This document shows, in pieces, positions 1 through 64,000 of a stretch of 64,000 nucleotides of DNA. Under the pieces are notes generated by a model. The model searched no databases and was not told the DNA's origin. It saw only the letters and a list, made by a program, of their open reading frames with translations. Positions within the stretch are counted from its first letter, which is position 1. The number at the start of each line of letters is the position of its first letter. The stretch comes from Pontiellaceae bacterium B1224. Lineage in GTDB: Bacteria; Verrucomicrobiota; Kiritimatiellia; Kiritimatiellales; Pontiellaceae. Location: the NCBI GenBank assembly GCA_029432815.1, contig JAROBA010000016.1, positions 1 through 64,000 on the forward strand, read 5' to 3'. A program made the position numbers and the translations under genes.

Positions 1-437
1 AAAATCGGAACTGACTATATGGAACAGACATCAAAAACCTTAACAAAAACGGGTGCTTACGCTTTGTTTGCACCCTCTATGGGATGACAATGAAATTGCT
101 CTAATCCTAGATCCGGGAATGAAAATGAAGGAAACGGTATTTTTTCCAATGATACCGGCATCAAACCATAATCACGCTTCACACCCACAGGGTTCGTTTT
201 TTGTTTCCTTCATTTTCACCCTGCGGGTGACCGATTTCACCACATCCATTGCGCTTTTAAGCCCTAGAGGTAGGCAACTACATCTGCGATTTTAAAATCT
301 TGTGGCTGCAGTAAACTTGGCCATTCCCGAATCTAGGCTAATACATTCCGGTATGAACGTAGGTTAAGTTGCAGCGAAAGAATGGAAAGCAACGAATGAT
401 GCCGCCTATCAGGCTTCGCCGCTTTCCATCAAAAGGG
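1..437. other. Non-coding left end
   Basis: No convincing gene is seen here. The only longer reading frame has low-complexity, non-protein-like composition and no ribosome binding site. The stretch contains a long inverted repeat, listed separately, and otherwise nothing I can name. Confidence 0.5.
120..218. repeat. 16-bp perfect inverted repeat with 67-nt loop
   Basis: The arm TGAAAATGAAGGAAAC at 120-135 is matched perfectly by its reverse complement at 203-218. The loop holds no gene. It could be a hairpin in an untranslated RNA or the remnant of a small palindromic element. Confidence 0.6.
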
Positions 438-749
438 TCAGAGTTCGGGCGGAACATAGGCTTCGCCGTTGTGCATCATCCGCAAGGAAGCTTCGAGCCA
501 TGTTGAAATCGGCGTGCTGCCCGCTGGCGCTTCTGCGCTGACGGTTTTCGAACAGGACCGGTCCACCGCAGACAGGCAAGATGCCTGTCCTTCTTTCTGT
601 GCATCTGCTTTTAAAGCGTCTGTGATGCCCCAGTTTGATCTCGATCGTGTTTTCGGGTTCGCCGAACCAGATGCAGGAATCTGGTTCGACCTATGGCGGT
701 GATTGCCGGCATCCGGCTGTGCCAATCAAAAGCAGGCCGAGACTCATGA
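438..749 (-). pseudogene. Probable broken small lipoprotein gene
   Basis: Reading from 749 down, the start MSLGLLLIGTAGC is a textbook lipoprotein signal with lipobox IGTAGC, but the frame meets TAG six codons later. The same frame then continues with protein-like sequence (VEPDSCIWFGEPENTIEIKLG). A different frame ends with a plausible tail, STWLEASLRMMHNGEAYVPPEL, and a stop at 438. Between the two lies a short palindrome (571-589). The simplest reading is a lipoprotein gene damaged by a nonsense change and a frameshift, perhaps through repeat insertion. It lies just downstream of the membrane-protein gene at 767. The family is not recognised and the call is tentative. Confidence 0.35.
571..589. 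repeat. Short palindrome GACAGGCA-AGA-TGCCTGTC
   Basis: Perfect 8-bp arms with a 3-nt centre. When translated it gives the TGILPV-like peptide string that I associate with dispersed palindromes in Verrucomicrobia and Planctomycetes (family knowledge, not tested here). Confidence 0.55.
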
Positions 750-766
750 CACGAAATGGAATCATT

Positions 767-2593
767 CTAGAATCCAAATTTCTTGAGGCCTTCGGAGGCT
801 TTATTTTTGATGTCCTGGGCTTTTTCGCTTTCGAGGGCTTTGTTGATTTGTTCGTCAGCCTTTTGCTGGGCTGCCGCCTTGGCCTTCTCGACCTCTTCAT
901 TGGCGCGGGCCTTGGCGGCGTCGATGGCGGCATTTTTCAGGTTGTCGTCGATCTCAACGGTGATGCGCGGGGATGTGAGCGAGCCATAGAGCTTGCCGGG
1001 AAGGGCTATGTTTTTGAGATTGTTGATAATCTCGTTGCTGGTTTTCAGTTCGCGCACGGTGAGCGAGAAGGGAATATCGAGCGAATCGGTGCTGAAGGTG
1101 CCGTTGGCGGAAAGGTCGGCAATCCCGGTTTCGATTTGCAGGCTGTCGCCGGTTTCGACGACTTCGGCCATGTCGATGCCTTTCAGATTAAAGGCAATGT
1201 CGTTCGGCGCATTCATATCATCGAATCGGAGCACCATTTTAAAGGTGGCTTCGGTTGCGTCCTCCGAGATCATTTCGAGCAGGGTCGGCTGCCCGTTGAG
1301 GGCCGGATTACTGCAGACTTCGGCGGCAATAATCTCCTGCATCGGTAAATCGCTGGAGAGCGTGACCTGATCGATTTCAATATTGCGGATCAGCCAGGCC
1401 GGGCGGTCGCTGAGCAGGTCGGCCGTCATATTGAGGTAGCCGATTTTGCGAGCCAGTTCAACCAGCTCGTCGCGGCTGGGGGTCGGCGGCGGGCCGCCCT
1501 TGACGAATTCGCTGACCTTTTTCTGTTTTTCCAGATATTCAGATGCTTTATCGAGCCACTCTTTATATTTGTCGGCCTGGGCCAGATAGTCATCGAGCGT
1601 TTTTTCACCTTCGGCTTTTTCCTTTTCCTCTTTTTCTTTGGCTTTTTTGTCGGTCTTTTTCTGTTTCTCTTCAGCACTCACCAATAATTTTCCGGGTGTA
1701 TCGCGCAGCGTGTCAGTTTGCAGCACGCTGCCGGCGAGCAGATCGATGACCACCGATTTACGCAGCAGATCGCTCACGCTGATATCAGAGACGAGCTGCC
1801 CGATCTGTACGAGGTTATGGGTCGGTTTATCTGGATCCGTGACCTGAAGATTCTGGATATCGAGTTCACCGCCGAAGATGGAGAGGTGGGCTTTATCCAT
1901 GTTCACCTCTGCTCCGGTGGACCGGCTGATGGAACTGGAAATGGCCTTTTTCACCGCCATGTCGAGGAACAGGAATTCAAACAGCAACCCGATCACCAGA
2001 AATGCCGCCACCAGAATGATGCCGGATTTGCGGAAGAGCGGGGAGGTTTTCGCCAGCACATCTTCGGTCGAAATCTTTTGTTTGCCGAAGGCGAGCCAGA
2101 TCAGGAATTTGGAAAATTTATTACCGGTGGCTTTACCGACTTTTTCGTTTTTCGCGGCTTTCACCATCTGTTCGCGAATTTTATTCACATAGGTGCTGAG
2201 TGCTTTGGCGAAAACAAAGGCAACCACCCAGGCGATGGGAGCGCCGCCGACCTGACTGTAGTTATCCAGCCCCATCAGGGCCAGTCCGGGCATATTGGCG
2301 AGTGAAGTGAAAACACCTTCGAGCCCGATGTTGTGGATGATCGTGTAGCCGATGTGAAAGGTGGGAATCGCCAGAGTTAGACAGAGAATTTTTCCGAAGG
2401 CGACACCCAGCAGGGTGAAGCCCAGATTGGAATTCAAAAGAAGTACGGCGAGTATCAGAACCGCCAGCATCAGGTTGGCACCCGGCAACATACCGATCAG
2501 CACGCCGCAGAGTGCGCCTAGAAAAATTTCCCTCTTACCGGCGCCGCCACGCAGCATTTTACCGATTTTACGAATAATACTGATCGAGATCAT
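767..2593 (-). CDS. TIGR03546/TIGR03545-type membrane protein with AsmA-like region
   Basis: A 608-aa protein. Residues 1-165 form a hydrophobic, DUF2062-like domain resembling TIGR03546. A further transmembrane segment near residues 190-215 is followed by a large periplasmic part resembling TIGR03545 (start of domain: EVNMDKAHLSIFGGELDIQNL), with AsmA-like beta structure. Residues about 305-355 are a highly charged Lys/Glu coiled coil, and the C-terminus is Ala/Lys/Glu-rich. In other genomes these are usually two adjacent genes, so this is a fusion. It lies 118 bp downstream of the histidine kinase on the same strand and may be part of that transcription unit. The role is unknown; envelope or lipid transport is possible by analogy with AsmA proteins. 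Confidence 0.75.
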   Translation of the reverse strand: MISISIIRKIGKMLRGGAGKREIFLGALCGVLIGMLPGANLMLAVLILAVLLLNSNLGFTLLGVAFGKILCLTLAIPTFHIGYTIIHNIGLEGVFTSLANMPGLALMGLDNYSQVGGAPIAWVVAFVFAKALSTYVNKIREQMVKAAKNEKVGKATGNKFSKFLIWLAFGKQKISTEDVLAKTSPLFRKSGIILVAAFLVIGLLFEFLFLDMAVKKAISSSISRSTGAEVNMDKAHLSIFGGELDIQNLQVTDPDKPTHNLVQIGQLVSDISVSDLLRKSVVIDLLAGSVLQTDTLRDTPGKLLVSAEEKQKKTDKKAKEKEEKEKAEGEKTLDDYLAQADKYKEWLDKASEYLEKQKKVSEFVKGGPPPTPSRDELVELARKIGYLNMTADLLSDRPAWLIRNIEIDQVTLSSDLPMQEIIAAEVCSNPALNGQPTLLEMISEDATEATFKMVLRFDDMNAPNDIAFNLKGIDMAEVVETGDSLQIETGIADLSANGTFSTDSLDIPFSLTVRELKTSNEIINNLKNIALPGKLYGSLTSPRITVEIDDNLKNAAIDAAKARANEEVEKAKAAAQQKADEQINKALESEKAQDIKNKASEGLKKFGF

Positions 2594-2711
2594 AGTAGGT
2601 TCCTCGCGTTAAAATGTTGATGGAAGACGATAATTCCAATTGAACCTCCCGGTCAACCGCGGAAAGCATCAACCCTCCGTTTATAAATGATTTGGCTCGG
2701 AAGGATATTAT

Positions 2712-4169
2712 TTACGTGTTCTGTGTTTTAAGAGCGATTCGCAAGCGCCCATTAACCAGTTCGACTGTCAGTTCAAGGTTCAATGCATTGGCACAGGCTT
2801 TAGCAATCGAGAGGCCCATTCCTGCATGATTGGATTCGGTTCGGGCGGTGTCTTTTCGCCACATCCGTTCGAAGAGATGATTGATGTCTTCTTCCTGGAG
2901 ATCGGGCGCTTCGTTTTCGCATAAGAACAGGGCGTCTTCTGCACCCACCAGAATTTTCACGGTGTTATTCTGCGCCGTATATTCAACTGCGTTGCTGATG
3001 AGGTTGGTCATGATGATTCGTAGCAATCGCGGATCGGTATCGAGTGAAACGCTCGGGTTCAGTTCAGCATGTAGTTGGATCCGGGATTCTTCTGCCTTTC
3101 CCGCATGCAGCGCAATGCATTCTTCCGCGAGCTTTGCCGGATGTACGGTTACGATATGTTGTTCTGCAGTGGACGACTCCATCCGGGAAAGCAACAGTAG
3201 GCTGTCGAGCGTCTGCTGCAGGCTGGAAGACAGCTTGTGGATTTCATCGAAATCATCCGGCGAGGCCTGGTCGGGCCATTTGAGTGCCACCTCGGCGGTG
3301 GTGCGGATGGCGGCGAGCGGGGTGCGCAGCTCATGCGCAAGGTCGCCGCTGAAGCGCCGTTCGCGAGCAAAGCTCTCTTCGAGTTTGGCCATCAGGCTGT
3401 TGAGACGCACGACGATCGGGCGGATATCGGCCGGGGCGCTCTGTTCGGAAAAGCGTTCGTGCAGCGATTCCGCATCCATCATGGCAGCCTGCTCGCCGAG
3501 GATCTTCAGCGGGCGCAGCGAAATACGAAGGGTGAAAATCAGTAATCCGCTGAACAACAGACAGGCCGCAAGGCCTCCGCCGATCAGATTCCGGGCCAGT
3601 CGCACCAATGCTGCATCGATCTCCCGGCGGTCGACGGCCAGGATCACTTCCGGGGCTTGTTTCTCACGCATCATGATCGGGAAGCGGGCCGCCCAGGCCC
3701 GCAAGGGAGAGCCGTTCTCCAAGGTGGTATTGTAGAAAACGGCTGTATTTCCGAAGGCATCGGGGCGTGTAATTTCTCCGCCTGCGAGATTATCTGTTTT
3801 AAGGTTACCCCCCCGATTCCCGAGCCATACCTCGCAATAGACGTTTTCGGACAGGTTGGTGAAAAGCGTATCTTTCAGTTGCGCCATTCCTCCGACTAAG
3901 CGGCTGGAATTCAGGCGTTCCTGTGGCATGTTACGGATTCTGAAGTTCGATTGGTTGCGCGGCGCCTCGCGATTCGGATCGCGGTTTGGATCGCGATTCG
4001 CTTCAGGTTTAATGAAACGCAGATCGATGGCAATGTTCGCAAGCTCGGTATCGAGGCGGGCCAGATACTCCGCTTTGGTGGAAAAATAAATGCTGAACCC
4101 GGCTGCGATGCTGATGCAGACAAAGGCAGGGAGCAGGGTGGAAAGTAAGCGTGCACGGATACTGATCAT
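2712..4169 (-). CDS. Sensor histidine kinase (OmpR-partner type)
   Basis: A 485-aa inner-membrane kinase. Transmembrane helices lie near residues 8-30 and 194-216 and flank a periplasmic sensor region of about 165 residues. HAMP follows, then HisKA with phospho-acceptor His279 (DLAHELRTPLAAIRTT), and a HATPase domain with N box (LISNAVEY) and G box (GMGLSIAKA). The sensor part carries a tandem NRDPNRDPNRE stretch (residues 58-68) encoded by 9-bp direct repeats. The start overlaps the stop of the response-regulator gene by 4 nt, so the two are translationally coupled. The signal sensed is unknown; the regulated candidates are the secreted proteins at 5041 and 5885. Confidence 0.92.
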   Translation of the reverse strand: MISIRARLLSTLLPAFVCISIAAGFSIYFSTKAEYLARLDTELANIAIDLRFIKPEANRDPNRDPNREAPRNQSNFRIRNMPQERLNSSRLVGGMAQLKDTLFTNLSENVYCEVWLGNRGGNLKTDNLAGGEITRPDAFGNTAVFYNTTLENGSPLRAWAARFPIMMREKQAPEVILAVDRREIDAALVRLARNLIGGGLAACLLFSGLLIFTLRISLRPLKILGEQAAMMDAESLHERFSEQSAPADIRPIVVRLNSLMAKLEESFARERRFSGDLAHELRTPLAAIRTTAEVALKWPDQASPDDFDEIHKLSSSLQQTLDSLLLLSRMESSTAEQHIVTVHPAKLAEECIALHAGKAEESRIQLHAELNPSVSLDTDPRLLRIIMTNLISNAVEYTAQNNTVKILVGAEDALFLCENEAPDLQEEDINHLFERMWRKDTARTESNHAGMGLSIAKACANALNLELTVELVNGRLRIALKTQNT

Positions 4170-4846
4170 TCTGCCGGCTCCGAAATGATATAGCCCTGGC
4201 CGCGCCGCGTGTGGATGAGCGGGGCATCGGATTCGGGCGTTTTTATGGCCCGGCGCAGCGCGCAGACGGCGGTGTCGATCACATTGCTCATGGGGTCTGC
4301 CTGCTCATCGTATATATGTTCCTCAATGTCGGCTCGCGTCACAACTTCGCCGGCCCGTAACATCAGAAACTCGAGTAGCGTAAAGAGCTGTGCGGAAAGT
4401 TTCAGCTCGGTTTTGCCGCGGATCACCTTCTTTGCGGAGGAGTTCAGTTCAAGATCGCCAACCTTCAGGACCGGGGTGCTTTTTTGGTAGCGCCGCCGCC
4501 CGAGTGCCTCAACACGGGCAATCAGCTCTTCGATCGCAAAGGATTTAACCAGATAATCATCCGCTCCCAGGCGTAAACCGGCCACGCGATCTTCGATGGT
4601 ATCTTTGGCGGTGAGAAAAAGGACGGGCGTCTCATCGCCATCGGCCCGCAGTTTTTTGAGAATTTCGTGTCCGTCCATACCGGGCAGCATGATATCGAGC
4701 AGGATCACGTCGTATTCATGTTCACTGGCGAGCCAGTAGCCCTCTTCGCCATCGCCCGTTTCGTCGACGGCGTAGCCCGAAGCTTTGAGGGCTTTCACCA
4801 CCGGTTTTCGCAGAGAAACTGCATCTTCAACCAATAAAATTCGCAT
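4166..4846 (-). CDS. OmpR-family response regulator
   Basis: A 226-aa DNA-binding regulator: receiver domain (residues 1-115) with phosphorylated Asp51 (DVILLDIMLPGMDG) and a conserved Lys in the VKSF segment, then a winged-helix output domain (about 125-222). It is first in the minus-strand operon and overlaps the kinase start. OmpR-type regulators bind direct repeats spaced by about one helix turn. Such repeats (CATG, 11-bp period) lie immediately upstream of this gene and upstream of the divergent genes at 5041 and 5885. Autoregulation and control of both neighbours are therefore likely, by inference. Confidence 0.93.
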   Translation of the reverse strand: MRILLVEDAVSLRKPVVKALKASGYAVDETGDGEEGYWLASEHEYDVILLDIMLPGMDGHEILKKLRADGDETPVLFLTAKDTIEDRVAGLRLGADDYLVKSFAIEELIARVEALGRRRYQKSTPVLKVGDLELNSSAKKVIRGKTELKLSAQLFTLLEFLMLRAGEVVTRADIEEHIYDEQADPMSNVIDTAVCALRRAIKTPESDAPLIHTRRGQGYIISEPAE

Positions 4847-4870
4847 AGGTCTGTTCCTGTTTTTCTAAAA

Positions 4871-4899
4871 CATGCGGGATGAAACATGAGAGTAGCATG
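4871..4899 (-). promoter_or_regulatory. Predicted response-regulator site, autoregulatory
   Basis: CATG elements start at 4885 and 4896 (11-bp spacing), with a further CATG at 4871. On the minus strand they read CTCATGTTTC and TTCATGCTAC, matching the half sites upstream of 5041. The site lies 25-55 bp in front of the response-regulator start codon. Confidence 0.5.
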
Positions 4900-4953
4900 A
4901 AAGGAGGCGCTCAGGCCGTATTTTTTTTTGCGACAAATTTCATCTGTTTTCCG

Positions 4954-4978
4954 GTGCTCATGTTCCGCTCATGTTCGG
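4954..4978 (+). promoter_or_regulatory. Predicted response-regulator site upstream of SHD1 gene
   Basis: Tandem GCTCATGTTC half sites with CATG at 4959 and 4970, 11 bp apart. The 19-bp string GTGCTCATGTTCCGCTCAT recurs exactly at 5791-5809, upstream of the next gene. Confidence 0.6.
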
Positions 4979-5040
4979 TGTGGTTCTATCGCGGCATCGA
5001 AAGAAGAAAAGCCATTGAAGGCAGAACGGAGAATACGAAA

Positions 5041-5790
5041 ATGAAAACAATAAAAGCCATCACAGCAATAGCGGCACTGACCGCCACATTCGTTTGTTCA
5101 ACGGCCGACGCAGCATCCCGCATCTGGACAGACGCCGCCGGAAAAACAATCGAAGCCGAACAGGTAAAGATCCTGAACGATCAGGTTATCCTTCGCCTGA
5201 CGAATGGACGCGAGATCCGGGTTTCGCTGGATTCGCTCAGCGAAGCAGACCGCAACGCAGCCATGCTGAGCGAGCCGCCGACGCTGGACCTTGAGGTTTC
5301 TTCGAAAACCTCGCGCTCGAATTCCACACTTCGGAATGGAGGCCCCGGAAGTCGGGTGCAGGTTCAGGAGGAATCCACACAGGTATCCGTTCTGGTGCAA
5401 AAGACCAGTTCTGCGGCCTATGATCTTCCGCTGAATAGCGTGCTTTATGTGATTGGTGAGGGAAGCAGCGGACAGCTCGAGGTTCTTGATAAAGTGTCAC
5501 AGACCTTTTCCTATTCGGACAATAGCCGCGAATTTGAATTTAAATCGGATGCACTTGAAACAGTGAAAGCGCAAGGCGATGAACGCAGAGCCGAATATAA
5601 GGGCTGGCTCGTAACGGTGCTTGATCCCAACGGAGAGATCATCGCGATTAAGGGCAGCAGTCGTGAATATGCGGAAAAAGCGGAAACGCTGATGTCCGCG
5701 AATAAAGGAACTGCGCTCGATAGCGACTATTCTATCCTGCAGCCAAAAGCCGGTGTAGAAATGACGAACTTTCGCCGGTTTCCATTCTAA
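5041..5790 (+). CDS. Secreted protein with SHD1-like domain
   Basis: A 249-aa exported protein with an N-terminal signal peptide (MKTIKAITAIAALTA, cleavage after ADAA). A short SLA1-homology-domain-1-like segment follows at residues 24-75 (RIWTDAAGKTIEAEQVKI, then REIRVSLDSLSEADRN). SHD1 is common in secreted proteins of Planctomycetes and Verrucomicrobia. The rest is not recognised. The start at 5041 is chosen because GGAG lies 11-14 nt upstream and a signal peptide follows directly; a longer in-frame extension to 4879 would bury the signal and overlap the operator. It is divergent from the two-component system and preceded by its predicted binding site. Function unknown, periplasmic or envelope role likely. 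Confidence 0.75.
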   Translation: MKTIKAITAIAALTATFVCSTADAASRIWTDAAGKTIEAEQVKILNDQVILRLTNGREIRVSLDSLSEADRNAAMLSEPPTLDLEVSSKTSRSNSTLRNGGPGSRVQVQEESTQVSVLVQKTSSAAYDLPLNSVLYVIGEGSSGQLEVLDKVSQTFSYSDNSREFEFKSDALETVKAQGDERRAEYKGWLVTVLDPNGEIIAIKGSSREYAEKAETLMSANKGTALDSDYSILQPKAGVEMTNFRRFPF

Positions 5791-5815
5791 GTGCTCATGT
5801 TCCGCTCATATTCAG
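5791..5815 (+). promoter_or_regulatory. Predicted response-regulator site upstream of EF-hand gene
   Basis: Begins directly after the stop codon of the SHD1 gene and repeats GTGCTCATGTTCCGCTCAT from 4954. Half sites are CATG at 5796 and CATA at 5807 (11-bp spacing). It lies 70-90 bp before the start at 5885, so this gene probably has its own promoter. Confidence 0.6.
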
Positions 5816-5884
5816 TTCGATAAACATTAATCATCAACAGTCGGGATAGGCCCGATAAAGACTAACAGCCCAGGAGGCCATAAA

Positions 5885-6541
5885 ATGAAAGCAACAAAAT
5901 ACATACTGATTACACTATTCGCCGCCGGGACAACTCTCGGTACATATGCAGAAGATTCGATCGCTCCGGAAGGTGCCGGTGACCGCCAGGAGAGCCGCCG
6001 TGCAAAAATGATGGAACGTTTCGACAAAGATGGCGATGGAAAGCTGTCGCTGCAGGAACGCAGACGCGGTCAGAATGTCCGCGAAAAACGCCAAAACCGT
6101 GCTGAAACGGCTGACCGGCCCGAAGAAAACGGGCAGCGCGGCGAATATGCTGATCGCGATTCCCGAGGACCTCGCAGTGAACGTGCGGAACGGGTTGCTC
6201 AAAGAAATCGGCCGAACCGTGGAGAAAATGCCGTACGTGTTGAACGTGGACCTCGCGGTGAACGTGTGGACCGGTTCGCTCGTGGAAATCGTCCGAACCG
6301 TGGAGAAAATGCTGACCGCGGACTGCGTAGAGAAGGTGCTGTACGTGGTGAACGTGGACCTCGCGGTGAACGTGCGGAACAGGTCGCTCGTGGAAATCGT
6401 CCGAACCGTGGAGAAAATGCTGAACGCGGAGAATATGCTGAGCGCGACTTCCGAGGACCTCGTGGTGAACGTGCAGAGCGTGGACCCCGCAGTGAACGAG
6501 GACCCCGTGGTGAACGTGATAGAGCGGGACGACAGGGATAG
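5885..6541 (+). CDS. Secreted EF-hand protein with Arg/Gly-rich repeats
   Basis: A 218-aa protein with a signal peptide (residues 1-22) and a single EF-hand calcium loop near residues 47-58 (DKDGDGKLSLQE). The rest is a strongly basic, low-complexity tail made of repeated units such as RGNRPNRGENA and RGPRGERAE. RBS AGGAGG lies about 10 nt upstream. The repeat tail is probably disordered and could bind anionic surfaces, polysaccharide or nucleic acid (inference). Shared upstream sites with the two-component system suggest co-regulation. A calcium- or envelope-stress-related role is possible but not shown. Confidence 0.75.
   Translation: MKATKYILITLFAAGTTLGTYAEDSIAPEGAGDRQESRRAKMMERFDKDGDGKLSLQERRRGQNVREKRQNRAETADRPEENGQRGEYADRDSRGPRSERAERVAQRNRPNRGENAVRVERGPRGERVDRFARGNRPNRGENADRGLRREGAVRGERGPRGERAEQVARGNRPNRGENAERGEYAERDFRGPRGERAERGPRSERGPRGERDRAGRQG
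6125..6525 (+). repeat. Degenerate in-gene tandem repeats encoding Arg/Gly-rich tail
   Basis: Imperfect repeats of phrases around CGTGGAAATCGTCCGAACCG and CGTGGTGAACGTG. They code for GNRPNRGENAE and GPRGERAE units. Protein-coding low complexity, not a CRISPR array. Confidence 0.8.
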
Positions 6542-6571
6542 ATCGTGTACGATAATCTCGTAATCCTCCAG

Positions 6572-6604
6572 AAAACCGCCGGATATTGAATCCGGCGGTT
6601 TTTT
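6572..6604 (+). terminator. Rho-independent terminator of EF-hand gene
   Basis: Arms AAAACCGCCGGAT and ATCCGGCGGTTTT form a 13-bp stem with a 5-nt loop, ending in a T run, 31 bp after the stop codon. Confidence 0.9.
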
Positions 6605-6648
6605 GTGCGGTAAGCCGTAAAGACACTGCTATCTATGGGGTAAGGCTA

Positions 6649-6748
6649 TTACGCAAGGCGCGTAACGCATGATGCGTAATGGCCGGTCGGGAAATTTTCT
6701 TGTGTTTGCTGAGTGAAATACGCATGTTGCGTAACGCAGGAGGCGTAA
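6649..6748 (+). repeat. Four copies of an ACGCA..TGCGTAA palindrome upstream of ATPase
   Basis: Near-palindromes TTACGCAAGGCGCGTAA (6649), AACGCATGATGCGTAA (6664), TACGCATGTTGCGTAA (6719) and AACGCAGGAGGCGTAA (6733). The last contains the GGAGG ribosome binding site of the ATPase gene (6739-6743), so anything bound there, or an RNA hairpin, could affect its translation. Confidence 0.75.
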
Positions 6749-6749
6749 C

Positions 6750-7880
6750 ATGAGAAATCCGTTTCAATATGGGGGTGTGGTATCGGGGGAATCGTTCTGT
6801 AATAGAACCCGCGAGGCTGCCGATTTGCGGCGTTCGGTAGAGAACGCAGAAAAGCTGTTTGTCTATTCCGAGCGAAGATTGGGAAAAACCTCCCTGATCC
6901 GGAAGGTACTGGCGGATCTGCCGACGGATGAATATCTCACGGTCTATATCGACCTATGGCCCACCGACGGCGAAACTTCGTTTGTGCTCGCCTGTGCAAA
7001 AGCCTTTTCCGAGGCGATGTCCACGAGCACCGATAAGTTGTTGAATACAGCCCGGACCTTTTTCAGCCGTTTGGTACCCTCCATTAGTGCCAACGATGAC
7101 GGCAAGGCGGTCATTACTTTCGGCTTTGATCAGAAGCGTCCGGATATCCCGTTGCTCGAAGAAGTATTGGCGATGCCTGCGAAAGCCGCGAAAAAAGAAG
7201 GCAAACACATCGTAGTTGTTTTCGATGAATTCCAGCAGATTCTGGAATATGAAAGTGACGCGGTGGAGCGCCTGCTCCGCAGCTCAATTCAGCACCAGTC
7301 GGAGGTTGCCTATATATTCTGTGGAAGCCGAAAGCATCTGATTCAGCAAATGTTTATGGATTCGCAACGCCCGATGTATCGTTCCGGCGCTCACTATCCG
7401 CTCGGATTAATTGCAGAGGATCATTGGCAAACGTTCGTATCCGGCAAGTTTCAGGAAACCGGCAAACAGATCAGTCCGGAGATCATTTCTGAACTTTGCG
7501 CGCTGACAGAGGGGCATCCGTTTTATACCCAGCATTTGTGCCACCCGCTTTGGGAGCTTTGCGAAACCGGCGGGGCGGCGACCTCGGAAATGATTCAGCA
7601 GGCCACGTCGCTTTTGCTGGACCGGGAAAGCTATGCCTTTATGAATCTATGGGATTCGCTCACCCGCAATGCCCGCCGGTTGCTGAAAGGCGTAGCCGCA
7701 GAGCCGGTTGGAACCCAGGTGTTTGCCGCAGAATTTATCCGAAAATATCAATTGGGCAGTTCTTCCAATGCGCAGCGGGCCGTGGATCTGCTGCTGAAAA
7801 AAGACATCATCGATAAGCAGGAGGAAGGGATTGTGATTCCGGACCGCTTTTTCAGGTTATGGATTAACAGCAAGCAATGA
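6750..7880 (+). CDS. AAA/STAND-type ATPase (archaeal-ATPase-like family)
   Basis: A 376-aa ATP-binding protein. The N-terminus carries the family phrase NPFQYGGVV. Walker A is in ERRLGKTSLI (residues 41-50), Walker B is VVVFDEFQ (156-162), and a sensor-like stretch FCGSRKH follows. The C-terminal part, about residues 290-376, looks like a winged helix. Such ATPases are common, poorly understood, sometimes mobile singletons. The start is set by an RBS six bases upstream. The four palindromes in the leader are probably an operator or translational control element. No toxin or antitoxin partner is visible next to it. Confidence 0.8.
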   Translation: MRNPFQYGGVVSGESFCNRTREAADLRRSVENAEKLFVYSERRLGKTSLIRKVLADLPTDEYLTVYIDLWPTDGETSFVLACAKAFSEAMSTSTDKLLNTARTFFSRLVPSISANDDGKAVITFGFDQKRPDIPLLEEVLAMPAKAAKKEGKHIVVVFDEFQQILEYESDAVERLLRSSIQHQSEVAYIFCGSRKHLIQQMFMDSQRPMYRSGAHYPLGLIAEDHWQTFVSGKFQETGKQISPEIISELCALTEGHPFYTQHLCHPLWELCETGGAATSEMIQQATSLLLDRESYAFMNLWDSLTRNARRLLKGVAAEPVGTQVFAAEFIRKYQLGSSSNAQRAVDLLLKKDIIDKQEEGIVIPDRFFRLWINSKQ

Positions 7881-7950
7881 CGCATCATTTTTAGGTGGTA
7901 GTCATTCAATTTTTATTCAGGGAAGTTAACCAGCAACCAAGGAGAGAAAA

Positions 7951-8325
7951 ATGGAAGTAGACTCATATGCAGTAGCATCCGGTGCCATAGCAGGGGGAAT
8001 TCTGATTCTGGGGCTCGGGCTCATTATCATTTTAGTCGTTGCAATGTGGAAGATGTTCGTCAAGGCCGGACATCCGGGGTGGGCGGCCATTGTGCCAATC
8101 TATAACACCTGTGTGTTGTGCGATATCGGCGGGAAACCGATGTGGTGGGTGTTGCTCATGCTCATTCCATTTGTGAATATTGTGATAGCCATTCTGGTGA
8201 TGGTCGGGGTGGCCAGGAATTTCGGACGCGGCGTCGGGACAGCGCTGGGACTGCTTTTCCTTCCGTTTATCTTCATGCTGATTCTCGGGTTTGGCAGTGC
8301 CGAATATAACCGGGTCGAAGGCTAA
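7951..8325 (+). CDS. DUF5684-like small membrane protein
   Basis: A 124-aa protein with three or four transmembrane helices and the typical segment AGHPGWAAIVPIYN (about residues 36-50), as in DUF5684 proteins, sometimes annotated near signal peptidase genes. RBS GGAGAG lies just upstream. It ends 9 bp before the NUDIX gene and is probably cotranscribed with it. Function unknown. Confidence 0.75.
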   Translation: MEVDSYAVASGAIAGGILILGLGLIIILVVAMWKMFVKAGHPGWAAIVPIYNTCVLCDIGGKPMWWVLLMLIPFVNIVIAILVMVGVARNFGRGVGTALGLLFLPFIFMLILGFGSAEYNRVEG

Positions 8326-8334
8326 AGCGGCATC

Positions 8335-8955
8335 ATGAGCAGGAAGCATGCGGCCTGGGCGCGCAAAATCCAATCGATCGCGCAGGTCGGGCTGGAATAT
8401 GCCACCGGTCCCTACGACCGGGAGCGATACGAAGCACTTCGTGCTCTTTCCGCTGAAATGATGGCGGAGGCCTCCGAGGTTCCAACCTTCCAATGGTTGG
8501 AACTTTTCGGAAAAGAAACCGGCTATGCCACGCCGAAGGTCGATGTGCGCGGGGCGGTTTTCCAAGGTTCGGAAGTTTTGCTCTGCAAAGAGCAGTCCGA
8601 TGGAAAATGGAGTCTGCCCGGCGGCTGGGCCGATGTGAACGATCCGCCTTCCGTCGCCGTCATCCGCGAGCTCCGCGAAGAAACGGGCCACGATGTCCGC
8701 TGCACCAAACTGGCCGCCGTGCTCGATCGCGATCTGCACTATCCCGACGATCAGCGCCCGTTCCACAGCTATAAACTTCTGTTTCTCTGCGAAATCATCG
8801 GCACCGCCGGGGAACTGGACCACGATATCGAAGAAGCCCGCTTCTTTCCAATCGACGACCTGCCGGACCTTTCATTGCCCCGAACCCTGCCGATGCATAT
8901 TGAGCTGATGCACCGGCATTTCATGAATCCCGATCTGCCGACCGAATTTGACTAG
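8335..8955 (+). CDS. NUDIX hydrolase with N-terminal helical domain (ADP-ribose pyrophosphatase-like)
   Basis: A 206-aa protein. Residues 1-60 match the helical N-terminal domain of ADP-ribose-pyrophosphatase-like NUDIX enzymes (ARKIQSIAQVGLEYA). The NUDIX box spans residues 97-121 (GGWADVND, then RELREETG), with the first Glu of the consensus replaced by Asp103. The predicted reaction is hydrolysis of a nucleoside diphosphate linked to another moiety; the substrate is not certain. A 15-bp genome-type palindrome (8488-8502) lies inside the gene and encodes FQWLE in the linker between the two domains. The 3' end overlaps the convergent gene by 4 nt. Confidence 0.88.
   Translation: MSRKHAAWARKIQSIAQVGLEYATGPYDRERYEALRALSAEMMAEASEVPTFQWLELFGKETGYATPKVDVRGAVFQGSEVLLCKEQSDGKWSLPGGWADVNDPPSVAVIRELREETGHDVRCTKLAAVLDRDLHYPDDQRPFHSYKLLFLCEIIGTAGELDHDIEEARFFPIDDLPDLSLPRTLPMHIELMHRHFMNPDLPTEFD
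8488..8502. repeat. 15-bp palindrome TTCCAATGGTTGGAA
   Basis: Exact TTCCA-N5-TGGAA copy inside the NUDIX gene (FQWLE). A degenerate copy follows at 8570-8584. Confidence 0.9.
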
Positions 8956-9335
8956 GCGTCCGGGATGGCGGGGCGGACTTTGATGGTTTTTTCGCGTTTG
9001 ATGGTTACGCTGCCGGGTTTTGCTCCGCGCGGTTTCCCCACGTGTTTGGCTTCGGTGTAGTTGACGGGAACATTTCCGGCGTTCCGGGCTTTGGAATGCC
9101 AGGCGGCAATGGCGGCGGTTTGCCGGATCAGGGCATTGTCGGGCCGGTCGCCATCGGGGTGGCGAAGAATCACGTGGCTGCCGGGCAGGCTGTGGACGTG
9201 AAACCAGAGGTCGTTGGCTTTGGCAAATTTTAAACTGAGCAGGTCGTTATCGGCATCGGTTTTTCCGGCGAGGGCTTCAAAGCCGCCGGGCAGATCGTAT
9301 TTCCAAAAATCAGGCTGGATTTCTCTTCGTGGCAT
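8952..9335 (-). CDS. Stand-alone NFACT-R (DUF814) domain protein
   Basis: A 127-aa protein consisting only of the NFACT-R domain found at the C-terminus of RqcH/NEMF proteins (NDLWFHVHSLPGSHVILRHP, residues 41-60, is the core motif). In RqcH this domain contacts tRNA and 50S subunits during ribosome rescue. Short stand-alone versions occur in PVC and other bacteria with unknown function. The C-terminal tail is basic (KREKTIKV). It is convergent with the NUDIX gene, with a 4-nt overlap, and transcribed alone. Confidence 0.82.
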   Translation of the reverse strand: MPRREIQPDFWKYDLPGGFEALAGKTDADNDLLSLKFAKANDLWFHVHSLPGSHVILRHPDGDRPDNALIRQTAAIAAWHSKARNAGNVPVNYTEAKHVGKPRGAKPGSVTIKREKTIKVRPAIPDA

Positions 9336-9349
9336 CGGAAAGATTGTTA

Positions 9350-9377
9350 ACCACGAATGACACAGAATACACGGAAA
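9350..9377. repeat. Dispersed-repeat-like leader (CACGAATGACACAGAATACACGG)
   Basis: The sequence before the GGCT gene has the ACACGAAT/ACACGGA character of a repeat type I know from many bacterial intergenic regions. Only one copy is in this window, so the call rests on resemblance. Confidence 0.35.
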
Positions 9378-9383
9378 ATGACG

Positions 9384-9779
9384 ATGAACTTATTTGCTTA
9401 TGGAACCCTGATGTGGCCGGACGTGCTGGAGGCGGTGATGGGCCGCCGTTTGAATGGCGAGAAAGCAACCCTGAGCGGCTATACTCGCCGTCGGGTGAAA
9501 GGGCAGCATTATCCCGCCGTTTTCCAGGCATCGGAAGAGTCGGTGGAGGGGATTCTTTATACCGGTCTGACCGGAAAAGAGTTCCAATGTCTGGATGCTT
9601 TCGAGGGGGTTGAATATGAGCGTGTTGAATTAGCTTTCGGCGACACAACGGCCTTCGTATATGTGCTTTCCAACGATTGGAAACATATTGCTGAATCGGA
9701 GCATTGGCTTCCTGAAATGCTGAAACCGGAACATCTTTCGGCGTTTTGTTCTGAATACAAAGGGTGGTCGGCCCTTTGA
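9384..9779 (+). CDS. Gamma-glutamylcyclotransferase (AIG2/GGCT-like)
   Basis: A 131-aa protein starting with the family signature NLFAYGTLMWP and containing the conserved acidic region FEGVEYERVE. GGCT-fold enzymes release 5-oxoproline from gamma-glutamyl peptides; small AIG2-like members may act on other gamma-glutamylamines. The start at 9384 places the glycine-rich loop at the usual distance from the N-terminus, with GGAAAA 6-11 nt upstream; starts at 9378 or 9357 are possible. A 15-bp palindrome at 9668-9682 encodes SNDWK. Confidence 0.85.
   Translation: MNLFAYGTLMWPDVLEAVMGRRLNGEKATLSGYTRRRVKGQHYPAVFQASEESVEGILYTGLTGKEFQCLDAFEGVEYERVELAFGDTTAFVYVLSNDWKHIAESEHWLPEMLKPEHLSAFCSEYKGWSAL
9668..9682. 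repeat. 15-bp palindrome TTCCAACGATTGGAA
   Basis: Exact copy in the GGCT gene, read in the SNxWK frame. A near copy lies at 9582. Confidence 0.9.
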
Positions 9780-9830
9780 ATCATCCGTTTTAGGCATTGA
9801 GAAAATTCTAATTTTTCTTATAGTACTGTT

Positions 9831-11780
9831 ATGGCGAGTAAAGATGAACAAAGGGATAAAAATCGGTTCTATCATTCGCTGGCGTTTAAGCTCAGCCTCT
9901 CGATTTTTGTTATTACCTCGACCCTGCTCTCAGGGTTGGGGATTTATTACATCCGGACTTTTTCCGATATTGTTGATCAGCAATTGGTCTCGCGGGCTCA
10001 GGTTCCCGCAAAACTGGTCATCGCGCACGATTTGCCGATTGAAGTTCTGCGGGATAAACAAACGTTGTCAAAATACATTGGTGCGGAGGTGCTTCGTTCA
10101 GATATTACGACAACCAATGATATTGTGGCTTACAGCAGCGAGGCCGGAATAGAAGGCACGAAAAGCGATATTCATGCACAATATACCGAGAATCCCGATG
10201 TGCATTTCACGCGGAAGGGGATTTCATCGCTTCAAGGTCAGCTCGATGGCAAGCCGTGTGTTTTGCTCAGCGGTCCGATTGTGAATCACGAAGGCGAGCC
10301 GTTGCATTGGCATCTGATGCTGTCCGGTGAGCAGTGCAAAACGAGCAAGGGCTGGGTGGCCAACTTGTTTCTGGCTGGCTTTACCCTATGTATTTTGAGT
10401 GTAACGATTCTCTGTGCTGCACTGGCCCACTGGATGTTACGTCCGAGGTTGAAACTCATTACAAAATGTCTCGAAGCTGTTGAAAGCGGCGATCTGAGTC
10501 CCTGCGTTGAGCATGCACGCAGCACCGATGAGCTCGGGGTATTGGGCCGTGGTGTGAATGAAATGATCGGCAAATTGGGCGCGCAGCGCTCAGAAGAAAA
10601 GCGTCTCCTGGAGGCACTACAAGTCGCCAAGGAAGATGCCGAAAAGGCGAGCCGCACTAAAAGTGAGTTTCTTGCCAACATGAGTCATGAAATCCGTACG
10701 CCGATGAATGGCGTGCTCGGTATGGCGCACCTAATTAAGAACACCCCCCTTACCGCTGAACAGCGTGAATATGTGGAAATTATCTCAGCATCTGCGGATA
10801 ACCTGTTGCGGATCATAAACAGCATTCTCGATCTCTCGCGGGTTGAAGCCGGCAAATTTAATCTGAATATTGATACGGTTGATATCTGTAAAGTGGTTAC
10901 TGATCTCCAGCTCTTTTTCATGCCCACGGTCGAAGAGAAGGGGCTTGAGCTGAGGGCGGAATGCTCGGACATGTTACATCATGTCCGGACGGACGAAGGA
11001 TACCTGCGTCAGGTTCTGATTAATTTGCTGGCGAACGCCATTAAATTCACACAAAAGGGCTATATTGAAATTCGGGTGCAACTGTTAGAACGGCACGGAA
11101 ACGAGTGCACGATACGATTCAGCGTCTGCGATACCGGCATTGGAATTACCCGCGAGGCACAGGCCGTTATTTTTCAGGAATTTACACAGGCCGATGGATC
11201 ACATACACGGGAATTCGGGGGTACAGGGCTCGGACTTTCCATCTCCAAAAAAATGGTTAAGCAACTTGGGGGCACCCTTTCCGTGGTCAGCAAGCTGGAT
11301 GAAGGTTCGGAATTCAGCTTCACCATTACGGTGGATATAGAAGAGCATGCCAACGCACTGCAAACAGAAGATGAAGAGCCGCCCGCCGAAGACCTGCATC
11401 TCGATGTGCTGGTGGTTGAAGACAACAAATTGAATCAGCGTGTGTTACTGAAAATCCTTGAAAAAATGGGGTGCCGAACCGTGCTTGCGGAAAATGGAAA
11501 GGAAGCGTTGTCGGCGCTCAAGCTGTTGCTGCCGCTCGAGGAACGGCCCCGGTTCGATATGATTCTGATGGACATACAGATGCCGGTACTGGATGGCATG
11601 AAAGCCACGCGCATGATCCGGGCTCAGGAAGGCGATGAGCGGCGCACGCCTATTGTTGCCATTACGGCCCACGCCATGAAAGGTGATCGCGAAAAGTTTC
11701 TGGAAGAGGGGATGGACAGCTATCTTTCCAAGCCGATTCGTCGCGAAGAGCTGCGGACCATTCTCCGGCAATTCTGCTGA
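9831..11780 (+). CDS. Hybrid sensor histidine kinase with C-terminal receiver
   Basis: A 649-aa membrane kinase: transmembrane helix near 18-40, periplasmic sensor of about 140 residues, second helix near 178-202, HAMP (203-255) and a coiled coil. HisKA follows with His286 ([16 protein letters not shown]), then HATPase ([18 protein letters not shown]) and a receiver domain with Asp581 ([17 protein letters not shown]). No Hpt or DNA-binding partner gene is adjacent, so its phosphorelay must use components elsewhere. The receiver ends almost at the C-terminus. Monocistronic, no clear RBS. Confidence 0.93.
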
Positions 11781-11889
11781 TTACGCAGAAAGAGACAAGG
11801 AGTCTTATTCTTTTTCGAATTAAACGTGCCCCAAAGCACCCGTGTATTGTATTGTCTTCAGAGCTCATTTCAAAGGCAGGTGAAAAAAT

Positions 11890-12171
11890 ATGCACGGAAA
11901 CGGAAAAGTCCCCATGTTTAAGATGCGGCCCAATATGGGGGCCCTCACTGGCGCTCTGGTGGTTTTTCTGCTGGGAGCATTGATTTTTTATGAAGGCCAC
12001 CGCGATCCCGGCAATATTCCCGCGCAAGACCGCTCGAAACTGATCTTCACCATTTCGATTGTGATTTCAGGCATTCTGCTCATCGTTTCAACCGGACGTA
12101 TGTGGTTCAAACATCTTTGGCACGATCGCTACGCAGGCAAAAAAAGAAAGCACCGTAAAACGCGTTCTTAA
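11890..12171 (+). CDS. Small two-helix membrane protein with basic tail
   Basis: A 93-aa protein with two transmembrane segments (about 18-36 and 52-70), then a short WFKHLWHDR motif and a very basic tail (KKRKHRKTR). It resembles the protein at 18378 in layout and in the HLW...KKRKH tail, so the two look like paralogues. AGGTG lies upstream of the start. Function unknown. Confidence 0.6.
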   Translation: MHGNGKVPMFKMRPNMGALTGALVVFLLGALIFYEGHRDPGNIPAQDRSKLIFTISIVISGILLIVSTGRMWFKHLWHDRYAGKKRKHRKTRS

Positions 12172-12194
12172 TCAAAGCCCTTGGCAGGGCGGAA

Positions 12195-12842
12195 CTACAG
12201 TTCCCGGATTCGGATGGTGCGGAATTCGGCGTTGGCCCGTTCGGCCTGCAGACAAATAGCGCCTTCAGAAACAGAAGCGTTCCAGCCTTTGTTAACCAGC
12301 TGATCGTTCACATAAACCTCGATGGTATTGCCGCGCGCAATAATGCGCATAGTGTTCCACTCGCCATTCGGTTTTTCCGCGCCATCCACCAGCTTGATTC
12401 TGCGGCGGCTGGGATTTCCTTTCTTATCCTTCGCAATCTGCTCGGGCTTCACCTCTATGCTTTCACCAATCACCCAGAAATCGCCGGCACTGCCGTTCTG
12501 TAGCTGAACTTCGATTGATTTCGGCCAGACATTCATTTCGCGGGGCGACGAGGTGTGAATCAGGCATCCGTTATTTCCCGGAGCGTTCGGCCAGCGCCAT
12601 TCAATTTCGAGTTCGTAGTTGGAAAAGCTCGCATCGGTCCGCATCACTCCGTTCGGTTTGCCTTTGCCATTCACTCTGATGACGCCGTCCTCCACCGACC
12701 AGATCGTTTCCGGATCAGCCTTGTCGAGTGTGTCGAACGACCAGCCCGTAAAGTCGGTTCCATTAAACAGCGGTTTCCAATCCTTGGAAGCGAAGCCGGA
12801 AGAGACGAGTCCGGCAAGAAGAAGAGTCAGTAGAGGTTTCAT
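12195..12842 (-). CDS. Secreted DUF1080 (3-keto-disaccharide hydrolase-like) protein
   Basis: A 215-aa exported protein: signal peptide (MKPLLTLLLAGLVSSGFA), then one DUF1080 jelly-roll domain (KPLFNGTDFTGWSF, residues 22-35; WRWPNAPGNNGCLIH). DUF1080 proteins act on sugar substrates, and some hydrolyse 3-keto-glycosides. The start at 12842 is preferred over a longer frame to 12971 because AAGGAC precedes it and a signal peptide follows. It lies 16 bp downstream of a Gfo/Idh/MocA oxidoreductase, and this pairing fits oxidation of a sugar to a 3-keto form followed by cleavage (inference). A palindrome at 12775 encodes SKDWK just after the signal peptide. Confidence 0.88.
   Translation of the reverse strand: MKPLLTLLLAGLVSSGFASKDWKPLFNGTDFTGWSFDTLDKADPETIWSVEDGVIRVNGKGKPNGVMRTDASFSNYELEIEWRWPNAPGNNGCLIHTSSPREMNVWPKSIEVQLQNGSAGDFWVIGESIEVKPEQIAKDKKGNPSRRRIKLVDGAEKPNGEWNTMRIIARGNTIEVYVNDQLVNKGWNASVSEGAICLQAERANAEFRTIRIREL
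12775..12789. repeat. 15-bp palindrome TTCCAATCCTTGGAA
   Basis: Exact TTCCA-N5-TGGAA copy, encoding SKDWK at the mature N-terminus of the DUF1080 protein. Confidence 0.9.
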
Positions 12843-12858
12843 AAATAAGGTCCTTTGA

Positions 12859-14142
12859 TTAGCGGTGGCGAAGCGGTTTCCCATCCCCCGGAATCGGGGC
12901 GATGTTTTCGGGAGGAAGAATGACCGCCCCATTTTCAAAATCTTCGGGGGAAACACCGTATGTGAAATCATACCACTCCGATTTCGGATTCAGGAACAGA
13001 TCGCTCCACTGGATCTTTTTACCGGTGTAGCAGGCAATTCGGCCCATAATGGCGGTGCCCGTGGCTTCGGCCACAATCTGCGCTTCGTTCAAGGGGTTGC
13101 CGGAACGAACGCCGCGGATCATATCAATCATTTCCTGCACGCCGTCGTTGTCGGAATCCACCTTGGGATCCGGAACGGTTATGGACGGGTCTCCAACGAG
13201 CTTGCCACCGCCCAGTACATAGCCCTTCGAACCGCGGAACTCTTCGCCCACCCGATTGAAGCAACCGGAGATCTGGCGGCACTGGCTGTGAATATGCACG
13301 TTGTCGCCGTAGTCGAGGTCCACGCTGAAAAAGTCGAACGAGTTGCCGGATTCGCGCCGGGCGCGCCCGCCGAATCCAACGGCCGATTTTGGCGGGTGTC
13401 CGATAAACCAGTTGGCAACGTCCAGGTTATGCACATGCTGTTCCACAATATGGTCGCCGCCTATTTCCACCCAGTTCAGCCAGTTACGCGCCAGATAGTC
13501 GGCGTCGGACCAGTCGGGCCTGCGGTCTTTGACCCACGGCACGGTTCCGTTCCAGGCCACCAGCCCGCCGAGAATCGGCCCGATGGCACCGGCCTGTACG
13601 AGTGCCTGATTCTTTAAATAGTTCGCAGCATGCCGTCGTTGCATACCGGCGGAAATACCGAGCCCGTTGGCTGTTGCAAATTTACCGAGCTCGAGCACCT
13701 TGCGGCATCCGGGAGCATCCACCGCGACGGGTTTTTCAACAAAAACATTTTTACCGGCCTTCAGCATCGCTTCCAAATGAAGCGGGCGGAAGAGCGGGGG
13801 CGTCACCAGCAAAACAAAATCTGCATCCGAGGCGGCTACATTGTGATAGGCGTCAAAACCGAAAGAGCAACGGTCGGCAGGAACCTCAAAGGTGTTGGCC
13901 GCCGCGATCACAGCATCTTCGAAGGCATCAGCCAGCGCAACAATTTCACAGTCGAGTTGTAGAATCTGACAGGCCGTCTGGAAATTTTTCAGGTCGGCTT
14001 TACCGCGTCCGCCGCATCCAACAAGTGCCACCTTCACGGTTTTGCTTTGAGCCGCATGGGTCGTAAGGGTTGAGAGGCCAACGGCGGTGCCGGCGAGGAC
14101 CGTTGATTTGAGCGAGGTTCTGCGCGTAATGTTTTCTGCCAT
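12859..14142 (-). CDS. TAT-exported Gfo/Idh/MocA-family oxidoreductase
   Basis: A 427-aa protein with a twin-arginine signal (residues 6-8, TRRTSLKSTVLAGTAVGLS), a Rossmann NAD(P) motif VALVGCGGRGK (38-48) and the catalytic-lysine motif EKPVAVD (about 140). The C-terminal domain is of the Gfo/Idh/MocA type common in PVC bacteria and Bacteroidetes. It probably oxidises or reduces a sugar in the periplasm with a tightly held NAD cofactor. It is upstream of and co-oriented with DUF1080, consistent with a two-step 3-keto-sugar route. The upstream gap to the divergent gene carries three 15-bp palindromes. Confidence 0.9.
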   Translation of the reverse strand: MAENITRRTSLKSTVLAGTAVGLSTLTTHAAQSKTVKVALVGCGGRGKADLKNFQTACQILQLDCEIVALADAFEDAVIAAANTFEVPADRCSFGFDAYHNVAASDADFVLLVTPPLFRPLHLEAMLKAGKNVFVEKPVAVDAPGCRKVLELGKFATANGLGISAGMQRRHAANYLKNQALVQAGAIGPILGGLVAWNGTVPWVKDRRPDWSDADYLARNWLNWVEIGGDHIVEQHVHNLDVANWFIGHPPKSAVGFGGRARRESGNSFDFFSVDLDYGDNVHIHSQCRQISGCFNRVGEEFRGSKGYVLGGGKLVGDPSITVPDPKVDSDNDGVQEMIDMIRGVRSGNPLNEAQIVAEATGTAIMGRIACYTGKKIQWSDLFLNPKSEWYDFTYGVSPEDFENGAVILPPENIAPIPGDGKPLRHR

Positions 14143-14192
14143 AACATATTTTCCTCAGTTAGCGTTTTTGAAAGAACGCTGGTCAACCCGTT

Positions 14193-14282
14193 TTCCAGAC
14201 ATTGGAAGTGCACGCAGTTTCAATAAAGATTCGCTTCCAACCTCTGGAACATTTCTGCCACCCTGATTTCCAATCATTGGAA
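14193..14282. repeat. Cluster of three 15-bp palindromes between divergent genes
   Basis: Copies at 14193 (TTCCAGACATTGGAA), 14235 (TTCCAACCTCTGGAA) and 14268 (TTCCAATCATTGGAA). The first two are inverted relative to one another and could pair into a longer hairpin. The third ends just at the AAGGAG ribosome binding site of the gene starting at 14295. Confidence 0.9.
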
Positions 14283-14294
14283 AAGGAGAATTCC

Positions 14295-15113
14295 ATGGCG
14301 CGAACTGCAAAAAATGAAGGGATGACCGATTATCAGCTGGCCCTGATTTCCAAATCTGTTTTCGATGTGGGGCCCCGCACACGGGTGGTCATTTTAATGT
14401 TCGGTCTCTTCGGCATTGCCATGGCTTTCATGGCGAGCCTCGTCAGCCACAAACAGGTGCCGCTGGATAAAGTGATCCATTTCACGAGCTATACCATTCT
14501 GGCCGGCACGTTTGTGATGGCGTTGCGTCCGGTCTTTTTTATACCGGGCCTGATCGGTCTGGTCGGCATGAGTGTCGGCATTGAATTTCTGCAAAGGTAT
14601 ACCGGCCGTTCGTTCGATGTTCACGATATGGTGGCGAATGCCAGTGGTGTCGGCCTGGGCGGTTTGCTGGGGCTGATCGGACGGGGGCTTTTTGCTTTGG
14701 TGGGTAAAGAGCTGGCCGCCAAAAAGGCACACCGGAAGCTGGTTCATGTGGAAAAAGATACGGTGCTTATCCACGAGGGAGACCCCATTCACGCGATGTA
14801 TATTATTAAAGAAGGGCGGGTGCGGGTCACCCGAACGGTGAACGGTCGTGAGATCAGTTTAACCACGGCTGGCCCGGGCGAAGTGCTCGGCGTGATGGGG
14901 GTGGTGGAGCAGAAACCGCAATATGCCACGCTGCGCGCCTTGGAAGATACCGTTGTTTACAAGATGAATATGAAGGAGCTGATGGACAGCGCCGGCGGGG
15001 ATGAATTGCCGATTTCTCTGGTGCTGAATGGATTAAGTCGTAAGGTGCGGATTCTGGCGGATCAGATGGTACGTTCCGGTTGTTCAGTCGATGTGGATGC
15101 GACGATGGCATAA
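14295..15113 (+). CDS. VanZ-like membrane domain fused to cyclic-nucleotide-binding domain
   Basis: A 272-aa protein. Residues about 28-140 form a VanZ-like membrane region with four helices (DKVIHFTSYTILAG; GIEFLQRYTGRSFDVHDMVAN is the family core). Residues about 150-262 form a cNMP/Crp-type sensor domain (HVEKDTVLIHEGDPIHAMYI, ATLRALEDTVVYKMN), and there is no DNA-binding helix-turn-helix. The start at 14295 has AAGGAG at the right distance; an extension to 14202 would read through the palindrome cluster. The fusion suggests a membrane protein whose activity responds to a nucleotide second messenger or uses the fold for protein contacts. Role unknown. Confidence 0.82.
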   Translation: MARTAKNEGMTDYQLALISKSVFDVGPRTRVVILMFGLFGIAMAFMASLVSHKQVPLDKVIHFTSYTILAGTFVMALRPVFFIPGLIGLVGMSVGIEFLQRYTGRSFDVHDMVANASGVGLGGLLGLIGRGLFALVGKELAAKKAHRKLVHVEKDTVLIHEGDPIHAMYIIKEGRVRVTRTVNGREISLTTAGPGEVLGVMGVVEQKPQYATLRALEDTVVYKMNMKELMDSAGGDELPISLVLNGLSRKVRILADQMVRSGCSVDVDATMA

Positions 15114-15169
15114 AGCTCAATAAAGCTCTCGAAAAGACCGCTTCTTCTGCTAACCTTTCCATTGTGAAG

Positions 15170-15751
15170 ATGATAAATCATATCAAGCAGAACCGTCCGG
15201 TACACCTCGCACGCCGCGACGTTTATTTTGAACAGGCAGCAAAACTGATCCATAAACAGCAGATCGCCTATTCGCCGGAAATCAGCTTGGAAAAATACGA
15301 GGAAATCCTCTTTCTATTGCGGGTGGCCCGCCAGCAGGCCTATTTTGCAGTTCGCGAAAGTGGTAAGAACGGTTCCGATGAGCAGTTTGGCCGTTTCATT
15401 AATCTGCTGGCCGGCAATGTGAAAGCGGTGCTTTCCATGATGAACCTCAAGGAGACCGTTGAAAGTTCAGAAGGTTCTTTTATCAGTTTTCTCGGAGCCA
15501 ATCAGGCCTCGGTTGCACTTCAGGCCGAAGAATATCAGCGCCGGGCAAACGATATTATCCGGTCGCTGCATAACACGCTCAAACTTGCGGAAGATCCCTT
15601 TGAACTGCTGAAGATTGAAAATTCGGATGCCGGCACCGCTGAAGAGCGAAAGCGCTATTCCAAAGCCCGGGAACATTTCGTTCAGTTGGTCAAAGAAGGG
15701 CGGCACCGCTATAAGATTGTAAGAGGCACTCGTATGCTGAAACACATATAA
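15170..15751 (+). CDS. Hypothetical helical protein
   Basis: A 193-aa soluble, mainly helical protein with no signal peptide and no family I recognise. Visible features are an Arg/Lys-rich N-terminus (HIKQNRPVHLARRDVYF), a central region rich in Ser and Asn, and a basic C-terminus (KEGRHRYKIVRGTRM). It follows the VanZ-cNMP gene by 56 bp on the same strand and may be cotranscribed. The start is uncertain: GTG at 15164 or ATG at 15170 are both possible. Confidence 0.55.
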   Translation: MINHIKQNRPVHLARRDVYFEQAAKLIHKQQIAYSPEISLEKYEEILFLLRVARQQAYFAVRESGKNGSDEQFGRFINLLAGNVKAVLSMMNLKETVESSEGSFISFLGANQASVALQAEEYQRRANDIIRSLHNTLKLAEDPFELLKIENSDAGTAEERKRYSKAREHFVQLVKEGRHRYKIVRGTRMLKHI

Positions 15752-15779
15752 AGCAAGGAGTTGTACGGTCGGCGGAAAC

Positions 15780-17657
15780 TCATCCATCGCGACTGAATTT
15801 ACGGTCTAGTTCTGTGAAGCTGGTATAAATCAGGGTGGGGCGTCCGCGCGGCGAGGTGTAGGGCATATCCGTTTTAGCCAGATCGGCTACGAGCTTTTCA
15901 ATTTCCTGGTCTGATAGCTGATCCTTCGTGCGGACGGCCATCTGGCAGGCGGTCTGCGCAATTTTTTCCTGAACCAGCTCGCGGGCCCCCCGCGTTTTGC
16001 CGGCTTTTTCAAGTTCGCGGGCAATTTCAATCAACATCGATTCCACGGGATTGTCCTGCACATAAACCGGCAGCGCATCCACGATGAAAGCATCGCCTCC
16101 GAAATCAGAAACACCGAAGCCGAGCTCCTGCAGGACGGTAATATTCGTTCGCACAATTTCAGCATCGGAAGGCAGGAGTTCCACCGTTTCCGGTGCCAGC
16201 AGTCCCTGTTTCTGGACGGCATGTGACTGGGCGGCATGCATAAACTTTTCAAACAGTACGCGTTCGTGCGCCGCGCGCGGTTCCATCAGCACATAGCCGT
16301 CTTCCGTTTCAAGCACCACATAATTACCGCCCAGCTGCCCCATAATCCGGCACCAGCCCCAGGGGGATTTTTCAGGAGAGGGTGAGGGGGGGCTGGGCTG
16401 AGAGGGAGCGGCTTCTTCCTTCGACGTCCGGTGTTCAACGTTCGAACTTCGAGATTCTTTCTTGGGCTTCCGGTCCAGCAGCGGCTCCGGTTTTCGCAGA
16501 ATGTCATCCATCTGTTTCTGGGTTTCAAAGATGGGGCGGACGGTTGCTGGAGGGGGCGTGGGGGTGCCGGGGAGAGCGGGGGGTGGCAGTTCGATGCCTT
16601 CTTCGTCCGATTCGATGCTTATCGACTTTTGACTTTCGACTTTCGGACGTTCGACCGCTGAATCAAAGCTCAACGCCTTTCCGAGCGCGGCCACAATGGC
16701 GTCGCGCAGTTGATTCGGTAGCCGGAAGCGGACCTCCTTTTTGGTCGGATGCACATTCACATCCACCAATGAGGGCTCCATTTGAATGAAAAGAAAAACG
16801 GCCGGATAGCGGCCTTTGATAATGAGCGAATGATACGCCTCGTTCAGCGCATGAAACACCACAGGTGCAGAGGCGGGGCGGCCGTTCACAAAAATATACT
16901 GATCCTGCCGATCTTTACGGCCGGTTTGCGGAAGCCCGGCATAACCTGAAATTCTGTAATCGGCGTCGCTATAGTCGATCTCGAGCAACTGCTCGAAAAA
17001 ACTGTGATTATAAAGCTCCGAAATCCGGTCCTCCATATTTCCAGACATTGGAAGGGAATAAACCATGCGTTCGTCGACTTTAAGGCTCATTCCAATGTCT
17101 GGATGGGCCAGGGCCATCACTAGAAAAAGCTGGCGTATGTGCGAGAGTTCAGTCTGTTCAGCCCGCAGGAATTTACGGCGCGCGGGCACGTTGAAAAAGA
17201 GATTGCGGATTTCCATGCGCGTGCCGACCGGGCAGCCGATGTCGTCGCAGCTCAGAAATTTTCCACCGGCAATCTGGATTTCGGTTCCAGCGAGCTCTTC
17301 CTCCGGGCGGGTGATCAGCGTGAAGCGGGCTACCGAAGAAATGGCGGCCAGCGCTTCGCCGCGAAAGCCCATCGTGTGTATGTTTTCAATATCGGCTTCC
17401 GAGCGGATTTTACTGGTGGCATGCCGTTCGATGGAGAGCAGGGCCTGATCGCGGTTCATGCCGCAGCCGTTATCCGTAATCGAAATCAGCTGACGCCCGC
17501 CACGAATCACTTCAACGTCCACCTGGGTGGCGCCGGCATCCAGCGAATTTTCAAACAGTTCCTTCATGACCGAAGCCGGGCGCTCGACCACTTCGCCAGC
17601 GGCAATCTTGTTGATTACCTGATCCGGCAGCATCTGAATGACGGGTTTTTCCTGCAT
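15780..17657 (-). CDS. mutL: DNA mismatch repair protein MutL
   Basis: A 625-aa GHKL ATPase: IAAGEVVERPASV, ENSLDAGA, DNGCGM and GFRGEAL are the ATP-site motifs in the first 105 residues. A transducer domain, a low-complexity Pro/Ser linker (about 355-435) and a C-terminal dimerisation domain follow. In the C-terminal domain the endonuclease motif DQHA-x2-E reads EPRAAHE, so the Asp and His ligands are not present. Nicking activity may be lost or use other ligands. The start at 17657 is chosen because the upstream extension would use an ATT codon inside a palindrome (17679). A further palindrome at 17039 encodes PMSGN. Confidence 0.95.
   Translation of the reverse strand: MQEKPVIQMLPDQVINKIAAGEVVERPASVMKELFENSLDAGATQVDVEVIRGGRQLISITDNGCGMNRDQALLSIERHATSKIRSEADIENIHTMGFRGEALAAISSVARFTLITRPEEELAGTEIQIAGGKFLSCDDIGCPVGTRMEIRNLFFNVPARRKFLRAEQTELSHIRQLFLVMALAHPDIGMSLKVDERMVYSLPMSGNMEDRISELYNHSFFEQLLEIDYSDADYRISGYAGLPQTGRKDRQDQYIFVNGRPASAPVVFHALNEAYHSLIIKGRYPAVFLFIQMEPSLVDVNVHPTKKEVRFRLPNQLRDAIVAALGKALSFDSAVERPKVESQKSISIESDEEGIELPPPALPGTPTPPPATVRPIFETQKQMDDILRKPEPLLDRKPKKESRSSNVEHRTSKEEAAPSQPSPPSPSPEKSPWGWCRIMGQLGGNYVVLETEDGYVLMEPRAAHERVLFEKFMHAAQSHAVQKQGLLAPETVELLPSDAEIVRTNITVLQELGFGVSDFGGDAFIVDALPVYVQDNPVESMLIEIARELEKAGKTRGARELVQEKIAQTACQMAVRTKDQLSDQEIEKLVADLAKTDMPYTSPRGRPTLIYTSFTELDRKFSRDG
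17039..17053. repeat. 15-bp palindrome TTCCAGACATTGGAA
   Basis: Exact copy within mutL, with a near copy (TTCCAATGTCTGGAT) inverted 37 bp away at 17090-17104. Confidence 0.9.
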
Positions 17658-17678
17658 CGGGGGAACATAGCAAAACGC

Positions 17679-17693
17679 TTCCAATGATTGGAA
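17679..17693. repeat. 15-bp palindrome TTCCAATGATTGGAA
   Basis: Exact copy 22 bp upstream of the mutL start codon. No gene lies between it and the lipoprotein gene at 17858. Confidence 0.9.
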
Positions 17694-17857
17694 GTTTCAG
17701 AAATGCCTTTGTGGCCTATGCTTTGGTAAAGCACTCTAAAAATGAGGTTTAGCTATCTGCTAGTATTATGTACTAGAAGAAAATACAAAAATAGAGTGGT
17801 GATCAGCAAAAAGTTCAAATATGCAGTATATGGAAATTTGACACTGAGATGCAGGCT

Positions 17858-18295
17858 ATGAAATATATATCAAGACTTATACTATTGGCGATGCTGCTTG
17901 GATTAGCTGGCTGTGGAAAAGAGCCGTCGGCAGCGGAGGACGATTTCTCTGCAAATCCCCGTCTTCCGCAGGGTTTAAAAAAGCTGCAGGGACTCTGGGA
18001 ATCGCGGAGCGATACGAGTTTGTGTACAGCTAAAATTGATGGATATACCATCCGGCTCACCTATAAAGATTCGGGCAGCGAAACTCAATTTAAGCGTAAT
18101 GCCCGCATCGAAGAATTGGATGCGGATAATCGCCGCCTGCAGGTGCATGGCGATAAAGAACCCTGGACATACCTGCTTGAGAAGCATAATACGCATGTTT
18201 GCCTTGAGTTGCAATTTTACGATGTGGCCCAGCGGAAATGGATGAACTTCAGTCTGGAGCAACCTGTAGACTCGGCTTTGGTAACCCAACTTTAA
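17858..18295 (+). CDS. Small lipoprotein, family unknown
   Basis: A 145-aa protein with lipoprotein signal MKYISRLILLAMLLGLAGC (lipobox LAGC, modified Cys19). The mature part (about 126 residues) has alternating beta pattern and reads like a small lipocalin-like or protein-of-unknown-function barrel (LQGLWESRSD...). The start may also be the ATG at 17849; neither has a strong RBS. No recognised family. Likely anchored to the inner or outer membrane. Confidence 0.6.
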   Translation: MKYISRLILLAMLLGLAGCGKEPSAAEDDFSANPRLPQGLKKLQGLWESRSDTSLCTAKIDGYTIRLTYKDSGSETQFKRNARIEELDADNRRLQVHGDKEPWTYLLEKHNTHVCLELQFYDVAQRKWMNFSLEQPVDSALVTQL

Positions 18296-18377
18296 GGCAT
18301 CAGTATAAAAGGGTTCCACTGATTGGTATGTTGTGGAACGGGGTGGGTGAACAGTAAATGAAAGTGAAACGACACGA

Positions 18378-18668
18378 ATGGGACCTTTAATCTATAAGCA
18401 GCGACCGGCCATGCCGGGGCTGATTTTTTCTGCAATTGTTTTGATTTCCGGGGGGGGAATCGCGCATTGGCTTCAGGGCCGCGCGAAAGTGGGAGAGGCA
18501 CCGGACTCCGCTCCCGTCTTCGTGCTCAGTATTGCCTTGGCTTTGGCCGGTTGTGGACTGGTTGCGGCATTTGCGCGCTATCAGTTCACCCATTTATGGA
18601 AAAAAAGGAAACACCCACCGCCCCCGGATGAAGCTGTTTTAAAGAAGAATTCGCGCGGCCGTTGGTAG
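18378..18668 (+). CDS. Small two-helix membrane protein, paralogue of 11890 gene
   Basis: A 96-aa protein with two transmembrane segments (about 12-30 and 47-66) and the basic tail YQFTHLWKKRKH, resembling FKHLW...KKRKH in the protein at 11890. The shared layout suggests a small paralogous family; its role is unknown. No good RBS; starting at the internal ATG (18411) is possible. Confidence 0.5.
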   Translation: MGPLIYKQRPAMPGLIFSAIVLISGGGIAHWLQGRAKVGEAPDSAPVFVLSIALALAGCGLVAAFARYQFTHLWKKRKHPPPPDEAVLKKNSRGRW

Positions 18669-18711
18669 TTTTTTTATCCCGGCCGGAACGGCATGCCATT
18701 TTTAAAATACC

Positions 18712-19317
18712 CTATTCGAAGCGGTCTGTGATGATGACTTCCTCAAGGGGAAGTTTGTCTTTAGGTGAACGGGATTCATCCCGCGCTTTTCCAACCGCCA
18801 CGAACATGCAAATGGCATGGTCTTCGGGCAGGTTAATGATGTCGGCAACCGTATCAAAATCAAAGCCGTCCATCGGGCAGGAATCGTAGCCCATGGATTT
18901 AGCGGCCAGCATCAGCGTTTGAGCAGCAATACCGCAGGAACGCATCGCTTCATCGCGCTGCACCTGATCCAGTCCGGTATAATATTGCTGAATGGCGGGT
19001 ACGATAAATTCCTGTACCGGTTCCGGAGCGGAGCTCCAGTAGCGCATCGGTTGCTTTTCCCAGGCTTTTAAGTCCGCACAGAGAATGATCAGCATCGAGG
19101 CTTCGGTCACCTGAGCCTGATCCCAGGACGCTCTTTTAATCTGTTCGCGGATATCAGGGTCTTGTACGACGACAAACCGCCAGTTCTGAATATTAAAGGC
19201 AGTTGGTGAATGCAGCATGAGCGATAGAATCTTATCGATCTCATTTTGGGCCATCACATGTGTCGGATCAAAATTTCGTACAGCTCGGCGATTAATAATG
19301 GCTGCATCAACTTTCAT
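18712..19317 (-). CDS. Nitroreductase-family flavoprotein
   Basis: A 201-aa protein with the N-terminal FMN-binding pattern INRRAVRNFDP (residues 8-18), the SPTAFNIQNWRFVVV stretch (37-51), and the C-terminal glycine/FMN region YDSCPMDGFD. NfsB-like nitroreductases reduce nitro groups, quinones or enones with NAD(P)H as FMN-bound dimers. It is flanked by a convergent gene at the 3' side and a 138-bp gap upstream, so it is probably monocistronic. Substrate unknown. Confidence 0.88.
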   Translation of the reverse strand: MKVDAAIINRRAVRNFDPTHVMAQNEIDKILSLMLHSPTAFNIQNWRFVVVQDPDIREQIKRASWDQAQVTEASMLIILCADLKAWEKQPMRYWSSAPEPVQEFIVPAIQQYYTGLDQVQRDEAMRSCGIAAQTLMLAAKSMGYDSCPMDGFDFDTVADIINLPEDHAICMFVAVGKARDESRSPKDKLPLEEVIITDRFE

Positions 19318-19455
19318 ACTAACCTCCTGTTAATTGGCAGGAACATAGGCCATTATAGTTACGAAGGGAAGAGGAACTTCCAAAGATTGTATAATAGGTT
19401 CTGTTTTGTAATATATTGAGGGAAGATGCTTTAGGCGGATCCTTGGCAGAACGGA

Positions 19456-20742
19456 TTACGTGCTCAGGTCGAGTCCGTTTTGGCGAATGATCCGGCGATA
19501 GACTTTTGCACTGGGACGCGGCTTGCGTTCCAGATTTGGATCATCGGGGTCGACTTCCACCAGACCGAACTGCATTTCAAAGCCTTCCTTCCATTCGAAA
19601 TTATCGATGAAAGACCAGTGATAATATCCGAGAACGGGGATACCGTCTTCCAGACATTGGAAAATCTGTTTGAGATGTTCGGTAATGTAAGCCGCGCGTT
19701 TTTCATCGGAGCGGTCGGCAATCCCGTTTTCGGTAATCACAATCGGCTTGCCGAACCGTTTCCAAACCTTGGAAATGATGGTACGTATGCCCTCCGGCCA
19801 GATCTGCCAGCCGAAATCGTTTTGTTCAATGTCGGGTGGGGTCGCTTCGGGATTCACAAATCCGGTCCACCAGGATTTAAGCGAAAAGCGCAGCGTCATG
19901 CGGAAATAATAATTCACGCCGCAGAAGTCGACCGCATTTTCCAATCCCTGGATTTTTCCGCGGCCGTAAAGCGGATGAAGGGTTCCGGTTTTAACGGAGT
20001 CATCCCAGGCCTGGAAAATAAAACGGTTTCCGAGTGCAACGACTCTTCGTTCGTACCAGCCGGCAAACCCGCGCGATCCCCAGGTCTGCAGATCGGGGTA
20101 GGCCATGGCGATGCCGACCATGGCTTCGGAATCAAAATCATGGATCAGCTTATAGGCCCCGGCGTGCGCTTTCAGCATATGCTGCACCACCTTGCGCAGT
20201 TCAAAATAGTTGCGGCGCGCAGGCGGGAAGTCGCCCGACAGATAACCGGCCAGCGCAGCGACCAACGGCTCGTTCAGGGTGATCCATTGAAAGGGAAATT
20301 CACCGAACTGCTCCACGGCGAAGCGGACATATTCGAGAAACCAGTCGACCATCTCCGGATTCCGCCAGTCGCCTTTTTCCGCCGCCCATTGCGGCACGAC
20401 CCAGTGGTGCAGGGTGAGGCAGATTTTGATGCCGTGTTTTTCCAAGGATTGGAAAATCTCGCGGTAGCGCGCGACGGCTTCCTGATCGAATTCTCCTTTG
20501 CGCGGTTCCAGCCGCGCCCATTCGATCCCGATGCGGAAAGCCTGCAGCCCCATCTCAGCCATCAGCTGGTGGTCTTCTTCGAAGCGGTTCCAGTAGTCGA
20601 CCGCCTTTCCCGAATTCGGCTGGGCTTCGGTGGCCAGTTCCCAGTGCCACCAGTTGGAGTGTTTATTGTGCCCCTCAATCTGATGGCCGGACGTGGCACT
20701 GCCCCAGATAAACCCCTCGGGGAATTTCAATTCATCGCTCAT
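19456..20742 (-). CDS. Glycoside hydrolase family 1 beta-glycosidase
   Basis: A 428-aa enzyme with GH1 landmarks: FIWGSATSGHQIEG at the N-terminus, acid/base Glu in TLNEP (about 163), the nucleophile in VITENG (about 339), and the aglycone/glycon Trp motif YYHWSFIDNFEW. No signal peptide, so cytoplasmic. Expected activity is hydrolysis of beta-glucosides or galactosides. It starts 5 bp after the glycosyltransferase gene and is surely in the same operon. Three 15-bp palindromes lie within it, encoding FQSLE, SKVWK and FQCLE. Confidence 0.93.
   Translation of the reverse strand: MSDELKFPEGFIWGSATSGHQIEGHNKHSNWWHWELATEAQPNSGKAVDYWNRFEEDHQLMAEMGLQAFRIGIEWARLEPRKGEFDQEAVARYREIFQSLEKHGIKICLTLHHWVVPQWAAEKGDWRNPEMVDWFLEYVRFAVEQFGEFPFQWITLNEPLVAALAGYLSGDFPPARRNYFELRKVVQHMLKAHAGAYKLIHDFDSEAMVGIAMAYPDLQTWGSRGFAGWYERRVVALGNRFIFQAWDDSVKTGTLHPLYGRGKIQGLENAVDFCGVNYYFRMTLRFSLKSWWTGFVNPEATPPDIEQNDFGWQIWPEGIRTIISKVWKRFGKPIVITENGIADRSDEKRAAYITEHLKQIFQCLEDGIPVLGYYHWSFIDNFEWKEGFEMQFGLVEVDPDDPNLERKPRPSAKVYRRIIRQNGLDLST
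19648..19662. repeat. 15-bp palindrome TTCCAGACATTGGAA
   Basis: Exact copy in the GH1 gene (FQCLE frame). Confidence 0.9.
19760..19774. repeat. 15-bp palindrome TTCCAAACCTTGGAA
   Basis: Exact copy in the GH1 gene (SKVWK frame). A near copy ending GGAT lies at 19939. Confidence 0.9.
20440..20454. repeat. 15-bp palindrome TTCCAAGGATTGGAA
   Basis: Exact copy in the GH1 gene (FQSLE frame). Confidence 0.9.
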
Positions 20743-20747
20743 GAATG

Positions 20748-21899
20748 TTATTTGGCGCGGGGAATGCGGATGACGCCTTCATCCACGTGCTCAACGGCAT
20801 GGTTCACAATATCCCGCGCGGCCGACGGGCGCCCCAACGCTTTGGCATTCTGTTTCATGCGCTCAAGCTTTTCAGGGTTTTTGAGCAGTTCGTCAATCCG
20901 GTAGGGCAGGGTGGTGATGTTATCGGGATGGAAGGCCGCGCCGTTTTCAAGCAGATAAACCGAGTTGAATATTTCCTGTCCGGGAATCGGGTTCCAAATC
21001 AGCATCGGCAGTCCGCAGGCGATGCATTCAGACGTGCTGAGCCCGCCAGGCTTGCCGATGAAGAGCGATGCCATCGCCATCCATTCATGCATTTCTTTTG
21101 TGAAGCCCAGCACGTGGTAGTTAATGTTTTCAACCGGGTTGGCCTCAATATGTTTCCGGATCGATTCCTGAAGTTTTTTGTTATTCCCGCAGACAATCGC
21201 CAGATTGCAGGGCTGGGTGATGCCACTGAGCATCTGGGCCATATCTTCGCCGGACATCACACCAAATGCCCCGCCGCTCAACAGAATCAGCGGAAGGTCC
21301 GGGTCGACGTTGTGTTTTTCGCAGAGCGCTTTCGGATCGCCGAGTTTTTCAAACAGGGGATCAATCGGAATCCCGAGCGCTTCAACCCGGGAGGCTGGAA
21401 ATCTGAGGCGAACGAGCTGCTCTTTGCTTTCGGGTTTGGCCACATAAATATGGTTCACATACGATTCCAGCCAGGAAGCGTGTACATAATAATCGGTCAC
21501 GACGACATTCAGATCGGTGTGAATCAGGTCTTTGCGCAACATGGTTGAAATAATGTCTGAAGGCATGAAGTGTGTGCAGAAACAGATGTCCGGCTGAAAT
21601 TTCTGGATCTCTTTAATCAGCGGAATTCCATGCAGGCGATGCATTAGCATGCGGCCTTTTTCTTTTGTCCATGCCTCATCCGTGTCCCTGAAGAACAGGT
21701 CCCAGAGGCCCGGCGCTTTTTTCACGGCTTCGATGTAGAGATTGGCATAGAGCTCCTGAAAAACCTTGTTGGTATATTCGAGGGCATCAATCAGTTTGAC
21801 TTCCGAAAAACGTTCATCCTGTTCGCAGACTGCTGCCAGCGCTTCTGCAGCCCTGCGGTGTCCGTTGCCTGCATTTGCATATAAAACCATTGCTTTCAT
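20748..21899 (-). CDS. MGDG synthase/MurG-like glycosyltransferase (GT28)
   Basis: A 383-aa protein. The N-terminal domain is of the monogalactosyldiacylglycerol-synthase type (YANAGNGHRRAAEALA, residues 6-21), and the C-terminal GT28 domain has the nucleotide-sugar loop (GKPGGLSTSECIACGLPML). Members transfer a hexose to diacylglycerol or related lipids at the membrane. The start at 21899 has GGGGAGG about 8 bp upstream. Being directly upstream of a GH1 glycosidase, it may make a glycolipid, but no direct link is visible. Confidence 0.87.
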   Translation of the reverse strand: MKAMVLYANAGNGHRRAAEALAAVCEQDERFSEVKLIDALEYTNKVFQELYANLYIEAVKKAPGLWDLFFRDTDEAWTKEKGRMLMHRLHGIPLIKEIQKFQPDICFCTHFMPSDIISTMLRKDLIHTDLNVVVTDYYVHASWLESYVNHIYVAKPESKEQLVRLRFPASRVEALGIPIDPLFEKLGDPKALCEKHNVDPDLPLILLSGGAFGVMSGEDMAQMLSGITQPCNLAIVCGNNKKLQESIRKHIEANPVENINYHVLGFTKEMHEWMAMASLFIGKPGGLSTSECIACGLPMLIWNPIPGQEIFNSVYLLENGAAFHPDNITTLPYRIDELLKNPEKLERMKQNAKALGRPSAARDIVNHAVEHVDEGVIRIPRAK

Positions 21900-22029
21900 A
21901 TGTGGCCTCCCCATTCTTTTTAGGAATCTATTATTACGTTGAAGTGTGCAATTTCAGTCGTTCGTATACAACATTTTTACAGAAGGATATGCCGTTGCTA
22001 TCCCGTGCGTTTTCATGTTTAACGAGTGC

Positions 22030-22575
22030 ATGCAAATTTTAAAGGAACCTCTGCTGCATTTCATCCTGATCGGTGCGCTGCTGTTCAATACGTATGGATT
22101 TCTGAATCGTGAACGCGCTCCGGGAAACAGGATTAAGGTCACCGCCGAAAAAATTGAACAACTGGCGAATACCTTTTCCAATGATTGGAACCGTGCGGCC
22201 TCGGCGGAAGAGCTTGAATTGCTGATCGATGAATATATTCGCGAGGAACTGGCCTATCGCGAAGGACTGGCCCTGGGGTTGGATCTTGACGACGTCGTTC
22301 TCCGCGAACGGCTGCGCCAAAAACTCGAAGTAGCGATAGAAGAGAGGAATCTTACGGAGCTCCCATCTGATACCGTGTTGCAAAACTATCTCGAAACGCA
22401 TGGCGACCTTTTCCTGGACCCGGAAGATTCCAGTCCGGTGCTGCCGACACTCGACGAGGTACGCAACATCGTGATCTATGAATGGGAAAATCAGCAACGT
22501 CGCGATCGGCTTGAATCTTATTATGCCGAACTCTACGAAAAATATCAGGTAACGGTTGAGGGTGAGGATCAGTGA
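22030..22575 (+). CDS. PPIase-like protein lacking the parvulin domain, partner of HupE/UreJ
   Basis: A 181-aa protein beginning with a membrane anchor (ILKEPLLHFILIGALLFNTY, residues 3-22), then a SurA-N-like helical region (ELELLIDEYIREELAYREGLALGLDLDDVVLRERLRQ). It resembles membrane-anchored peptidyl-prolyl isomerases next to HupE/UreJ_2 genes, which normally also contain a rotamase domain. Here the sequence jumps from about residue 130 to the usual C-terminal helix (DEVRNIVIYEWENQQRRDR), so catalysis is probably lost and a chaperone role remains. It overlaps the next gene by 4 nt (GTGA). A palindrome at 22176 encodes SNDWN. Confidence 0.72.
   Translation: MQILKEPLLHFILIGALLFNTYGFLNRERAPGNRIKVTAEKIEQLANTFSNDWNRAASAEELELLIDEYIREELAYREGLALGLDLDDVVLRERLRQKLEVAIEERNLTELPSDTVLQNYLETHGDLFLDPEDSSPVLPTLDEVRNIVIYEWENQQRRDRLESYYAELYEKYQVTVEGEDQ
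22176..22190. repeat. 15-bp palindrome TTCCAATGATTGGAA
   Basis: Exact copy in the PPIase-like gene. Confidence 0.9.
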
Positions 22576-23537
22576 AACGGATCTGGCTCTTCCTTGTCTT
22601 TATGCTGACCGGTTTCCAGGGGTTGGAAGCGCACGAAATGAATTCGGCCTATCTGGAACTGCGCGAGGCCCCGGATGCCCGTTGCAGCCTGCTGCTGCGT
22701 ATTCCCGACATGTTGAATATGATTGAGCTCTCTTTTCCCGCAGGGACAGAGCCATCAAAGCCGACTCTTCGGGCCGGCGATGGTGCCAGACTTAAAAGCT
22801 GGACCGTGCATTGTCCCCAGGGACTAGCGGGATCAGAACTGCGGATCGCCGGCCTGGACCGAAGCGACCTTTTGGTTCGGATTTACTTTATGAACGGTTC
22901 AGAGCAAACGGTGCGGGTTCCGAAGGGTAGTCAATGCTTCACCATTCCAGCAGTGCCATCACAGCTGGATGTTGCAGAAACATATTCTGTGCTCGGTGTG
23001 GAGCATATTTTGATGGGATTCGACCACCTGTTGTTTGTGCTTTCGCTGATCCTGTTGATTCACGGCACCAAAAAACTCATCGGTGCCATCACGATGTTTA
23101 CCGTGGCACACAGCATTACACTGGCACTGGCGACACTTGGTCTGGTGCAGGTTCCGTCCCCTCCCGTGGAGGCGGTTATTGCGTTGAGCATTGTTTTTGT
23201 GGCGGTTGAAATAATTCATGGACAGCAGGGAAGGCCCGGTTTGACGGAGAGGGCGCCATGGATCGTGACCCTCAGCTTCGGCCTGTTGCATGGACTGGGC
23301 TTTGCCGGGGCGCTTACTGAGGTGGGCCTGCCGGGACACGCCATACCTGCGGCATTACTCTTTTTCAATATCGGGGTCGAGGCCGGGCAGCTACTGTTTG
23401 TTGCGCTGGTGCTTGCAGTTCTTTGGTTGCTTCGGAAACGGCCCGTTCGACGGGTTGAATGGTTGCCGCTGGTGCCGGCCTATCTCATTGGATCGATTGC
23501 CATGTTCTGGGTATTTGAGCGAGTCGCCGGATTTTAA
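22572..23537 (+). CDS. HupE/UreJ-family membrane protein
   Basis: A 321-aa protein: signal peptide (to about residue 20), a beta-rich periplasmic part, then six or seven transmembrane helices with the family motifs GVEHILMGFDHLLFVL (about 141-156), TMFTVAHSITLALA and LLHGLGFAGAL. HupE/UreJ proteins are linked to nickel handling in some species, but this longer second family is widespread without urease or hydrogenase genes, and none is nearby. It starts with GTG, coupled to the upstream gene. A palindrome at 22614 encodes FQGLE at the signal-peptide cleavage region. Confidence 0.85.
   Translation: MKRIWLFLVFMLTGFQGLEAHEMNSAYLELREAPDARCSLLLRIPDMLNMIELSFPAGTEPSKPTLRAGDGARLKSWTVHCPQGLAGSELRIAGLDRSDLLVRIYFMNGSEQTVRVPKGSQCFTIPAVPSQLDVAETYSVLGVEHILMGFDHLLFVLSLILLIHGTKKLIGAITMFTVAHSITLALATLGLVQVPSPPVEAVIALSIVFVAVEIIHGQQGRPGLTERAPWIVTLSFGLLHGLGFAGALTEVGLPGHAIPAALLFFNIGVEAGQLLFVALVLAVLWLLRKRPVRRVEWLPLVPAYLIGSIAMFWVFERVAGF
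22614..22628. repeat. 15-bp palindrome TTCCAGGGGTTGGAA
   Basis: Exact copy at the end of the HupE signal peptide (FQGLE). Confidence 0.9.
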
Positions 23538-23604
23538 TGGCGACCTGATTGCGCTGATCGAAAGCAATCATTCTACCCCCCAAAAAAAATCGTGGTTCGA
23601 AGGA

Positions 23605-24525
23605 TTAGGGCACAGAGGCAATTTTACTGAACTCTTCCTGAAGAATCTCAAGGTAGCGCAAAACAAGGGGGAGGGGCGTTTTCATTTTGGGGTAAATTGC
23701 GGAAAAATTGACGGCAGGAAGATCTATTTTGAAATGCACTTCTTTAAGGGCGCATGCGCATTTGCAGGATTTAATGTTGATGTCGCCGGCCAGCAAAACC
23801 GCATCTGAGGCCAGCGTTAGATCGTAAAGCAATCGAAAGTTATCGCACTGGGAGAGGGGAATGCGGCGGATATTAATGAGCCCGGCCATTCGTAGCATAT
23901 CCATGAGTCGCTCGAGAAAAATGGGTTCAAAATGCTGGGCGATGAGCGGGTAGTGCGCCAATTCGCTTATTTTAGGATTTTTGCTCTGTAGCAAGGGATG
24001 TCCGGGGCGAACGGTCCAGGCTGGATGGGCGGCATAGATTCTTTTCAGGCTTAGGTTGGGAGTGGCCACAAACACATTTTCCAAACCGATCGCCAGATCG
24101 ATTCGCTTTTCCTGAAGTTCGCGCAATAAAACATCGGCTGTGTTGATGAGGGTTGAAACCTGTACGGTTGGATAATCCGTAATGAGTCGGCCGGTCACGG
24201 CGGGCATGAAGAGGTCTGCAACGGCTGGAGCAAGACCAACCCGAATGTTTCCTGAGCCAATATCAGACTGTTGTTCCAGCTTCGGTGCAATTTTATCGAA
24301 GCCGGTCACCAGGGCCCGGGCTTCTTCGAGCAGGAGTTCTCCGTTCAGCGTTAACCGCAGGCTTTTTCCCTGTTTGCCAAACAGTTTAATTCCATAGTGT
24401 TCCTCCAGCTGTTTGATGCTGCGCTGCACCGAAGAGGGCGTGAGATGAACCTGCCGGGCAGCTTGCCGAATACCTCCGGCCTCTACCACGGCTATAAAGT
24501 GCTTAAACTGACGAATATCAGACAT
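23605..24525 (-). CDS. LysR-family transcriptional regulator
   Basis: A 306-aa regulator: N-terminal winged helix (QFKHFIAVVEAGGIRQAARQ, then LTPSSVQRSIKQLEEHYGIKLF), then a LysR substrate-binding domain with the GNIRVGLAPA strand. The start at 24525 is chosen because it gives the standard LysR N-terminus (MSDIRQFKHF). Divergent from the sulfatase/HAD operon and separated by 284 bp, so it is the likely regulator of those genes. A palindrome overlaps its own start codon, which would permit autorepression. The ligand is unknown. Confidence 0.9.
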   Translation of the reverse strand: MSDIRQFKHFIAVVEAGGIRQAARQVHLTPSSVQRSIKQLEEHYGIKLFGKQGKSLRLTLNGELLLEEARALVTGFDKIAPKLEQQSDIGSGNIRVGLAPAVADLFMPAVTGRLITDYPTVQVSTLINTADVLLRELQEKRIDLAIGLENVFVATPNLSLKRIYAAHPAWTVRPGHPLLQSKNPKISELAHYPLIAQHFEPIFLERLMDMLRMAGLINIRRIPLSQCDNFRLLYDLTLASDAVLLAGDINIKSCKCACALKEVHFKIDLPAVNFSAIYPKMKTPLPLVLRYLEILQEEFSKIASVP

Positions 24526-24547
24526 TGTTCTAATTATTGAAACAATG
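24523..24547. promoter_or_regulatory. Palindromic operator overlapping LysR start
   Basis: Arms CATTGTT (24523-24529) and AACAATG (24541-24547) are perfect, with an AT-rich 11-bp centre. LysR boxes are typically such dyads. The CAT of the left arm is the start codon of the LysR gene, so binding would block its own expression. Confidence 0.5.
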
Positions 24548-24809
24548 TGGTCCGAAAGAAACAACACCAAAATGGTTTCATTTCTTGGTTAAGTCGATCA
24601 GAATACATATTATATCTTTTATAAATTATCCTAACAATTGCTTAATAAATGTCGAATTTCTAAAGAGATGATTCAATTAAAGTTTCGGAAGAGACTGAAG
24701 ATCACCAACGAGTGACCCCCTCTATTTCTAGAGGCCTTTATATGCAACCTGAATAAGCACGAGTTCAAAGAACTGTTAATAACCCCCCCCAATCCGTAGG
24801 AGGAAATCC
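24548..24809 (+). promoter_or_regulatory. Leader and promoter region of sulfatase operon
   Basis: An AT-rich stretch (24600-24680), a small hairpin with arms CCTCTA and TAGAGG (24719-24734), and RBS GGAGG shortly before the start codon. No convincing -35/-10 pair could be fixed by eye. Confidence 0.4.
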
Positions 24810-26483
24810 ATGAAAAGTACTGCATCAAAAATAATTGCCGGTGTTTTTACAACGGCGATGGTTCTGGCTGGCACAGCCCAGGCAGCTGATAAACCCAATA
24901 TCCTGTTTATTGTGTCCGATGACACCGGCTACGGCGATCTTGGTCCGTATGGCGGCGGTGAGGGACGCGGCATGCCCACCCCGAACATCGACAAGATGGC
25001 GGCAGAAGGCATGACCTTTTTCTCGTTCTATGCACAACCGAGCTGCACGCCGGGACGGGCGGCCATGCAAACCGGCCGCATCCCCAATCGCAGCGGGATG
25101 ACCACCGTGGCGTTTCAGGGGCAGGGCGGCGGACTGCCCGCCGCGGAATGGACGCTGGCTTCTGTATTGAAGCAGGCGGGCTATAAAACGTACTTCACCG
25201 GAAAGTGGCATTTGGGCGAAGCCGATTTCGCGCTGCCGAACGCGCAGGGCTATGACGAAATGAAATACTGTGGGCTCTATCACTTGAACGCCTATACCTA
25301 CGCGGACCCCACCTGGTTCCCGGATATGGACCCCGAGCTGCGGGATATGTTCATGGAGGTTACGACTGGCGCACTCTCTGGTAAAGCCGGCGAAACAGCG
25401 GTCGAAGACTTCAAGATCAATGGACAGTATGTTGATAAACCCAATGAAAATGTCACGCTGGAGGGCGTCAACTATCCGAACGGGGTCGTCGGTATTCCGT
25501 TCTTCGACGGGTATGTCGAAAAGGCCACGCTTGGGTTTCTTGAAGACGCGGCCAAAGATAAAGACCAGCCCTTCTTCATCAACGTCAACTTCATGAAAGT
25601 GCATCAGCCGAACCTGCCTGCTCCGGAGTTTGAGCATAAATCGCTCTCCAAATCCAAATATGCCGATTCCGTCGTCGAGCTCGACACCCGCATCGGCCGG
25701 ATTATGGACAAACTCGAAGCACTCGGCATGGCGGAAAACACACTGGTTTTCTACACCACCGACAACGGCGCATGGCAGGATGTTTATCCGGATGCCGGCT
25801 ACACCCCGTTCCGCGGAACCAAAGGCACGGTCCGTGAAGGCGGAAACCGCGTGCCGGCCATTGCGCTCTGGCCGGGTAAAATCAAACCCGGTATGAAAAA
25901 CCACGACATTCTCGGCGGCCTTGACCTCATGGCCACCTTCGCTTCCGTGGCCGGGCTTGAACTGCCGAAAAAGGATCGCGAAGGCGAGCCGATCATTTTC
26001 GACAGCTACGACATGACGCCCGTTCTGACCGGCACTGGCGAAAGCGGACGTAACACCTGGTTCTATTTTACTGAAAATGAACTGACACCCGGCGCAGCTC
26101 GTATGGGTAACTACAAAGCGCTGTTCAATCTGCGCGGCGACAACGGTGCAACCACCGGCGGGCTCGCTGTGGATTCCAATCTCGGCTGGAAAGGGGCTGA
26201 AAAATATGTCGCCACCGTTCCGCAGGTGTTCGATCTCTGGGCCGATCCGCAGGAACGCTACGACATCTTCATGAACAACTTCACGGAACGCACCTGGATC
26301 ATGGTGCCGATTAGTGAGTCCATCAAAGATCTCATGAAAACCTACGTTGAATACCCGCCGCGTAAACTGCAGAGCGAAACGTACACCGGTCCAATCACCA
26401 TTACCGGCTATCAGCGCTTTAAGTATGTGCGCGATTCGCTGGAAAAAGACGGCATCAGCATTCCGATTCCAACGGGTAACTAA
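24810..26483 (+). CDS. Type I (Cys-type) sulfatase, exported
   Basis: A 557-aa arylsulfatase-like enzyme with signal peptide (cleavage after AQA, residue 25). The metal-binding motif is ILFIVSDDTGYGDLG (residues 31-45), and the formylglycine motif C-T-P-G-R puts the modified cysteine at residue 79. GKWHLGE (about 131) and TTDNGAW are further active-site motifs. The Cys-type core needs a formylglycine-generating enzyme encoded elsewhere. It probably removes sulfate from an aryl or glycan substrate in the periplasm. The C-terminus (YVEYPPRKLQSETY) is of the long arylsulfatase type. It is followed by a HAD phosphatase gene, a frequent pairing. Confidence 0.95.
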   Translation: MKSTASKIIAGVFTTAMVLAGTAQAADKPNILFIVSDDTGYGDLGPYGGGEGRGMPTPNIDKMAAEGMTFFSFYAQPSCTPGRAAMQTGRIPNRSGMTTVAFQGQGGGLPAAEWTLASVLKQAGYKTYFTGKWHLGEADFALPNAQGYDEMKYCGLYHLNAYTYADPTWFPDMDPELRDMFMEVTTGALSGKAGETAVEDFKINGQYVDKPNENVTLEGVNYPNGVVGIPFFDGYVEKATLGFLEDAAKDKDQPFFINVNFMKVHQPNLPAPEFEHKSLSKSKYADSVVELDTRIGRIMDKLEALGMAENTLVFYTTDNGAWQDVYPDAGYTPFRGTKGTVREGGNRVPAIALWPGKIKPGMKNHDILGGLDLMATFASVAGLELPKKDREGEPIIFDSYDMTPVLTGTGESGRNTWFYFTENELTPGAARMGNYKALFNLRGDNGATTGGLAVDSNLGWKGAEKYVATVPQVFDLWADPQERYDIFMNNFTERTWIMVPISESIKDLMKTYVEYPPRKLQSETYTGPITITGYQRFKYVRDSLEKDGISIPIPTGN

Positions 26484-26495
26484 TCGTTTTATCTG

Positions 26496-26519
26496 CGGGC
26501 CGCCTCTCGCGGGGCGGCC
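26496..26519 (+). repeat. GC-rich hairpin between sulfatase and HAD genes
   Basis: Arms GGGCCGCC and GGCGGCCC around a short loop, with no T run. It may protect the sulfatase mRNA 3' end or attenuate transcription into the next gene. Confidence 0.6.
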
Positions 26520-26552
26520 CCAACGTGCCTTAAATAAAAAAAGGAACTCAGC

Positions 26553-27557
26553 ATGAAGGCTGAACGAACATTTCCCGGTTTCTGTGCGGCAGCAATCGTA
26601 CTCGCATCGGCAACCGCTTTTGCCGGCGGAAGAACGTCGGCCGATCCTCTGCCGTCGTGGAACGATTCGACCAACAAAAGCGCCATTATCAGCTTTGTTG
26701 AAAAAGTAACCACTGAAGGCTCTGCCGACTTTGTTCCCGCTCCGGAACGCATCGCCACCTTCGATAATGACGGAACGCTCTGGGTGGAATACCCGATGTA
26801 TACGCAGGCGCTCTTTGCCTTCGACCGCATCAAAGCCCTGGCCCCGCAGCATCCCGAATGGAAAACCACGCAACCTTTTCAGGCCGTGCTCGAAGACGAC
26901 ATGCAAACCGTTGCGGCCTCGGGCATGGAAGGGCTGATGGAAATCGTGATGGCCAGCCATGCCGGCATGACCGCCACCGAATTTGAGCAGGAAGTCACCA
27001 GCTGGCTGGCAACCACCAAACAATCCCGGTTCGACCGCCTGTACACCGAACTGATTTATCAGCCTCAGCTCGAACTGCTCGACTATCTGCGCGCGAACGG
27101 TTTCAAAACATTCATTGTTTCCGGCGGCGGCATCGATTTCATGCGGCCCATGACCGAAAAGGCCTACGGCATTCCGCCGGAGCAGGTCGTTGGATCCAGT
27201 ATTGTTTCCGAATTCCGAATGAAAGATGGCAAAGCGGAAATCGTCCGGCTGCCGAAGATCAACTTTATCGACGACAAAGCCGGCAAACCGGTCGGCATCT
27301 ATAACTACATCGGCCGCCGCCCCATTCTGGCCTTCGGCAATTCAGACAGCGATATGCAGATGATCGAATACACCATGGCCGGCGACGGACTGCGCATGGG
27401 CCTCTTTGTGCACCACACCGATGCCGACCGCGAATATGCCTACGACCGCAAAAGCCACGTCGGCACGCTCGACAAAGCCCTCGATCAAGCCGCTTCCAAA
27501 GGTTGGAACATCGTCAGCATGAAAACCGACTGGAACACCATCTTCCCCGCAGAATAA
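26553..27557 (+). CDS. Exported HAD-superfamily phosphatase
   Basis: A 334-aa protein with a signal peptide (to about residue 24) and HAD motif I as DNDGT (TFDNDGTLWVE, residues 67-77), motif II near IVSGGG, and motif IV as GNSDSD. These secreted HAD proteins are often next to sulfatases; the substrate is unknown and may be a phosphorylated organic molecule. It is separated from the sulfatase by a hairpin and shares its operon. A palindrome at 27494 encodes SKGWN. Confidence 0.88.
   Translation: MKAERTFPGFCAAAIVLASATAFAGGRTSADPLPSWNDSTNKSAIISFVEKVTTEGSADFVPAPERIATFDNDGTLWVEYPMYTQALFAFDRIKALAPQHPEWKTTQPFQAVLEDDMQTVAASGMEGLMEIVMASHAGMTATEFEQEVTSWLATTKQSRFDRLYTELIYQPQLELLDYLRANGFKTFIVSGGGIDFMRPMTEKAYGIPPEQVVGSSIVSEFRMKDGKAEIVRLPKINFIDDKAGKPVGIYNYIGRRPILAFGNSDSDMQMIEYTMAGDGLRMGLFVHHTDADREYAYDRKSHVGTLDKALDQAASKGWNIVSMKTDWNTIFPAE
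27494..27508. repeat. 15-bp palindrome TTCCAAAGGTTGGAA
   Basis: Exact copy near the 3' end of the HAD phosphatase gene. Confidence 0.9.
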
Positions 27558-27658
27558 CGAAGGGCCGGTGCCATCTGCGGCTGGCCCGCCTCGTTGCCCT
27601 CAACACCGCCCGCACGGCGGAAGAAGCGCAAGGCCGCATCCGCTACCTCAGCTCCGAG

Positions 27659-27673
27659 TTCCAATGTCTGGAA
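27659..27673. repeat. 15-bp palindrome TTCCAATGTCTGGAA
   Basis: Exact copy in the 190-bp convergent gap between the HAD and cardiolipin synthase genes. The gap shows protein-like composition on both strands but no complete gene. Confidence 0.85.
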
Positions 27674-27748
27674 GAAAATCAGGTCGAGCTGAACGTCCGT
27701 GGGCGTCATCGCTGCCCGACCAAGTGCGCGCATTGCAATGGGCCCTCG

Positions 27749-29170
27749 TCACTGAACGGGAGAGGTGAGCCTCGCCAGGCGGACGGCGAGTCTGAATCCA
27801 AATGATTTCCGATCGTATTCGCCGGGTTCCATTTTTCGGGCCTTTTCAAAGTCGGTCAGGAACATCTGCTCGATCTGTTTGGCGAAATCCGGATCGGAAA
27901 TCAGCGTTGTAATCTCAAAATTCAGGCGGAATGAGCGGTTGTCAAAATTTGCGGTTCCCACGGTGGCCAGATGATCATCAATCAGCATGGACTTTTCATG
28001 AAGGAATCCATCTTCATAGCGATAGAACTGCACGCCGGTTTTGCCTGCTTCATCCAAATAGGAATAGGCGGCGAGGTAGACGGCCAAATGGTCCGGCATG
28101 TCCGGAATCAGAATGCGTACATCGACGCCCCGCAGTCCGGCCAGCTGCAACGCGGCCAGAGTGGCATCGTCCGGAACAAAATAGGGACTGGCGATCCAGA
28201 TGCGTTTTTCTGCGTTGTTTATTGCATGCAGAAACATGAGCGAGGCGGTCTCAAGAGGATCGGCCGGTCCGGACGGAATGATGAGTACTTTTTTATTTTC
28301 CGTGTCTGAAGGTGCCGGTTCCCAGTTCAAATCATATAAATGTTCATCGGCCGCCCAGTACCAGTCTTCCGCAAAAGAGAGCTGGGCGGCCAGTGTGGCG
28401 GGCCCGATGATTCGCACATGCGTATCGCGCCAATGCCCGAACTTCGGATCCAGTCCCAGATATTCATCGCCGACATTGTGCCCGCCGATCCAGGCTGTGT
28501 GTCCATCCACCACGACGATTTTCCGGTGGTTCCGGAAATTCAGCTGGAAGCGGTTGCCCTTGCCTTTGCGTGTGTTGAACGGGTGAATCCGGCATCCGGC
28601 ATCCGTCAGCTCTTTTACATAGATTTTTGAAAGCTTGTTGCTGCCGACTTCATCGTAAACAAAATACACATCGACGCCTTCGGAAAGTTTGGCCAGCAGA
28701 TGGTTTTTAATCCGGGTGCCAAGACCGTCGTCTTTCACAATGAAGAACTGGAACAGAATATAGTCCTGCGCGGAATCGATCCCTTTCACAATGCTGTCAA
28801 AGGTTGCGTCGCCGTCGATCAGGAGATCGACTTCATTGCGATCGGTGGAAGGCAGGTTGGCCAGTGCCTGCGCGGCCTCGGCCGCCCCGCTTATTTCTGA
28901 ATCCAGCGCCGCGTAGGATTTGAGGGCATGTTTGATTTCTGAAAATTTTTCGCGAACCATTTCATTCTCAGTGGTGCGCAGGCTGACATAGCCTTCAAAA
29001 TGACTTCGCCCGAGAAACCAGTAGGCCGGCACGGCTACATACGGGCAGGTATTCAGCGAAATCGCCCAGGCAATGGAACCCTGCGATGTGCGTGCCGTCA
29101 TCACGGCAAAGATAGAGGATATAAATCCCATCAGATGAAATAGAATCGTTACCGCCAGCAAGATCGTCAT
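27749..29170 (-). CDS. Cardiolipin synthase (phospholipase D family)
   Basis: A 473-aa membrane protein: two N-terminal transmembrane helices (about 4-22 and 38-56) and two HKD motifs, HRKIVVVD (about 216) and HEKSMLID (about 394). It condenses two phosphatidylglycerol molecules to cardiolipin. It is last in a likely minus-strand run with marC, cbpM and cbpA, separated by small gaps. Bacterial Cls length is typical (470-490). The gene name clsA is not assigned because several paralogues exist. Confidence 0.93.
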   Translation of the reverse strand: MTILLAVTILFHLMGFISSIFAVMTARTSQGSIAWAISLNTCPYVAVPAYWFLGRSHFEGYVSLRTTENEMVREKFSEIKHALKSYAALDSEISGAAEAAQALANLPSTDRNEVDLLIDGDATFDSIVKGIDSAQDYILFQFFIVKDDGLGTRIKNHLLAKLSEGVDVYFVYDEVGSNKLSKIYVKELTDAGCRIHPFNTRKGKGNRFQLNFRNHRKIVVVDGHTAWIGGHNVGDEYLGLDPKFGHWRDTHVRIIGPATLAAQLSFAEDWYWAADEHLYDLNWEPAPSDTENKKVLIIPSGPADPLETASLMFLHAINNAEKRIWIASPYFVPDDATLAALQLAGLRGVDVRILIPDMPDHLAVYLAAYSYLDEAGKTGVQFYRYEDGFLHEKSMLIDDHLATVGTANFDNRSFRLNFEITTLISDPDFAKQIEQMFLTDFEKARKMEPGEYDRKSFGFRLAVRLARLTSPVQ

Positions 29171-29220
29171 TTTTTTCTCCTCTTCATTAGCGCTTCTCAG
29201 AACGAGGCCGGGAATTTATA

Positions 29221-29823
29221 TTAAGAAGGGCTGATAAAGAAGAATTGTTTAATCCCGGTCAGTACAAATTGAAGGCCCATCGAAATGAGGATCAGGCCGA
29301 GAAAACGGGTGATCACCTGCTGGCTTCCGTTTTTGTTGCCCCCTGAGGGAGCCAGTGCGGCGATCAGCATCACGATCCAGGTGATGGCCACGGCCAGCAG
29401 CACGCCGGCAAGTGTAATCACGGGCGGCCAGGACGTATCATGCGCAGCGGAAAGGGCCACCACCGTTGCAATGGTGCCGGGGCTGGCAGCGAACATGATG
29501 ATGTTTGAAATCGTATCTTCAGGGGGCGTCTCGGCATTCGGCGATGCGGGTTTGGGTGAAAACATGGAAAACCCGATCGAGGCAATAATTACGCCGCCGA
29601 CAATCTGAAAGGCTTCAACAGAAATGCCGAAGGCTTGAAGGACGGAGCGGCCGATCAATGCCGATAGCAGCAGGATCGCCAGTACGGAAAGGGAGATCTT
29701 CGTGGCATCGAGAAGTCGCTCTTTTTTGGTGTGGCCTTTGTCGATGCTGAGCAGCATGACGGTGCAAATGGTCGGATTAATTACGGCCAGCAGGGTGATC
29801 ATGGTTTTAACGATATCGTGCAT
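29221..29823 (-). CDS. MarC-family integral membrane protein
   Basis: A 200-aa protein with six transmembrane helices, and motifs AVINPTICTVML (13-24) and SPGTIATVVALSA (about 112), typical of the MarC family. Members are sometimes linked to antibiotic resistance, but function is unproven. The start at 29823 is chosen at the hydrophobic N-terminus; the longer frame to 29943 would include an unlikely hydrophilic extension overlapping cbpM. Confidence 0.82.
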   Translation of the reverse strand: MHDIVKTMITLLAVINPTICTVMLLSIDKGHTKKERLLDATKISLSVLAILLLSALIGRSVLQAFGISVEAFQIVGGVIIASIGFSMFSPKPASPNAETPPEDTISNIIMFAASPGTIATVVALSAAHDTSWPPVITLAGVLLAVAITWIVMLIAALAPSGGNKNGSQQVITRFLGLILISMGLQFVLTGIKQFFFISPS

Positions 29824-29884
29824 TTTGTACCTTTTGTTATATCGGGATGTTGAGGGAACACCGTGTTCCGCGCCGTTTGCCCTT

Positions 29885-30199
29885 TCAGCGCCGGTTGTGA
29901 AGCGCTTCCAGCTGGGCAATTCGTTCCAACAGTTGAAGGGCAAGGGCCGCTCCTGGCATATTCACCCGCAGATCATGCAGCAGGTGTTTAACCGTACGGA
30001 CTTTATCCCGTTCCAAATAGGTAAAGCGCCAGCTGCTGATGTGTTTTCCTTTCGGTTCAAGAATACCTTCATTCACCATTTCGAGAATCAATGAAGCGGG
30101 CACCTTACAGATTCTGCAGAGCTGCATCAGTGTCAGTTCCTCTTCGTCGTCGAGCAGTCGTCCGTCCTGTAGTTTCACGATACTGTATTTAACCGACAT
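29885..30199 (-). CDS. cbpM: Chaperone modulator CbpM
   Basis: A 104-aa protein with a MerR-like helical N-terminus (LTLMQLCRICKVPASLILEMVNEGILEP, residues 23-50) and a C-terminal coiled coil. CbpM binds the J domain of CbpA and inhibits it. It is 14 bp downstream of the cbpA gene, the classical arrangement. Confidence 0.9.
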   Translation of the reverse strand: MSVKYSIVKLQDGRLLDDEEELTLMQLCRICKVPASLILEMVNEGILEPKGKHISSWRFTYLERDKVRTVKHLLHDLRVNMPGAALALQLLERIAQLEALHNRR

Positions 30200-30213
30200 A
30201 TGTAGCTCCTCGT

Positions 30214-31167
30214 TTAATTCCCGAAACCGGGCCGGGGGTTAAAGTTCAGTTCCTGCATCTGTTCGTAGAGCCTGGTGGTTTTTTCATCATTGGCCGGGGG
30301 AAGAACAATCTGAAATTCAACATAGAGATCCCCAGGGGATTTGGAGGGAATACCTTTACCCTTGAGCTTCATCTTTTTTCCGCCGGTCGATCCCTTGGGA
30401 ATGCTAAGCTTAATGGTACCCGCCGGGGTCGGCACATTCACCTTGGCACCGAGTGCTGCTTCCCACGGCGCGAGGGGCAGGGTCATATAAACATCGGATG
30501 CTTCCACCTCGTACAGTTTATGCGGGTCGATCTGAATGGTGATATACATATCACCCGCTGCTCCGCCATTATGGCCGGGACCGCCCTGGCCCTTCAGGCG
30601 AATCTTTCCACCCTTTTTGATGCCCTTCGGAATTTTTACGTTGAGGGTTTTCTTTTTGTATTCAACTGTACCGTTCGCAGTGACTTCCGGAGTCTGGAAG
30701 GTGATGGTGCGGGAGGTGCCGGTATAGGCGTCTTCGAGCGGAATCGAAATGGAAGTATCTACGTCTTCGCCCTGCTGCTGAAAGGTATGCCGGCTGCCGC
30801 GACGTCCGGCGCCACCGAACATGGATTCAAAAAAGTCGCTGTAGTCGCCGCCGCCGAAATCAAATCCACCACCGCCGAATCCGCCGGCGTGCCCTTGCTG
30901 CGCGTACTGCCGATAGTTCTGCCGATAGTTCTGCTGTTGCTTTCCGGCTTTCCAGTCCGATCCGTATTGATCGTAGGCTTTGCGTTTCTCCGGATCTTTC
31001 AGTACTTCATAAGCTTCGCCGATATCCTTGAATTTCTGATCGGCACCGGTTTCGGTATTCACATCCGGGTGATATTTCCGTGCAAGCTTGCGGTATTGTT
31101 TTTTCAGATCGTCTGCGGTGACGCCCTTATCAACGTCCAGAATTTTATAGTAATCTTTGTATTCCAT
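30214..31167 (-). CDS. cbpA: DnaJ-type co-chaperone CbpA
   Basis: A 317-aa protein: J domain (residues 1-70) with HPD motif (YHPDVN), a Gly/Phe-rich and Gln-rich linker (about 75-125), no zinc finger, and two DnaJ C-terminal domains ending NFNPRPGFGN. It works with DnaK on misfolded proteins and is controlled by CbpM downstream. The upstream region (31168-31496) has no obvious heat-shock element but contains a 23-bp palindrome. Confidence 0.95.
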   Translation of the reverse strand: MEYKDYYKILDVDKGVTADDLKKQYRKLARKYHPDVNTETGADQKFKDIGEAYEVLKDPEKRKAYDQYGSDWKAGKQQQNYRQNYRQYAQQGHAGGFGGGGFDFGGGDYSDFFESMFGGAGRRGSRHTFQQQGEDVDTSISIPLEDAYTGTSRTITFQTPEVTANGTVEYKKKTLNVKIPKGIKKGGKIRLKGQGGPGHNGGAAGDMYITIQIDPHKLYEVEASDVYMTLPLAPWEAALGAKVNVPTPAGTIKLSIPKGSTGGKKMKLKGKGIPSKSPGDLYVEFQIVLPPANDEKTTRLYEQMQELNFNPRPGFGN

Positions 31168-31496
31168 ATCAGCTCCTGCAAAATGATCTGTCTAGCACCG
31201 GGGAAAGTATAAACTTCTGTTTTTCGGATTGAACACTTCCAATTTTATTTTTCCACAGAGACGCAAAGCCACGGAACATAGGAGTTCTCAACGCCAGCGT
31301 AGCGGGTGGGGGTCAGCATGACGGATGACTTTAAAGCGATGTTTAAATGAGTGAACAACATACACACACCTTAACCAAAGAATTTCCCGTAGGCTATTGT
31401 ATAGTACCTTGCAGGTACTATAATGTTACCAATCTGACAACGGTTCCAGACATGGGCGAAATTTAGTGCAGGACGCCCATGTTCGTGGAACGAATA
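31168..31496. other. Intergenic region with dispersed-repeat fragment
   Basis: Holds a dispersed-repeat-like stretch (31251-31275, CCACAGAGACGCAAAGCCACG) and a degenerate 15-mer palindrome at 31444. Also the long palindrome listed next. No gene seen. Confidence 0.5.
31400..31422. promoter_or_regulatory. 23-bp palindrome (possible operator)
   Basis: Arms TATAGTACCT and AGGTACTATA are perfect around TGC. The position, 230 bp upstream of cbpA and 75 bp downstream of the lipoprotein stop, does not show which gene it serves. It could be a repressor-type operator or a hairpin; there is no T run. Confidence 0.4.
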
Positions 31497-32024
31497 TCAG
31501 CGTACGCCGATATGTAGGGCGGATGCATTCACAATGAAGGCGTCCGGTGTGGAGTTGGCCGCCACTTCGCCTTGAACCGTCACGCGGCTTAGCTCCGCCA
31601 ACCCTTCAACCCCTTTGAGTCCGGTGCGGATCGGCTTTCCATCTTCAGCCAGCACCTGAATCGTTGCCGTTCCTGCCATTCGAACACCGGCGGGATCACA
31701 GCAGGCATCCCACGGCGTTTTACATCCGTCGGCATGGTCTAAATCGCACGGCGTCAGCGTGCCTTCATCACCCAGCACAAAGACGCCCCGGCCTTCCACA
31801 AACGGATGGTTCACGCCCATGATCAATCCAGTCAGTACCACCTCGTCCCCGGCTTTGAATTGGGTTCGTGCTTCGGGAATCGCCACCGGAGTTCCGGCAA
31901 TTGGATCCGCAACAAATACCGCCGGCATTTCAACGTCTACGATCTCGCTACTCTGTTCTTCTTTACTGCATCCGGCCATCAATATAACGCCCGCCAACAT
32001 GCCAATCATCATTTTTATTTTCAT
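31497..32024 (-). CDS. Lipoprotein at the end of the ABC exporter operon
   Basis: A 175-aa protein with lipobox VILMAGC (Cys19) and a domain rich in short beta strands, with a Cys-containing loop (CDLDHADGCKTPWDACCDPAG). OB-fold-like character (KAGDEVVLTGLIMGVNHPFVEGR). RBS GGAG is 7 bp upstream of the start at 32024. It lies 32 bp downstream of the permease gene, so it is the last gene of the exporter operon. Function unknown; possibly a periplasmic accessory factor. Confidence 0.7.
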   Translation of the reverse strand: MKIKMMIGMLAGVILMAGCSKEEQSSEIVDVEMPAVFVADPIAGTPVAIPEARTQFKAGDEVVLTGLIMGVNHPFVEGRGVFVLGDEGTLTPCDLDHADGCKTPWDACCDPAGVRMAGTATIQVLAEDGKPIRTGLKGVEGLAELSRVTVQGEVAANSTPDAFIVNASALHIGVR

Positions 32025-32056
32025 CGTATACTCCATTCTATTTTTCATTAACACCA

Positions 32057-33208
32057 TCATCCCGCCGACCGCAACGCACTCGGCAAAGGCGGCAGGAGGC
32101 AGCGCAGCCCCGGCGGTATGGCGCCAACCAGGCCCAGCCCTAATCCCGTCATTAATCCCGCCATCGCCACCGAGGGCGAAACACTCAGAATAAAACTGCC
32201 GATCGAAAACGAAACGGCGATTCCATCCAGCAAACCAATCGCGACAAACGAAGCCACCAGCGCGCCGCACAGCGTCGTGATTGTTGATTCCTGCACCAGC
32301 GAAAACAGGATCGCACGTCGCCCGAAACCAATCGCCTGCAACGTGGCGATTTCCCGAATGCGCGGGGCGAACGCGGCATAGAGCGTATTCAATCCGCCCA
32401 GCAACGCGCCGGTTGCAATGAGCAGCGCCGTCATCCAGGTCATGCCGCGGATCGGGGCATAAAACGCCGCAATCTTGGCAAAATAATCACTCTCCCGCAG
32501 CGCGGCCAATTCGAGATCCAGCCGCTGTTTGGTGAACAGGTCAATGTCTTCAAACTCGCCCGTATCCAACCGCAGCACCACGCAGCTCAGATGTTCGCGA
32601 AGACTCATGGATCGCAGATCATTCAGATCCATCCAGATCTCCGATTCCATCACCGTGCCCGGTGCCGCAAAAATGCCGGCAATGGTCATCGGAGTGCCTT
32701 CAACCCAAATTTCCGCGCCGGGCTGCAGCGCTTCTTCCGGCAGGCCGAGCCGGCGCCAGGCCAGCCGCCCGACCATCACCTGGCCGGGCCGGACATAGTG
32801 CCCCGCCTGGACCGAAACACCCTGATGCACCAGCAGCGCCCGGGGCGTTACGCCCCGCATAAAGGCCTGTTTCCGGTCATTGGAATCAATGGCAATGAAC
32901 GACATCTGATGAATCTCCGGTGAAACCGCGCGAACATCCACCTGCTTTTCAAGGCCGGTAATACTCGATTCCGCAATCCCGGCGGTACGGTCGGATATTT
33001 CGCTCCGCAGCACACTCTCTTCACTGCCGGCTCCCAGCAGAATGATATTTTTTGCAGAGCCTGAAGCCGACAGCACGCCAACCATTCCGTTATTGATGGC
33101 CGCGGCAATCATTACCATCAGCACAACCAAACCGCTGCCCAGCACCGCCTGCAGCAGGCGGGCCGGGTCGCGCATTAAATTTCGTATCGCATATCCAAAA
33201 GGCAGCAT
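32057..33208 (-). CDS. ABC transporter permease (FtsX/MacB-like)
   Basis: A 383-aa permease: one N-terminal helix (about 16-38), a long periplasmic domain (about 45-255) and three helices in the C-terminal 130 residues with the FtsX-type core (ALLIATGALLGGLNTLYAAFAPRIREIATLQAIGF). It is paired with the permease at 33211 and the ATPase at 34371. MacB-type exporters use mechanotransmission to move substrate in the periplasm; the substrate is unknown. Confidence 0.9.
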   Translation of the reverse strand: MLPFGYAIRNLMRDPARLLQAVLGSGLVVLMVMIAAAINNGMVGVLSASGSAKNIILLGAGSEESVLRSEISDRTAGIAESSITGLEKQVDVRAVSPEIHQMSFIAIDSNDRKQAFMRGVTPRALLVHQGVSVQAGHYVRPGQVMVGRLAWRRLGLPEEALQPGAEIWVEGTPMTIAGIFAAPGTVMESEIWMDLNDLRSMSLREHLSCVVLRLDTGEFEDIDLFTKQRLDLELAALRESDYFAKIAAFYAPIRGMTWMTALLIATGALLGGLNTLYAAFAPRIREIATLQAIGFGRRAILFSLVQESTITTLCGALVASFVAIGLLDGIAVSFSIGSFILSVSPSVAMAGLMTGLGLGLVGAIPPGLRCLLPPLPSALRSAG

Positions 33209-33210
33209 CG

Positions 33211-34374
33211 TTAACTCCTCAGGCTTTCAACAATCGGCCGCCGCATCGCCGTCCACGCCGGTACCAGCGAGGCCACCATGCCCAGCACCAGCGCCAGCCC
33301 CATGCCGCTCAATAAAACGGACGCATCCGGCAGCAGCGCCATCACCTGGCCCTCATTACCAAAGGAAAGGCCGCGCAGTTTTAAGAAGAGCGATGCCAGG
33401 CCAACCCCCAGCAGGCTGCCGCCAAAGCCCAGCAGCGCGCCTTCGCACACCACCAGATAGGCCACAGCCACGCCCGGAAAACCGATGGTTTGAAGAATGG
33501 CATTTTCCTTCACCCGTCCGCGCACCACCAACAGCACGGCATTGCCGATCAACCCGAGTACGGCCAGCACAGCCCCGAGCCCGATCCAGCGGGTAAAGCT
33601 GATGAGGTCGATCAGCTCCCGCGCGGTCTGCGCAAAGAAGGCTTTCTCCGGCTGGGTCGATGTCGGTTCCGTTTCACTGCGGAAGCGATCGTCGATTAAA
33701 TTCGAAACAGCATCCAGGTCCGCTCCGTCATTCACGCGCACGTTGAACTGCGTCACCACACCCAGCCCGTGCTTCGAGGCCTGCTGAATAAATGGCAGAT
33801 GGACATAGGCCACACTGTTGTCCTGCGGAAGGGGCGAATCAACAATACCCGAAACCACCACACGAACGCCAACCGCTTCGAAAGCATCGCCCGGTTTCAA
33901 GCCGCGCTTCGCCGCCAGTTCTTTACCGACCAGCGCTCCGTCATCGCGCGCACGCCAGGCCTCGAAGGACCCGTCCACCAGCTTCATCTCCGGGGCATAG
34001 TTTGATAAGCGATCAGCCGGCACGCCGCGAAAGGTAATCACATCCAGGCTGGCACCGCAGTTGCTCACAGCAATCTTCACCGGAATCACTTCCCGTACAC
34101 CATCGATGCGGGCGATCTCATCCAGATAAAATTCCGGCAAACGGCTCGTTTCCGGGCAGAAACGATTTTCGCGATAGACCACCAATGTGGTATCGGAGGC
34201 CTGCAGCTTGGTCGACTTATCCAGCGACCGCTGCATCGTCTGCACCGTGGTGAAAAGAAACATGCCGGATGCCACCCCCAGCAGCGTCAGCAACGTGCGA
34301 ACGCGATGCCGAATCAACTGCTTCGATGCCAGCACCGTCATGCGCAGTAACTTTGAAAACAGTCCGTTCATCAT
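33211..34374 (-). CDS. ABC transporter permease (FtsX-like), second subunit
   Basis: A 387-aa permease with the same plan: N-terminal helix (about 23-45), periplasmic domain, and C-terminal helices with the FtsX core (LVVRGRVKENAILQTIGFPG). It overlaps the ATPase gene by 4 nt and ends 3 bp before the other permease start. Two dissimilar permeases suggest a heterodimeric exporter of the Lol/Mac superfamily. Confidence 0.9.
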   Translation of the reverse strand: MMNGLFSKLLRMTVLASKQLIRHRVRTLLTLLGVASGMFLFTTVQTMQRSLDKSTKLQASDTTLVVYRENRFCPETSRLPEFYLDEIARIDGVREVIPVKIAVSNCGASLDVITFRGVPADRLSNYAPEMKLVDGSFEAWRARDDGALVGKELAAKRGLKPGDAFEAVGVRVVVSGIVDSPLPQDNSVAYVHLPFIQQASKHGLGVVTQFNVRVNDGADLDAVSNLIDDRFRSETEPTSTQPEKAFFAQTARELIDLISFTRWIGLGAVLAVLGLIGNAVLLVVRGRVKENAILQTIGFPGVAVAYLVVCEGALLGFGGSLLGVGLASLFLKLRGLSFGNEGQVMALLPDASVLLSGMGLALVLGMVASLVPAWTAMRRPIVESLRS

Positions 34375-35069
34375 CCGGCCTCCGTTTCAAGCAACCGCCC
34401 CTTTTCCAGATGCAGCAACCGCCCGGCCCGTTCCGCCGCGCGGGGATCGTGCGTCACCATGACGATCGTCTTGTCATATTCTTCAACCAGCTGATGAAGC
34501 AGCTGCAGCACCGAGTCGGCCGCCTCGCGGTCGAGATCGCCCGTCGGTTCATCGGCCACCAGCAGTTCGGGCGAAGCCACCAGCGCACGGGCAATCGCCA
34601 CGCGCTGTTCCTGCCCGCCCGAAAGTTCTTTCGGATAATGATGCATGCGGCCATCGAGTCCGACGAGCGAGAGCGTATGTTCCACCCGTTCACGCCGATC
34701 ACGCCGCGACATATTGCTAAGCAGCAGCGGCAGCTCCACATTTTCAAAGGCCGTCAATACCGGTACCAGATGATAGAGCTGGAAAATATAACCCACATGC
34801 GCCGCGCGCCATCGTGCCAGCTTACTGCGGGACAGCTTGCCGATATCCTCACCGCAAACCTCGAGTACCCCTTCACTGGGTTGATCAATCCCTGCAATCA
34901 AATTAAGCAGGGTGGTTTTTCCGGAACCGGAGGGTCCCATCAGCGCCAAAAATTCGCCGCGCTTTACTTCCAGATCCAGCTTCTCCAGCGGGGTCACCAG
35001 CCGGTTGCCCTTTTTATAGTTTTTGGTCAGTTCATGGCATCGGATTAAAACGTTGTTGTTCTCATTCAT
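34371..35069 (-). CDS. ABC transporter ATP-binding protein (LolD/MacB-like)
   Basis: A 232-aa ATPase: Walker A GPSGSGKTT (residues 45-53), signature LSGGQEQRVAIA (about 145), Walker B LLVADEPTGDLD. It lies 4 nt into the end of the adaptor gene, and its own end overlaps the permease. The order adaptor-ATPase-permease-permease is typical of a tripartite periplasmic exporter. Confidence 0.94.
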   Translation of the reverse strand: MNENNNVLIRCHELTKNYKKGNRLVTPLEKLDLEVKRGEFLALMGPSGSGKTTLLNLIAGIDQPSEGVLEVCGEDIGKLSRSKLARWRAAHVGYIFQLYHLVPVLTAFENVELPLLLSNMSRRDRRERVEHTLSLVGLDGRMHHYPKELSGGQEQRVAIARALVASPELLVADEPTGDLDREAADSVLQLLHQLVEEYDKTIVMVTHDPRAAERAGRLLHLEKGRLLETEAG

Positions 35070-36466
35070 AATTCAATCTCCTTCACGCGAGAGCCTTCTT
35101 TCAGCGGATGTTCCGTGCGAACCACCACCAGCTCATTGGCGCGGAGCCCTTCCAGCACTCCGCGATATTCGTCTTTCAGTAAATTGGAAAGTCGGACGGT
35201 CCGCTTTACTGCCGTTTTGGTAATCGGGTCAACCACCCAAACGTGCTGCTCGTTAGCATCGGTTTCCAAGGCATCGATCGGAATCCAGAGGGCATTTCCA
35301 AAGGTTGGAACCTGCGTAGAATTTCCAAGGGTTGGAACGCCGAAAAATTCGACGCGGCAGAGTACATCCGGCCGCATGCGCGGATCGGGGGCATCGATCA
35401 CCACCTTGGCCTGCAGCGTATTGCGTTGCAGATCGGCCTGGCCGATAATGCTGATAATGCGACCGTCGAACGTTTGGCCCGGCAGCATGGCAGTGGTGAT
35501 TCTGGCTGGCTGACCAACCTTCATTTTTCCTGCTTCGGAAAGCGGAACATCCACCCGCACCTGCAGATGCTGGGGATCATACACCTCGGCAATATGAGCA
35601 CTATGCGGATCGTCGGCCATAACCATGCGTTTATCCCCGGGCTTTACAAAGCGCCGAAGAATAAGGCCATTTATCGGCGACCGAACCGTCGTACGATCCA
35701 GCGCCAGCTGGGCAACCGCAAGTTCGTCGCGCGCTGCGGCCAGTGCGGCCTCGGCCACCTTGATTTCCGCCTGGGCCGAAACGGCTCGGGCTTCCAATGC
35801 CGTCAACGCGGCACGTGCCGCCTTTTCTTCGGCTTCGAATTCAACCACAGCCTGTTCAGCGGTAACGCGCTCCACGTGCGAGACAACGCCGGGCGCTGAT
35901 TTGGTAAAACGCTCGGCGGTGTCGCGCTCCCGGGTCAGTCGGGCAACTGCGGCCTCGACCCGGTAAAGGGCGGCTTCCGCCTGTTTGACTTCCGCATCCG
36001 CCCGGCTCTGCTGCGCTTTCCATGCGGCTTCGTATTTCTGGACATTCGCCTGAGCAACCGCGAGGTCCAGTTTGGTGTCGGCCGGATCGAGCGTGGCAAC
36101 CAGCTGTCCGTTCGTCACAGCATCGCCTTCGCGGATGAAGACTTCGTCGACATACCCATCGGTTTTAACGGCAATACTCACATGCCACGGATCGGGTTCC
36201 ACCCAGCCCGAAGCCTGGAAAAGCAGTTCCGGTTTTCCAGAGGTTGGAACCTGATCGGTCCCGCCCTCGCTTTCCAGTAAAATGATCCGCGCGGTTTCGA
36301 CCGGCACGGCGGGGGCCAGCTGTTCGCGGAAGACAAACCAGAGCAGGGCCGCCAATGCCAGCGGCAGCGCGATGGCCAAAGCCATTGATTTCCAGCGACC
36401 TGACCCGCCTTTTTGATTTCCGGCGGAAGGCAGCTCCGCCATTGTTTTCGATAAATCGTGTTCCAT
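35066..36466 (-). CDS. Periplasmic adaptor (HlyD/MacA-like)
   Basis: A 466-aa membrane fusion protein with one N-terminal helix (about 29-45), a lipoyl/barrel-sandwich hybrid domain, a long alpha-helical hairpin (about 135-245) and a C-terminal beta-barrel region. It links the ABC permeases to an outer-membrane channel, not encoded here. Two palindromes (35296, 35323) and one at 36235 encode phrases such as QVPTFGN and PTSGK. The gene is first in its operon after the Cys-rich protein. Confidence 0.9.
   Translation of the reverse strand: MEHDLSKTMAELPSAGNQKGGSGRWKSMALAIALPLALAALLWFVFREQLAPAVPVETARIILLESEGGTDQVPTSGKPELLFQASGWVEPDPWHVSIAVKTDGYVDEVFIREGDAVTNGQLVATLDPADTKLDLAVAQANVQKYEAAWKAQQSRADAEVKQAEAALYRVEAAVARLTRERDTAERFTKSAPGVVSHVERVTAEQAVVEFEAEEKAARAALTALEARAVSAQAEIKVAEAALAAARDELAVAQLALDRTTVRSPINGLILRRFVKPGDKRMVMADDPHSAHIAEVYDPQHLQVRVDVPLSEAGKMKVGQPARITTAMLPGQTFDGRIISIIGQADLQRNTLQAKVVIDAPDPRMRPDVLCRVEFFGVPTLGNSTQVPTFGNALWIPIDALETDANEQHVWVVDPITKTAVKRTVRLSNLLKDEYRGVLEGLRANELVVVRTEHPLKEGSRVKEIEL
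35296..35337. repeat. Two 15-bp palindromes in adaptor gene
   Basis: TTCCAAAGGTTGGAA at 35296 and TTCCAAGGGTTGGAA at 35323, 12 bp apart. Confidence 0.9.
36235..36249. repeat. 15-bp palindrome TTCCAGAGGTTGGAA
   Basis: Exact copy in the adaptor gene, read PTSG. Confidence 0.9.
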
Positions 36467-36541
36467 GATTTTTTCCTGATAACCTATGTGACGCAGGCAT
36501 AGTTCACCTGCAGATGCATTCCGAAGAACGATAGGTCAGGA

Positions 36542-36961
36542 TCAAATCAGGAAAGATTGGAAACGCAGATAGGGCGGGGGACTGTGTTCAGTAAAACTGA
36601 TTTCTGAAAGTAGGCAATGAACCGCATCGGGTTCGGTTTCAAAGCGATCCGCAATGAACAGAACAACGGCCGGAACAGCCAGTTGAATGTCGGGGATGGA
36701 ATCCAGCAGTACGTATTCTGCAACATCCTCATCGCAACAGGATTCGCCCGGTTCGGTTGAACAGCAGGAGGAAGGTTGCGCTGCATGTGCTGCACAGCAA
36801 CTGCTTTCAGGCTGGTCGATTTTTGCGGAAATGCTTCCGCAAAACGGGCCGCACATGCAGCAGAAGATAAAGGAAAGAATCAGGCCGACCGAAACAAACG
36901 GCGAAACCCACGCAGTGAGTGCGCGGGATCGCAAAATTCGGATAGCCGGTAATTTCTTCAT
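36542..36961 (-). CDS. Cys-rich membrane protein
   Basis: A 139-aa protein with a hydrophobic segment (about 18-40), then a cysteine-rich stretch with paired cysteines (SSCC, SSCC, ESCC within residues 50-80), and a second hydrophobic region (about 94-108). Repeated paired cysteines suggest binding of a thiophilic metal. It is upstream of and co-oriented with the exporter operon, with a 75-bp gap, so it may sense or deliver the transported compound (inference). A well-formed promoter lies directly in front; transcription would begin at or next to the ATG. Confidence 0.55.
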   Translation of the reverse strand: MKKLPAIRILRSRALTAWVSPFVSVGLILSFIFCCMCGPFCGSISAKIDQPESSCCAAHAAQPSSCCSTEPGESCCDEDVAEYVLLDSIPDIQLAVPAVVLFIADRFETEPDAVHCLLSEISFTEHSPPPYLRFQSFLI

Positions 36962-36962
36962 A

Positions 36963-36998
36963 GATGACCCTTATAGTCATCTTTGACGTCGAATTCAA
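36963..36998 (-). promoter_or_regulatory. Promoter with overlapping palindromic operator
   Basis: -35 TTGAAT (36998-36993) and -10 TATAAG (36975-36970) with a 17-bp spacer. A 19-bp dyad GATGAC-N7-GTCATC (36963-36981) covers the -10 element. The start codon is only 8 nt beyond the -10, so the transcript would be leaderless or nearly so. A repressor binding the dyad is likely. Confidence 0.6.
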
Positions 36999-37006
36999 GG
37001 GTATGT

Positions 37007-37453
37007 TCAACCGCAAATTCGTTTGTAGGAGACGATGGAGTATTCGTCAGTCTCTTCAATCGTGTGGTCGGGGGTAAAATCTTCCAACCATTGGAAATTA
37101 AAAAACGTGTCGCCCTCAACCTCTTTTTTTACGGTCGTCACGAGAATTTCGTCGCACCGATCGATGAGCAGATCATACACCGCCGCGCCGCCGCAGAGAA
37201 TGGCATCGGACGGAACCAGCTCCGGGGTATTCACCGCCGTTGCATTTTCGAAAGCGGCATCGGGGTTGCGGGTGAGCACAAAAATATCGCGGCCTTTCAG
37301 CGGTGGAAGTCCATCGAAGGTGGTGCGGCCGACCACAATTTTACGATCCATCGTCGTGCGTTTAAAAAACTGGAGGTCACCTTTACAGCGCCAGGGCAGG
37401 CCGCCGTCTTTTCCAATCACGCCATTTTCTGAGCGGGCAACAATCGCAATCAT
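37007..37453 (-). CDS. folA: Dihydrofolate reductase
   Basis: A 148-aa enzyme with MIAIVARSENGVIGKDGGLPW (start, substrate loop), VVGRTTFDGLP (NADPH binding) and CGGAAVYDLLI near the end. It reduces dihydrofolate to tetrahydrofolate with NADPH. Coupled to thyA: the ATG overlaps the thyA stop by one base. A palindrome at 37082 encodes FQWLE. Confidence 0.95.
   Translation of the reverse strand: MIAIVARSENGVIGKDGGLPWRCKGDLQFFKRTTMDRKIVVGRTTFDGLPPLKGRDIFVLTRNPDAAFENATAVNTPELVPSDAILCGGAAVYDLLIDRCDEILVTTVKKEVEGDTFFNFQWLEDFTPDHTIEETDEYSIVSYKRICG
37082..37096. repeat. 15-bp palindrome TTCCAACCATTGGAA
   Basis: Exact copy in folA (FQWLE). Confidence 0.9.
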
Positions 37454-38325
37454 TAAACGGCCACCTCGCCTTTGATCGAAGCGTGCGATTCGTAGCCATT
37501 GAGGGTGGCGTGCTGCCACTCCCAGTCGAAGATCGAGTTATAGCCTTCCAATTTTAGGGTCGGCGGGGCAAAGGGTTCGCGCTTCATCTGTTCGTCGAGC
37601 TGTTCCACATGGTTCACATAAATATGGGCATCGCCCAGGAAACCAATCAGCTTGCCGGCTTTCAGACCGCACTCTTTGGCGATGAGCTCTAACAATAGCG
37701 CATACGACGCAATGTTGAAGGGGATGCCGAGAAATACATCGCACGATCGCTGATTCCAGAGCAGATCAAGTTCGCCGTCATTGCAGAGCAGCTGATAGGA
37801 ATAGTGACAGGGAACGAGCGCCATTTCGCCGAGCTGCTGCGGATTCCAGGCATTCACCAGAATACGGCGGCTGTTCGGATTGGTTTTGAGTTCGTGAATC
37901 GCGCGGGCCAGTTGATCGACTCCGCCGGAGCGTTCACCATCCGGGCCGGAATAGTTGCCATTAAAGTTGCGCCATTGGAAACCGTAGATCGGGCCGAGAT
38001 CTTTTTCCGCCGCCATCGCCGCCAGCGTTTCATCGTCGTGGCCGTAGGGCACTTTTGAGGGTGAGCACCACTCATTCCAGATTTTGCAGCCGCGTTCCTG
38101 AAACCAGGCCTTGCTGGTGACGCCCTTAATAAAGCCTTCGAGTTCAACGCGCAGGGTCTTCCATGCCATTTTTTTGGTCGTGAGCAGGGGAAAACCGTTG
38201 GCCATGGAATATTCAAGCATGCAGCCGCTGACGGAAATCGTATCCGTTGCCGTCCGGTTGGTTTTCTTCTTTCCCTCGCGCAGGATTTTTTCAACCACCT
38301 GCCCATATACCTGATCAATATTCAT
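37453..38325 (-). CDS. thyA: Thymidylate synthase
   Basis: A 290-aa ThyA: catalytic cysteine in LVPCHYSYQ (about 172), the substrate loop RSCDVFLGIPFNIASYALL (about 193-211), and the C-terminal Val. It makes dTMP from dUMP, producing dihydrofolate, which FolA then recycles. The two genes form an operon with a one-base overlap. Confidence 0.97.
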   Translation of the reverse strand: MNIDQVYGQVVEKILREGKKKTNRTATDTISVSGCMLEYSMANGFPLLTTKKMAWKTLRVELEGFIKGVTSKAWFQERGCKIWNEWCSPSKVPYGHDDETLAAMAAEKDLGPIYGFQWRNFNGNYSGPDGERSGGVDQLARAIHELKTNPNSRRILVNAWNPQQLGEMALVPCHYSYQLLCNDGELDLLWNQRSCDVFLGIPFNIASYALLLELIAKECGLKAGKLIGFLGDAHIYVNHVEQLDEQMKREPFAPPTLKLEGYNSIFDWEWQHATLNGYESHASIKGEVAV

Positions 38326-38432
38326 ACGTCAGCATGTCCCGATTTCTCTGTGAAAAAGGGAAGCTAACACGCCCGGCAGGAGTTTCAAATTAGGAAATTT
38401 ACCAAACACGGCGATACAGGATTGAAAAATAA

Positions 38433-38521
38433 TTAACACAAAGACTCAAAGAACTCGAAGAGCCAGGGAGCATCGCCTGAACGGGGATTTCCCTTCGAGT
38501 CCTTAGTGCCTTTGTGTTTAA
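38433..38521. repeat. Long imperfect hairpin downstream of DUF4139 operon
   Basis: The left arm (38433-38460) and right arm (38493-38521) are mostly complementary (ACACAAAG/CTTTGTGT and ACTCGAAG/CTTCGAGT cores). It sits directly after the last gene of the sigma-factor operon and may be its terminator structure or a dispersed element whose translation gives the HKGTKDSKG peptide string seen in many genomes. Confidence 0.7.
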
Positions 38522-38523
38522 AA

Positions 38524-39642
38524 TTACATCCGCAGATTGCGGCGGTGGTAATGCATGCTGAACTCCTTTTCGACGTTTGCGGGAAGCTCGATCTCGAACA
38601 GGAGCGTGGAGGCGTTCTCCAGTTCATATGTGTCCGAACACTCCGCCATGTCCCACTGACCGGGAATATGCTGGATCAGAGTCAGCTTCACGGGCGTGTC
38701 CTTGAAGTTTTTCAACGTCGCAGTAATGAGCTCGTCCGTGTCGTACAGCACGATTTCATTTTTCTTATTGCGGCGAATATTGATCTGTTTATCGACCATC
38801 TTTTTCTGGGTCACGGTGAGATCGCGACTGTCGCCGATATAGATCTCCATGGTTTCACCCACCGGCGTGAGGCCCGTACGATCCTCGCCGAGTACGATCG
38901 TTCCACCGTTCCCGTCCTGCTGGAACACCCGGGCTTTCCCGCCGTTCAGTGCAAATTGGCCGAGGCCATTTTCTTTGGTATTGGCAATTTTATAGGACAC
39001 CGGAATTCCGACGTTCCCGTCTACCTTCTCCGGGTCCCATGGCAGTTGGGCCGCATCGAACGTCCAGACCTTCTCAATCGGAACCTGGCCAGCATTGAGG
39101 AAAAGCAGCTGCTTGGTCTCCTCGTGCTGGATCCCGCGCTCGAACGCCTCGCCATAGTCGAGCGACACGCGGGCATTCTCAAAATCCTCACCCGAAAAGT
39201 TGCGCAGGATTAGAAAGCTTCGCAAATCGACGTGGGTCTCCTCCTTGTCCGCCACCATTTTATAGGTCACAAGTCGATCGATGTAGGACAGCAGATACGA
39301 GATTCGCACCTTTTGTTCTTTGGCGGTCTGGCTGGCAATCTCCCAGACCAGCGCCTGCTCGTTCGGCGGATAACTGACGTTCAGCAGCGTCACACCCTCA
39401 GCACCGTCGAGGACGGTCAGACGAATGGAATCGGCGTCGATGTTCACGCCTTTCCACGAAAAGTCGACCTTGTTCACGCCTTGCTGCAGCGTCAGCACGC
39501 GCTCCTCTTCGATGAGGGTTGCGGCCGGATTATCGAGCCGAATGTCAGTGTCGCCGCGTTCCGGCAGGGCCACCATTTTGATACGAGCAGATGCGGTTGT
39601 TGTCAGTGTTGCTAAAAATAATATGGTCATTAAGTGTTTCAT
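38524..39642 (-). CDS. Secreted DUF4139-like protein 1
   Basis: A 372-aa exported protein: signal peptide (LMTILFLATLTTTASA), then a beta-rich DUF4139-like region. The phrases VNKVDFSWKGVNIDADSI and SYPPNEQALVWEI match the two neighbouring proteins (VNKLQFSWENTLIDPTSL; LVYPPRVNNLG). It ends with HYHRRNLRM. Third gene after the sigma/anti-sigma pair. Role unknown, possibly surface or periplasmic, made under sigma-factor control. Confidence 0.75.
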   Translation of the reverse strand: MKHLMTILFLATLTTTASARIKMVALPERGDTDIRLDNPAATLIEEERVLTLQQGVNKVDFSWKGVNIDADSIRLTVLDGAEGVTLLNVSYPPNEQALVWEIASQTAKEQKVRISYLLSYIDRLVTYKMVADKEETHVDLRSFLILRNFSGEDFENARVSLDYGEAFERGIQHEETKQLLFLNAGQVPIEKVWTFDAAQLPWDPEKVDGNVGIPVSYKIANTKENGLGQFALNGGKARVFQQDGNGGTIVLGEDRTGLTPVGETMEIYIGDSRDLTVTQKKMVDKQINIRRNKKNEIVLYDTDELITATLKNFKDTPVKLTLIQHIPGQWDMAECSDTYELENASTLLFEIELPANVEKEFSMHYHRRNLRM

Positions 39643-39710
39643 GATTTTGTCTCTGTTTTGCGTGAGCCGTGAAAAGTGAGCCGTGAAAATCACGTCTCAA
39701 TCATCACGCA

Positions 39711-41051
39711 TCACTTCTGGTTTTCCCCATGGTAGGTCGTCAGTTGATAGGAAAACGTTTTTGTGGATTCCGGCGGCAGTTCGAGCGTGAACTTGAGGGT
39801 GTTCAGATCGTCCTTTTCGTAGTCGCCGAAATCACCGCTGTTTTCGAGTTTCCAATAGTTGGAACCCACGTTGCGCTTGATTTCAATCTTCACCGGCACC
39901 GGTCGGGTGTTTCGCACTTCGACGGTAAAATCCTTAATCGAGTCGAAGCCGGTAATATGTCCTTTGGAGTGGAAGGTATAATTCGCGGTCGCCTCCTTCA
40001 TCAGCGTCGGTTCAACGATCACGTTTTCCACACGACCCAGATCGAGTTCCACCTTTTCGCCCACCGGGATATATTTAAAACTCGACTGCCCTTCAAAGGC
40101 CAGGTGCGCGCCTTCGCCGGTGCCGCGATAAACCCGCATCGCGCCGCCCGGAATCGGCGTTTCGCCCAGTTCATGATCCTCGTCGTTCTTAAAGCTCAGG
40201 AAACGGCGTACGCTGTTGCCATAGCGTTTCTGATCGAATTTATAGAGGTTCATTACCGGAATTTCATCCGTATCAAAACTCGGTAGGCGCTTGGCCCACG
40301 TGTTCGGAATGGTTTCGGTGCCTTCAATCGTATAGAGGAAATATTCGCTCAGGCCCTCTTTCACAATTTCTTTAGCAGCGGGCATTGCATAACTCGCATC
40401 TCCAAACAGATCGTCTACGCCGCTCGATCGCTCCATCCCGCTGTACATTACCTGCTTCGCTTCCATTAGCGGGCGGGCCCGGGGTGTTGGGGAAGGATTT
40501 CCGTAGGGTTGTTCCCGCCGCGCGAGATCCGCAATCCGGTCGAGCAGGTTCACCTTGCCGACGATCAGGCGTACCTGGGCATTTTCATAATCCTCGCCGC
40601 TGCTATTCGCAACGCGGACGTAGCCCTGCAGACGCAGGGTTGTTTCATCGGGGCTCAGGGTGCCCATATAAAACGCACGCCAGGAAAGGCCGCTCGTCAA
40701 ATAGCTGATTTCCATCGGCGAGGCGCCGCTGATCCGACTGTTGACCGTCCAGAGACCGAGGTTATTGACGCGCGGCGGATATACCAGATCCAGCACATCA
40801 ATTTTATCGGCGTTGGCCTTCGGCATCATTTCCAGACTTGTTGGATCAATCAGCGTGTTCTCCCACGAGAACTGTAGCTTATTGACGCCTTCCCGCAGCG
40901 TCAGCGCGCGGGTCTCGCGTGCCAACGTCATATCGGCCGAGTTGTAGATCGTCAGCTGCGTCGCATCCCGTTCCGGAACCGTCGCCAGATCCACTTTCGC
41001 GTAGGCGCCTGTTGCCGCGGCGATCGCTATCAGTTGTAGTGTTCTTTTCAT
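39711..41051 (-). CDS. Secreted DUF4139-like protein 2
   Basis: A 446-aa paralogue: signal peptide (MKRTLQLIAIAAATGAYA), the core VNKLQFSWENTLIDPTSL (about 54-71), a repeat-type TSGLSWRAFYMGTLSPDETT, and GEDYENAQVRLIVGKVNLL. Very similar in plan to the extracellular part of the anti-sigma fusion at 41086. A palindrome (39850) encodes SNYWK. Confidence 0.78.
   Translation of the reverse strand: MKRTLQLIAIAAATGAYAKVDLATVPERDATQLTIYNSADMTLARETRALTLREGVNKLQFSWENTLIDPTSLEMMPKANADKIDVLDLVYPPRVNNLGLWTVNSRISGASPMEISYLTSGLSWRAFYMGTLSPDETTLRLQGYVRVANSSGEDYENAQVRLIVGKVNLLDRIADLARREQPYGNPSPTPRARPLMEAKQVMYSGMERSSGVDDLFGDASYAMPAAKEIVKEGLSEYFLYTIEGTETIPNTWAKRLPSFDTDEIPVMNLYKFDQKRYGNSVRRFLSFKNDEDHELGETPIPGGAMRVYRGTGEGAHLAFEGQSSFKYIPVGEKVELDLGRVENVIVEPTLMKEATANYTFHSKGHITGFDSIKDFTVEVRNTRPVPVKIEIKRNVGSNYWKLENSGDFGDYEKDDLNTLKFTLELPPESTKTFSYQLTTYHGENQK
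39850..39864. repeat. 15-bp palindrome TTCCAATAGTTGGAA
   Basis: Exact copy in the DUF4139-like gene 2 (SNYWK). The homologous site in the next gene carries another copy (41219, SNHWK). Confidence 0.9.
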
Positions 41052-41085
41052 TTTCTTTCTCCGTTTGACTGAAGGGCTTCAATCG

Positions 41086-42819
41086 TCACTCTTCACGTCT
41101 CGTTCCATGCTGCACTGTAAGTTCATATTCAATAGTACGTTTACTTTGCGGCTGCACCGTTTCCAGGAACCGGAAATGCTGCGCATCATATTTTTCCACC
41201 GTTTCATCCGTTTCGATTTTCCAATGATTGGAACCCGCCCAACGCATGATTTCCACCTCGACCGGAATGGCTTTGGTATTGGTGATCTCGATCTGCCAAT
41301 TCGTTATTTCGTCCCAACCGGCCAGATTACCTTTGGCATCGAACTCCATGTTTTCCGTTCGGGTGCGCATCAGCTTCGGCTCAACGGTCACCTTTTCCGC
41401 CGCGCCCAGCACCAGTTCCACCTGCTCCCCGACGGGGATGTATTGGAGGTTCGCGGCTTCGATGTAGTGTAAAGGTAGGGCGTGCTCTCCGAGCGCGCCG
41501 CCGTCGTTCGGACCGCTCGGAGAGCGGTGCCTACCTGTTCCGAACACCCGCACGAGGCCTTCCGGCAGCGGGGTTTCGCCGAGCCGGCAGGCTTCGGTGT
41601 TGGCGAACGAGAGGAAACGCATCGTTTGGTTTCCCCAGCGCTCGGCTTCAAATTTGTAGAGATTGGTCACGCCGATCTCCTGCGCCTCGATGTTCGGCAG
41701 CCGCTTGCCCCAGCCATCCGGAATCGTCTCCCGGCCTTCGATGGTATAGAGCTGATATTCGCTCAGGGCCTGTTTGAAGATTTCTTTCTTGGCAAATTCA
41801 AGAGTCATGGGCGCTCCTCCCATGGAGGATAACACGCCACTTGTTGTTGTTACGAACGGTGACCCTAGCTGGTCTTTTTTAGCGAACCCCCAAGCCATGC
41901 CTTTGGAAACGTAGGGGCGGTCAAACGCGTGCTGACGGTTCGCGAGGGCGGCGATTTGGTCTTGGAGATTAACCTCGCCGACGACCAGCCGGGTTTGTGC
42001 ATTTTCATAATCCTCGCCGCTGCCGTTATCAACGCGGATGCGGGATTTGAGCTGCAGCGTCTGTTCGTCGGGGGAAAGGGTGGCTTCGTAGTGGGCATTC
42101 CATTTGAGGCCGGAGGTGAAATAGGTCAGCTCGAACTCGACCTCGCCGCTGAACTCGGAAAAGATCGTCCAGCGCGCCAGTTCGTTGAGGCGCGGCGGGA
42201 AGACCAGCTGCGTGATTTCAATCTGACCGGCGTGCGAAACCGGCGTCAGCTCCAGCGACGTCGGATCAATCAGCGTATTGCTCCACATAAACTGCAACCA
42301 GTTCCAGCCACGCTTCAGCGTCAACTTCCGTTTTTCGCGGACGAGGGTCAGGTCTTCGGCGTTGTAGATCGTCAGCTGCACCTCGTCGCGCCGCGGCAGG
42401 ACGTTGAGCTCAATATTGCTGGCGGGGGCGAAGGGTTTTTCGGCCCGCAGCTCGGCAAGCGAAACTTCGGTAGGGACGGCTGTCCCAGCCGTCCGCCCGT
42501 CGGATGGGTCATCCGGCCGAATCAGCATGAAGGCAATAGCAAGGCCGGCGGCGGCCGCGAGAATCGCAATCGGGCGAAGAGGAATGACCTTCGACCTTCC
42601 GACCTTCCGACCTTCGACCAAAACAGCCTTCAGCCGTTCTTCCGAAACCTCGGGCTGATCGCGCAGGACTTCCAATGATTGGAACTGGGCTTCCAATGCC
42701 TGGAACTTTTGCAGGCAATCGGCGCAGGTTTCGAGGTGCGCGGCGATGTCGGCGCTTTCGGTTTCGGACAGCAGGTCGAATTTGTGGTCCCGTAGTTGAT
42801 CGGCGTGGATGTGGTTCAT
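41086..42819 (-). CDS. Anti-sigma factor fused to DUF4139-like extracytoplasmic domain
   Basis: A 577-aa membrane protein: cytoplasmic zinc-binding anti-sigma domain (residues 1-55) with HLETCADC (Zn motif H-x3-C-x2-C), one transmembrane helix near 82-100 (PIAILAAAAGLAIAFML), and a long periplasmic DUF4139-like domain (about 130-560). It overlaps the sigma gene by 4 nt. The expected role is to hold the ECF sigma factor at the membrane until the outside domain senses its signal. Two dispersed palindromes are embedded in frame (41473, 42474), and palindromes at 41219, 42670 and 42691 encode SNHWK and FQSLE/FQALE. Confidence 0.85.
   Translation of the reverse strand: MNHIHADQLRDHKFDLLSETESADIAAHLETCADCLQKFQALEAQFQSLEVLRDQPEVSEERLKAVLVEGRKVGRSKVIPLRPIAILAAAAGLAIAFMLIRPDDPSDGRTAGTAVPTEVSLAELRAEKPFAPASNIELNVLPRRDEVQLTIYNAEDLTLVREKRKLTLKRGWNWLQFMWSNTLIDPTSLELTPVSHAGQIEITQLVFPPRLNELARWTIFSEFSGEVEFELTYFTSGLKWNAHYEATLSPDEQTLQLKSRIRVDNGSGEDYENAQTRLVVGEVNLQDQIAALANRQHAFDRPYVSKGMAWGFAKKDQLGSPFVTTTSGVLSSMGGAPMTLEFAKKEIFKQALSEYQLYTIEGRETIPDGWGKRLPNIEAQEIGVTNLYKFEAERWGNQTMRFLSFANTEACRLGETPLPEGLVRVFGTGRHRSPSGPNDGGALGEHALPLHYIEAANLQYIPVGEQVELVLGAAEKVTVEPKLMRTRTENMEFDAKGNLAGWDEITNWQIEITNTKAIPVEVEIMRWAGSNHWKIETDETVEKYDAQHFRFLETVQPQSKRTIEYELTVQHGTRREE
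41219..41233. repeat. 15-bp palindrome TTCCAATGATTGGAA
   Basis: Exact copy in the anti-sigma gene (SNHWK). Confidence 0.9.
41473..41536. repeat. In-frame palindromic element in anti-sigma gene
   Basis: Left arm AGGTAGG-NNNN-GCTCTCCGAGCG (41473-41495) matches the right arm (41514-41536) with a 4-bp internal mismatch. It codes the odd phrase GTGRHRSPSGPNDGGALGE, in place of GTGEGAHLAFEGQ in the paralogue, so it looks like a repeat inserted into the gene while keeping the frame. Confidence 0.7.
42474..42494. repeat. Second in-frame palindrome in anti-sigma gene
   Basis: Arms GGACGGCTG and CAGCCGTCC with a 3-bp centre, coding GRTAGTAVP in the linker right after the transmembrane helix. Confidence 0.7.
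42670..42705. repeat. Two 15-bp palindromes in anti-sigma gene
   Basis: TTCCAATGATTGGAA (42670) and TTCCAATGCCTGGAA (42691), 6 bp apart, coding FQALEAQFQSLE near the end of the zinc domain. Confidence 0.9.
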
Positions 42820-43373
42820 CGGTCACCTCCGTCGGGATGCGGCAGTTGCGTGGCCAGTTTTTTGAGGGCGCGCGACATGTGGGTTTTCACCGAACTGAGC
42901 GAACAGCCCATCATTTCGGCCACTTCGGGATAGGTGTGCCCCTGATAATAGGAAAGCACGAGCGCGGCGCGTTGTTTGGGCGGAAGGGTTTCGATGGCGG
43001 CCTGTACGGTCTGGCGCAGCTCGGATTTGGCGGTGGCTTCGTCGGGCCGATCGGTTGCGGCTTCGACGGGTTCGCTGACTTCCAGGGATTGGAAGTCCAG
43101 TCCGCGTTTGCTTTTGCGCAACCGGTCGATGGCAATTCGGGTGGCGAGGGTGAACAGCCAGCTCTTGAATTTGGCGCCGGGGCGGTAGGTGTGCGCTTTT
43201 TGGTGGACCCGCAGGAAAGTTTCCTGAAAGCAGTCTTCCGCCATTTCTCTGTTGTGCAGCATGCGCATAAGATATCCGAAAAGCAGGCCTTGATATCGTT
43301 GGACGAGCGCAGGAAACACGGCGGTGTCACCGCCCCGGTAGGCTTCCATCAGCACTTCGTCTGTTTGCTCCAT
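42816..43373 (-). CDS. ECF RNA polymerase sigma factor
   Basis: A 185-aa ECF sigma: region 2 (YLMRMLHNREMAEDCFQETFLR, about 35-57), region 4 (LSYYQGHTYPEVAEMMGCSLSSVKTHMSRALKKL). It recruits RNA polymerase to its own target promoters and is bound by the anti-sigma protein encoded next to it (4-nt overlap). The start at 43373 is preferred. A palindrome at 43080 encodes FQSLE in the linker. Confidence 0.94.
   Translation of the reverse strand: MEQTDEVLMEAYRGGDTAVFPALVQRYQGLLFGYLMRMLHNREMAEDCFQETFLRVHQKAHTYRPGAKFKSWLFTLATRIAIDRLRKSKRGLDFQSLEVSEPVEAATDRPDEATAKSELRQTVQAAIETLPPKQRAALVLSYYQGHTYPEVAEMMGCSLSSVKTHMSRALKKLATQLPHPDGGDR
43080..43094. repeat. 15-bp palindrome TTCCAGGGATTGGAA
   Basis: Exact copy in the sigma factor gene, in the linker between regions 2 and 4 (DFQSLE). 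Confidence 0.9.
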
Positions 43374-43398
43374 CAATCGTTGCCTGTTCTTTATGGGC

Positions 43399-43428
43399 TA
43401 TACGTCTGCTACACAGAATCAGTTTACA
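43399..43428 (-). promoter_or_regulatory. Possible ECF-type promoter of the sigma operon
   Basis: Minus strand: TGTAAACT and then CGTATA, with AAC and CGT separated by 17 bp, the spacing of ECF promoters. It lies about 25-55 bp upstream of the sigma start, so autoregulation is possible. Only one site is available to compare. Confidence 0.35.
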
Positions 43429-43498
43429 TAAATATTGAAAAAAGCGTATGGGGATTCTTGGAGCATTTCCTTTTCTGGATGCAACAGGTGAAATGTTT

Positions 43499-43582
43499 TT
43501 ACAGAATAATTAGGACAGAATGATTCTTATATAACCTGCTCTGCGGAATGGGATGCATTATTTTGTCCTAATTATTCTGTAA
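43499..43582. repeat. Long inverted repeat between sigma operon and serS
   Basis: TTACAGAATAATTAGGACA (43499-43517) is matched perfectly by its reverse complement at 43564-43582; partial pairing continues inside. A related short version (CAGAATAAT/ATTATTCTG) lies at 46384-46410. Not an RNA class I recognise. Confidence 0.75.
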
Positions 43583-43632
43583 TAAAGAGGCTGCATCTGA
43601 AGACACGCTACAGGAAAAGTGCGAATTGCCGC

Positions 43633-43647
43633 TTCCAAAGATTGGAA
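43633..43647. repeat. 15-bp palindrome TTCCAAAGATTGGAA
   Basis: Exact copy in the serS leader, 51 bp upstream of the start codon. Confidence 0.9.
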
Positions 43648-43697
43648 GATTAGGCGAATAATACGCCCTCTTTTTAAAAAACCGATAGGGGTGCAGG

Positions 43698-44963
43698 ATG
43701 CTGGATATTAAATTTATTCGTGAAAACGCCGATGCTGTGAAAGCAGCCATGAAGAATCGTAACGCCGATGTGGATGTCGATGCCGTGCTGGCACTCGATG
43801 CCCGCCGCCGCGAAATTGTTTCGGAAGTGGAAGCGCTGAAAGCGGAGCGCAATAAAATTTCCAAAAGCATTGGAATGATGATTAAAGAGGGGAAAGACCC
43901 CGAAGAAATCAAAGCGCAGGTGCGCGAGATGGGCGATAAAATCACCGCGTTCGATACGGAGCTGCGTGAAGTGGAAGCCGATCTGCGCGAGAAGCTGCTT
44001 TATATTCCAAATATGCCGTCCGATACGACTCCCGTCGGCCAGACCGAAGACGACAACCCCGTCATCCGCTCCTGGGGCGAAAAAGTGGAGCTCGGATTTG
44101 AACCGCAGATGCATTGGGATCTCGGCGAAAAGCTGGGCCTGTTCGATCTGGAACGCGGCGCAAAACTTTCCGGCTCCGGTTTCCCGCTCTTCACCGGTCG
44201 CGGCGCCAAACTGGAACGCGCGCTGATTCAGTTCATGCTCGATCTGCATACCGAAGAGCACGGCTATACCGAAGTCGCCACGCCCTTTATGTGCAACGAG
44301 CAGACCATGACCGGAACCGGTCAGCTGCCGAAATTTGCTGAAGACATGTATACGGTTCCGCTCGATGGGCTCTATCTGATTCCGACCGCGGAAGTGCCGG
44401 TCACCAATATGTATGCCAATGAGATTCTGGATAAGGACCTGCCGATTCTGCACACGGCCTACACGCCGTGCTTCCGTCGCGAAGCCGGCTCTGCCGGGAA
44501 AGATACGCGCGGCCTGTTGCGCGTGCATCAGTTCGATAAAGTGGAAATGGTGAAGTTCACCACGCCCGAAACCTCCGAAGAAGAGCACGAAAAGCTGACG
44601 CTCGATGCGGAAAAGGTCCTGCAAAAACTCGGTCTGCATTATCGCGTGATTGAGCTCTGCACCGGCGATATCGGGTTCAGCGCATCGAAGTGCTACGACA
44701 TTGAACTCTGGGCCCCGGCGCAGGATAAATGGCTGGAAGTTTCTTCCTGCTCCAACTTTAAGGATTACCAAGCCCGCCGCGCCAATATCCGCTATCGCGA
44801 CGAAAATGGTAAAACGCAGTTTGTGCACACCATCAACGGTTCCGGTGTTGCGCTGCCGCGGCTCGTGATTGCCATCATGGAAAACTATCAGAACGAAGAT
44901 GGATCCATCGATCTGCCGGAAGCCATTTGGCCGTATATGGGCGGATTGAAGAAGATCGACTGA
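43698..44963 (+). CDS. serS: Seryl-tRNA synthetase
   Basis: A 421-aa class II synthetase: N-terminal coiled-coil tRNA-binding arm (about 30-105), motif 2 region FRREAGSAGKDTRGLLRVHQF (about 260-280), motif 3 GSGVALPRLVIAIMENYQ (about 385-402). It charges tRNA-Ser. The transcript is terminated by a hairpin built from two palindromic 15-mers. Confidence 0.97.
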   Translation: MLDIKFIRENADAVKAAMKNRNADVDVDAVLALDARRREIVSEVEALKAERNKISKSIGMMIKEGKDPEEIKAQVREMGDKITAFDTELREVEADLREKLLYIPNMPSDTTPVGQTEDDNPVIRSWGEKVELGFEPQMHWDLGEKLGLFDLERGAKLSGSGFPLFTGRGAKLERALIQFMLDLHTEEHGYTEVATPFMCNEQTMTGTGQLPKFAEDMYTVPLDGLYLIPTAEVPVTNMYANEILDKDLPILHTAYTPCFRREAGSAGKDTRGLLRVHQFDKVEMVKFTTPETSEEEHEKLTLDAEKVLQKLGLHYRVIELCTGDIGFSASKCYDIELWAPAQDKWLEVSSCSNFKDYQARRANIRYRDENGKTQFVHTINGSGVALPRLVIAIMENYQNEDGSIDLPEAIWPYMGGLKKID

Positions 44964-44986
44964 TTCGGATTTCCAGATCGCCGAAT

Positions 44987-45027
44987 AATCCAGAAATTGG
45001 AAGGTTTCCAATGTCTGGATTTTTTTT
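44987..45027 (+). terminator. serS terminator built from an inverted pair of 15-mers
   Basis: Arms AATCCAGA-A-ATTGGAA and TTCCAAT-G-TCTGGATT pair with a single mismatch, loop GGT (45003-45005), then seven Ts. Each arm is a near copy of the 15-bp palindrome (44988-45002 and 45006-45020). Confidence 0.88.
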
Positions 45028-45865
45028 AAGCGGTCTCTTCGAGAGAGCTGGAACTCTTTTTTCGTAATACGGCTTTGAGATCCACTTTCTTTTCATCCGC
45101 TTGAGTGCTGCAGGATTTGATGCCGATGATCAGATACAGGAGGGTAATGGCCGGATAGATGCCACACGGAAGGGTGAATCCCAGCGCGGACGTCACGGAA
45201 ATGACGATGATGGCCGGGGTTGCTGCTGCGATAGCAATACGCATGGTGTCTTTGAACGACAGCGAACTGTGCAGCACGTTGGCGATAATCAGGCCGACCA
45301 CGGCAACCAGCATCATTGCCAGCACAGCAAAGATATAAGACAGCATCAGAAAAATTCCGTAGGAGAGCGGAGAGATTGTTTTCTGAATATCGTTCAGCCA
45401 TCCGTTAATGATGTGTTTATTAAGCACGAGGCTTTCGATGCCGGAGAGGCTGAACGTGTTAAAGAGATTTCTGCCGCGCCGGACAATCAGTTTACTTTCG
45501 GTCAGCATCACCATAACGGTTGCATCGTCAATGTAGTTCATGCTGCCGGAGGTATCGATGATAGCGAGCGGCCTGTTGTTCCGATCTCTAATGTAATAGG
45601 GCATGGTTGCATTCACGGCGGCCCGGCCGTTTTGAATCCGTATTTCAGGAATTTGATTAAGCAGGTCGACCTGCCCGGTTTCCAATGATTGGAGAATTTT
45701 GTCGCGTTGGTGCAAAGTGGCGGGAATACAGCAGATGGCCAGCAGCAGAAAAAGGTAGGCTGCCAGATTAACCCCTTGCCAGTTGCGGCCGATATCGCGA
45801 TAGAGGCGTTTTGAGAAAAACGCCAATACCGGAAGCTCTAACAGTCTGTATTTTTTACTCGCCAT
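45026..45865 (-). CDS. DUF1189-family membrane protein
   Basis: A 279-aa protein: one N-terminal helix (about 34-52), a soluble periplasmic part (about 55-165), then three or four C-terminal helices. Start KKYRLLELPVLAFFSKRLYRDIGRNWQG fits DUF1189 (family of unknown function). Convergent with serS, its stop codon overlapping the serS terminator. A near palindrome at 45680 ends GGAG (TTCCAATGATTGGAG). Confidence 0.8.
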   Translation of the reverse strand: MASKKYRLLELPVLAFFSKRLYRDIGRNWQGVNLAAYLFLLLAICCIPATLHQRDKILQSLETGQVDLLNQIPEIRIQNGRAAVNATMPYYIRDRNNRPLAIIDTSGSMNYIDDATVMVMLTESKLIVRRGRNLFNTFSLSGIESLVLNKHIINGWLNDIQKTISPLSYGIFLMLSYIFAVLAMMLVAVVGLIIANVLHSSLSFKDTMRIAIAAATPAIIVISVTSALGFTLPCGIYPAITLLYLIIGIKSCSTQADEKKVDLKAVLRKKSSSSLEETA

Positions 45866-46089
45866 AGCAAAGTTTAAATAAGCACATATAATGCCATAAA
45901 TAAGTAAGCATTTTGTGCGCTGAGTTTTGGTGAACCCTGTGTCCGGGCAGTCTGATCGGGTCTATTTTTCGCCGATATTTCGCACGGTTGTTCAGGGGAT
46001 AGATTACAGAAACTCGGGCAGGGCGTGTTTATTCTATAATTTAGGGTTGCAAGAGACCGATTAGATGCCTACCTTTCTGCCCCTTTAAC

Positions 46090-46165
<76 letters not shown>

Positions 46166-46171
46166 TTCTAT

Positions 46172-46204
46172 AACCCTTCGAACCTCCGGTTCTTAGGGTT
46201 TTTT
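46172..46204 (+). terminator. Terminator of tRNA-Lys
   Basis: Arms AACCC...AACC and GGTT...GGGTT form an interrupted stem directly after the tRNA, followed by TTTT. Confidence 0.7.
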
Positions 46205-46383
46205 GCTTAATGCGGGGTTCCCCGCCAAATACGGGGCGAGGGCGGTTTCTTTTAACCACTGGAGCACGATCACTCTCTGAATGCAGTTGCATGTAGATTT
46301 CAGCTTGCGCCTGTATGGAGTCCGAATCGGACACATCGATACAAAATATCGACAGGTTTTATGGCAATGTGCTGAGGGCTTCG

Positions 46384-46410
46384 CAGAATAATGAGGACGG
46401 AATTATTCTG
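46384..46410. repeat. Short inverted repeat CAGAATAAT..ATTATTCTG
   Basis: Same sequence family as the longer inverted repeat at 43499-43582, here within the leader of the autotransporter. Confidence 0.6.
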
Positions 46411-46487
46411 TCTGCAGAATCCTCCCGATTCTCCCTTTCTAAAATCTTTCGGCAAAACGGTCTTTCCTGTATGGTTCGCGCCTATTT

Positions 46488-46502
46488 TTCCAACCATTGG
46501 AA
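46488..46502. repeat. 15-bp palindrome TTCCAACCATTGGAA
   Basis: Exact copy ending next to the ribosome binding site AGGAG of the autotransporter gene. Confidence 0.9.
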
Positions 46503-46517
46503 ACAGGAGTTTTTGGG

Positions 46518-49500
46518 ATGACACGCTTTTTATCTATTTTTGCTGTATTGCTGAGCTCGGTTGCGCTGGCTTCGGGCTATACGAATGCTGTGGAAAACGG
46601 CGCCTCGCAGACGGTTGATTCGGATTGGAATGAAACCGCGATTACGGTAGGGGGAAGTTCTTCGAACAATGCATTGATGCTTGTTTCCGGCGCCCGGGTG
46701 ACCAATGACACGACGCAGGTCGGCGGCTCGGCCATTGCCGATGGTAATGCGGTGAATGTGGGGAGCGGTGCTTCCTGGAATATGACCGGCGATCTGACGG
46801 TTGGCGACATGGGTTCCGCAAACAGTTTTGAAATTACGGCGGGCGGCTCGGTTTCCAACAACGCTTCGTTTGTCGGGGTGGATGCGCAGGCTTCGAACAA
46901 TACGGTGAATGTGACCGGATCGGGGGCTCGCTGGGATAATGCCGGTGCCATCACGATCGGTGGCGTGAGCAACGCTGTCAGCGTTTCCTCCGGCGGAACC
47001 GTGGCAGCAAACGACCTGATTTTTTCGACTCCCGGTGTCAGCAAATTCCACCTCCAGGAGGGCGGCACGCTGAACATCACCGGCGCTTACAATGCCGACA
47101 CGCAGACCGACGTAAACTGGGAAAGCGGCGCAGCACTGGAAGTGAACGGCCAGCTGACCATGGACGGTGGTCTGGCGGAAGAGGGGCGTATTCTGACACT
47201 GGGCGGTTCAAATGCCACTTGGTCGATTGACGGTTCCATTGCCGTGGGTACCAACGGAACCGTGACGATTGAAGACGGTGCAACGGTGGTGAACAGTGCG
47301 GGTGGAAGTGTTGATGGATCGGGTAATACCGTGCTGGTTCAGGGCACGGGTTCTGAATGGCAGAATAATGGTGCGTTAACGCTTTCCAATGATAACAGCA
47401 CGGTGACGGTGCAGACCGGCGGTAAAATTTCCGCGGATTATTTAAATATTGCAGATGGAAGCGTGCTCAATCTGATTAACACGGGCACGCTGGAACTCAG
47501 CACGAATTATTTCAATGTTGCGGCCACCAGTAATCTGAACTGGAGCACAGGAACGCTTTCCATTGAAGGCACACTGGAAGGTATGGATACCACCGAAATT
47601 ACTGCCAATGGTTCTTCCAGCACGGCCGCGGTTCTGGCCAATGGACGCGATCTGACGCTCAATGGCGGTGAATGGCAGAACGGAACGAATGATCTGATTG
47701 TCGGCTTCGGAGCCGGCGGTTCAGCCTTGAGCGTGACCAACGGAGGTCAGGCCGTGAATGCCAACGGATATATCGGGCATGGCACCTCGTCCGCCGGGAA
47801 TTCAGTCACCGTTTCCGATGCCGGTTCGCTGTGGTGGAACAAGGGCGGTAACCTTTATCTGGGGGCCTATCTGGACGGCACCAACCTGACGCAAACCGGG
47901 TCCGGCAATCTACTGAATGTGAATGATGGCGCGCAGGTTTTTGTGGGTGAGATTACAAACAACACACCGGGCATGCTGGTGGCTTCCACCAACGGGGCGC
48001 AATTCACCATCTGGAATGGGTCCGCTTTCATTGACGACACCCTGCAGCTCGGCTTCAGCACGAATGCAGCCGGTTCGGTAACGATCAAAAGCGGGGGCTA
48101 TCTTTCGGTGGGGAATCTGGTGATTACCAATGCCAACAGTGCGCTTGATCTGCAGAGTGGCGGTGTGTTTGACATCCGATCTGACTTCGATGTGGCGACC
48201 CGCGAAGCGAACGGGTTCAACTGGAGTTCCAACTCCACGCTGTCTGTCGGCGGTGCGCTGACGGGGAAAACGTCTGATCTCGACAAAGGGCAGGATCTGG
48301 TGCTCGACGGTTCCAACGCGGTTTGGGACATCACCGGGGAAGACCTGGAAATCGGCCTGGCCGGTTCGAGTGTACTGACGCTGATTAACGGGGCCACTTT
48401 GATTAATGCGAACACGACAATCGGAGCCAATACCAATTCCGGAGCGCATGGGGTGGTGCTGAACTCCGGTGCGTTCTGGCTGGCCGACGGCGATCTCACC
48501 ATCGGCGGGAATACCTCGACAAACTATCTCCAGCTCTTCGGCGGATCGACCAACCAGCTGACCGGCTCGGCCACCATCGGCGGAACCAACACGTCCGGGA
48601 ACTATGTGCAGGTGGATGGCTCGAACACGCTCTGGGCCGTCGGCGGGGACCTGACGGTTTCAACAGATAACAGCATTGAATTGGACTCCGATGGCTTAAT
48701 CTCGGTTGGCGGCGACCTGCTGCTGCAGAGCAATGCGGTGGTTTCCGGTGAAGGCACGATCCAGTTCGCTGATGCCAACACAGCCTTATATCTGATGAAC
48801 GGTAACGGGAATCTTTCGAGCTCGGTTGTGTTTGAGGGGGCAGGGAATAATACGGTCGATGTGGATGGCGGAATTTTCTATGTGGTTGGATCCAACTCCA
48901 ACCAGTATCGAAATTTCGAGACCCTGAGTCTGACGGATACCATCCTGTATGGATACGGAACCAACGATGCCTTCGGAATCGTGGACATGACGGGCGGGAC
49001 GATTGCTCCGAGTGATGTCATCGGGGTTGATGGAACGGGCACGCTGATGATTGATGGTGCCTTTACGTCTTCCAATACCACCTATTTTGCGCAGGTCAAC
49101 GGAGATCAGGGCAGCGATCTGCTGCATTTTACCGGAGCCGTGGATCTGACCGGGCTGGTGGCTCAGGTGGTCGTACTGCAGGTGAACACCAACGAAACGA
49201 CCATCCTCACGTCGGATACGGGTTTGAACAACAATTTTATGTCGAACAGCATCGTCAATAATCTGCTGCTCTATGATGCTGATCTCGTTGTCGGGGCGAA
49301 TGATGTGAATGTCGTCATCACGACCAACAACACGCAGTTCAGCTCGTCGCTCGATTATGCCGCAACGGAATCGGTCCGCTCCGGTTTCAGTGCCATGAAA
49401 GATGCGGTCTTCACACGCACCAAACAGCTGCGCCGCAATCTGGTTTCCACTGCGCATTCGATTCCGCACGAAGCATTCCTGATGAGCAACACCAATGCGC

Positions 49501-50369
49501 CCGCCGGCCCGCAGGGGCCGGGGCAGGATAACACCATTTTCGATATGCACGTCTGGATGCAGTTTTTCAATGGGCAGGGAACGTACGATCCGCAGGGCAA
49601 TTCCTATGGATTTGATCTCAATAACAGCGGAACCTCCATCGGAGCCGACCGGCTGATTGGCGACAATATGATCGTCGGGTTCAACTACACCTATGTGCGC
49701 GCCGATGCACGCACCACCAATCAGGATACAATGGACAACGAAACCTACTGGCTGGGTGCCTACGGTGAATGGATCAGCCAAAACGGCCTCTATGTTGATA
49801 CCATGCTTGCATACGGCCGTTCCAACTACGACACCGTACGGGTAGAACAGGATAGCGTGCGGGATTATCAGGGAACGGCATCGTATCGCGGCAGCGAACT
49901 GGGCGCGTATGCCGATGTGGGCCAGTATTTCTATTATAAGAATCTGGCCCTTTCGCCGTACATCGGCCTGCAGTTGCTCACGCTGAAGACAGATGACCAC
50001 ACCGAGCAGAATACCAACGGCCGCAGCGAAATTAACGTGGAAGGGCAGTCACGCAATCTGGTCGAATCCACGCTTGGCATGAAAGGCCGCTACCGTTTCG
50101 ACACGAACCTCGGTCGCTTCCAGACCACCGGCTATGCCGAATGGATGCATGATTTTGTTCAGGACGATGTCACCACCACACTCTCTGCGGATAACCTTCC
50201 GCCGGTCAGTATGGCGGCGATCGAGCCGGATGCGGATCTGCTCAATGTCGGATTGGGCCTGAGCTGGATCTGTCGCGACTACATGGAAATCGGCATCGGC
50301 TATAACGGTCGCTTCAGCGATGGCTATGAGGAGCACACCGGCTCGCTTCTGATCGATATTATGTTCTAG
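46518..50369 (+). CDS. Type V autotransporter with T5SS/PEP-CTERM-type repeats
   Basis: A 1283-aa surface protein: signal peptide (to about residue 19), a long passenger of beta-helix-type repeats with phrases such as GSGARWDNAGAITIGG, GTGSEWQNNGALTLSN and GSNTLWAVGGDLTVS (autotransporter/PEP-CTERM-associated repeat), then a C-terminal 12-strand beta-barrel domain (about 1005-1283) ending in Phe. Expected to be displayed or released at the outer surface. No palindromic 15-mer copies within its 3.8 kb, unlike the neighbours. The start at 46518 follows AGGAG and gives a proper signal peptide. Confidence 0.9.
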   Translation: MTRFLSIFAVLLSSVALASGYTNAVENGASQTVDSDWNETAITVGGSSSNNALMLVSGARVTNDTTQVGGSAIADGNAVNVGSGASWNMTGDLTVGDMGSANSFEITAGGSVSNNASFVGVDAQASNNTVNVTGSGARWDNAGAITIGGVSNAVSVSSGGTVAANDLIFSTPGVSKFHLQEGGTLNITGAYNADTQTDVNWESGAALEVNGQLTMDGGLAEEGRILTLGGSNATWSIDGSIAVGTNGTVTIEDGATVVNSAGGSVDGSGNTVLVQGTGSEWQNNGALTLSNDNSTVTVQTGGKISADYLNIADGSVLNLINTGTLELSTNYFNVAATSNLNWSTGTLSIEGTLEGMDTTEITANGSSSTAAVLANGRDLTLNGGEWQNGTNDLIVGFGAGGSALSVTNGGQAVNANGYIGHGTSSAGNSVTVSDAGSLWWNKGGNLYLGAYLDGTNLTQTGSGNLLNVNDGAQVFVGEITNNTPGMLVASTNGAQFTIWNGSAFIDDTLQLGFSTNAAGSVTIKSGGYLSVGNLVITNANSALDLQSGGVFDIRSDFDVATREANGFNWSSNSTLSVGGALTGKTSDLDKGQDLVLDGSNAVWDITGEDLEIGLAGSSVLTLINGATLINANTTIGANTNSGAHGVVLNSGAFWLADGDLTIGGNTSTNYLQLFGGSTNQLTGSATIGGTNTSGNYVQVDGSNTLWAVGGDLTVSTDNSIELDSDGLISVGGDLLLQSNAVVSGEGTIQFADANTALYLMNGNGNLSSSVVFEGAGNNTVDVDGGIFYVVGSNSNQYRNFETLSLTDTILYGYGTNDAFGIVDMTGGTIAPSDVIGVDGTGTLMIDGAFTSSNTTYFAQVNGDQGSDLLHFTGAVDLTGLVAQVVVLQVNTNETTILTSDTGLNNNFMSNSIVNNLLLYDADLVVGANDVNVVITTNNTQFSSSLDYAATESVRSGFSAMKDAVFTRTKQLRRNLVSTAHSIPHEAFLMSNTNAPAGPQGPGQDNTIFDMHVWMQFFNGQGTYDPQGNSYGFDLNNSGTSIGADRLIGDNMIVGFNYTYVRADARTTNQDTMDNETYWLGAYGEWISQNGLYVDTMLAYGRSNYDTVRVEQDSVRDYQGTASYRGSELGAYADVGQYFYYKNLALSPYIGLQLLTLKTDDHTEQNTNGRSEINVEGQSRNLVESTLGMKGRYRFDTNLGRFQTTGYAEWMHDFVQDDVTTTLSADNLPPVSMAAIEPDADLLNVGLGLSWICRDYMEIGIGYNGRFSDGYEEHTGSLLIDIMF

Positions 50370-50537
50370 CCCGTCGCAGTCGACGGAAAATTCTGAATCT
50401 GTAAATTCTAAATCAACTCGAAATTTAAGAAAGGGAACTATCCAAAGAGACTGGGTTTCGTGCTTTAGTTTTATGGTTTTGTATTTGTTTGGGATTCAGG
50501 GTTTAGAAATTAGAATTTATAAACCGGAGGTTTAACC

Positions 50538-51884
50538 GTGTTATCATTCGGAAGTTTATGCTTGCTGCTCGGGCTCGGCTATTGGCTGCGCCGGAAGTGG
50601 GTCCTGTTGCAAAAACTCTATCTGCCCGCCAGCGTGATTGCCGGGCTGCTGGGCCTCCTGGTTTTCCAGACTTTGGACGTCCCCGCTATTGTTTCCGAAG
50701 GTTGGAATAAACTGCCGGGACAACTCATCAATATTGTTTTTGCCTGTCTCTTTCTCGGCGCCGCGCTCCCGCCGGTTTCCAGAGTTTGGAAAGGGTCCAG
50801 CCGCCAGCTCGCCTATGGTCAGATTGTGGCGTGGGGCCAATACGCTGTCGGGATCGGCCTCGTGCTGGTGCTGCTGGGCCCGCTCTTTGGGCTGGATGAT
50901 ATCTTCGGCGGTATTATGCCGGTCGGCTTCGAAGGCGGCCATGGAACGGCTGGCGGAATGGGGCCGACGTTTGATGAGCTGGGCGTTCCCGAAATGAAAG
51001 ACTATGCCCTCGCCGCCGCTACCGGAGGCATCATGGGCGCGATTATCGTCGGTATGGCCCTCGTCAACTGGGCCGTGCGCAAAGGCTATGTGGTTAAGAA
51101 GGCCAAACCCGGTGTGGATGCCAATGATTTCAGCGGCATCATTCCGCACGAGCATCGTCCAATGGCTGGAAAAGTTACGGTGTCGTCCGATGTAATCGGC
51201 TCGCTCTCGCTGCATCTTGTTTTTGTGGGCGCGGCCATTGTGTTGGGTTGGTTGATGAAGGAGGGAATGCTTCTCCTTGTTAAACCGCCGGCAGAAGGAG
51301 AAACGGCATCAACGGCCTATAAAATCTTTGAGAGCTTCCCGCTTTTTCCGCTCTGTATGCTCGGCGGGGTGATTGTGCAGGCGCTGGCCGATAAATTCGA
51401 TCCGCACGAGCACATGGATGAAGGCCTGATGCTGCGCATCCAAAACTGCGCGCTCGACTTTCTTGTTGTCGCGGCCATTGCCACCATCCGCATTGATGTA
51501 GTGGCCGAGCAATGGATACCGATCGTAATTTTGATTTTTGCAGGCATCGCCTGGAACGTGCTGATGCTGACGGTCTTTGCCCGGCGCGCCTTTAAGGATG
51601 CCTGGTTCGAGCGCGGCATTGCGGAAATGGGGCAGTCCATGGGGGTGACGGCCACAGGTCTTCTCTTGCTTCGTGTGGTTGATCCGGACTACGAAACTGA
51701 AGCCGCTGAGGCCTTTGCCGGAAAACAACTGTTGCACGAACCCTTTATGGGCGGGGGGCTGTGGACCGGCACTGCGATTCCATTGCTCGCCCTCTGGGGG
51801 GGCTGGCCCATTTTCGGTATTGCGGTCGGCGCGATTGCCATCTGGACGGTCATTTTGATAATCATGAACCGTCGGGCCGGTTGA
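50538..51884 (+). CDS. gltS: Sodium/glutamate symporter (GltS family)
   Basis: A 448-aa membrane protein with about ten or more transmembrane helices in two repeats, containing GGIMPVGFEGGHGTAGGMGP (about 128-147) and, in the second half, GLLLLRVVDPDYET and FMGGGLWTGTAIPLLAL, characteristic of GltS. Imports glutamate (or a related dicarboxylate) with sodium. GTG start with CGGAGG upstream. Palindromes (50664 near copy, 50693 near copy, 50777 exact) encode FQTLD, SEGWN and SRVWK. Followed by a small hairpin. Confidence 0.9.
   Translation: MLSFGSLCLLLGLGYWLRRKWVLLQKLYLPASVIAGLLGLLVFQTLDVPAIVSEGWNKLPGQLINIVFACLFLGAALPPVSRVWKGSSRQLAYGQIVAWGQYAVGIGLVLVLLGPLFGLDDIFGGIMPVGFEGGHGTAGGMGPTFDELGVPEMKDYALAAATGGIMGAIIVGMALVNWAVRKGYVVKKAKPGVDANDFSGIIPHEHRPMAGKVTVSSDVIGSLSLHLVFVGAAIVLGWLMKEGMLLLVKPPAEGETASTAYKIFESFPLFPLCMLGGVIVQALADKFDPHEHMDEGLMLRIQNCALDFLVVAAIATIRIDVVAEQWIPIVILIFAGIAWNVLMLTVFARRAFKDAWFERGIAEMGQSMGVTATGLLLLRVVDPDYETEAAEAFAGKQLLHEPFMGGGLWTGTAIPLLALWGGWPIFGIAVGAIAIWTVILIIMNRRAG
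50777..50791. repeat. 15-bp palindrome TTCCAGAGTTTGGAA
   Basis: Exact copy in gltS. Near copies at 50664 (last base C) and 50693 (TTCCGAAGGTTGGAA). Confidence 0.88.
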
Positions 51885-51892
51885 GAACTATT

Positions 51893-51912
51893 TTGAGGGC
51901 TGAAGCCCTCAA
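51893..51912. repeat. Hairpin TTGAGGGC-TGAA-GCCCTCAA
   Basis: Perfect 8-bp arms between gltS and the barrel gene, a type of short palindrome often dispersed in bacterial genomes. Confidence 0.6.
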
Positions 51913-51935
51913 CAACGATAAGGATGATAAAGCGT

Positions 51936-52655
51936 ATGAAGATTAAAATTTTACTGTTGGTTATGCTGTGTGTGAATGCGTTTGCTGCGCAGAAAAAAGC
52001 ATCGAGCGAAGAACTGGAATTCGTGGTTTCGGGGTGGGCGGCCTGGATGCGTGGCGCCGTGATTGTTAATGGGCAGAAAGCGAAGGTTCACCGCGATAGC
52101 GAAGACTATTTCAATGATCTTAACTATGGAGGTTCAGGAGAGCTCATACTGCGAAACAGCTCAATGGTTTTGCTGGGGGCAGTTGATTATTTCGATAACA
52201 TCTCCTCGGATGTGACGGTGAACGGGCAGCAGGGATCGCTGGATTCCAGCGAACTCATAGGTTGCATTGCGGTCGGCTATCCGCTGGGATCGGGCTATTC
52301 GACCATGGATTTTTTCATCGGTCTGCAAACGCTTCGCATGGACAATACGCTACAGGTCACCGGAAGCACCAAGCAAAGTCAAAGCACGGACATCTACGAT
52401 GTTGTATTCATGATGCGGCTAAAGCAGGAGCTGTTCAGCAATTGCTATCTTAATATACCACTGTCCCTTGGCGGAGGTTATTTGAGCGACTCGGAATTCG
52501 TTTATGATGTCGCCGTTCAGCTCATGTATCAGTTTGGCGATAGTTTTGATGTTCGCGCGGGCTATCGAATTTCCGGATATGATTTCAGCGAAGATGCCTC
52601 TGCCACAGACTTTTATCAGCAGGGCTATACCCTCGGTCTGGGAATGACGTTTTAA
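51936..52655 (+). CDS. Outer-membrane beta-barrel protein
   Basis: A 239-aa protein with signal peptide (MKIKILLLVMLCVNAFAA) and strands typical of a small barrel, ending in Phe. Composition resembles OmpA-like/OprG-like small barrels, but no family is recognised. It follows gltS by 51 bp and may share its transcript. Confidence 0.65.
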   Translation: MKIKILLLVMLCVNAFAAQKKASSEELEFVVSGWAAWMRGAVIVNGQKAKVHRDSEDYFNDLNYGGSGELILRNSSMVLLGAVDYFDNISSDVTVNGQQGSLDSSELIGCIAVGYPLGSGYSTMDFFIGLQTLRMDNTLQVTGSTKQSQSTDIYDVVFMMRLKQELFSNCYLNIPLSLGGGYLSDSEFVYDVAVQLMYQFGDSFDVRAGYRISGYDFSEDASATDFYQQGYTLGLGMTF

Positions 52656-52740
52656 TGCAGTTTCTCCTTTAAAAGCATTAACTGAAAGACGTTGGGCCGG
52701 ACTGTAAGTCAGGTTGTATTTAAATCAACGGAGGTTAAAA

Positions 52741-53037
52741 ATGCTGAACGTAACACTGGATAAAGAAAATGGTATTGCGCTGTTGGAACCCCATGGCGCA
52801 CTGGACCGGAGCGACTTTGAAAATGCGGTCGGGCTGATTGATCCGTATATCGAAGAAGCCGGAAAATTGAACGGGCTGATTATTTATACCGAAAAATTTC
52901 CCGGTTGGGATTCGTTTGGAGCCCTCGTTTCACACCTGAAAATGATCCGGAATCATCACCATGAAATTAAGCGGATTGCACTGGTTACCGACTCGGCCTT
53001 CGGGGAGGCGGGTGAAAAGATCGTGGTACCCTCATGA
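52741..53037 (+). CDS. STAS/SpoIIAA-like protein, C-terminally short
   Basis: A 98-aa protein similar to the SpoIIAA-like (lipid-binding/STAS-fold) family (YTEKFPGWDSFGALVSHLKMIRNHHHEIKRIALVTDS). The usual family length is about 115-125 residues; here it stops at AGEKIVVPS, so the last strand and helix are missing. RBS GGAGG with good spacing. Function unknown. Confidence 0.7.
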   Translation: MLNVTLDKENGIALLEPHGALDRSDFENAVGLIDPYIEEAGKLNGLIIYTEKFPGWDSFGALVSHLKMIRNHHHEIKRIALVTDSAFGEAGEKIVVPS

Positions 53038-53087
53038 AATACTAACGCATCACTATTTGGTATCCGATCGGGCATCCTTCAGAGTCA

Positions 53088-53102
53088 TCGCAAATATTCG
53101 CA
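53088..53102. promoter_or_regulatory. Weak candidate upstream activating site
   Basis: TCGCAAATATTCGCA resembles the sites at 57321-57355 (shared GCAAATATT core) and lies 94 bp upstream of the predicted sigma-54 promoter, almost the same distance as there. Confidence 0.3.
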
Positions 53103-53195
53103 GAGACTTACTTTTCATAACAAAACAAATAGATCATTTGACAATTGTGAATTCAAATAATACTAAAGCTGTACTGTATTTGGAAAGGGATGTAA

Positions 53196-53212
53196 TTGGG
53201 CCCTGCGTTGCT
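53196..53212 (+). promoter_or_regulatory. Predicted sigma-54 promoter of DUF1254 gene 1
   Basis: TTGGGCCCTGCGTTGCT has the -24 TTGG and -12 TTGCT elements at correct spacing. The expected start (about 53223) falls at the first base of the 15-bp palindrome in the leader. Confidence 0.5.
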
Positions 53213-53222
53213 GTCGATCCGT

Positions 53223-53237
53223 TTCCAGAGATTGGAA
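53223..53237. repeat. 15-bp palindrome TTCCAGAGATTGGAA
   Basis: Exact copy, 49 bp upstream of the DUF1254 gene 1 start. The paralogous gene at 58114 has a copy at the same relative place. Confidence 0.9.
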
Positions 53238-53285
53238 GGTTCAATGGATCGGTCGGTAGTTGGATATCAAACATGGAGGAAAGAA

Positions 53286-54908
53286 ATGAAAACGAAAAAG
53301 CTCACCACCCGGACGCTGGTTTCGGCCGGTAGTCTCATGGCATTTGCCGGCTGCGCCACTGCCCTGCCGGCCAACGACGTTCCGCCATCGCTCACCACGC
53401 CGGCGAAGGTCGAATCGCGCATCGGCACCTTGGATTTCACGGACGGCCAACCGACAGCGGAAACGCTTGAGAAAGTGTATGACCACGTGGACTTCACGCA
53501 CGCGACCCGCGCTTTCGCGGATACCCTGCAGGGCGTCAGCATCCATGCTGTTCGCAAGGGGCTCCAGGAAATCGGTGTGCAGGACAACGAAGTCGTCGTC
53601 TTCTCCAAGTTGATGGATTCCAAGTCGCTGTTTTTAACCGCGAATGCAGACACGGTTTACATCATCGGTGGATTTGACCTCAGCAAGGGGCCGCTGGTGA
53701 TTGAAGTACCTCCTCAGGTTTTGGGAACCGTTCAGGACGCCTGGTTCCGCTGGGTTATCGATGTCGGTCTGCCGGGGCCTGACCGCGGCGAAGGCGGAAA
53801 ATATCTGATCGTGCCTCCCGGCTACGATGGAGCCCTGCCGGAAGGGGGCTTCAACATCGCGCACTCGAAAACCATCCACGGTGTTTGGTTCGCGCGCGCT
53901 TTCATTGAGAACAACAACGATCCGAAGCCGGTGGTTGAGCGGATTAAACAGCTCACCAAAATTTATCCGTATACCCCGGGCGGCTACGGCACACCGATCG
54001 CCGAATTTCTGGACGGTAAGGCGCCGCTCAGCCCAATCAGCGCTCCGCCGGCAACGGTTTTTCATGAAGGCAGCGGCAAGGTGATGAATACCATTCCGCC
54101 GAACGACTGGACCTATTACGAAATGCTGAACGAGGTGATTCAGCAGGAGCCGGCCACTTCGCTCGATCCCGAGCTGATGGGCCCGATTGCCGCCATCGGG
54201 ATTGTTAAGGGCAAGCCCTTTGCACCGGATGCGCGCATGAAAAAAATTCTCACCGAAGCCCTTACCGTGGCCAATGCGACCTCGCGGAGTATCTTCATGG
54301 CACCGCGCGATCCTTCCTGGTACTACTACGAGGGTGGCAACTGGCAGAACATGCTGTTCGCCACCGGCTATGAATTCGAGACGCCGATTCCGATGATTAC
54401 CAAAGAGGGCGTGAAGCCCTTCCCGACCACCGGCTATCGCCAGCTCGACGCAAGACGTGCCTTCTTCTACGGCGTCACAGGAATTACGCCGGCGATGGCC
54501 ATGCGGCTTACGGACATTGGTTCCACCTATCTGTGGACGATGGTCGATTCCGACAAGAACTACTTCGAAGGGTCAAAGACCTATAAGGTCACGCTGCCGA
54601 AGGATATTCCCGCCGGGAAATTCTGGTCGTTCACCTTGTACGACACAATGACCCGTTCGATGCTGGCTACCCCGCAAGGCTATCCGCGGGCAGGAAGTCA
54701 GAGCTACCCGTCGCCGGCGGCCGAACCGAACAAAGACGGCTCCATCACCCTTTATTTCGGTCCTGTTCAGCCCGACGGTGTGCAGCGTGGAAACTGGATT
54801 CAGACCACCCCCGGCAAGGGATTCATTCCTGCGCTTCGCCTCTACAGTCCGCTCGAACCGTTCTTTGCCAAAACGTGGCGTCCGAGCGAAGTTGAACTCG
54901 TGAAATAG
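53286..54908 (+). CDS. DUF1254/DUF1214 lipoprotein 1
   Basis: A 540-aa protein: lipobox MAFAGC (Cys22), then the DUF1254 domain (about residues 40-330) and the DUF1214 domain (about 400-530), with the family phrases LMDSKSLFLTANADTVYIIGGFDLSKGP and FWSFTLYDTMTRSMLATPQGYPRAG. It is complete and equal in length to the paralogue at 58114. RBS GGAGGAAAG is just upstream. DUF1254 proteins are secreted and often linked to degradation or transport clusters. Terminated by a strong hairpin. Confidence 0.93.
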   Translation: MKTKKLTTRTLVSAGSLMAFAGCATALPANDVPPSLTTPAKVESRIGTLDFTDGQPTAETLEKVYDHVDFTHATRAFADTLQGVSIHAVRKGLQEIGVQDNEVVVFSKLMDSKSLFLTANADTVYIIGGFDLSKGPLVIEVPPQVLGTVQDAWFRWVIDVGLPGPDRGEGGKYLIVPPGYDGALPEGGFNIAHSKTIHGVWFARAFIENNNDPKPVVERIKQLTKIYPYTPGGYGTPIAEFLDGKAPLSPISAPPATVFHEGSGKVMNTIPPNDWTYYEMLNEVIQQEPATSLDPELMGPIAAIGIVKGKPFAPDARMKKILTEALTVANATSRSIFMAPRDPSWYYYEGGNWQNMLFATGYEFETPIPMITKEGVKPFPTTGYRQLDARRAFFYGVTGITPAMAMRLTDIGSTYLWTMVDSDKNYFEGSKTYKVTLPKDIPAGKFWSFTLYDTMTRSMLATPQGYPRAGSQSYPSPAAEPNKDGSITLYFGPVQPDGVQRGNWIQTTPGKGFIPALRLYSPLEPFFAKTWRPSEVELVK

Positions 54909-54926
54909 ATGGCTTACTGGATTGCA

Positions 54927-54960
54927 GGCCGCATCTCCTTCGGGCGATGCGGCCTTTTTT
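54927..54960 (+). terminator. Terminator of DUF1254 gene 1
   Basis: Arms GGCCGCATC and GATGCGGCC with a 10-nt loop, then six Ts. Confidence 0.92.
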
Positions 54961-54992
54961 ATTTTCAGATCACGGAATTCAAACTCCTCGAT

Positions 54993-55007
54993 TTCCAATC
55001 ATTGGAA
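54993..55007. repeat. 15-bp palindrome TTCCAATCATTGGAA
   Basis: Exact copy between the terminator and the activator gene. Confidence 0.9.
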
Positions 55008-55090
55008 AAGGGATGTGAACGTAGATGCGGCAGGCATTCTTTTAAATAATAAAATCTAGCCGGTGGCATGTGTTGCCATATAATGCCGCA

Positions 55091-57040
55091 ATGCCTCAGA
55101 CACTCTATTCTTTAGAAGATGCGCTTCAATTCGAATCGTTGCTGATCGAGCTTTCTGCCCGGTTTATCAATCTGTCGGCTCATCAGGTTGATACGGAAAT
55201 CGAGGACGCGCAGCGGCGGGTCTGCGAATGTTTGGGACTGCATCTTTCTTCGCTTTGGCAGTGGGATGCCGGAAACCCTGACCTTTTTCTTCTGACGCAT
55301 CTCTACCGGGAGGAAGGCGGTCCGGAGGTGCCCGGAAGCATGTCGGGTTCTGAACATTTTCCGTGGGGCCAGAAACAGATCTTGGCTAAAAAACCGCTCG
55401 CGGTTTCTTCCGCACATTCTATGCCCCCCGAGGCCGCGATTGATCAGGAGAACATGTTGTATTTCGGGGTTAAGGCCTCGCTGGATATTCCGTTGGTTGT
55501 CGGGGAGGGCCCGGTTTTTGGTGTGCTGGGATTCTGCGATATGGAGGCGGAACGCGTCTGGTCGGGAAAATTAATCCATCGGCTGGAGCTGGTGGCCCAG
55601 ATCTTTGCCAATGCGCTGGCCAGAAAGAAGAGTGAAGAGGAACTGCGGCTGAGTGAGCAGCGTTTGAATTTGGCGACTGAGTCGGCCGGCGCGGGCTGGT
55701 GGAGTCTCGATGTGGCGAGCGGCTGTTTCTGGATGACTCCGGCTGTTCGCGCGATGCATGGCTATACACCGGATGAGGTGGTCGATGTTAAGCGGTTTCT
55801 CGGATTGGTCTATCCGGAAGACCGGGAGAACGTGCAACAGATATTGGACGCGGTAATCCAGGAAAGAAACGAGGGTCTGGTCGAGTACCGCATTGATCTG
55901 AACGGGCAACTGCGCTGGATGGCAGCCCGGGGTCGGGTGCAATGCGAGGACCATCAGAAGGCCGACGCATTGATGGGTGTGACGGTGGATGTGACCGAAC
56001 AGAGACTGAATGAAGAGCGTCTGACACGGGCACTCCAGGAAGTCGGCCAGCTGCGTGATCAGCTTGAAAAGGAAAATACCTATTTGCGCGAGCAGCTGGG
56101 GCGCAATGACGGTCAGGATGCGATTGTGGGGGAAAGCAAACCGGTGCTTGAAATGATTGCGCAGGCCCAACAGGTGGCGCCAACCGATTCGTCTGTATTG
56201 ATTACCGGGGAAACCGGCACCGGTAAGGAATTGCTGGCGCAGGCGATTCACAGTATGAGTCCGCGAAAATCGAAAACCATGATCAAGGTCAATTGCGCGG
56301 CGTTGCCGGCCGCCCTGATTGAAGGGGAATTGTTCGGTCGCGAAAAAGGGGCCTATACCGGAGCCATGACGCGCCAGAGCGGGCGGTTTGAGGTGGCGCA
56401 TCATTCCACCATTTTTCTCGATGAAATCGGGGAACTTCCACTCGACCTTCAGTCAAAGTTGCTGCGCGTCCTGCAGGATGGGCAGTTTGAACGGTTGGGG
56501 TCGCACAAAACACTTTCGGTGGATGTTCGCATTGTTGCGGCCACCAACCGCGATTTAGCGGCGATGGTGCGCGAAGGCGAGTTTCGGGAGGATTTATTCC
56601 ATCGGCTGAACGTTTTTCCCATTGAGGTTCCGGCGTTGCGTGAGCGAAAAGACGACATTCCATTGTTGGTCTGGAAAACTGTGGAAGAGCTGAACTCCAA
56701 AATGGGGCGGGCGGTGGATCGGATTTCCAAGTCAACGATGGAGCGGCTGAAAAAGTATCCATGGCCTGGAAATATTCGTGAACTGCGAAATAACATTGAG
56801 CGGGCCATGATTATCAGCGCAGGACGCGCATTAAAGGTGCATTTTCCGGAACAGGGCTTGATCGTTTCCAATCTGCCCTCCACGTTGGAGGAGGTTGAGC
56901 GTGCGCATATTCTCAGAATTCTGGAGAGCACCGGCTGGCGCATCAGCGGGAAAAAGGGGGCCGCCGAAATTCTGGGGCTTTTGCCTACCACGCTCCACGC
57001 CCGCCTGAAAAAACTCGGGCTCTCCCGTCCTGCCCGTTGA
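55091..57040 (+). CDS. NtrC-family sigma-54 activator (GAF-PAS-AAA-HTH)
   Basis: A 649-aa regulator: GAF-like domain (about 15-180), PAS (about 190-305), coiled coil (310-340), sigma-54 AAA domain with Walker A GETGTGKE (373-380), GAYTGA loop (420-425), Walker B IFLDEIGE (441-448), and a FIS-type HTH (about 605-645). It opens sigma-54 promoters when its sensory part permits. It lies between two DUF1254 operons that each have a predicted -24/-12 promoter. The start may be GTG at 55070. Confidence 0.95.
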   Translation: MPQTLYSLEDALQFESLLIELSARFINLSAHQVDTEIEDAQRRVCECLGLHLSSLWQWDAGNPDLFLLTHLYREEGGPEVPGSMSGSEHFPWGQKQILAKKPLAVSSAHSMPPEAAIDQENMLYFGVKASLDIPLVVGEGPVFGVLGFCDMEAERVWSGKLIHRLELVAQIFANALARKKSEEELRLSEQRLNLATESAGAGWWSLDVASGCFWMTPAVRAMHGYTPDEVVDVKRFLGLVYPEDRENVQQILDAVIQERNEGLVEYRIDLNGQLRWMAARGRVQCEDHQKADALMGVTVDVTEQRLNEERLTRALQEVGQLRDQLEKENTYLREQLGRNDGQDAIVGESKPVLEMIAQAQQVAPTDSSVLITGETGTGKELLAQAIHSMSPRKSKTMIKVNCAALPAALIEGELFGREKGAYTGAMTRQSGRFEVAHHSTIFLDEIGELPLDLQSKLLRVLQDGQFERLGSHKTLSVDVRIVAATNRDLAAMVREGEFREDLFHRLNVFPIEVPALRERKDDIPLLVWKTVEELNSKMGRAVDRISKSTMERLKKYPWPGNIRELRNNIERAMIISAGRALKVHFPEQGLIVSNLPSTLEEVERAHILRILESTGWRISGKKGAAEILGLLPTTLHARLKKLGLSRPAR

Positions 57041-57099
57041 GCCGGAAAATAAACCGCATCATTATTCCTCAGCATGTTTGTCATACCTTTTTGCATCAG

Positions 57100-57167
57100 A
57101 AAGTAGAGCAAGCGTCCCGCTTGCTTCCCTTGCGTTCCGAAAACAAGCGGGACGCATGTTCCACTTT
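57100..57167. repeat. Long imperfect hairpin after the activator gene
   Basis: The two arms around GCGTCCCGCTTG (57112-57123) and CAAGCGGGACGC (57144-57155) pair over about 26 bp with some mismatches. Resembles a dispersed palindromic element. Confidence 0.6.
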
Positions 57168-57320
57168 GTCGGGCGTATGAAATCATGCGGCAAACCAAAC
57201 GGGAAACACTCCAGTGTTCATTCCCGGTCAGCTCGTTTCAGTATATAGGATTGAACGGTTTAAAGGCGGGGGCTGTTCCTCAAACCGACGTGGGAACTCC
57301 CGTTTGCCGTCGTCGAAAAA

Positions 57321-57355
57321 TGGCAATATATCGCCAGTCTGGCAAAATATTGTCA
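57321..57355. promoter_or_regulatory. Two tandem upstream activating sites
   Basis: TGGCAATATATCGCCA (57321-57336) and TGGCAAAATATTGTCA (57340-57355) are near-palindromic and 19 bp apart. They lie 98 bp upstream of the -24/-12 promoter, the usual place for NtrC-type sites. Confidence 0.6.
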
Positions 57356-57452
57356 TTTCCTCGCGGTAACTCATTTTCGAAAATTCCACATAAGATTTTA
57401 TAACCCATTGCGGGGAATATTAATATGGAGTCTAAATACCACTTTGTGTGGT

Positions 57453-57469
57453 TTGGCACTGTTAATGCC
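57453..57469 (+). promoter_or_regulatory. Predicted sigma-54 promoter of the DUF1254 operon
   Basis: TTGGCACTGTTAATGCC has TTGGCAC at -24 and TGC at -12 with correct spacing. Expected transcription start near 57480. Confidence 0.7.
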
Positions 57470-57543
57470 TATAAGGTCCCGAATCTGATTCCGATTTAGT
57501 TGAGGGTCGGAAGCGGGCATGAGCCCACCAAAAGAGGGAAACG

Positions 57544-57660
57544 ATGACATTTAAAAACGATACGAAACGGACTCATTCAGTCGGAATACCCTTTGCGGTT
57601 CCGTCGTCTGTTTCGCGGGCGAGTGGTGGTCCGTCAATTGCCCGCAAGGTGGCGCGATGA
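57544..57660 (+). CDS. 38-aa small protein, coupled to monooxygenase gene
   Basis: Starts after GAGGG and ends with ATGA overlapping the next start, which suggests translational coupling. The product MTFKNDTKRTHSVGIPF...KVAR is basic and has no similarity I recognise. It could be a leader peptide. Confidence 0.4.
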   Translation: MTFKNDTKRTHSVGIPFAVPSSVSRASGGPSIARKVAR

Positions 57661-58019
57661 AATCAGAAGTTGTCACGCTATCGATCGATTTACACTTCAC
57701 GGCGGAAAATGCTCCGCAGGCGATTCAGTTGCTCATCTCCGGTTGCGGTAAAACGGAAGCAAAGCCGGGCTGTCAACAATGCCGGGTTACAAAGGATACG
57801 GTGAAAGGAAACCGCGTGCGGTACACAGAAGCGTGGAATACGCAGGCCGACTTCGACCGGCACCTCCAGTCCGAGGAATTTCGACGGGTGTTGGTGGCAT
57901 TGGATATGTGTTCTGAAGAACCGGAGGTGAGCGTTGGTAATTTTTCCGGCCATACCGGTTTGCGCTATTTGCAGAACCTGTGCGACCGCATCGACTCGGA
58001 ACAACCGGGAGCCGCTTAG
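57657..58019 (+). CDS. Antibiotic-biosynthesis-monooxygenase-type small protein
   Basis: A 120-aa protein with the ABM ferredoxin-like fold pattern (LIS...KPGCQQCRVTKD, then YTEAWNTQADFDRHLQSEEFRRV). Such proteins include heme-degrading and quinol monooxygenases; the substrate is unknown. It is the second gene after the sigma-54 promoter, start coupled to the small frame upstream. Confidence 0.8.
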   Translation: MKSEVVTLSIDLHFTAENAPQAIQLLISGCGKTEAKPGCQQCRVTKDTVKGNRVRYTEAWNTQADFDRHLQSEEFRRVLVALDMCSEEPEVSVGNFSGHTGLRYLQNLCDRIDSEQPGAA

Positions 58020-58047
58020 TGATACAGAAGTTCCATATTTTCACCCG

Positions 58048-58062
58048 TTCCAATGATTGGAA
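58048..58062. repeat. 15-bp palindrome TTCCAATGATTGGAA
   Basis: Exact copy, 51 bp upstream of the DUF1254 gene 2 start. Confidence 0.9.
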
Positions 58063-58113
58063 CCGTTTGATTTGTCAGCCTTGTGCGAAACCTCTAACAA
58101 AAAGGATAAAAAA

Positions 58114-59736
58114 ATGAATACGAAAAAGCTCATTACGCGGACGCTGGTTTCAGCCTGCAGTCTGTCTGTTTTTACCGGCTGTGCTACGGCCCAATCCGGC
58201 ACGCCCGCATCGCTCATCACACCGGAAAAAATTGAAACGCGGATCGGCACGCTGGAATTTAAAGACGGCGCACCGACGGCGGCCACGGCCGAGCTGGTCT
58301 ACGACACGCTCGACTTTACCCGAGCGCTGAATGTCTACAACAACAGCTTCCGCGGCGCATCGGCGTACGCCCTTTATAACGGCTTCAAGTCGATTGGAGC
58401 CGAGCCCAACACGGTCGTCATTTTTCCCGAATTGATGGATTCAAGCTCCCTCTTTCTTACCGCCAATGCGGACACGGTTTATTATGTGGCCGGAATTGAT
58501 CTGACCAAAGGCCCGATGGTCATCGAGCAACCGCCGAATGGCTTGGGTACGATCAACGACATGTGGTTTTCCTGGATCATCGACATCGGTCGGCCTGGCC
58601 CGGACCGTGGCATGGGTGGACGCTACCTGATTGTTCCGCCGAACTACGACGGTCCATTGCCGGACGGCGGGTTTTATGTGGCCCATTCAAAAACAACGCG
58701 GGTGCTGTATGCCTGCCGTGCCTACCTGGTCGACAACGATCCAAAGCCCGCCGTGGCCGGAATCAAAAAATCGCTGAAGATTTATCCGTATATTCCGGGC
58801 GGCGAAGGCACTAGCATTGCATCGGCACTCACCGGCGCGGTTAAATTGGGCGTCGATGCGCCGATTCCGGAAACCAAGTTTATCGAAGCGTCGGGCAAAG
58901 CGTTCAATACCATCCCGCCGAGTGACTACGGTTTCTTTGAGATGATCAACGAAAACGTACAGCAGGAACCGGCCACGAGCTACGATGTGGAACTGGCTGG
59001 CCAGCTCGCCGCCATCGGCATTGTGCATGGCAAACCGTTCAAGCCGGATGCTCGCATGAAAAAAATCCTGACCGATGCCGCCGCTGTGGGTGCCGCCTCG
59101 GGTCGCGCGCTGAACTGGCGCTTTGCTGAAGCGCATCCCGACTGGGCCTATTATAAAAATTCTTCATGGGGCAATATGCTCTGGGAAGGCGGGGCGAATT
59201 TTGAAACGCCGCCGCCGATGATCGAGAAGGATGGCATGTTCAAACCGTTCCCGCCGACCGGCGCGCGCACGCTGGATTCGCGTACCGCCTTTTACTACGG
59301 CTACACGCTCGACTCGCCCGGCATGATTATGCGGATTCCCGGTGTGGGCTCGCAATATCTGATGGGCTTCCTGGATGCAGACAAAAATCTGATGGACGGC
59401 GCGAAGACCTATAAAGTGACGCTACCGAAAAATATTCCGGCGGCGGCCTTCTGGTCGTTCACGGTCTACGATAACCAGAGCCGTTCGATGCTGCAGACGC
59501 CGCAGCGCTATCCGCGTGCAGGCAGCCAATCCTATCCGTCGCCCGCCGCTGTAGCGGATGCGGATGGATCAACCACGGTCTACTTCAGCCCGACGCAGCC
59601 CGAAGGCGTGAAACGGGGCAACTGGATTCAGACCAATCCGGAAAAAGGCTGGTTCACCATTCTGCGCCTCTACAGCCCGCTCGAACCCTTCTTCACCAAA
59701 GAATGGCGTCCGAGTGAAATTGAGTTGGTTAAATAA
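58114..59736 (+). CDS. DUF1254/DUF1214 lipoprotein 2
   Basis: A 540-aa paralogue of the protein at 53286: lipobox FTGC (Cys22), DUF1254 domain (LMDSSSLFLTANADTVYYVAGIDLTKGP) and DUF1214 domain (FWSFTVYDNQSRSMLQTPQRYPRAG). Intact. It lies in the operon downstream of the sigma-54 promoter. The leaders and first 13 residues are alike in both genes, indicating a duplication. Confidence 0.94.
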   Translation: MNTKKLITRTLVSACSLSVFTGCATAQSGTPASLITPEKIETRIGTLEFKDGAPTAATAELVYDTLDFTRALNVYNNSFRGASAYALYNGFKSIGAEPNTVVIFPELMDSSSLFLTANADTVYYVAGIDLTKGPMVIEQPPNGLGTINDMWFSWIIDIGRPGPDRGMGGRYLIVPPNYDGPLPDGGFYVAHSKTTRVLYACRAYLVDNDPKPAVAGIKKSLKIYPYIPGGEGTSIASALTGAVKLGVDAPIPETKFIEASGKAFNTIPPSDYGFFEMINENVQQEPATSYDVELAGQLAAIGIVHGKPFKPDARMKKILTDAAAVGAASGRALNWRFAEAHPDWAYYKNSSWGNMLWEGGANFETPPPMIEKDGMFKPFPPTGARTLDSRTAFYYGYTLDSPGMIMRIPGVGSQYLMGFLDADKNLMDGAKTYKVTLPKNIPAAAFWSFTVYDNQSRSMLQTPQRYPRAGSQSYPSPAAVADADGSTTVYFSPTQPEGVKRGNWIQTNPEKGWFTILRLYSPLEPFFTKEWRPSEIELVK

Positions 59737-59874
59737 TTGTAGGGCTGGAATGGCTGAGGGACGATGCCTTCCCGCCAAAACGGCGGGCAGGTCTCCTTCG
59801 TCAACCGTGCCCGCCCGACAAACAAACGCCTTTGCTTGCAGAGGGACGATTTATAACAAGGATAGAAATACGAT

Positions 59875-60720
59875 ATGAATACAAAACAAATGATGCAGGT
59901 CTCACTGGTGCTTCTGTTTGGAGCCGGAACAGCGATGGCTCAGGAAAAAGCTGCGGTTACGGAAACTGCGGCGCAGAGCAAGGAGGAAAAGGCCACTGAA
60001 TTGGCCAAGAAGCTGGCGAACCCGATTGCCAACCTCATCAGCGTTCCGCTTCAATATAACTACGACGAAAATTACGGGGCCAACGAGCAGGGCTCCAAAA
60101 GTCAGCTGAACATTCAGCCGGTTGCCCCGTTTGGGATCAGCGAAGACTGGAATGTCATCACGCGTACCATCATTCCGGTGATTTCGCTCAACGACATGCC
60201 GGGCGTCGGTAATGAATCAGGACTGGGCGACATTACGGCCAGCCAGTTCTTCTCGCCGAAGGCGCCCACCAGCAGCGGTTGGGTTTGGGGTGCGGGCGTT
60301 GTCGAACTGATTCCCACCGCAACGGACGATGCACTGGGCGGCGGAAAGCTGGGCCTGGGTCCGACGGCCGTTGCGCTGAAGCAGGCTGGCCCGTGGACCA
60401 TCGGCGGGTTGGTGAATCAGGTTTGGTCGGTGGCCGGGCCCAGCGACCGCGCGGATATCAGCTCGATGTTCATTCAGCCCTTTGCGGCGTACATCGTCGA
60501 AAAAACCAAGACCACTCTATCGCTGGATACAGAATCTTCCTACGATTGGGAAACCGAGCATTGGTCGGTTCCGGTGAATATGAGTGTGGCTCAATTGTTC
60601 AAGGTGGGCCCGCAGATTATGCAGCTGCAGCTCGGTGCGCGCTATTGGGTTGAATCGCCCACCGGCGGCCCGCAGGATTGGGGTTTCCGCTGTCAGTTGA
60701 CCTTCCTCTTCCCGAAGTAG
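59875..60720 (+). CDS. Outer-membrane transporter-like protein (phenol-degradation MetA-pathway family)
   Basis: A 281-aa protein with signal peptide (to about residue 22), then a short acidic/basic linker and a beta-barrel-like domain with phrases PIANLISVPLQYNYDENYG and GLGDITASQFFSP, typical of the outer-membrane proteins annotated as transporters in this family. It ends in basic, strand-rich sequence. Likely imports a hydrophobic compound (inference). In operon with the DUF1254 genes. Confidence 0.85.
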   Translation: MNTKQMMQVSLVLLFGAGTAMAQEKAAVTETAAQSKEEKATELAKKLANPIANLISVPLQYNYDENYGANEQGSKSQLNIQPVAPFGISEDWNVITRTIIPVISLNDMPGVGNESGLGDITASQFFSPKAPTSSGWVWGAGVVELIPTATDDALGGGKLGLGPTAVALKQAGPWTIGGLVNQVWSVAGPSDRADISSMFIQPFAAYIVEKTKTTLSLDTESSYDWETEHWSVPVNMSVAQLFKVGPQIMQLQLGARYWVESPTGGPQDWGFRCQLTFLFPK

Positions 60721-60784
60721 CCCACGATATATCTAAAGTGAAATCTACAAAATTTAAAGAACAACCCCTTTAGGAGATCAAAAA

Positions 60785-62047
60785 ATGAAACGAACCTATT
60801 TTAACACAGCACTGGCGCTGGCCGGTTCCGCTACGCTGCTCTGCGGATGCGCATCCAGTAAGGATGCCAGCGCACAAGATGCACCAAGCCCTGCAGAGGT
60901 CCGTGCAATTGCCAAGGAAGCCTATACTTATGGCTACCCGCTGGTGGACAACTACCGCATCCAATACGCCTAGTACGTGGATAAGAGCAATCCGAATTAC
61001 AAAGCACCGTGGAATCATCTCAAGAATATGAACAACGTATTCACGCCGGCCGATACGTCGGTGCAGACACCGAATTCGGACACGCCCTATTCCTGGGCGG
61101 GACTGGATCTGCGTACTGAGCCGATCGTGATTTCCTTACCGGAGATTGAGAAGGATCGCTACTACGACGTTCAGATCTGGGATGCGTATACCTTCATCAT
61201 CGGCTACGCCGGTTCGAGAACGACGGGCAATGATGCCGGCAGTGTTATGGTGGTCGGGCCGGACTGGAAGGGCAAGACGCCCAAGGGGATTAAAAAGGGC
61301 TATGTTTCCGATACGGATTTCGGCGTTGTGGTGATTCGCACGCAACTGTTCGATCCGGCCGATATCAGCAACGTTGAGAAGATTCAGGCAAAGTATAAAA
61401 TGCAGCCGCTGTCCGCTTTTCTGGGAACCACGCCTCCGCCAGCCGCACCGATTGTGGATTTCATCAAGCCGCTGACGAAGGAAGAGCAGAAGACGTCGCT
61501 CGAATTTTTCAACATCATGAATTTCGTGCTGAGCTACAGCCCGGTGGTCCCGAGCGAAAAGGCCCTTCGGGAACGCTTCGCTTCGATTGGTATTGAAGGT
61601 GGCAAGACGTTCGATCCTTCCAAGCTCTCGCCTGAAATGAAGACGGCCATCGAACAGGGCCGCGCCGATGCCTGGCAGGATTTTGCTGTAGGCGTAAAAG
61701 AGCTGACCGATGGAAAGCTGACCTCCGGCGATGTCTTCGGCTCCCGCGAATATCCGCCGGTTCATGCCTTCTGGTCGCTGACGATGTACGACTTGCCGCA
61801 AAGCCTGCTCGTGGCCAATCCGATCAACCGCTACCTCATCAATTCACCGATGCTGCCCAATATGAAAAAGGGAAGTGATGGATCGCTCACGCTTTACATC
61901 CAGAATGAGTCGCCCGGTAAAGCGTTGGAATCCAACTGGCTTCCTGCGCCGAAGGGGCCGTTTGCGACCTACATGCGTCTGTACTGGCCGAAAGAAGCTG
62001 CACTGGATGGTTCTTGGATCCAGCCGAAGCTGATTCGAGTGAAGTAA
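60785..62047 (+). pseudogene. DUF1254/DUF1214 protein 3, broken by in-frame TAG and internal deletion
   Basis: A 420-codon frame, lipobox LLCGC. After NYRIQYA the codon TAG (60971-60973) interrupts the otherwise uninterrupted frame, which continues YVDKSNPNYKAPWNHLK. In relatives this position is an aromatic residue. The segment between GDVFGSREY and PPVHAFWSLTMYD also lacks roughly 50 residues found in relatives (from memory of the family). Unless suppressed, the gene gives a 62-aa fragment. The region after the stop keeps good coding character, so the damage is recent or the TAG is an assembly error. Confidence 0.75.
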
Positions 62048-62060
62048 GTCCGTAGTAAAT

Positions 62061-62097
62061 TGGTTTGGAGCGCGGCATCTACCCGCGCTCCAAACCA
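62061..62097 (+). terminator. Strong hairpin after DUF1254 gene 3
   Basis: Arms TGGTTTGGAGCGCGG and CCGCGCTCCAAACCA (15 bp) around a 7-nt loop. Not followed by a T run, so possibly a stabiliser. Confidence 0.7.
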
Positions 62098-62106
62098 GTC
62101 CTTCTT

Positions 62107-62121
62107 TTCCAACCCTTGGAA
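62107..62121. repeat. 15-bp palindrome TTCCAACCCTTGGAA
   Basis: Exact copy between the DUF1254 gene 3 hairpin and the broken transporter gene. Confidence 0.9.
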
Positions 62122-62137
62122 CGCTAGAGATTGAGAA

Positions 62138-62666
62138 ATGATGAATTTGAAAATCCCCGTGTTGCTGCTTGGTTTGGCAGGTTTGTCTTTAACACATCCC
62201 GTTTCCGCCGATGAGGGCGGGGTGGCGTTCTGGTTCTCCGGGCAATACGCGAGTCTTTCTGCGGCTCCGGCCACACCGGGCTGGTCGGTTCCGGTGTAGG
62301 GCTGCTACTATAGCGGAAGTGCCTCAAAAACCTTCACGCAAGACGAGAGCGTGACCGCTGGCATCGACTCGCATCTCGGTCTCGCAGTTCCTTTCCGAAC
62401 ATTGGGAAGTGGGGCTGGCCGGTTATCTCTATTATCAGCTCACGGGCGATAGCAGCTCTGGCGCAAAGCTGGGATCGTTCAAATCAAAAGTCGCTTCCAT
62501 CGGACCGGAGGTGGGTTATTTGTTTTCCGTCAACGGACTGGATGCCTATGCCAATGTGCGGGGCTATTGGGAATTCTGGTCGGAGCATCGGGTCGAGGGC
62601 TACGCACTCTTCGCCACGCTGTCGATTCCGCTCGGCCCAGACCACAGTAAAACCGCGAGCAATTGA
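62138..62666 (+). pseudogene. Broken outer-membrane transporter (SphA/MetA-pathway-like)
   Basis: Begins MMNLKIPVLLLGLAGLS... with a signal peptide. It meets TAG at 62297-62299 (after PATPGWSVPV), then continues in the same frame with GCYYSGSASKTFT. A shift near 62385 moves to another frame with the family's SQFLSEHWEVGLAGYLYYQLTGD (ending TASN). The middle portion of a full-length protein (roughly 120 residues) is absent. So it is damaged by nonsense, frameshift and deletion. Confidence 0.78.
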
Positions 62667-62670
62667 ACAA

Positions 62671-62830
62671 GGGAAAACTGCTTGAATGATCCAGAGCGGA
62701 GTCTTGTGGATACCGGACGGATCTTTTATTTATGGGTCTGACCTAAATCGGAGACTTCGTGATGAACATATGGTTTCATACCCTGTTAACCTGCGTATCC
62801 CTGTTAGCTTTTTTTGTGAGCCCCCTCTTT
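62671..62830 (+). repeat. Duplicated leader plus signal peptide, copy 1
   Basis: The segment from about 62671 (GGGAAAACTG) through the signal peptide of the 62762 gene is repeated at 63635-63795 with about 75% identity by eye. Includes GAGTCTTGTGGAT and CGGACGGATCTTTTATTT. Confidence 0.7.
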
Positions 62831-63595
62831 GCGCAGCAAACGGGCAGCCTCCCGGAGCTCTATCCGTATACGACCGCAGTCAATATTGATGAGTCCGAAT
62901 TCAAGGAGCCTTCGGGAATCTGTTTTCATCCAGTCCGGCAAGCCCTGTTTGTGGTGGGCGACCGCGGGCATGTCGGCGAGCTGAAACCCGATGGAATGAT
63001 GCTTCGGCAAAAGCGCATCCGCAAGGCGGACTTTGAGGGCGTCACGTGTAACCCGGCAACCGGCTTGCTGTACATTGCCGTCGAAGGTGATGAGGTGATT
63101 TTGGAAGTCGATCCCACGAGCTTTGAAATTCTGCGCGAGTTCCAGATTGAGCGCTCATTCAACGGGGAGCTGAAAATGAAGGAAGGCGGCAGCGGAATCG
63201 AGGCCATCACTTTTGTTCCCGACACGAACAACATTCACGGCGGCTATTTTTATGTTGCCAATCAGGGGAAGGACCTGGCGAATACGACCGATGTTTCCGC
63301 AATCTTCGAGGTGGCGGTTCCGCTCAATGGCACGAAAACAAAAGACGTTGCCCGGATCGTGCGTATCATTACCATCGATGCCATCGACCTTGCCGGAATG
63401 CATTACGACACTTCGACCGGCCACTTACTGGTGGGGAGCGACAAGATGGATCAATTGTTTGCCGTGGCACTCGATGGCTCGGTTCGCTCGGTCTATTCGC
63501 TGCCAGGCGAAGATCAGGAGGGCGTGGCGCTCGATGATGACGGCGCGCTCTATATCGCTCAGGATTCGGGAGGCATCCTGAAGCTGACGCGCTAG
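62762..63595 (+). CDS. SdiA-regulated-domain beta-propeller protein, exported
   Basis: A 277-aa protein with signal peptide (MNIWFHTLLTCVSLLAFFVSPLFA), then a propeller with repeats around EPSGICFHP, DFEGVTCNP and DLAGMHYD. It resembles the SdiA-regulated family, of unknown function, which may bind a ligand or partner in the periplasm. Downstream of the DUF1254 cluster; the link to it is not clear. Confidence 0.78.
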   Translation: MNIWFHTLLTCVSLLAFFVSPLFAQQTGSLPELYPYTTAVNIDESEFKEPSGICFHPVRQALFVVGDRGHVGELKPDGMMLRQKRIRKADFEGVTCNPATGLLYIAVEGDEVILEVDPTSFEILREFQIERSFNGELKMKEGGSGIEAITFVPDTNNIHGGYFYVANQGKDLANTTDVSAIFEVAVPLNGTKTKDVARIVRIITIDAIDLAGMHYDTSTGHLLVGSDKMDQLFAVALDGSVRSVYSLPGEDQEGVALDDDGALYIAQDSGGILKLTR

Positions 63596-63634
63596 GCCTG
63601 AAACGTGTCGGGCATTTTTAAACGTAAAAAGTGC

Positions 63635-63795
63635 GGGAAAAACTGGATCAAAGATCCGGAGCGGAGTCTTGTGGATTCCGGACGGATCTTTTATTTTCCT
63701 CAAATCTAAATCGGAGACTTCACAATGAATATAAGGTTTCATGCACTGCTAACCCGCGCATTCCTGCTTGCTGTTTTTGCAAGCCCGGTTCTGGC
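63635..63795 (+). repeat. Duplicated leader plus signal peptide, copy 2
   Basis: Second copy; see copy 1. Here the arms AAAGATCCG and CGGATCTTT (63650-63690) form a hairpin ending in TTTTATTTT. Confidence 0.7.
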
Positions 63796-64000
63796 GCAGC
63801 AATCGAACAGCGTTCCGGCAATCGACCCGCAGGCTGATGCCATATTGCATAGCTGGGCCGATGCGGCCGCGCATCGGACGGCGGCCGTCATCCGTATCTT
63901 CGATACGATTGATGAAGTGCAGCCGGACGGAAGCAAGCTGCAGTTTGCCAATCTCCGAACCTTTTCCATTCAACGGCCCGAATGGCTGAAGGTTGAAACC
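63725..64000 (+). CDS. DUF2092-like exported protein, partial
   Basis: 92 codons visible, continuing beyond the window. Signal peptide MNIRFHALLTRAFLLAVFASPVLA. The start of the mature part (AIDPQADAILHSWADAAAHR, then IFDTIDEVQPDGSKLQF) resembles DUF2092 proteins, which are predicted periplasmic. Signal peptide and leader duplicate those at 62762. Confidence 0.65.
   Translation, partial: MNIRFHALLTRAFLLAVFASPVLAQQSNSVPAIDPQADAILHSWADAAAHRTAAVIRIFDTIDEVQPDGSKLQFANLRTFSIQRPEWLKVET

What the first reader, a model, noticed from the sequence alone, without database searches (positions are those of the whole stretch)
41086..42819. Anti-sigma factor fused to a DUF4139-like domain, with two secreted paralogues in the operon
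The ECF sigma/anti-sigma pair has an unusually large extracytoplasmic domain that is repeated as two exported proteins directly downstream. One possibility is that the secreted copies compete with or present the ligand to the anti-sigma sensor, making a self-monitoring envelope system. I do not know a described system of this form.
Basis: partly seen in the sequence, partly recalled or inferred. Interest (0 to 1): 0.7.

Follow-up and report, generated by a model that had tools for sequence, protein, structure and literature searches.

The report
Sigma-factor switch for bacterial protease inhibitors
A conserved bacterial gene switch, whose membrane sensor carries the same outer domain as the secreted proteins it turns on, also controls protease inhibitors (serpins and alpha-2-macroglobulins) in many relatives, so it probably defends the cell surface against attack by proteases.

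Summary
The window carries a four-gene operon: an ECF sigma factor, a one-pass anti-sigma factor with a DUF4139 ectodomain, and two secreted DUF4139 paralogues. It is not strain-specific. The same operon occurs in 57 loci of Planctomycetota and Kiritimatiellota, with the three DUF4139 branches (sensor, D2, D3) shared between the phyla.

The sigma gene has a conserved ECF promoter, TGTMAAC-N17-CGTMT, unique in the window genome. In 50 planctomycete carrier genomes a stringent form hits 30 times (reversed control: 0). Nineteen hits precede the operon. Of the other 11, six precede serpins, one an alpha-2-macroglobulin and three DUF4139 transcription units. A Kiritimatiellota carrier also has an alpha-2-macroglobulin behind the motif. 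Five further loci carry a serpin inside the operon. Of 30 carrier serpins, 14 have the promoter, against 1 of 318 control genes.

Best reading: an anti-protease envelope response, with DUF4139 as both sensor domain and secreted output. Protease as the input is inferred, not shown. In the window's own genome only the operon carries the motif; its serpin and two alpha-2-macroglobulins do not. I found no description of such a system in the papers searched.

The parts
43400..43428 (-). ECF-type promoter, TGTAAACTGATTCTGTGTAGCAGACGTAT (-35 TGTAAAC, -10 CGTAT), about 25 nt before the sigma start codon
   Evidence: Only match of TGTMAAC-N17-CGTMT in the whole window genome; same element upstream of sigma in 37 of the relative loci
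42816..43376 (-). ECF sigma factor, 186 aa (ATG at 43373 is the likely start)
   Evidence: Sigma70_r2 E 4e-20 and Sigma70_r4_2 E 3e-21, both over cut-off; TIGR02937 sigma70-ECF 128 bits over cut-off
41086..42819 (-). Membrane anti-sigma factor, 577 aa: class-I type anti-sigma domain (1-57), transmembrane helix (about 79-100), linker, ectodomain (about 129-577) of DUF4139 type with a disordered variable loop (about 284-353)
   Evidence: DUF4139 E 6e-14; Hx3CxxC in 48 of 54 family members; ChrR anti-sigma domain match Z 7.8; AlphaFold pLDDT 73.9
39711..41051 (-). D2: secreted DUF4139 paralogue, 446 aa, signal peptide then KVDLATVPERD...
   Evidence: DUF4139 E 1e-12 over cut-off; 48% identical to the sensor ectodomain; groups with D2 proteins of other loci in the tree
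38524..39642 (-). D3: shorter secreted paralogue, 372 aa, lacks the variable loop
   Evidence: DUF4139 E 1e-4 below cut-off, DUF4140 E 0.03; BLASTP E 2e-25 to D2; single supported clade across phyla

Best explanation
This is an ECF sigma/anti-sigma switch for an anti-protease response of the cell envelope. At rest the membrane anti-sigma factor holds the sigma factor through its cytoplasmic N-terminal domain, and its DUF4139 ectodomain stands outside the inner membrane as the sensor. When proteases reach the envelope they bind or cut this ectodomain, possibly in its disordered variable loop. The remaining stub is then removed by regulated intramembrane proteolysis and sigma is released. Sigma transcribes its own operon and, depending on the species, unlinked serpin, alpha-2-macroglobulin and DUF4139 genes. 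Secreted D2 and D3 share the sensor's outer domain; they would act as sacrificial decoys or inhibitors that soak up the same proteases, protect the sensor and so switch the response off. Shown here by sequence: gene order, domain make-up, the shared promoter and the identity of its targets. Inferred: that sigma recognises this promoter, that protease is the input, that intramembrane proteolysis is the transmission step, and that D2/D3 act against proteases. In the window's own organism only the operon itself carries the motif, so the serpin/alpha-2-macroglobulin link is carried over from relatives.
For: Operon sigma, anti-sigma-DUF4139, D2/D3 in 57 loci from two phyla; sigma adjacent in 55 or 56 (the remaining contigs begin inside the anti-sigma gene), D genes downstream in 46 of the 48 whose contig continues. 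Conserved ECF promoter upstream of sigma, unique in the window genome. Stringent motif in 50 carrier genomes: 30 hits, 0 in the reversed control; downstream 19 sigma operons, 6 serpins, 1 alpha-2-macroglobulin, 2 D2 genes, 1 unit of a 366-aa protein plus D2, 1 GLUG protein. Kiritimatiellota carrier L007: perfect motif before a 2009-aa alpha-2-macroglobulin with bait-region domain. Promoter score of 11 or more upstream of 14 of 30 carrier serpins against 1 of 318 control ORFs, and that one is the GLUG gene with a perfect motif. Serpins inside the operon at L033, L043, L047, L048, L051. Nearly all these serpins keep the inhibitory hinge GTEAAAAT or close. Motif sites in a 294-genome sample of the same phylum lie almost all inside genes, none before these families apart from the known carrier G001. 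The loop varies in length (43-108 aa) and sequence (31% identity against 58-68% in flanks) and is predicted disordered.
Against: In the window's own genome the serpin (C117) and both alpha-2-macroglobulins (C171, C126) lack the motif, so this organism's regulon may be the operon alone. Nineteen of 50 carriers have no detected serpin (many are incomplete MAGs). I know of no DUF4139 protein shown to inhibit proteases, and the fold search gave no inhibitor fold. The variable loop could be an ordinary linker. No sigma-promoter contact, expression or binding was tested.
Confidence: 0.6

Rival explanations
1. Self-monitoring envelope system: D2 and D3 form a structural complex with the sensor ectodomain, and loss or misassembly of that complex, from any envelope damage, releases sigma. 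Serpins and alpha-2-macroglobulin are then part of a general envelope repair response and protease is not the specific signal.
For: Sensor, D2 and D3 are old paralogues kept together; D2-D3 pairs also occur without a sigma gene in the loci read in other Kiritimatiellota, so D2 and D3 seem to work as a pair; in the window genome only the operon carries the motif.
Against: General envelope-stress regulons would be expected to include chaperones, lipid or wall genes; here 10 of the 11 unlinked stringent promoter sites are DUF4139 or protease-inhibitor units.
Confidence: 0.25
2. Polymer or carbohydrate sensor like RsgI: the beta-sandwich ectodomain binds a polysaccharide and D2/D3 are secreted binding modules for the same polymer.
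For: Fold search rows include beta-sandwich domains of glycoside hydrolases and carbohydrate-binding modules, Z below 8.
Against: Z values are in the range of chance for common folds according to the tool's own note; no glycoside hydrolase was found among the operon inserts or behind the stringent motif.
Confidence: 0.07
3. The serpin and alpha-2-macroglobulin promoters belong to a different ECF sigma factor with similar specificity, and the DUF4139 system controls only itself and D2/D3.
For: ECF -35 AAC and -10 CGT elements are common to several ECF groups (general knowledge); serpin promoters differ somewhat in the spacer, often TATAAT where sigma promoters have TACGAT.
Against: Serpins are also found inside the operon itself in five loci; the long motif is absent from the upstream regions of 317 of 318 other genes; in a broad sample of the phylum exact motif sites show no link to serpins.
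Confidence: 0.08

Closest known systems
sigma-V/RsiV of Bacillus subtilis (PMC4183432)
   Same: Membrane anti-sigma factor whose ectodomain directly binds the attacking enzyme (lysozyme) and whose sigma factor turns on resistance
   Different: Different ectodomain; the threat is lysozyme; no secreted copies of the ectodomain as operon partners are described there; here the proposed threat is proteases and is untested
SigI/RsgI of Clostridium thermocellum (PMC12203970, PMC6056542)
   Same: Anti-sigma ectodomain of a kind also found in the secreted proteins that the sigma factor controls (general knowledge)
   Different: RsgI senses plant polymers and the output is cellulosome genes; here the outputs are DUF4139 proteins and protease inhibitors
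Protease-inducible two-component system for the serpin of Bifidobacterium breve (Alvarez-Martin 2012, as described in PMC8012564)
   Same: Regulated serpin expression as a response to external proteases
   Different: Two-component system, not sigma/anti-sigma; single serpin operon; no DUF4139 or alpha-2-macroglobulin described
MuiA / mucoidy inhibitor family (TIGR02231, DUF4140+DUF4139)
   Same: Shares the DUF4139 domain and a DUF4140-like N-terminal part
   Different: All three window proteins score far below the MuiA cut-off (38.9, 39.9, 16.8 against 112.6 bits); no sigma partner known

Membership tests
ECF sigma factor | Sigma regions 2 and 4 only, about 190 aa | tested here: met
   Sigma70_r2 and Sigma70_r4_2 over cut-off in a 186-aa protein; TIGR02937 over cut-off
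ECF sigma factor | Autoregulated ECF promoter (AAC -35, CGT -10, 16-17 nt spacer) before its own operon | tested here: met
   motif presence only, transcription not tested
Class I anti-sigma factor (ASD-I/ZAS) | N-terminal anti-sigma domain with Hx3CxxC, encoded next to an ECF sigma | tested here: met
   Motif in 48 of 54 members; structural match to ChrR anti-sigma domain; zf-HC2 Pfam score is below its cut-off
Class I anti-sigma factor (ASD-I/ZAS) | Binds and inhibits the cognate sigma | not testable with these tools
   Needs biochemistry
DUF4139 (PF13598) | Pfam gathering score 31.8 bits | tested here: met
   Anti-sigma 52.6 and D2 48.3 bits; D3 only 22.1 (not met for D3 by score, homologous by BLASTP)
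MuiA family (TIGR02231) | NCBIfam cut-off 112.6 bits | tested here: not met
   38.9, 39.9 and 16.8 bits
RsiV lysozyme receptor | RsiV-type ectodomain (DUF3298/DUF4179) | tested here: not met
   Only DUF4139 and zf-HC2 found in the Pfam scan up to E 1
RsgI anti-sigma factor | RsgI N-terminal domain | tested here: not met
   Not among Pfam matches up to E 1
Anti-protease regulon | Protease inhibitors under the system's promoter | tested here: inconclusive
   Met in many planctomycete carriers and one Kiritimatiellota carrier; not met for the window's own serpin and alpha-2-macroglobulins; transcription not tested

The most novel reading that the evidence does not exclude
A dedicated ECF-sigma anti-protease response exists across Planctomycetota and Kiritimatiellota. 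The anti-sigma factor's DUF4139 ectodomain is itself a protease bait, and secreted DUF4139 proteins are a new class of protease decoy or inhibitor that works alongside serpins and alpha-2-macroglobulin. This would give the widespread DUF4139 family its first biochemical role.
Probability: 0.35. Interest if true: 0.85.

Novelty: new variant of a known kind. Interest (0 to 1): 0.72.

Why it matters
Bacterial serpins and alpha-2-macroglobulins are known as protease inhibitors, but how they are switched on is largely unknown; the best case I found is one two-component system in Bifidobacterium. This finding links both to one sigma/anti-sigma switch in two phyla of environmental bacteria. It also gives a functional lead for DUF4139, a widespread domain of unknown function. 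The prediction is directly testable, because the promoter is short, specific and portable to laboratory strains.

Tried and rejected
Sigma-70 promoter and terminator scans of the operon gave no more than shuffled sequence. Fold searches with the D2 model (pLDDT 61.7) gave no Foldseek hit at E below 1e-3 and only Z below 8. The sensor model gave six hits below 1e-3, all ribophorin I/Ost1 chains of oligosaccharyltransferase or translocon complexes (best E 6e-6, but TM-scores 0.10-0.17), plus weak M1-aminopeptidase N-domain matches. These suggest stacked beta-domains but no function; no family was excluded by absence. A PDB sequence search found no relative of D2. The CAGE complex paper (PMC12485934) surfaced in a search for macroglobulin and planctomycetes; it concerns a protein of about 2,300 aa and does not mention DUF4139, so it was set aside. 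One-mismatch pattern searches in Kiritimatiellota carriers were little better than their controls and only exact matches were used. The thymidylate synthase and dihydrofolate reductase genes downstream (37007-38325) are not part of the conserved unit. The ECF reclassification paper (PMC7826278) and the original B. breve paper (PMC3457475) are not held, so no ECF group number could be assigned.

Full report
What is there. The four genes run on the minus strand: ECF sigma (42816-43376), anti-sigma-DUF4139 (41086-42819), D2 (39711-41051) and D3 (38524-39642). The sigma and anti-sigma genes overlap by four bases. The anti-sigma N-terminus carries HLETCADC, a zf-HC2-like Hx3CxxC motif. The Pfam zf-HC2 score is below cut-off, but the predicted structure of residues 1-57 superposes on the anti-sigma domain of ChrR (Z 7.8, rmsd 2.0 A, 28% identity), and 48 of 54 relatives keep the motif. 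A transmembrane helix follows. The ectodomain is 48% identical to D2 over 441 residues, and D2 and D3 are homologous at E 2e-25.

Conservation. One scan of 84,980 species genomes found 57 relatives of the anti-sigma factor, nearly all MAGs of Phycisphaerae, Sedimentisphaerales and other Planctomycetota, plus Kiritimatiellota/Lentisphaerae. In all but one or two the ECF sigma gene lies directly upstream; the exceptions are contigs that start inside the anti-sigma gene. D2 and/or D3 genes lie downstream in 46 of the 48 loci whose contig continues (exceptions L031 and L053), often in two or three copies. In a tree of 141 proteins D3 is one clade (support 99), and sensor and D2 each need only three label changes. 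Window sensor, D2 and D3 each sit beside their Kiritimatiellota counterparts and then beside planctomycete members of the same class, so the three branches predate the phylum split or were transferred together. Near the window the system is patchy: in 241 genomes of its phylum 13 match, and only the window and one congener have the sigma/anti-sigma part in the loci read. Several others carry D2-D3 pairs with no sigma gene in the loci read.

The promoter. Upstream regions of the sigma genes share TGTCAACC, 16 bases, CGTCT (Kiritimatiellota form TGTAAACT-N16-CGTAT), an ECF-like arrangement. It is present in this form in 37 loci. In the window genome TGTMAAC-N17-CGTMT occurs once, at 43400-43428, before this operon.

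The regulon. A stringent version (TGTCAACC-N7-TANNATNNNCGT) was searched in 50 planctomycete carrier genomes. It gave 30 hits, and the reversed control pattern gave none. Nineteen precede the sigma gene. The other 11 precede six serpins, one alpha-2-macroglobulin of 2008 aa (MG2, A2M, bMG10 domains), two stand-alone D2 genes, one 366-aa protein followed by a D2 gene, and one GLUG-repeat protein. A slightly different exact form also found a MuiA-like DUF4139 gene (L124/L219). In the Kiritimatiellota/Lentisphaerae carrier L007 an exact unlinked site lies 33 nt before a 2009-aa alpha-2-macroglobulin with a bait-region domain. A weight matrix trained only on sigma-gene sites scores 11 or more upstream of 14 of 30 carrier serpins and of 1 of 318 control genes, the exception being the GLUG gene with a perfect site. 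Five more loci have a serpin inside the operon between the anti-sigma and D genes. On a serpin tree the promoter-linked serpins all fall in one group of 20 and the in-operon serpins outside it, so serpins were probably linked to this system more than once. In a broad sample of 294 genomes of the phylum the exact motif occurs at about the rate of its reversed control, almost always inside genes, and never before these families apart from the known carrier G001. Nearly all the serpins keep the inhibitory hinge GTEAAAAT or close.

How it probably works. The link from sigma to protease inhibitors is well supported by sequence. What the sensor detects is inferred. The economical reading is that proteases acting on the envelope bind or cut the DUF4139 ectodomain. 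It contains a long loop that AlphaFold leaves disordered (residues 284-353) and that varies in length from 43 to 108 residues and in sequence (31% identity against 58-68% in its flanks). D2 has the same loop; D3 does not. Release of sigma would follow by intramembrane proteolysis, as in other membrane anti-sigma factors such as RsiV (PMC4183432). D2 and D3, sharing the sensor's outer domain, would then absorb the same proteases and reset the sensor.

Limits. The window's own serpin and two alpha-2-macroglobulins lack the motif, so for this organism the wider regulon is an analogy with relatives. Most relatives are MAGs. Related genomes are not independent samples, so the counts overstate the number of separate events. 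D3 was not folded. The fold searches were weak: the only Foldseek hits below 1e-3 for the sensor were ribophorin I/Ost1 chains with low TM-scores. No interaction or expression was tested. A search for DUF4139 with anti-sigma in 5.39 million open papers found none, and serpin with Planctomycetes and sigma factor found none; most subscription papers are not covered.

Noticed in passing
L077, L079-L082 (Kiritimatiellota genomes): D2-D3 gene pairs occur without a sigma/anti-sigma gene in the loci read, suggesting that D2 and D3 act as a functional pair on their own.
   Followed up: partly
L014:9901-11220, L037:9930-11264: A secreted protein of about 440 aa with no Pfam match sits between the anti-sigma and D3 genes in two carriers (no PDB match for the L037 copy); possible new component.
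   Followed up: partly
L010:7529-9136, L034:10686-12278: A secreted 530-aa protein with a C-terminal AhpC/TSA thioredoxin-like domain is inserted in the operon of two carriers.
   Followed up: no
L218:749-1846 (genome G572): A 366-aa protein behind the promoter begins like D2 (signal peptide, then AKVDLVTLPSRDT) but continues as an unrelated domain, followed by a D2 gene.
   Followed up: partly
L254:623-1063 (genome G058, same genus as the window): A 147-aa orphan with an N-terminal signal-like segment and no Pfam match, behind a perfect promoter motif.
   Followed up: partly
G000 C138:51925-54638 (L001, L002): The window genome has a tandem pair of full-scoring DUF4139 genes elsewhere, distant in sequence from the operon paralogues.
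   Followed up: no
window 46497-50369 (+): Large autotransporter-like protein (1290 aa) with a repetitive passenger region and a barrel-like C-terminus, a few genes away from the operon.
   Followed up: no
window 37007-38325 (-): Thymidylate synthase and dihydrofolate reductase genes lie directly downstream of D3; they do not travel with the operon in the relatives read.
   Followed up: partly
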